Below, one piece after another: positions 1 through 17,657 of a DNA stretch of 17,657 nt. A program made the position numbers and the translations under genes. The first letter of the stretch is position 1. The number at the start of each line of letters is the position of its first letter. The notes under the pieces were generated by a model. That model was given only the letters and a program-made list of their open reading frames with translations, searched no databases and had not been told where the DNA came from. Source of the stretch: an uncultured Clostridium sp. (GTDB lineage Bacteria > Bacillota > Clostridia > Peptostreptococcales > Peptostreptococcaceae); NCBI GenBank assembly GCA_900539645.1, contig UQCY01000025.1, positions 1 through 17,657 on the forward strand. The letters are read 5' to 3'.

Positions 1-314
1 ACCAAATATTTTGTTCGTACATTTACTATTCAAGTTTATATTATACAATTTAAAAATTTACATTTCAACATACATTTATTATTTCCCTAAGCTTTATTTA
101 AATCAATACATATATATTATAAATATTAAATTTTGACATTGTTTTCTCACTTAAATTTTTATACTTCAAACTCTCAATTTTTTAAATTTTAAATTTGATT
201 TTTTTGTGAATTTATTGAAATAATTATTTCCCAGAAAATATTTTTATTAAATATGAAATAATATAACAAATTGTTATTAATGCAAAATATATACTCCAAT
301 GAATAAAGACAAAT
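1..314. other. AT-rich noncoding stretch, nothing recognised
   Basis: This stretch is extremely AT-rich. I see no ORF with a ribosome binding site, no GC hairpin and no convincing promoter on either strand. It lies downstream of the hydrogenase gene, which ends at 362 and reads away from it. It may be the spacer to a gene outside the window. Confidence 0.6.
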
Positions 315-348
315 AAAAAAGATGCGAAAATAATTCGCATCTTTTTTT
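315..348 (-). terminator. Intrinsic terminator of the hydrogenase gene
   Basis: An 8-bp stem GATGCGAA/TTCGCATC (321-328 with 334-341) with a 5-nt loop is flanked by A6 on the left and T7 on the right. It therefore works in both directions on paper. It starts about 14 bp after the hydrogenase stop codon on the minus strand, so it most likely ends that transcript. Confidence 0.85.
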
Positions 349-361
349 ATTTTATCTATAA

Positions 362-1867
362 TTATAATTTTCTTTCTAAATCTATATCTTCATATTCTGA
401 TAATGTTTCATTAGATAATACTGTCTTTATACTAGACTGTGAATTCTTTTTATCAAATGCTGGTTTTGCTTTTGGCATAGATATAAATTTACCTGCACCA
501 TTTATACATCCACCTTCACACATCATACCTTCTATAAAGTTTCCTCCAGCTTTATTAACTTTAGAAAGAGTTAATACCTTTTTAGCTTCTTTTCCTCCAG
601 ATACTTTTACTGGTTTAAAATCTACATCTACACCTTTGTCAGCTATATAGTTTTCTATAGCTTTTGTAAGACCACCTGCTGCACCAAATCCTCTACCGAA
701 TATAGAGGCTCCATCAGTATCTTCATTCTGGCATTTTGCTAATTCTATACCAAATCCTTCAAATAAAGCCATTAACTCTTCAAATGTAAGTACATAATCA
801 ATAGCTCCAACTACATCTTTTCTAAATGCTTCTTTTTTCTTAGCTGTACATGGTCCTATGAACACAACCACAGAATCTGGATCCATATTTTTTATATATC
901 TTCCTGTCGCTATCATAGGAGATACTGTATGAGATATTTTATCTGCCATATCTGGGAACATTACATCTATATATGATACAAATCCTGGACAACATGAATT
1001 TGTCATTATATTTGCACCATCTTCCATTCTCTCAACAAATTCATTTGCTTCATGAACTGTAACGGCATCTGCTCCACAAGCAGCTTCGTACATATCTTTA
1101 AACCCTAATGATTTTATTGCATTTTTAACCTGACCATAAGTTATTATAGCAGGAACCTGACCTGTTATAGCAGGAGCAACAACTGCATATATATTTTTTT
1201 CTTTCTTTTCTAATAATCTAGCAACTGGTGCTATAAGACTTCTATCTGATATAGCTCCAAATGGACATGCAGACATACACGCACCACAGTTTACACATTT
1301 TTCCTCGTGTATTATTGCCTTTGATGTTTCTTTATTTATATCAAGAGCTCCTGTAGGACATACTGACTTACAAGGTCTAACCATTTCTGATATAGCATCA
1401 TACTGACATGCCTTTTTACAAGCACCACAAGATTTACATTTATCCTGATCTATATAAGCTCTACCATTTATATAAGATATAGCTCCAAATTTACAAGCTT
1501 CTTTACATCTATGAGCTAAACAACCTCTACATAAATCAGTTACTGTAAAGTCATTTATAGGGCAGCTATCACAAGCTGCTTCTAGTACATATATTATCTG
1601 TTCTCCATCTTTTATGTTTATTTTTTCTGTATCTACTTTTTTATTTTCGCCATTTGGATCTAGGTCTAGCGCGATTCTAGCTCTTTCAGCTACAACTTCT
1701 CTTTCCTTGTATACACAACATCTATATATAGCTTTATCGCCTTTTATTATTTTATTTGGAATTTTATCTAGTTCCTTTTTTGTTATGTTGTTCTCTCTTG
1801 CTAGTTTTACTACTTCTACTAATACTTCATGTTTAAGCTTTTTTAATTGAGTTTCAAATTGAAACAC
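362..1867 (-). CDS. [FeFe] hydrogenase catalytic protein with ferredoxin-like clusters (group B-like)
   Basis: A 501-residue iron-only hydrogenase that interconverts protons and H2 at an H-cluster, presumably with ferredoxin as electron partner in the cytoplasm. Cys motifs for [4Fe-4S] clusters are visible at 113-125 (CRGCLAHRCKEAC), 144-154 (CKSCGACKKAC, with further Cys at 166 and 170) and 191-201 (CVNCGACMSAC); a CDSC lies at 99-102. The H-domain follows. L1 is NSCCPGF at 290-296, keeping both adjacent cysteines. L2 is IGPC at 337-340 and L3 is MCEGGC at 449-454. The shortened motifs, AACGAD at 262-267 and the lack of a 2Fe-2S N-terminal domain resemble group B enzymes such as CpIII of Clostridium pasteurianum; that subgroup call is from memory. 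The start is GTG, preceded by GGGGTGG at 6-nt spacing. No maturase genes (hydE, hydF, hydG) are nearby, and the gene stands alone between its own promoter and terminator. Confidence 0.93.
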   Translation of the reverse strand: MFQFETQLKKLKHEVLVEVVKLARENNITKKELDKIPNKIIKGDKAIYRCCVYKEREVVAERARIALDLDPNGENKKVDTEKINIKDGEQIIYVLEAACDSCPINDFTVTDLCRGCLAHRCKEACKFGAISYINGRAYIDQDKCKSCGACKKACQYDAISEMVRPCKSVCPTGALDINKETSKAIIHEEKCVNCGACMSACPFGAISDRSLIAPVARLLEKKEKNIYAVVAPAITGQVPAIITYGQVKNAIKSLGFKDMYEAACGADAVTVHEANEFVERMEDGANIMTNSCCPGFVSYIDVMFPDMADKISHTVSPMIATGRYIKNMDPDSVVVFIGPCTAKKKEAFRKDVVGAIDYVLTFEELMALFEGFGIELAKCQNEDTDGASIFGRGFGAAGGLTKAIENYIADKGVDVDFKPVKVSGGKEAKKVLTLSKVNKAGGNFIEGMMCEGGCINGAGKFISMPKAKPAFDKKNSQSSIKTVLSNETLSEYEDIDLERKL

Positions 1868-1913
1868 TAATATCCACCCCTTTTTTTACTTTATTTTCAC
1901 AACTTCGAATTTT

Positions 1914-1943
1914 ATTATATCACAATAGATATATGGTTGTCAT
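1914..1943 (-). promoter_or_regulatory. Promoter of the hydrogenase gene
   Basis: On the minus strand ATGACA (1938-1943) and TATAAT (1914-1919) are 18 nt apart. This matches the sigma-A consensus in 11 of 12 positions. It lies about 46 bp upstream of the GTG start, so the hydrogenase can be transcribed independently of the MATE gene upstream. Confidence 0.7.
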
Positions 1944-2022
1944 TTTTTTATCAATTTTTAGATATTTTTAACATTTCTTTTAATATTTCAAAACTAGCCT
2001 TTTCTTAATTTTTTTATTACCT

Positions 2023-3357
2023 TTATACAGTTTTCATACCAGTATATCTTTCCTTGCTCTTTATAGCTAAATCAGTTTTATATGATATATTTACTGTAAT
2101 TCCAATAAATACCATTACTATACATTCTGCTACTAACTGACTAGCCCATATCCCATTTACACCAAATTTAGATGCAAATACAAATAAAACTACAGGCAGA
2201 ATAACTACTGATCTTAAAAGCCCCATTATATTTGAGTATATTGTTTTCTCTATTGCTTGATAATAAATTGTCCTAGTTAGGTTAACTCCTAGGAATATAT
2301 ATGCTGCATTAGTCAGATTAAGACCTATAACAGCCATATCTATTACTTCAGGCGAATTAGAGAATACTCCTGCTATAAATCTACCGCATCCTGCATATGC
2401 TAATGTTACTGCAGCTGATACAAATATACACATTTTTATAGTCATATTATAGAAAGTAAGCATATTTTCTTTGTTTTCTGTACCAAAGTTGTAGCTTATT
2501 AATGGTTGAACACCCATAGTTATTCCCAATACTATATTGTATATATTAGATGTAGCATAGTTTATTATTGCATATGCTGCTATTCCACTTTCCCCAACAG
2601 TATTTGAAAGTGCAATATTGTGGAAGAATATTATTACAGAAAATGCCGCTTCTGCTAAGAAAGATGGAAATCCTATCTTCATAGCTTCAACGAATGCTGA
2701 TATACCTATATTTGTCTTACCAAATGAAAGCTGACCATGTTTAAATATAAAGTGAGGTAGCATCATCATAAGTGCAATACTGTTTCCTATACCTGTCGCA
2801 ACTGCTGCACTTTTCACACCCTGCTGAAGTACAAATATAAATACATAATTTAATATAATATTTATCACTGTAGCTGTCATACTGGCAACCATAGCTAGTT
2901 TTGGAGCATTATCATTTCTTAAAAAGCTACCAAAAACAACCATAAGTACACTTGAGATACAGAATATAGAGTAGTATCTTAAATATTCAGCAGCTATAGG
3001 AACTAATCTTCCTTTTGCTCCAAGAAGTACAACTATAGCTTCTGAAAATGCAACACATACTACACTAATCAACAAGCTCATTACTATTAATGATTTTATA
3101 ACCTGTCTAAATATATTTACAGCCTTATCAGAATCTCCTTCTCCAAAATTCTTAGATACTAAAGATCCTCCCCCAACAGCTGCCATATTAGATATTCCTA
3201 TAAAAATCATTATAACCGGTATAACTATATTTACACCAGCTATAGCATCATCTCCTACACCTATCCCTAAAAACATACCATCAAGGACAGTATTAAATGA
3301 TGCTACAAACATCGCCAATGCAGATGGAACTGTAAGTGATAAAAATTTTTTCTTCAT
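2023..3357 (-). CDS. MATE family efflux transporter (MepA/DinF-like)
   Basis: A 444-residue polytopic membrane protein of the multidrug and toxic compound extrusion family, which exports cationic drugs or metabolites using a Na+ or H+ gradient. The sequence has about twelve hydrophobic segments in two halves. The N-terminal half carries family-typical stretches: NTVLDGMFLGIGVGDDAIAG at 22-41, and the GGGSLVSKNFGEGD region around 62-75. A second MATE repeat begins near residue 230, with PLISYNFG at about 291-298. Length is normal for the family. The start is ATG with GGAGGAG just upstream. The gene stands alone: the terminator of the SPFH gene precedes it and the hydrogenase promoter follows it. 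I see no GC-rich terminator directly after it. The substrate cannot be told from sequence. Confidence 0.9.
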   Translation of the reverse strand: MKKKFLSLTVPSALAMFVASFNTVLDGMFLGIGVGDDAIAGVNIVIPVIMIFIGISNMAAVGGGSLVSKNFGEGDSDKAVNIFRQVIKSLIVMSLLISVVCVAFSEAIVVLLGAKGRLVPIAAEYLRYYSIFCISSVLMVVFGSFLRNDNAPKLAMVASMTATVINIILNYVFIFVLQQGVKSAAVATGIGNSIALMMMLPHFIFKHGQLSFGKTNIGISAFVEAMKIGFPSFLAEAAFSVIIFFHNIALSNTVGESGIAAYAIINYATSNIYNIVLGITMGVQPLISYNFGTENKENMLTFYNMTIKMCIFVSAAVTLAYAGCGRFIAGVFSNSPEVIDMAVIGLNLTNAAYIFLGVNLTRTIYYQAIEKTIYSNIMGLLRSVVILPVVLFVFASKFGVNGIWASQLVAECIVMVFIGITVNISYKTDLAIKSKERYTGMKTV

Positions 3358-3447
3358 TTCTCTCCTCCATAATATAAACCTTTTTTAACATGCATCTATC
3401 CCTCCAACTTATTCCAAAAACAATCCATGCATGTTCTTTACAAAAGA

Positions 3448-3476
3448 AAAAGAATATCCGAAACGGATATTCTTTT
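3448..3476 (-). terminator. Terminator of the nfeD-SPFH operon
   Basis: A perfect 13-bp inverted repeat (3448-3460 with 3464-3476) has a 3-nt loop and core AATATCCG/CGGATATT. On the minus strand the descending arm runs into TTTTTCTTTT. It sits about 60 bp after the stop codon of the SPFH gene and upstream of the MATE gene, so it separates the two units. Confidence 0.88.
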
Positions 3477-3538
3477 CCACGACTTGTATTATATACCATT
3501 TTTATTTTTTAATCTACAATAAAATCAAAAATCTTATA

Positions 3539-4540
3539 CTAATTTTCTTTTGCATCTTCCATTACTTCTTTTATACCTTTAAAAGTACCTAATAGACTAA
3601 CTGCATCTGAAGGAAGAACTAACTTAGCTGACTCACTCTGACCTAGTTTTTCTAAAGCTTCCATAGATTTTAATGCAAGCATGTTATCATCTATATCTGC
3701 TTCTTTCATAGCTTTAAATACTAAAGCTAAACCTTGTGCAGTAGCTTCCTGACTTCTTCTAATCATTTCAGCTTCTCCAGTTGCTCTAGCTATTGCAGTT
3801 TCTCTTATCGCTTCTGCTTCCCCTTCTGCTACTAAGATTGCAGACTGTTTCTGACCTTCTGCTTCTCTTATCATAGCTTCTTTCTTAGCTTCTGCTCTAA
3901 GTATAGCTGACTGTTTTTCACCTTCTGCCTGAAGGATAGACGCTGATTTGTTACCTTCTGCCTGAAGGATTGCTTCTCTTCTTTCACGTTCAGCTCTCAT
4001 CTGTTTTTCCATAGCAACCTGTATATCATGAGGAGGCATTATATTTTTAAGTTCTACTCTGTTTACTTTTATACCCCATTTATCAGTAGCTTCGTCTAAT
4101 ATAGTTCTCATCTTAGCATTGATTATATCTCTTGAAGTAAGAGTTTCATCAAGGTCTAACTCACCTATTATATTTCTTAGAGTAGTAGCAGTTAAGTTTT
4201 CTATAGCTGATATAGGATTAGCTATTTCGAATACATACTTAACTGGATCTGTTACTTTATAGTAAACTACTGTGTCTATCTGCATAGTAACATTGTCCTT
4301 TGTGATAACTGGCTGTGGTGGGAAATCAACAACTAATTCTCTAAGGTCTATAATGTAAGCCATTCTATCTATAAATGGCACTAAAAAATGAACCCCTGTT
4401 TTAGCTTCTTTTCTAAATTTTCCAAGTCTCATTATAATACCGACTTTTGACTGTTTTATAACCTTTACACAAGAAAGAGCTATAAGTACAACAACTACAA
4501 TCAGTACTAAATTTATTATAGTTTTTACTACTGCTGGCAT
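3539..4540 (-). CDS. SPFH/band 7 domain membrane protein (stomatin-like)
   Basis: A 333-residue stomatin/prohibitin-type scaffold protein thought to organise membrane microdomains together with NfeD. One N-terminal membrane segment lies at 7-24, and the SPFH core follows at about 25-190 (KVGIIMRLGKF, GVHFLVPFIDR and VDFPPQPVITKDN are typical). A long Ala/Glu-rich coiled coil spans about 175-270, with repeated [L/R/V]AEG units such as ILQAEGNKSA, ILQAEGEKQS and ILVAEGEAEA. This is the stomatin/paraslipin layout rather than flotillin. An in-frame ATG six codons upstream (4558) is possible, but GGAGGTGG lies inside that extension, 4 nt before the ATG at 4540, so I chose 4540. The gene follows nfeD after 59 bp with no terminator between, so they form one operon ending at the hairpin at 3448-3476. 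Its exact client proteins are unknown. Confidence 0.92.
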   Translation of the reverse strand: MPAVVKTIINLVLIVVVVLIALSCVKVIKQSKVGIIMRLGKFRKEAKTGVHFLVPFIDRMAYIIDLRELVVDFPPQPVITKDNVTMQIDTVVYYKVTDPVKYVFEIANPISAIENLTATTLRNIIGELDLDETLTSRDIINAKMRTILDEATDKWGIKVNRVELKNIMPPHDIQVAMEKQMRAERERREAILQAEGNKSASILQAEGEKQSAILRAEAKKEAMIREAEGQKQSAILVAEGEAEAIRETAIARATGEAEMIRRSQEATAQGLALVFKAMKEADIDDNMLALKSMEALEKLGQSESAKLVLPSDAVSLLGTFKGIKEVMEDAKEN

Positions 4541-4599
4541 AACGCCACCTCCATTCATCTATTCCTTTTGTATATTATTTAGATATTCTAAATTACAAA

Positions 4600-5034
4600 C
4601 TATTTAGTTACAACTAGTTTAACACCGTCAATTTTAACTACTTTTACTTTTTCACCTTTTTTATATGTAACCTCTTTTTCAGATACGGCTGTCCATTTTT
4701 CACCTTCTAAATTGACAATTCCATATACTATATTTGATACATCTTTTTCTACAATAGCATATTTTCCAATAAGGGCATCTATATTAGTATTAGATACATA
4801 GTTTTCATCTTTTTTCACCATTAATTTTGTTGCTATAAAAAGCATTATACTTGAACTTAATCCAAATATAACTAGCTGCATCGGTATACTTTCTACATAA
4901 GTAGTTAAAAACATAGTGGCCAATGCTCCAAAGCTAAACCATATTAATGTAAGCCCTGCTGTAAACATTTCGCCTATACCAAATATAACCGCAACTGCCA
5001 ACCAAACTAGTTTTATATTTATTCCTAAAAGCAT
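4600..5034 (-). CDS. NfeD-family membrane protein, partner of the SPFH protein
   Basis: A short 144-residue NfeD-like protein (NfeD1b type, without the ClpP-like protease domain). Three hydrophobic segments fill about residues 8-72. A C-terminal soluble OB-fold-like domain at about 85-144 has the family pattern GIVNLEGEKWTAVSE followed by KGEKVKVVKIDGVKLVV. In the family, NfeD and an SPFH protein are encoded together and the OB domain is thought to contact the SPFH protein, which agrees with the adjacent downstream gene. A TTG at 5052 would add six residues, but GGGAGGGG lies within that extension 5 nt before the ATG at 5034, so I start there. Confidence 0.88.
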   Translation of the reverse strand: MLLGINIKLVWLAVAVIFGIGEMFTAGLTLIWFSFGALATMFLTTYVESIPMQLVIFGLSSSIMLFIATKLMVKKDENYVSNTNIDALIGKYAIVEKDVSNIVYGIVNLEGEKWTAVSEKEVTYKKGEKVKVVKIDGVKLVVTK

Positions 5035-5070
5035 ATATACCCCTCCCTTCAAGTATTTTACTTTTTAACA

Positions 5071-5132
5071 ATATTATGTAATTTCTTTCAGTATGTTTTC
5101 TTTTTTTCATTATATTACATAATTTCTTTTCA
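5071..5132 (-). promoter_or_regulatory. Repeated palindromic element at the nfeD promoter
   Basis: Two near-identical 20-21-nt copies lie 41 bp apart (5071-5090 and 5112-5132). Each is ATATTA-NN-TAATTTCTTT(T)CA, and the central ATTATGTAAT (5073-5082) and ATTACATAAT (5114-5123) are reverse complements. A minus-strand TATAAT (5109-5114) overlaps the second copy. I find no good -35, so either an activator is used or this is not the promoter. The arrangement suggests paired operator sites for the nfeD operon, but AT-rich chance repeats are possible. Confidence 0.4.
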
Positions 5133-5218
5133 ATGATTACAAAAAAGTATCAAATTTTTCTAACTTTAATCAATTTTTTAAATTTTGTAACTTTTTTCTT
5201 TTTATTTACAATATTTCT

Positions 5219-6718
5219 TTATCTGTCCTCAAAATCCTTCATTGTATACGAAATTTTTTCTATAATATCACTTGCATTTACTGTATATTTATCTTCAGCT
5301 AATTTATCTCCTATATATCCATGTAGATATGTTCCAACTACTGCTGCATCAAACAGAGATATTCCTTGCCCTGCTAGTGATGTTATTATTCCTGTTAGGC
5401 AATCTCCCATACCTCCATTTGCCATGGCACTGTTTCCAGTCATATTTATATATGTAGTATATCCATCTGTTATAACAGTTCTATTTCCTTTCAATAATAC
5501 TATTGACTTAAGATTTCTTGCTGCTTCTTTAGCTGCGTCTATTCTATTATTGTTTATATACTCCATAGAAAATCCTGTTATTCTAGATAATTCTGCTGGA
5601 TGAGGAGTAATCAATGTATCCACTTTACTATTTTTTAAAATATCTTTATTATTTTTTAGACAGTTTATTCCATCTGCGTCTATGATTACAGGACATTTTG
5701 CTACTTTTAAAATATCTGCAACTATCTTCAATGTTTTTTTATTATCTCCCATACCAGGTCCAATTCCTATAGCATTACTATTTTCAATAAGTTTTTTTAC
5801 TCTTTCTTCTTCTGAATAATTTACAGTCATAGCTTCAGTAAATACCGTACATAATTTTTCCTGAACATCTGAGTCACTTATAAGTGTAACTAATCCACTA
5901 CCTGTTTTTACAGCTGATTCTGTAGCAATTTTTGCTGCTCCATAGAATCCTCTACTTCCTGCTACTATACTAATTCTTCCAAAATTTCCTTTATGTGCGT
6001 TCTTATCTTTCTTTTTTATAAATCTTTTAATTTCATTTTTACCGATTATAAATTCACTATTATGAAATTTATCTTTAATAGATTTTGGGACACCTATATC
6101 TTCTACTACGATTTCTCCAGTATAATCATCTGCTTTATAGTTTAAAAATCCTCGCTTATAAAACTCAAAGCTTATTGTTTTACAAGCCTTAGCTGCAATT
6201 CCCTTTATATCTCCTGTATCGCTATCTAAACCAGAAGATATATCTATAGAATATATTTTTTTAGAAAATTTATTCATAGATTCTATAACTTCTGCAAATA
6301 TACCTGTTACATCTCTCTTAAGTCCTGTCCCAAATATAGCATCTACACAAACATCTGTATTTTTTAACGACTCTTCTAAGACATTTATATTTTCGTCATT
6401 TATAAACGTTAAATTCACACCCATATTTTCTAAAATTTTAAAGTTTATAGAAGAACAATCTGTCAATTTTTCTTTTTTACCAACTAAAAATACATCTACT
6501 CTTTTACCAAGTATGTATAATTTTCTAGCAATTCCAAGTCCATCTCCACCATTATTTCCAACACCGCATACAACAGTATAAGAATTGTTTTTATCTATAT
6601 CCATGTTTTTCATAGCTGCATTTACAGCATTTTCCATCATTACAATTAATGGTATTTCAAGCTCTGTAACACAAGCATTATCCATATTTTTAGTAAGATT
6701 AGAAGTACCTACTAGCAT
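5219..6718 (-). CDS. nnr: Bifunctional NAD(P)HX epimerase / ADP-dependent NAD(P)HX dehydratase
   Basis: A 499-residue cytoplasmic metabolite-repair enzyme that restores hydrated NADH and NADPH. The N-terminal YjeF_N epimerase domain (about 1-215) shows GNNGGDG at 54-60, DAIFGTGLKRDV at 126-137 and SIDISSGLDSDTG at 157-169. The C-terminal dehydratase, of the ribokinase-like YjeF_C family (about 230-499), shows KGNFGRISIVAGS at 243-255, GIGPGMG at 318-324, DADG at 347-350, TPHPAELSRI at 371-380 and NGGMGDCLTG at 434-443. Both domains and their key residues look intact and the length is typical. The ORF extends four codons further to a TTG, but GGTGA lies 5 nt before the ATG at 6718, so I chose that. 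It stands between rsgI and nfeD with no clear terminator on either side, so read-through into nfeD is possible. Confidence 0.95.
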   Translation of the reverse strand: MLVGTSNLTKNMDNACVTELEIPLIVMMENAVNAAMKNMDIDKNNSYTVVCGVGNNGGDGLGIARKLYILGKRVDVFLVGKKEKLTDCSSINFKILENMGVNLTFINDENINVLEESLKNTDVCVDAIFGTGLKRDVTGIFAEVIESMNKFSKKIYSIDISSGLDSDTGDIKGIAAKACKTISFEFYKRGFLNYKADDYTGEIVVEDIGVPKSIKDKFHNSEFIIGKNEIKRFIKKKDKNAHKGNFGRISIVAGSRGFYGAAKIATESAVKTGSGLVTLISDSDVQEKLCTVFTEAMTVNYSEEERVKKLIENSNAIGIGPGMGDNKKTLKIVADILKVAKCPVIIDADGINCLKNNKDILKNSKVDTLITPHPAELSRITGFSMEYINNNRIDAAKEAARNLKSIVLLKGNRTVITDGYTTYINMTGNSAMANGGMGDCLTGIITSLAGQGISLFDAAVVGTYLHGYIGDKLAEDKYTVNASDIIEKISYTMKDFEDR

Positions 6719-6809
6719 TAATATCACCAATCTTTCTATTATTTATTTTTAAATTATACTTCTCAATATTATTTTACCATTTATTCAGATTTATTTTAAT
6801 AATAGTAAT

Positions 6810-7814
6810 TTAATCCTCATCGTCATCATCGTCGTCATGATCATCATCTTCTTCATCTTCTTCATCATCGTCATCGTCGTCTGATTCATATTTTTTATTA
6901 GAAGAATTAGAGTTAGTATTATTATTTTTTCTATTGCTATTTTTATAGTAGTCTTCAATTTCATCTATATCATCGTCGTCATCATCTTCATATCCTTCAC
7001 TTCTGTCTTCTAATTCATCAAGAATTTCTTCTCTTAAATATTCGTATTTTCCATCTTTTAACATCTGATTTAATCTATCCATTGTCATTCCTTCGATATC
7101 GTCTTCTTCTATCATCTTCATAGCTGCGTACTCGCCCATTGAAATTTCAGCATTTTGATTCATATTAACCTGATTTTTATCAACTCTTACATACATAATA
7201 TTTAATCCTTTAAATTTCTGACTTATAAGATTTTTTATTTCTTTTTCATAAGCTAAATCCTCAGCATCTTCAAAACAAAGTCCAACTAATACTCTTCCAT
7301 TTTTATTATTTTTAGAATCCCGTTTTATTTGTTTGTACAACTGATCTAAAACCATTGAAAAATCGTCATCATCTGATATATCTAGGCTTCCGTTTATTAG
7401 AGATGTAGAGTTCACTTTTTTATTTTTATCGAGATTAAGCTCCAAGCTGCTTCCATTTTCATCAAATGATACAGTAGCATAAGATTTTGGAGAAGATGTA
7501 TATATAACTGCTCCTACTATTATTGCGATCGTTGCAGCAACACTAACCAATCTCTTGTAAATTCTACTCATATTATTCTTGCTTTTTTCCTTTTTTTCTT
7601 TAAAATCTATAACATTTGATTTCTCTTCATTTTCTTCGCTCTGGTCAGATAAAATTGCATTTTCTTCAGTATTGTATATATCTTCTTCTAAGAAGTATAT
7701 CTTATCTCCAACCTTCATCCCTTCTTTATTGTTTATTCTTAAAAATTCTGATTCATTAGTCACAACTATCGAATACTCATCCTTAACTTCTATAATAATC
7801 CCTTTGTATAACAT
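6810..7814 (-). CDS. rsgI: RsgI-type membrane anti-sigma factor with acidic extracellular tail
   Basis: A 334-residue single-pass membrane protein, the likely inhibitor of the sigma factor encoded 2 bp upstream. The N-terminal RsgI_N domain (about 1-48, GIIIEVKDEYSIVVTNESEFLRI pattern) lies inside the cell. A charged linker follows, then one membrane segment at about 88-106. The juxtamembrane extracellular domain begins YATVSFDENGSSLELNL at 112-128, and the conserved EISMGEYAAMKMIEE stretch lies at 223-237. In known RsgI proteins the first motif reads Asn-Pro and is autocleaved there; here it is Asn-Gly (120-121). Residues 275-334 form a low-complexity tail with an Asp run at 277-282, an Asn/Ser-rich linker at 291-308, and 309-334 almost wholly Asp/Glu. 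No carbohydrate-binding or glycosidase domain is present. The ribosome binding site is AAAGG, 8-9 nt before the ATG. Confidence 0.88.
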   Translation of the reverse strand: MLYKGIIIEVKDEYSIVVTNESEFLRINNKEGMKVGDKIYFLEEDIYNTEENAILSDQSEENEEKSNVIDFKEKKEKSKNNMSRIYKRLVSVAATIAIIVGAVIYTSSPKSYATVSFDENGSSLELNLDKNKKVNSTSLINGSLDISDDDDFSMVLDQLYKQIKRDSKNNKNGRVLVGLCFEDAEDLAYEKEIKNLISQKFKGLNIMYVRVDKNQVNMNQNAEISMGEYAAMKMIEEDDIEGMTMDRLNQMLKDGKYEYLREEILDELEDRSEGYEDDDDDDIDEIEDYYKNSNRKNNNTNSNSSNKKYESDDDDDDEEDEEDDDHDDDDDDED

Positions 7815-7816
7815 AA

Positions 7817-8485
7817 TTATCTACCTTTCTTTATCCATAGTTTTAAATTTCTATATCCTCTAAATAGTATAATTATAACTGTTATAATAAATAACTTGCT
7901 CTTTCTAATTACTTTTTCGCTTACATCAAACCTGTCAGACATATTTTTTATAGGTAATCTCTTTTTCACAAACATGAAATCAGTTATATCTTTTTCTCTA
8001 CTTGATTTTTCAGAAATATCTATTGCTTTTTCTCTTGTATCTTTGTGCTTTGGAGCTTCATTTACAAGTTCTTCAAAACCAAAGCCAAAATCGTCTATTT
8101 CCTCTTTTAATTTTTTTATCTCGTTTATTGTAAATTCTCTATTTAAATCATCTTTATCGTGATCTTCTAAATTATCTACTAAGTCAGTTCCTCTCTCTTT
8201 ATAGTCTTCTATAGATTTATTTTTACTATGTTTATTTTCCTTTTCAAAGAAGTTTTTTAGTCTGCTTTCTATTACCAATCTTGAAAACGCATAAAAATCT
8301 CCTCTGCTTTCCTTGTACTTTTCTATAGCTTCAACAAAAGCCATCATTCCAATACTATACTCGTCATCATTTTCTATAGAAACATATCTTCCTGTAAATT
8401 TACTTATACACGAAATTATAAACGGTATATGTTTTTCTATAAATTCCTCAGTTGCTTGAGGCTCTATTATTTTTTCATTTTCCAT
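7817..8485 (-). CDS. sigI: RNA polymerase sigma factor SigI
   Basis: A 222-residue alternative sigma factor of the SigI group. Region 2-like sequence lies at about 18-80 (FIISCISKFTGRYVSIENDDEYSIGMMAFVEAIEKY and FYAFSRLVIESRLKNFF), which contacts the core enzyme and the -10 element. The C-terminal SigI-specific DNA-binding part lies at about 165-222 and includes FMFVKKRLPIKNMSDRFDVSEKVIRKSK, a helix-turn-helix-like segment, with a basic end. The middle, about 85-160, is charged and variable. The start ATG has AAGGAT 8 nt upstream. The gene is followed after only 2 bp by rsgI, the usual sigma/anti-sigma operon order. In Bacillus the pair responds to heat and wall stress, in Clostridium thermocellum to polysaccharides; the signal here is unknown. 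No GC-rich terminator separates it from the genes further left. Confidence 0.9.
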   Translation of the reverse strand: MENEKIIEPQATEEFIEKHIPFIISCISKFTGRYVSIENDDEYSIGMMAFVEAIEKYKESRGDFYAFSRLVIESRLKNFFEKENKHSKNKSIEDYKERGTDLVDNLEDHDKDDLNREFTINEIKKLKEEIDDFGFGFEELVNEAPKHKDTREKAIDISEKSSREKDITDFMFVKKRLPIKNMSDRFDVSEKVIRKSKLFIITVIIILFRGYRNLKLWIKKGR

Positions 8486-8783
8486 AAAATCATATCCTTC
8501 TCTTTATAAAAAATTTTATTTTGAATTCTGCTATTCAACTCAAGATAATATTTAAATTTTATTATCGTTAGAATATTATTATTTATTATATAATACAATA
8601 TTTTTTCATAATTTAGGTAAGTTTATTATTATATTTAAACTCAATTTTAACTAATTTTCTAAAAATTTTTCAAGATTTTTATTTATTTCAGGATAGTATT
8701 ATTTTCAATGCTTTCAAGTTATTTATTTTAGCAGTAAATATATCAAATTTTCTAAAAAATTAAAAAAATTTTAAATTTTTGTG
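8486..8783. other. Divergent intergenic region between sigI and the ABC locus
   Basis: About 300 bp of very AT-rich DNA lie between the leftward sigI and the rightward promoter at 8784. A minus-strand TATAAT occurs at 8585-8590 (about 100 bp before sigI) without a good -35. I see no ORF with a ribosome binding site, no GC hairpin and no clear SigI-type promoter. Confidence 0.5.
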
Positions 8784-8812
8784 TTGACAGAAAAAAATCT
8801 CTGAGCTAAAAT
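8784..8812 (+). promoter_or_regulatory. Sigma-A promoter of the ABC transporter locus
   Basis: TTGACA (8784-8789), a 17-nt spacer and TAAAAT (8807-8812) form a near-perfect housekeeping promoter. Transcription should start near 8819. This leaves a 5' leader of about 75 nt before the first leader peptide and more than 400 nt before the permease gene. Confidence 0.88.
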
Positions 8813-8893
8813 AAGAACCATAGAAAATGAATTACAAAATTTTCAGAAAAATATTTCAAATTTTTAATTATTAAACGAAAGGGAGAGAATGTT

Positions 8894-8944
8894 ATGAAGA
8901 CTTTAAAGAATAAACAGAGACGATTTTATTTTAGCCACTATTAG
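8894..8944 (+). CDS. Leader peptide 1, aromatic-rich (Phe/Tyr) attenuator peptide
   Basis: A 16-codon ORF encoding MKTLKNKQRRFYFSHY and ending at TAG. GGGAG (8881-8885) sits 8 nt before the ATG. The last six codons are Phe-Tyr-Phe-Ser-His-Tyr, so four of six are aromatic. It lies between a strong promoter and two tandem terminators ahead of an amino acid transporter, and the codons for Phe, Ser and His overlap strand A of the alternative RNA structure (8931-8937). The peptide itself is probably non-functional: its translation rate would report charging of tRNA-Phe and tRNA-Tyr. A second, 14-codon leader ORF of the same design lies at 12117. A chance ORF is unlikely given the ribosome binding site, the start MKT shared with the second leader and the pairing. 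Confidence 0.8.
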   Translation: MKTLKNKQRRFYFSHY

Positions 8945-9068
8945 ATTGGTTTGTATCGATTCCATGCGAATAGGTACAGGCCGTTAGGATTTTACGACTG
9001 TATCTATGTTGGCTAAGTTTCGATTTGTTTGTTTTGTAAAGTTTTTATAAAATATATCGGCCACATAG
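8931..9068 (+). promoter_or_regulatory. Ribosome-mediated attenuator 1 (alternative RNA pairings)
   Basis: Strand A, TTAGCCA (8931-8937, inside the leader ORF), pairs with TGGCTAA (9010-9016). The overlapping strand B, CTATGTTGGC (9004-9013), can instead pair with strand C, GCCACATAG (9060-9068), with one bulged T. Strand C is the 5' arm of the first terminator. A:B and B:C exclude each other because they share 9010-9013. Two further hairpins lie between: 8952-8957 and 8959-8962 with 8968-8971 and 8973-8978, or alternatively 8973-8979 with 8998-9004. Inferred logic: a ribosome stalled on the Phe/Tyr codons covers A, B captures C, the terminator cannot form and the transporter is expressed. 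Full translation frees A, A captures B, and the terminator forms. No T-box or TRAP-type features are visible. Confidence 0.75.
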
Positions 9069-9091
9069 AACAAATACTATGTGGTTTTTTT
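9061..9091 (+). terminator. Attenuator terminator 1a
   Basis: Stem CCACATAG/CTATGTGG (9061-9068 with 9077-9084) with an 8-nt loop is followed by T7. It precedes the permease gene by about 150 bp, so it acts within the leader. Its 5' arm is strand C of the antiterminator. Confidence 0.88.
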
Positions 9092-9130
9092 ATATCTAGT
9101 TTTATACAAATTGTTTTTATATGAATATTG

Positions 9131-9169
9131 AAGCCGCATAGAAATATAAACTATGCGGCTTTTATTTTT
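9131..9169 (+). terminator. Attenuator terminator 1b (tandem copy)
   Basis: Stem AAGCCGCATAG/CTATGCGGCTT (9131-9141 with 9151-9161) with a 9-nt loop is followed by a T-rich tract interrupted by an A. Its 5' arm resembles that of terminator 1a, so strand B could in principle pair with it too. Its first 12 bases recur exactly at 12281-12292. Confidence 0.85.
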
Positions 9170-9241
9170 ACAATTTTCACTTTGAAAGTTTAGTTATTAA
9201 AAATAAAATCAAAAAAATTTTTAAGAGGAGTGTTTAAATTT

Positions 9242-10081
9242 ATGATTTCAGTAGTTACACAAAGTTTAATTTTAGCAATTATGGCGATTGGGGTATACAT
9301 TACCTTCAAAATACTAGACTTCCCAGATATGACAGCAGATGGAAGTTACACAATGGGAGCTGCAATATCAGCAGCAACACTTGCAGGAGGATTGAATCCA
9401 CTAGTTGGAGTACTACTTGCAGTAGTTGGAGGAGCTTTAGCCGGAATGGTTACAGGACTTCTTCATATAAAGGTTAAAATATCTAACCTATTATCAGGAA
9501 TACTTACAATGGGAATGCTTTACTCAATAAATCTTAGAATAATGGGAAAATCAAACATACCACTATTCACATTCCCTAACCTTTTCAAAGGTGATATACC
9601 ACCAGTAGTAATAGCACTTATATTTGTACTTATAGCAAAAATATTACTTGATTTATTCTTAAAAACAGGGCTTGGATACACTTTAAAAGGTGTTGGAGAT
9701 AATGAACAGATGATAAAATCACTTGGAATAAATATCGGAAATATAAAAATACTAGGACTTATGATATCAAATGCTTTAATATCTCTATCAGGAGCTCTAA
9801 TGGCACAGTTCCAAGGATTCGCAGATGTAACAATGGGAATTGGTACTCTAGTACTTGGTATAGCATCAATAATAATAGGACTTACACTATTCAAAAAAAT
9901 AAGAGCTGTCAAAGCTACAACAGCAATACTAATAGGTGCTTTCATATACCAGTTCACTATCTACTTCGCATTAAACTTAGGAATGCTTTCTACAGATCTA
10001 AAACTTATAAGTTCACTTGTAATAGTTGCATTCTTAGCAGTAGGTAATCTTCAGTTAAAGAAAAAAACAGCTAAAGAATAA
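9242..10081 (+). CDS. ABC transporter permease, TrpY-like (aromatic amino acid uptake)
   Basis: A 279-residue inner-membrane permease of the branched-chain amino acid/sugar type (BPD_transp_2), the channel subunit of a TrpXYZ-like uptake system. It is very hydrophobic, with roughly eight to nine membrane segments. The stretch GYTLKGVGDNEQMIKSLGINI (about 158-178) is the cytoplasmic coupling loop that docks to the ATPase, followed by SGALMAQFQGFADVTMGIG, typical of this family. The ORF can be extended to a GTG at 9230, but that GTG overlaps the ribosome binding site AGAGGAG, so I chose the ATG at 9242 although its 11-nt spacing is long. It is the first structural gene after attenuator 1, and the ATPase gene follows after 53 bp. 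The substrate Tyr/Phe is inferred from the leader peptides and the binding proteins. Confidence 0.88.
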   Translation: MISVVTQSLILAIMAIGVYITFKILDFPDMTADGSYTMGAAISAATLAGGLNPLVGVLLAVVGGALAGMVTGLLHIKVKISNLLSGILTMGMLYSINLRIMGKSNIPLFTFPNLFKGDIPPVVIALIFVLIAKILLDLFLKTGLGYTLKGVGDNEQMIKSLGINIGNIKILGLMISNALISLSGALMAQFQGFADVTMGIGTLVLGIASIIIGLTLFKKIRAVKATTAILIGAFIYQFTIYFALNLGMLSTDLKLISSLVIVAFLAVGNLQLKKKTAKE

Positions 10082-10134
10082 AATTTATATTAAAAATACA
10101 GATAGAATTAAAACATAAAAAAGGAGAGATAAAA

Positions 10135-10890
10135 ATGCTACAGCTTAAAAAAATAACTAAAACCTTCCCAAATCCATGTGGAGATGACAATACAGTTTTA
10201 AACAAACTTTCAATAGATATACCAGACGGAGAATTTGTTTGCATAGTAGGTAGTAATGGTACTGGTAAATCTACTCTATTAAATATAATCTCAGGATTAT
10301 TAAAAGAAACATCAGGACAGATTTTATTAGATGGAACAGATATCAGTAATCTTCCTGAACATAGAAAAACTCAGGTAATCAGTAGAGTTTTCCAAAATCC
10401 AAGCTTAGGAACTTGTCCTTCTATGACAGTTAGAGAAAATCTTTCTCTAGCATTAAACAAAGGAAAACTTTTAAATCTTAGAAAATGCCTAAGACATACA
10501 GATGATAAACTTGAATCTTTATTAGAAGGCATATCTCTTGATTTAAAAAAATTCCTTGATACTCAGGTTCAGTTCTTATCAGGAGGACAAAGACAGTCAT
10601 TATCGCTAATAATGTCTTGTTTAGCAGATCCAAAGGTACTACTACTTGATGAACATACAGCAGCTTTAGATCCAAAAACATCAAATGAGGTAATAGCTCT
10701 TACTAACGAAATTGTTAGAAAGAAAAACATAACTACTCTTATGGTTACTCATAACTTAAAACACGCTCTAGAATACGGAGATAGACTTGTTATGCTACAC
10801 AAAGGTGAAATAGTAATGGATGTTAACGGCGAAGATAAGAAAAAAATGACTGTTGAAGACATTTTAGAAAAATTCGAATACGCTGTATAA
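10135..10890 (+). CDS. ABC transporter ATP-binding protein, TrpZ-like
   Basis: A 251-residue cytoplasmic ATPase that powers the permease encoded just upstream. All nucleotide-binding motifs are present: Walker A GSNGTGKS at 39-46, Q-loop VFQNP with Gln at 87, signature LSGGQ at 148-152, Walker B VLLLDE at 168-173, D-loop AALD at 176-179 and the H-loop His at 206. Length is normal for a single-domain ATPase. The start ATG has AAGGAGA about 7 nt upstream. It lies in a run permease-ATPase-lipoprotein with gaps of about 50 bp and no terminators, so the three should be co-transcribed under attenuator 1. It is presumably shared by the second binding protein at 12466, which has no ATPase of its own nearby. 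Confidence 0.93.
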   Translation: MLQLKKITKTFPNPCGDDNTVLNKLSIDIPDGEFVCIVGSNGTGKSTLLNIISGLLKETSGQILLDGTDISNLPEHRKTQVISRVFQNPSLGTCPSMTVRENLSLALNKGKLLNLRKCLRHTDDKLESLLEGISLDLKKFLDTQVQFLSGGQRQSLSLIMSCLADPKVLLLDEHTAALDPKTSNEVIALTNEIVRKKNITTLMVTHNLKHALEYGDRLVMLHKGEIVMDVNGEDKKKMTVEDILEKFEYAV

Positions 10891-10937
10891 AAAATACCAA
10901 ATCAAATCAAAAAACTAAAAAAACGGAGGAAATTATT

Positions 10938-11936
10938 ATGAAAATCAACAAAAAACTAATCGCACTTATAACTACAGGAGTTTTATCCGTATCAATGCTT
11001 ACTGGATGTTCTGGTGGAGGTGAATCTTCTTCGAATGAAGTTAAGAAAGTTGGTATAACCCAGCTTGTAGAACATCCTTCTCTTGACCAGACTAAAGAAG
11101 GATTCATAAAAGCACTAGAAGATAACGGATATAAAGACGGAGAAAATGTAGAAATAGATTATCAGAATGCTCAGAACGACAATCCTACTTCTCAGACAAT
11201 AGCAAGTAATTTCGTAAATGATAAAAAAGATTTAATATACGCAATATCTACTCCATCAGCTCAGGCTGCATTCAACGCTACACAGGATATACCTGTACTA
11301 TTCACAGCTGTAACTGATCCGGTAGAAGCAGGACTAGTAAAATCTTTAGATAATAAAGATGGCGGAAATGTAACAGGAACATCAGACTTCCTTTCAATAG
11401 ACAAAACTATGTCTTTAGTTGAAAAATTAACTCCACAAGCTAAAAAAATAGCTGTTATCTACTCTACAAGTGAAGTTAACTCTAAAGTTCAGGTTGATTC
11501 TTTAAAAGAATACGCTAAAACTAAAGGTTGGGAAGTAATAGAAAAAGGAATCAGCGCATCTTCAGAAGTAAATCAGGCTATAACTTCAGTTGTTGGTAAA
11601 GCAGATGTTCTTTATGTTCCAACAGATAACCTAGTTGTATCTTCAATGCCTATAATAGCAAAAGTTGCTAATGAAAATAAATTACCTATAATAGCATCTG
11701 ATGAAGGTTCTGTAACATCTGGAGCTCTTGCTTGTGGTGGTGTTGACTATTATCAGCTAGGATACAAAACTGGTGAAATGGCAGTTCAGATATTAAAAGG
11801 TGAAAAACAGCCTTCTGATCTAGCTGTAGAAACTATGGACGAACCAGTTATAACTATGAATGAAGATACTATGAAAACTTTAGGCATAGAAAAACCAGCT
11901 GATATGGACGTAAAACTTGTAAAAACAGAAAACTAA
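10938..11936 (+). CDS. Substrate-binding lipoprotein 1, TrpX-like (ABC_sub_bind family)
   Basis: A 332-residue extracellular solute-binding lipoprotein. The signal peptide has a basic N-terminus, a hydrophobic core and the lipobox LTGC with the lipidated Cys at 24. A Gly/Ser-rich linker follows, and the mature two-lobed domain starts at KKVGITQLVEHPSLDQ. Conserved blocks include YQNAQNDNPTSQTIASNF, DLIYAISTPSAQAA, PVLFTAVTDPVEAGLV and VTGTSDFLS. The family includes pneumococcal TrpX and the C. difficile lipoprotein CD0873, reported to bind tyrosine and act as an adhesin (from memory). The start ATG has CGGAGG 8 nt upstream. It is the third gene of the operon, and I see no terminator between its stop and the next promoter at 11985. 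A close paralogue follows at 12466. Confidence 0.92.
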   Translation: MKINKKLIALITTGVLSVSMLTGCSGGGESSSNEVKKVGITQLVEHPSLDQTKEGFIKALEDNGYKDGENVEIDYQNAQNDNPTSQTIASNFVNDKKDLIYAISTPSAQAAFNATQDIPVLFTAVTDPVEAGLVKSLDNKDGGNVTGTSDFLSIDKTMSLVEKLTPQAKKIAVIYSTSEVNSKVQVDSLKEYAKTKGWEVIEKGISASSEVNQAITSVVGKADVLYVPTDNLVVSSMPIIAKVANENKLPIIASDEGSVTSGALACGGVDYYQLGYKTGEMAVQILKGEKQPSDLAVETMDEPVITMNEDTMKTLGIEKPADMDVKLVKTEN

Positions 11937-11984
11937 GATTTATTTATATAACGAAAAACAATTTAATAAATTTTCAAAAAACTC

Positions 11985-12013
11985 TTGACACTATGCATTT
12001 TATATTTTAGAAT
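11985..12013 (+). promoter_or_regulatory. Second sigma-A promoter, for leader 2 and lipoprotein 2
   Basis: TTGACA (11985-11990), a 17-nt spacer and TAGAAT (12008-12013) form a near-consensus promoter with start near 12020. It begins about 49 bp after the stop codon of lipoprotein 1. Lipoprotein 2 therefore has its own transcript, although read-through from the first promoter would also have to pass attenuator 2. Confidence 0.87.
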
Positions 12014-12116
12014 ATATACAAGTTCAAAAGATAATCAATTTTCAGTAAATTAAAATAATTGTAAAATATTATTTCAAGAACTAATAAATTATAACGAATT
12101 AAAAGGAGAAACTATC

Positions 12117-12161
12117 ATGAAAACTAGACTTTATTATTACTATTATAACCTATATATTTAG
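12117..12161 (+). CDS. Leader peptide 2, tyrosine-run attenuator peptide
   Basis: A 14-codon ORF encoding MKTRLYYYYYNLYI and ending at TAG. AAGGAG (12103-12108) lies 8 nt before the ATG. Codons 6-10 are five consecutive Tyr codons (TAT TAT TAC TAT TAT) and codon 13 is a sixth. No other amino acid is repeated to that degree, so the peptide would report specifically on charged tRNA-Tyr. The Tyr codons 9-10 and the following Asn-Leu codons are strand A of the alternative RNA fold. It shares the start MKT, the ribosome binding site spacing and the downstream layout with leader 1, so the two probably arose by duplication. The product itself is unlikely to have a function. Expression cannot be proven from sequence. 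Confidence 0.88.
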   Translation: MKTRLYYYYYNLYI

Positions 12162-12310
12162 AGGCTGTATCTAATAAAAACACTTTGTACGGATACAGAC
12201 CTCGGTAAATACAATCCAGGGCTTTGTGTCTGTGCAGGTTATAATAAGTCAATTTTTATGAAGTTTCATTACTTATATATAAGCCGCATAGATCGAGAAT
12301 TATGTGGCTT
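12141..12310 (+). promoter_or_regulatory. Ribosome-mediated tyrosine attenuator 2 (alternative RNA pairings)
   Basis: Strand A, TATTATAACCT (12141-12151, inside the Tyr leader), is perfectly complementary over 11 bp to AGGTTATAATA (12236-12246). Strand B, TGTGCAGGTT (12231-12240), can instead pair with AGCCGCATA (12282-12290), the 5' arm of the terminator, with one bulged A and two G-U pairs. The two pairings share 12236-12240 and exclude each other. In addition CTGTATC (12165-12171) pairs with GATACAG (12192-12198), and an alternative TACAGAC (12194-12200) with GTCTGTG (12228-12234) competes. Inferred logic: a ribosome waiting at the Tyr codons hides A, so B pairs with C and prevents termination. 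With plentiful Tyr-tRNA, or without translation, A:B forms and transcription stops. The layout mirrors attenuator 1. Confidence 0.8.
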
Positions 12311-12318
12311 TCTTTTTT
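12281..12318 (+). terminator. Attenuator terminator 2a
   Basis: Stem AAGCCGCATA/TATGTGGCTT (12281-12290 with 12301-12310, one G-U) with an extra closing G-U pair and an 8-nt loop is followed by TCTTTTTT. It lies about 150 bp before the lipoprotein 2 gene. Its 5' arm is strand C of the antiterminator. Confidence 0.87.
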
Positions 12319-12338
12319 ATAGTAATATAATAATCAAT

Positions 12339-12378
12339 AAAAGCCATGTAGTCTTAAACTATATGTCTTTTATTTTTT
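12339..12378 (+). terminator. Attenuator terminator 2b (tandem, degenerate)
   Basis: AAAAGCCATGTAG (12339-12351) pairs with CTATATGTCTTTT (12359-12371), with one C-T mismatch and one G-U, around a 7-nt loop. ATTTTTT follows. It is weaker than terminator 2a but repeats the tandem arrangement seen in leader 1. Confidence 0.65.
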
Positions 12379-12465
12379 CCCTGGAACTCGAATCATAACA
12401 TTAAAAAATTAAAAATAGCATAATCGAAACTTCAAATAAAATAAATTAACTTGGAGGAAAATAAA

Positions 12466-13455
12466 TTGAAATTAAATAAAAAATTATTATCTTTAGTATT
12501 ATCATTAACATTAGGAGTAACATTACTTACAGGATGCTCAGGTAGCAGTGAATCTTCTGGTTCAACTGATGAAGTTAAAAAAGTTGGTATAACTCAGTTA
12601 GTTGAACATCCAGCACTTGATCAGGCAAAAGAAGGATTTGTAGAAGGACTTAAAGAAAACGGATTTGTAGAAGGTGAAAACTTAGAAATAGATTTCCAGA
12701 ATGCTCAGAACGACAACCCTACTTCTCAGACAATAGCAAGCAACTTTGTAAACGATAAAAAAGACCTAATATTCGCAATATCTACTCCATCTGCTCAGGC
12801 AGCATTAAACGCTACTCAGGATATCCCAATAGTGTTCACAGCAGTTACAGATGCAGTTGAAGCAGGACTTGTAAAAAGCAATGAATCATCAGAAAATAAT
12901 GTAACAGGTACATCTGACGCAATACCAGTAGCTAAAGCATTAGAACTTATAAAAAAATTCGTACCAGATGTTAAAACAATAGGTGTTGTATGCAATACAA
13001 GTGAAATAAACTCTAAATTACAGGTAGATGCTTTAAGAGAAGCAGCTGAAAAAGAAGGAATAAAAGTAGTAGACAAAGGTGCAACTCAGGCAAATGAAGT
13101 TAACCAGGCAGTTGCAGCAGTTGCAAAAGAAGCAGATGTAATATTCGCTCCTACAGATAACTTAGTAGCATCTTCAATGCCAATAATAACTAAAGTAGCA
13201 ACTGAAAACAAAATACCAGTTATAGGTTCTGAAGAAGGACATGTTGAAAATGGTGCACTAGCTTGCAACGGAATAAGCTACAAAGAACTTGGTAAAAAAG
13301 CTGGAGAAATGGCAGCTCAGATACTAAAAGGTGAAAAACAGCCTTCTGAAATACCTGTAACTACACTTGATGAAACTGAAACAATAATAAACAAATCAAC
13401 AATGGAAACACTTGGAATAAAAGATCCTCAGATAGAAAACGCAACATTTAAATAA
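12466..13455 (+). CDS. Substrate-binding lipoprotein 2, TrpX-like paralogue
   Basis: A 329-residue lipoprotein closely similar to lipoprotein 1 along its whole length. The stretches NAQNDNPTSQTIASNFVNDKKDL and STPSAQAA are shared, and only short substitutions separate them. Signal peptide and lipobox LTGC place the lipidated Cys at residue 24, exactly as in the paralogue. GGAGG (12453-12457) lies 8 nt before a TTG at 12466, which gives the canonical MKLNKKLL signal peptide start; the longer ORF from 12451 would begin inside the ribosome binding site, so I reject it. The gene has its own promoter and Tyr attenuator and no linked permease or ATPase, so it probably delivers substrate to the transporter encoded at 9242-10890. 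Its role may be specificity for tyrosine or raising binding protein dosage. An adhesin role, as reported for CD0873, is possible but not visible. Confidence 0.92.
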   Translation: MKLNKKLLSLVLSLTLGVTLLTGCSGSSESSGSTDEVKKVGITQLVEHPALDQAKEGFVEGLKENGFVEGENLEIDFQNAQNDNPTSQTIASNFVNDKKDLIFAISTPSAQAALNATQDIPIVFTAVTDAVEAGLVKSNESSENNVTGTSDAIPVAKALELIKKFVPDVKTIGVVCNTSEINSKLQVDALREAAEKEGIKVVDKGATQANEVNQAVAAVAKEADVIFAPTDNLVASSMPIITKVATENKIPVIGSEEGHVENGALACNGISYKELGKKAGEMAAQILKGEKQPSEIPVTTLDETETIINKSTMETLGIKDPQIENATFK

Positions 13456-13480
13456 GAATAAATACCAACACAAAAAATAA

Positions 13481-13568
13481 AAAACTAATCATTGCTCCAG
13501 GGCTACGATGCATAATCTAAATAAACATAGTTTGCATCTCCACATTGTCGCTATTGATTAGTTTTTTT
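13481..13568. terminator. Long bidirectional terminator-like hairpin between lipoprotein 2 and dut
   Basis: Outer arms AAAACTAATCA (13481-13491) and TGATTAGTTTT (13555-13565) are perfectly complementary, with an A-rich left flank and T-rich right flank, so they can terminate both converging genes. The roughly 63-nt interior is itself structured. GATGCA (13507-13512) pairs with TGCATC (13533-13538), and a competing GCTACGATG (13502-13510) pairs imperfectly with CATTGTCGC (13543-13551). This is much longer than a plain terminator. Confidence 0.7.
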
Positions 13569-13649
13569 ATTTTTATATTACCATTTTACTCCATCTAAAA
13601 TGTTTAAGTTTTCATATCTGAGTATTTATTCCCACGTTAATGACATTTA

Positions 13650-14084
13650 CTATTTTGTTCCTGTAGATCCGAATCCACCTTTTCCTCTTTCTGAGTCAGT
13701 TAGTTCTTCTACTTCTACTACATTTACTTCGTATATTGGTTTTATTACCATCTGAGCAATTTTCATATGTTTTTCTACAACAAATGTTTCTTTCCCATGG
13801 TTTATAAGTATTACACCTATTTCTCCTCTATACCCTTCATCTATTGTTCCAGGAGTATTTAAAACAGTTATAGAATGTTTTAAAGCTAGTCCACTTCTTG
13901 GTCTAACCTGAGCTTCTGTCATATGAGGAAGCTGTATTGCTATTCCAGTTTTTATTAGTCTAGTTTCCCCTACTGGTATTTCAACTTCAGAAGTTGAGTA
14001 AAGGTCCATACCTGCATCACCTTTGTGTGCAAAATTAGGTATTATCGCATCTTCATTTAATTTTTTTATTTTAAGTTCAAACAT
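13650..14084 (-). CDS. dut: dUTP diphosphatase (trimeric dUTPase)
   Basis: A 144-residue cytoplasmic enzyme that hydrolyses dUTP to dUMP and pyrophosphate, keeping uracil out of DNA and feeding dTMP synthesis. All five family motifs are intact: I GDAGMDL at 22-28, II RPRSGL at 61-66, [16 protein letters not shown] at 79-91 with the catalytic Asp, [10 protein letters not shown] at 107-114 and [11 protein letters not shown] at 133-142. Length is typical of the homotrimeric class. The start ATG is preceded by GGAGGG at 5-nt spacing. It is monocistronic and divergent from topB, and it converges on the ABC locus at the hairpin at 13481-13568. The Gly-rich motif V next to the C-terminus shows that the gene is complete. 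Confidence 0.96.
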
Positions 14085-14250
14085 GTGTTCCCTCCATTAT
14101 TGATAAATTTCTACATTTATTATATACTAAGTAAGTGCAATTTTGTATATAATTTAAATGTAAAGTTTTATAGAATCATTTATAAAATAAATTTTAAAAA
14201 GTTATAAATATATTTAAAGATTATAAAATAAGTAAAAAGGTGGCGAGCAG
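14085..14250. promoter_or_regulatory. Divergent dut/topB intergenic promoter region
   Basis: TATAAT boxes occur on both strands: minus 14119-14124 for dut, plus 14148-14153 for topB. Neither has a convincing -35 at 17-18 nt, so promoter calls are tentative. The rest is AT-rich without hairpins. Confidence 0.4.
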
Positions 14251-16503
14251 ATGAAATTAATACTGGCAGAAAAGCCGTCAGTAGCAAAGACCATAGCCTC
14301 TTTCTTAGGTGCTAAAACAAGAAATAAAGGCTATTTCGAGGGAAATGGATATATAGTTACTTATGCTGTAGGACATTTAGTTTCCCTTTATGACGTAAAA
14401 GACTACGACAAAGAAAAATATTCTGGCTCTTGGAAAATGGAAAACTTCCCCTTTATTCCGCCAGATAAATTTAAATTTAAAGTAGATAAAAGCAAAAGAG
14501 AACAGTTTAATATAATAAAATCTCTAATTAAAAGAGATGATATTGAATGCATAATAAACGCAACCGATAACGATAGAGAGGGAGAGCTTATAGCATTTTT
14601 AATTTTCTTCCTTATAAAACCAAAAATTCCTATAAAGAGAATACTAGTAAATGAATGGACTCCTGAGGATATAACTAGAGGTATGGAAAACCTTAAGGAA
14701 AACAACGAAATGTTAAACCTTCAAGCTGCTGGATACACTCGACTTATAACTGACTGGCTTATAGGGATAAATTTCACATCAGTTGCTACTTTAAAATATG
14801 GAAACGGAAAAATGTTAAACATTGGTAGAGTTATCCTACCTACAGTTAAATTAATCTACGATAGAGATATGGAAATCAAAAATTTCGTACCTAAAACATA
14901 TTACGAAATAGAAGGAAAGTTCGGAGCTGCGAACGGAACTTATAAAGGTAAGTACATATTTAAAGGAAAAGAAAGTAGAATCGACGATTTAGAAGAATGT
15001 CAGAAAATAGTATCTGATATAAAATCGGATAAAGGTGTTATAAAAGATAAGAAAGTTACAAATACTAAAGAATATGCTCCAAAGCTATTCTCCCTTACAT
15101 CTTTACAGGGGTATATTACTTCTAAATACGCTAGATTTACTTCTGACAAGGTACTTAGTGTCTGTCAATCTCTTTATGAAGGAAAGGGAAAAGGGGGATT
15201 TATCACATATCCTAGAACAGACTCTATCTATCTAGAAGAAAGTTTAGCATCTAAAGCTGAACAGACTTTAAATAAAATAAAAGAAAATCTTCCTTATAAA
15301 GATAAAATCAAATTCACTAAAACTAAAAGAGTTTTTGACTCTTCAAAGGTAGATAGCCACAGTGCCATAATGCCTACTTACATACTTCCAACAGGACTTA
15401 CTGAAGATGAGATGATAGTATACAACGCTATAAGAGATAGATTTGTCGCAAACTTCATGCCTCCTGCAGAATTTGAAAATACAGATATAAAAACAGATGT
15501 AGACGGAAAAATATTCCAAACTAAAGGAAAAGTTCTAAAATCTAAGGGATATCTTGAGGTCTACAATAAACAGGATAAAAATGAATTACTTCCATTTGTT
15601 GAAAAAGGCGAGGAAGTAGATGTTCTAGGTGCAACACCAGTTGAAAAACAGACTACACCACCTAAATCATACACAGAAGATACACTTCTAAAAGCTATGA
15701 AAAATTGCGGTAAAAATGTATCTGATGATGACACAACTGTACTTTCTGGATATTCAATCGGTACTTCAGCCACTAGAGCCGATGTTCTTAAAAAGATAAA
15801 AGATGTTGGATACGTTAAAAAGAAAGGAAAATCTTATTATATAACAGAGCTTGGTATAAATCTTGTTGAAATATTCCCTGTTAAAGAGCTTCTAGACGTT
15901 GACTTTACTGGTAAACTAGAAAAAAGTCTTAGCGATATTCAAAAAGGACAATTCACTAGAAAAGAATACCTTAATAATATCTGCTCTTTCGTAGTTAGAA
16001 GTGTTAATACAATAAAAATGGATACTAAGAAAAATATAAACCCTGAACACTATGTCTATAGCACTAAATATAAAAAATATGTTAAAGAATCTTCTCTAAA
16101 GGCTATGGAAGAAAAAAGTAAATCTTGTGCTAAAACTGCAAATGCTAAAAAATCAGATTCAAACTCTACAAAATTATCTTCCACTAAGTCTATCTCAAAA
16201 GATTCTGGTGAAAAACAAAGTCTAGGAAAATGTCCAGTATGTGGTTCTAACGTGTATGAATATGAAAAAGGATTCTTCTGTGAGAATTACAAAGAGTGTA
16301 GATATGGGATTTGGAATGAAGATCAGTGCTTTAAAAAGTTTAAAAAGAAACCTAATAAAACTATGGTAAAATCATTATTAAAAAAAGGTGAAGCCAAAGT
16401 AAAATCATTCACTGATGCAAATGGAAATAAGTTTGATGCTATAGTTAAATATCAAAAAAATCCAGCCAATGGCACTTATGGTTGGATAATAGAAAGAATA
16501 TAA
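14251..16503 (+). CDS. topB: DNA topoisomerase III (type IA)
   Basis: A 750-residue type IA topoisomerase that relaxes and decatenates DNA by transient single-strand breaks. The TOPRIM domain has EKPSVAKTIA at 7-16 and the metal-binding DNDRE(GE) at 106-112. The catalytic Tyr is residue 320 in FITYPRTDS, preceded by SLYEGKGKGG. The remaining type IA core runs to about 600. A Lys/Ser-rich linker (about 610-655) follows, then one C4 zinc ribbon with CPVC at 661-664 and further Cys at 677 and 683, ending in a short DNA-binding-like module. The ATG has AAGGTGG 7 nt upstream. It is monocistronic, divergent from dut, and ends at the bidirectional terminator at 16524. It is a chromosomal-type enzyme: no plasmid or conjugative genes surround it. 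Confidence 0.95.
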   Translation: MKLILAEKPSVAKTIASFLGAKTRNKGYFEGNGYIVTYAVGHLVSLYDVKDYDKEKYSGSWKMENFPFIPPDKFKFKVDKSKREQFNIIKSLIKRDDIECIINATDNDREGELIAFLIFFLIKPKIPIKRILVNEWTPEDITRGMENLKENNEMLNLQAAGYTRLITDWLIGINFTSVATLKYGNGKMLNIGRVILPTVKLIYDRDMEIKNFVPKTYYEIEGKFGAANGTYKGKYIFKGKESRIDDLEECQKIVSDIKSDKGVIKDKKVTNTKEYAPKLFSLTSLQGYITSKYARFTSDKVLSVCQSLYEGKGKGGFITYPRTDSIYLEESLASKAEQTLNKIKENLPYKDKIKFTKTKRVFDSSKVDSHSAIMPTYILPTGLTEDEMIVYNAIRDRFVANFMPPAEFENTDIKTDVDGKIFQTKGKVLKSKGYLEVYNKQDKNELLPFVEKGEEVDVLGATPVEKQTTPPKSYTEDTLLKAMKNCGKNVSDDDTTVLSGYSIGTSATRADVLKKIKDVGYVKKKGKSYYITELGINLVEIFPVKELLDVDFTGKLEKSLSDIQKGQFTRKEYLNNICSFVVRSVNTIKMDTKKNINPEHYVYSTKYKKYVKESSLKAMEEKSKSCAKTANAKKSDSNSTKLSSTKSISKDSGEKQSLGKCPVCGSNVYEYEKGFFCENYKECRYGIWNEDQCFKKFKKKPNKTMVKSLLKKGEAKVKSFTDANGNKFDAIVKYQKNPANGTYGWIIERI

Positions 16504-16523
16504 TTATATTACAAATAAAATCA

Positions 16524-16556
16524 AAGGCGATTGAAAATTTTCAATCGCCTTATTCT
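16524..16556. terminator. Bidirectional terminator between topB and the LmbE-like gene
   Basis: A perfect 14-bp inverted repeat (16524-16537 with 16538-16551), core AAGGCGATTGA/TCAATCGCCTT, with the central AT bases forming the loop. T-rich sequence follows on both strands. It lies 20 bp after the topB stop and 5 bp after the end of the converging gene. Confidence 0.88.
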
Positions 16557-17354
16557 TTAATAAACGCTCAATACTGATGTATAATTAGGATCTTTATATA
16601 AATTGTCGAAATATGAGTGAGCAGATGTATATCCTATTCCTAATTTCCCTTTATTTACATCTATAGTCTTATACTGATTTATAGCCTTCTTAGCTTTATC
16701 TCTTTCCTCTTCAGTTTCTGATTTATAGTATTCTCTTTTTTCTTCAGGTATGTCTTTTACATATTTTGGTTTCATAAAATATCTAGCATCCTTTATCTTA
16801 TGCTCATCTCTCAATCTTTTTAAAACTTCTCCATTTTTTCTATGCATTATATGGTCATCGTATTTATAATGATGAGCTATATGAGTAACACTACCTAATT
16901 CTTGTTCAAATTTCAATATAGTCTTTTCCATAAGTTCATAATGAGTTCCCAACTTATTATCCTCATCGGCTAGTATTATTATATTCTTATCTTTGACACC
17001 TAATTCTTGTAAAGCTGCTTTAAATTCATTATTTCTAAGTTTTTCCTTTTCTTTTCTAGGAATTTTTGTAAATATAGGATTTCTTGTAAAAACATTTACT
17101 CCTGATCCATCTGAAACTAATACAATATATACATTATCAGCTCCACACTCCTCTATAGCTTTAGTAATTGCACTGACACCCCATAAAATTTCATCATCTT
17201 GATGTTGAGGATAAAACACAACATTCTCATTAAATTCTTTATTTTTTATCTTTGTAGTATCAATATCTTGTGCAATTAATGTAGTTCCAGTTATTCCAAT
17301 TATTAATAATAAAAACAAACTAAAAATTATTTTTATACTATTATTTTTTTTCAT
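16557..17354 (-). CDS. Exported LmbE/PIG-L family deacetylase-like protein
   Basis: A 265-residue protein of the PIG-L/LmbE fold, zinc-dependent N-acetylglucosamine-type deacetylases. A hydrophobic stretch at about 8-28 after a basic start is a signal peptide or anchor, so the enzyme acts outside the membrane. The metal motif is HQDDE at 51-55 (usually HPDDE), and the second part, HHYKYDDHIMH, lies at 161-171 with the His expected for zinc at 168. VLVSDGSGVNVF at 78-89 also fits the family. A GTG at 17363 would add three residues, but AGGGGTGAT overlaps that codon and lies 4 nt before the ATG at 17354, so I chose the ATG. The substrate is unknown: a wall or surface glycan is plausible, since mycothiol-type enzymes of this family are cytoplasmic. 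It is monocistronic and converges on topB. Confidence 0.82.
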   Translation of the reverse strand: MKKNNSIKIIFSLFLLLIIGITGTTLIAQDIDTTKIKNKEFNENVVFYPQHQDDEILWGVSAITKAIEECGADNVYIVLVSDGSGVNVFTRNPIFTKIPRKEKEKLRNNEFKAALQELGVKDKNIIILADEDNKLGTHYELMEKTILKFEQELGSVTHIAHHYKYDDHIMHRKNGEVLKRLRDEHKIKDARYFMKPKYVKDIPEEKREYYKSETEEERDKAKKAINQYKTIDVNKGKLGIGYTSAHSYFDNLYKDPNYTSVLSVY

Positions 17355-17385
17355 ACCTATCACCCCTAAATATATTTTCTCAAAT

Positions 17386-17420
17386 CATATAAAAATTTTA
17401 TATGTTCCGATACTAACATA
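17386..17420 (-). promoter_or_regulatory. Overlapping palindromes upstream of the LmbE-like gene
   Basis: CATATAAAA-A-TTTTATATG (17386-17404) is a perfect inverted repeat with 9-bp arms, centred about 41 bp before the ATG. It overlaps a second repeat, TATGTT/AACATA (17401-17406 with 17415-17420). The position suits a repressor operator or a promoter -10 region, but AT-rich palindromes arise easily by chance. Confidence 0.4.
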
Positions 17421-17657
17421 GTTTTTTCCCAAAATCTATCATATTACCAGCTTTGTTGTTAATTTGTTACATTTTAAATTTATTTTTTAATAAATTTAAT
17501 CCTTCTGTTACTTTTTGATAGATTTGTTTATTTTTGTATTTTAATGATATCATATTTAAATCATACTTTTTGATTTTATGCCTGAATGGTATAAAAAATG
17601 GTGTGAATGGTATTTATATTATTCAATTTTATCTAAGATACAACTTTTTTCTTTATA
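17421..17657. other. AT-rich noncoding end of the window
   Basis: No ORF with a ribosome binding site is visible. The only structure is a direct repeat TGAATGGTAT at 17583-17592 and 17604-17613, 21 bp apart. It may be the upstream region of the LmbE-like gene or of a gene beyond the window. Confidence 0.45.

Follow-up and report, generated by a model that had tools for sequence, protein, structure and literature searches.

Leader-peptide attenuation is a classical kind of regulation. Attenuators of the E. coli trp/pheA type consist of a leader ORF with control codons, mutually exclusive hairpins and a final terminator. In Peptostreptococcaceae, including C. difficile, histidine leader attenuators with His-run peptides ahead of his operons were predicted in 2022 (PMC9413887); the available part of that report is about histidine and mentions no such leader for Tyr, Phe or Trp. 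For tyrosine genes of other species, regulation by T-boxes is described (PMC1262725, available portion). The uORFC-13-1 motif, found ahead of Acholeplasma aroF, is reported in the accessible part of its source only from Acholeplasma and environmental sequences (PMC8632094); judged from that description, it shares with the leaders presented here a Phe-codon uORF and a terminator ahead of an aromatic-pathway gene.

Two Rfam families are also relevant. RF04312, the ‘trpB motif’ (SRC-39-1), is an orphan of more than 900 representatives; its discoverers rated it a strong riboswitch candidate but, in the text available, left room for a classic attenuator (PMC11109978). RF02863 (‘Enterococcus sRNA_2410’) is represented in E. 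faecium by an RNA of 195 nt according to RNA-seq, which gave two transcripts on Northern blots (PMC5593968, part of the paper). In the open-access literature searched, which lacks most subscription journals, neither a Tyr leader-peptide attenuator of the kind described below nor an account of RF04312 or RF02863 as leader-peptide attenuators turned up; the accessible text of PMC7438776 contains nothing on such a leader. The original prediction knew of no description of a Tyr attenuator of this kind. This held for the literature covered, but the His versions of 2022 and the likeness of the 3′ half to the ‘trpB motif’ narrow the claim.

The leader and the transporter genes

The window, which is the whole 17,657-nt stretch of uncultured Clostridium sp. 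DNA analysed here, has Peptacetobacter as its closest named relatives and most likely comes from this genus. The closest locus found (G033) is 89.2% identical over 4.8 kb and encodes an identical leader peptide. The leader in question lies between the genes of two PF04392 binding proteins, SBP1 (10938-11936) and SBP2, the former being encoded together with a PF02653 permease (Table 1). It very probably acts as a ribosome-mediated attenuator of transcription, with charged tRNA-Tyr as the signal and the gene at 12466 as the target.

Table 1. Features of the two leaders and adjoining genes in the window.
Feature	Position	Strand	Details and basis
Sigma-A-type promoter of the leader, TTGACA-17-TAGAAT	11985..12013	+	Predicted; consensus scan, 11/12 bases
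Ribosome binding site of the leader ORF, AAGGAGA	12103..12109	+	7 bases ahead of the start codon; sequence
Leader ORF MKTRLYYYYYNLYI, then stop	12117..12161	+	Tyr control codons 12132-12146 and 12153-12155; sequence
Strand A, within the control codons	12141..12151	+	Pairs with B; covariation in 29 leaders
Strand 1, from the last base of the stop codon	12161..12171	+	Pairs with strand 2
Strand 2	12187..12203	+	Partner is 1 or 3
Strand 3	12220..12235	+	Pairs with strand 2
Strand B	12236..12246	+	Pairs with A, 11 bp
Strand 3B (antiterminator)	12230..12240	+	Captures the terminator 5′ arm 12282-12291; 98.6% of cells paired in 29 leaders
Intrinsic terminator	12281..12319	+	4a 12281-12291, 4b 12300-12310, U tract; 11 pairs in 12281-12310
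SBP2, substrate-binding lipoprotein, regulated gene	12466..13455	+	PF04392, homologue of CD0873 (6hni)
Second leader ORF MKTLKNKQRRFYFSHY (FYFSHY), then stop	8894..8944	+	Upstream of the permease gene
Second attenuator RNA	8948..9092	+	1 8948-8957, 2 8973-8982, 3/B 8996-9017, terminator 9059-9086 and U tract; sequence
Second tandem terminator-like hairpin, arm GCCGCATAG	9131..9169	+	Ahead of the permease gene; sequence
Aromatic amino acid ABC transporter (permease, ATPase, SBP1)	9230..11936	+	Substrate inferred

The ORF with its own ribosome binding site, set between a promoter and a terminator, had been recognised beforehand, and sequence and scans located all of these elements where they had been placed. 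The scans by themselves are near chance, with 12 promoter-like sites against 8.6 in shuffles and one terminator against 0.8. The claimed complementarity is exact, 12141-12151 being the reverse complement of 12236-12246 over 11 bp. Since a Watson–Crick helix of at least 11 bp joining the ORF to the remainder of the leader arose in five of 1000 dinucleotide shuffles (about 0.005), the A:B helix alone is only suggestive. On these figures, an AT-rich intergenic ORF lying by chance beside an ordinary terminator might be considered; conservation and covariation across 29 leaders and recurrence ahead of related genes, however, make this exceedingly improbable. The folding z-score of the leader is -4.39. 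The proposed capture of 12282-12290 by 12231-12240 is real and is better written as 12230-12240 : 12282-12291, comprising 10 pairs with A12236 bulged.

The asserted lack of a T-box was borne out: no T-box or other Rfam family reached its gathering score in the whole window or in six related loci, and no T-box model matched at an E-value of 5 or better within 12000-12420. T-boxes do control tyrosine genes elsewhere (PMC1262725, in its available portion), but this leader, only about 200 nt long, is taken up by the ORF and the strands, and direct reading of tRNA-Tyr by a T-box has next to no probability here.

A second leader of the same family (8894-9092), missing from the original prediction, precedes the permease gene; its strands follow in the same order as in the SBP2 leader and are succeeded by a terminator. 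It scores 139.9 bits with covariance model R1, though it is itself among the rows from which R1 was built. Downstream of the SBP2 terminator, a weaker hairpin with a U-rich tail is present at 12340-12379; it is perhaps a relic of the tandem terminator known from permease leaders.

Conservation and covariation of the five helices

Twenty-nine transporter-type leaders were aligned with MAFFT, without structural information. In the order A:B, 1:2, 2:3, 3B:4a and 4a:4b, 95.2%, 91.5%, 90.2%, 98.6% and 99.0% of the cells are paired. The covariation scores, in the same order, are 0.259, 0.235, 0.226, 0.271 and 0.285, and the corresponding means of the shuffles are 0.114, 0.183, 0.197, 0.232 and 0.228; the relatedness of the sequences inflates these scores, and a single row of the alignment served to choose the helix columns. 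Each observed score was reached by at most one of 500 shuffles, and helices slid by 1-3 columns gave at most 0.145, all below the observed values. Pairs with changes on both sides are not unusually numerous (64, 143, 307, 287 and 51 of 500 shuffles did as well); what supports the helices is how many cells are compensated and what percentage is paired.

Despite strand A being coding, changes on both sides occur in four of the eight A:B pairs, an example being AGCC (Ser codon)/GGCT to AACC (Asn codon)/GGTT. The comparative check proposed at the outset, on orthologous leaders and A:B covariation, gave a favourable result, with the Tyr run kept and the A:B score above all 500 shuffles. The peptide motif YYYYY[NS]LYI, followed by the stop codon, is kept in three loci (L001, L002 and L096), in two of which (L001 and L002) the leader precedes an SBP2 orthologue. 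The earlier suggestion that all the parts of ribosome-mediated tyrosine attenuation are present stands as regards the parts and their conservation. Its three-strand switch was replaced by a five-helix model because two further strands, 1 and 2, are conserved (12161-12171 and 12187-12203, both lacking from that suggestion), and a ribosome at the stop codon matters too.

Predicted switch

From these parts we infer stalling, readthrough and their dependence on tyrosine, as follows. With tyrosine in short supply, the ribosome would stall in the Tyr run, covering strand A and leaving strand 1 free; 1:2 would pair, and strand 3B, thereby left free, would capture 4a and permit readthrough. With ample tyrosine, a ribosome at the stop codon would mask the abutting strand 1, and 2:3 and the terminator would form. 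When no ribosome is present, or after its release, A:B, continuous with 2:3, would form, again followed by the terminator. The re-coded scaffold may serve Phe, Trp and His likewise. In comparison with the E. coli trp/pheA type, the family has one extra exclusive step, a stall leading to 1:2 while the antiterminator is 3B:4a, and a strand within the control codons that is predicted to shut the operon off when translation is lacking.

The folding calculations used RNA ending directly behind 4a, a length at which the terminator is not yet able to close, with the ribosome footprint masked (footprints +9, +12 and +15). At +12, the antiterminator probability of the 29 leaders averages 0.15 when they are free of ribosomes, 0.74 when the ribosome is on the aromatic run and 0.13 when it is on the stop codon; the run value exceeds both the stop and the free values in 29/29 leaders at all three footprints. 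The window leader, with 0.21 when free, 0.72-0.81 at codons 6-10 and 0.39 at the stop codon, has one of the weaker switches, as its stop value indicates. Stalls at early codons raise the antiterminator as well (mean 0.56 at +12), and the Tyr codons are therefore not singled out by the energy model alone. Allowing one codon on either side, the peak falls inside the run in 12, 20 and 25 of the 29 leaders at +9, +12 and +15.

The calculation was extended to a set of 90 matches, composed of 28 of the 42 from one model search and 62 of the 71 remaining from a second. That second search had given 91 matches, of which 20 were dropped (19 on the opposite strand over terminators and one on a second hairpin); the set excludes leader repeats, opposite-strand and second-hairpin matches and the weaker Lactobacillaceae matches. 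Eighty-nine loci were carried on, L077 having no leader ORF, and the switch was evaluated in 84 of them, as five had no usable terminator. The means are 0.29 free, 0.53 over the control codons and 0.25 at the stop codon, while the best control codon averages 0.75, a maximum and hence biased upward. The predicted switch is weak or absent in the His and several BrnQ-type leaders. Trp leaders (24 of 28 evaluated) give 0.49 free, 0.67 on the Trp codons and 0.35 at the stop codon, with the run above the stop value in 20/24 and above the free value in 23/24, a weaker contrast than in Tyr/Phe leaders.

Measured against what an attenuator comprises, the locus has a short ORF with a ribosome binding site, rich in codons of the regulated amino acid, and a terminator with a mutually exclusive antiterminator, both conserved. 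In the energy model, the position of the ribosome decides the fold, early codons scoring too, and homology and pocket residues point to a regulated gene handling the same amino acid.

Codon-specific stalling might also be aided by the nascent peptide, as in arrest-type leaders, instead of depending on empty A sites alone. In a hand-picked set of 183 leaders, 120 have Leu-Asn ahead of the first control residue at a distance of four residues or less, whereas 200 shuffles average 33.8 and reach at most 47. Left out of this set were L186, L188 and L190, which have neither an aromatic nor a His run, and other loci, the majority of them repeats or ORF-less. The dipeptide is found in all four specificities (62/81 Tyr-dominant, 24/44 Phe, 20/33 His and 14/25 Trp leaders), and its enrichment with five different Leu codons in use points to selection on the peptide itself. 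The leader of the window, though, has no Leu-Asn before its run, and shared descent among the leaders or an RNA constraint would be other sources of the pattern; a contribution of the nascent chain is thus quite unlikely, if still appreciable.

Distribution and re-coding of the scaffold

Two covariance models were used, R1 built from nine leaders and R2 from 47. R1 matched 43 of the 71 genomes in the family of P. hominis (E of at most 0.01). With R2 (E of at most 0.001), matches were found in 70/297 genomes in the order of P. hominis, presumed to be that of the window, in 181/295 in the order of the Lactobacillus locus L016 and in 4/398 sampled across the phylum; the large searches used stricter filters, with weak matches lost. 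Rfam's own RF04312 model matched 87 of 148 genomes in the order of L016, 35 of them over the cut-off, and five of 398 in the phylum-wide sample, one over the cut-off. The family is therefore not universal in the phylum. Two of the weak RF04312 genomes (L222 and L224) look spurious, having no fitting leader, and were set aside; of the other two, the L223 match coincides with the terminators of an already known leader, and L221 has a Phe leader. Among viral contigs no relative was found. An SD-led fitting ORF is absent in 1/90, 3/65 and 3/40 rows of three locus sets.

The scaffold recurs re-coded, with Tyr, Phe, Trp or His codons. Leaders ahead of permease genes are also found in L002, Asaccharospora (L003) and C. 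difficile (L007-L009). Genes behind the scaffold, named by Pfam on one or two representatives per type and otherwise from a similar protein start, include BrnQ-type carriers (PF05525, leader KLNIYYYFSYFS), Na+ symporters (PF00209, leader KLNNYYYSYYR), an NhaC-type antiporter (PF03553, leader NYYYYYR) and, with leader LNHHHHHR, hisZ-hisG and a PF00497 binding protein; aroE, DAHP synthase and trpB are likewise represented. The Firmicutes His leaders thus far described share this scaffold by covariance model, if weakly with R1 (41.7 bits, L088).

Several loci deserve separate mention. ‘Branched-chain’ carriers of BrnQ type stand behind Tyr/Phe leaders in L106, L108-L114, L123, L124, L128-L130 and L133-L135 (Pfam was run on L106 only); their codons predict aromatic substrates. 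The His-operon leaders L136, L137 and L139 have mixed control codons, YYHHH. In L186, L188 and L190, the scaffold ahead of a Na+ symporter carries leader MKITNSKTTITSQFNRVLLLVADLI (RVLLLVADLI) or a one-residue variant, with no aromatic or His run; these may be Leu/Val versions. The Lactobacillus loci L014-L017 and L026 have a 4a:4b hairpin without a U tract; most of the stretches read continue into another hairpin, which does have one, as if the cascade had gained two more strands.

Relation to RF04312 and RF02863

The window scores 37.3 bits with RF04312 against a cut-off of 59, and is related to this family while not being a member by Rfam's rule; seven of eight relatives scanned match at 36-56 bits. 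Common to the two are the 2:3 hairpin, the antiterminator in its right shoulder and the terminator, whereas the 107-position Rfam model excludes the leader peptide and strands A and 1. Given that the 3′ half (2:3 hairpin, B and terminator) matches a strong riboswitch candidate, albeit below the cut-off, a small-molecule riboswitch binding an aromatic amino acid directly, with an incidental ORF, could be considered, as proposed for the ‘trpB motif’. In all 29 above-cut-off RF04312 loci fetched, however (drawn from the 37 above-cut-off hits listed), an SD-led ORF with one or more Trp codons, for example MNRLSKPIKELNSSWQNWRR, ends 9-21 bases before the motif. In a control on 28 of these loci, a similar finder gave Trp ORFs in 26/28 at the leader position against 0/28 on the opposite strand and 1/28 and 0/28 at 400 and 700 nt upstream. 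Moreover, the codons vary with the regulated gene while the RNA core is constant, and a conserved strand sits inside the codons. A riboswitch of this sort is very improbable, and attenuation by a translating ribosome is preferred for these leaders as well.

RF02863 is above its cut-off in 13 of 20 sources scanned, and its matches lie on Tyr/Phe leaders ahead of aroE, DAHP synthase and SBP genes; the window falls below the 61-bit cut-off. Filed as an sRNA gene, the family lies on leaders in L195-L203, L205, L206, L208 and L016. The two Northern transcripts of the E. faecium RNA fit a terminated leader RNA. Both RF04312 and RF02863 look like leader-peptide attenuators.

Control codons and substrates of the regulated genes

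SBP2 is homologous to CD0873 of C. difficile (6hni, E 2e-115), a protein whose binding of tyrosine was demonstrated by thermal shift and in a crystal structure; this species makes its p-cresol from tyrosine (PMC6816091, available part). In an alignment read with the residue list given there, SBP2 retains both the pocket Tyr and the Glu in contact with the hydroxyl group of the bound tyrosine. SBP1, encoded behind the Phe/Tyr leader, shares this Tyr but carries Asp in place of the Glu. It matches CD0873 better than SBP2 does (420.9 against 388.5 bits), which counts against the tyrosine-sensing reading. Whether a leader is of the Tyr or the Phe type cannot be told from the Glu position, Glu being present behind Phe leaders too.

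In two loci (L294 and L295), a CD0873 orthologue, 98.8% and 97.2% identical over 252 residues, stands behind the five-Tyr leader MNTLLNNKKYYYYYSHYF, and a paralogue of about 75% identity behind MKTLLNKQVRFFSSQFS; on the strength of the orthologue's identity, these loci were taken as C. difficile. The same Tyr leader MNTLLNNKKYYYYYSHYF precedes a permease gene in C. difficile L008 and L009. In C. difficile L007, the CD0873 orthologue is found behind a Phe leader instead. This apparent counterexample was discounted: near-identical tandem operons with Phe and Tyr leaders were likely collapsed in assembly, since in the same assembly (strain 173070) the middle piece, with the Tyr leader, lies on a 3.7-kb contig of its own (L009).

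The position of the pocket Tyr was compared with the leader codons as well. Trp leaders go with a pocket Gln, the residue in the tryptophan-bound structure, in 28/28 SBP rows, and Tyr/Phe leaders with a pocket Tyr in 80 of the 81 rows with a readable residue, the remaining one having Phe; the proteins are closely related and a few are repeated, so these counts are not independent. The counts come from 115 SBP rows with an upstream leader, six without a residue at the tested column being left out; L230 was moved to its Trp leader, the two proteins of L007 were included and at least three rows repeat a gene. As far as sequence allows, the leader codons match the predicted function of the regulated gene.

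Significance

Apparently new are the Tyr/Phe version, strand A within the control codons, the substrates predicted for the transporters and the connection with two orphan Rfam families. CD0873 of C. difficile is tied to a tyrosine-sensing leader by these findings. The leader codons predict the substrates of transporters annotated as branched-chain (BrnQ) carriers, Na+/neurotransmitter symporters and generic ABC systems, and both the orphan riboswitch candidate RF04312 and the Enterococcus ‘sRNA’ RF02863 receive a specific, testable function. More broadly, and as a tentative proposal that we consider unlikely in its entirety, one re-codable scaffold, whose control codons are themselves a switch strand, might be a T-box equivalent of the leader-peptide type, serving aromatic amino acids and histidine in Clostridia-type and Lactobacillales genomes; it would give RF04312 and RF02863 their function, and the conserved Leu-Asn may make stalling dependent on the nascent chain too.
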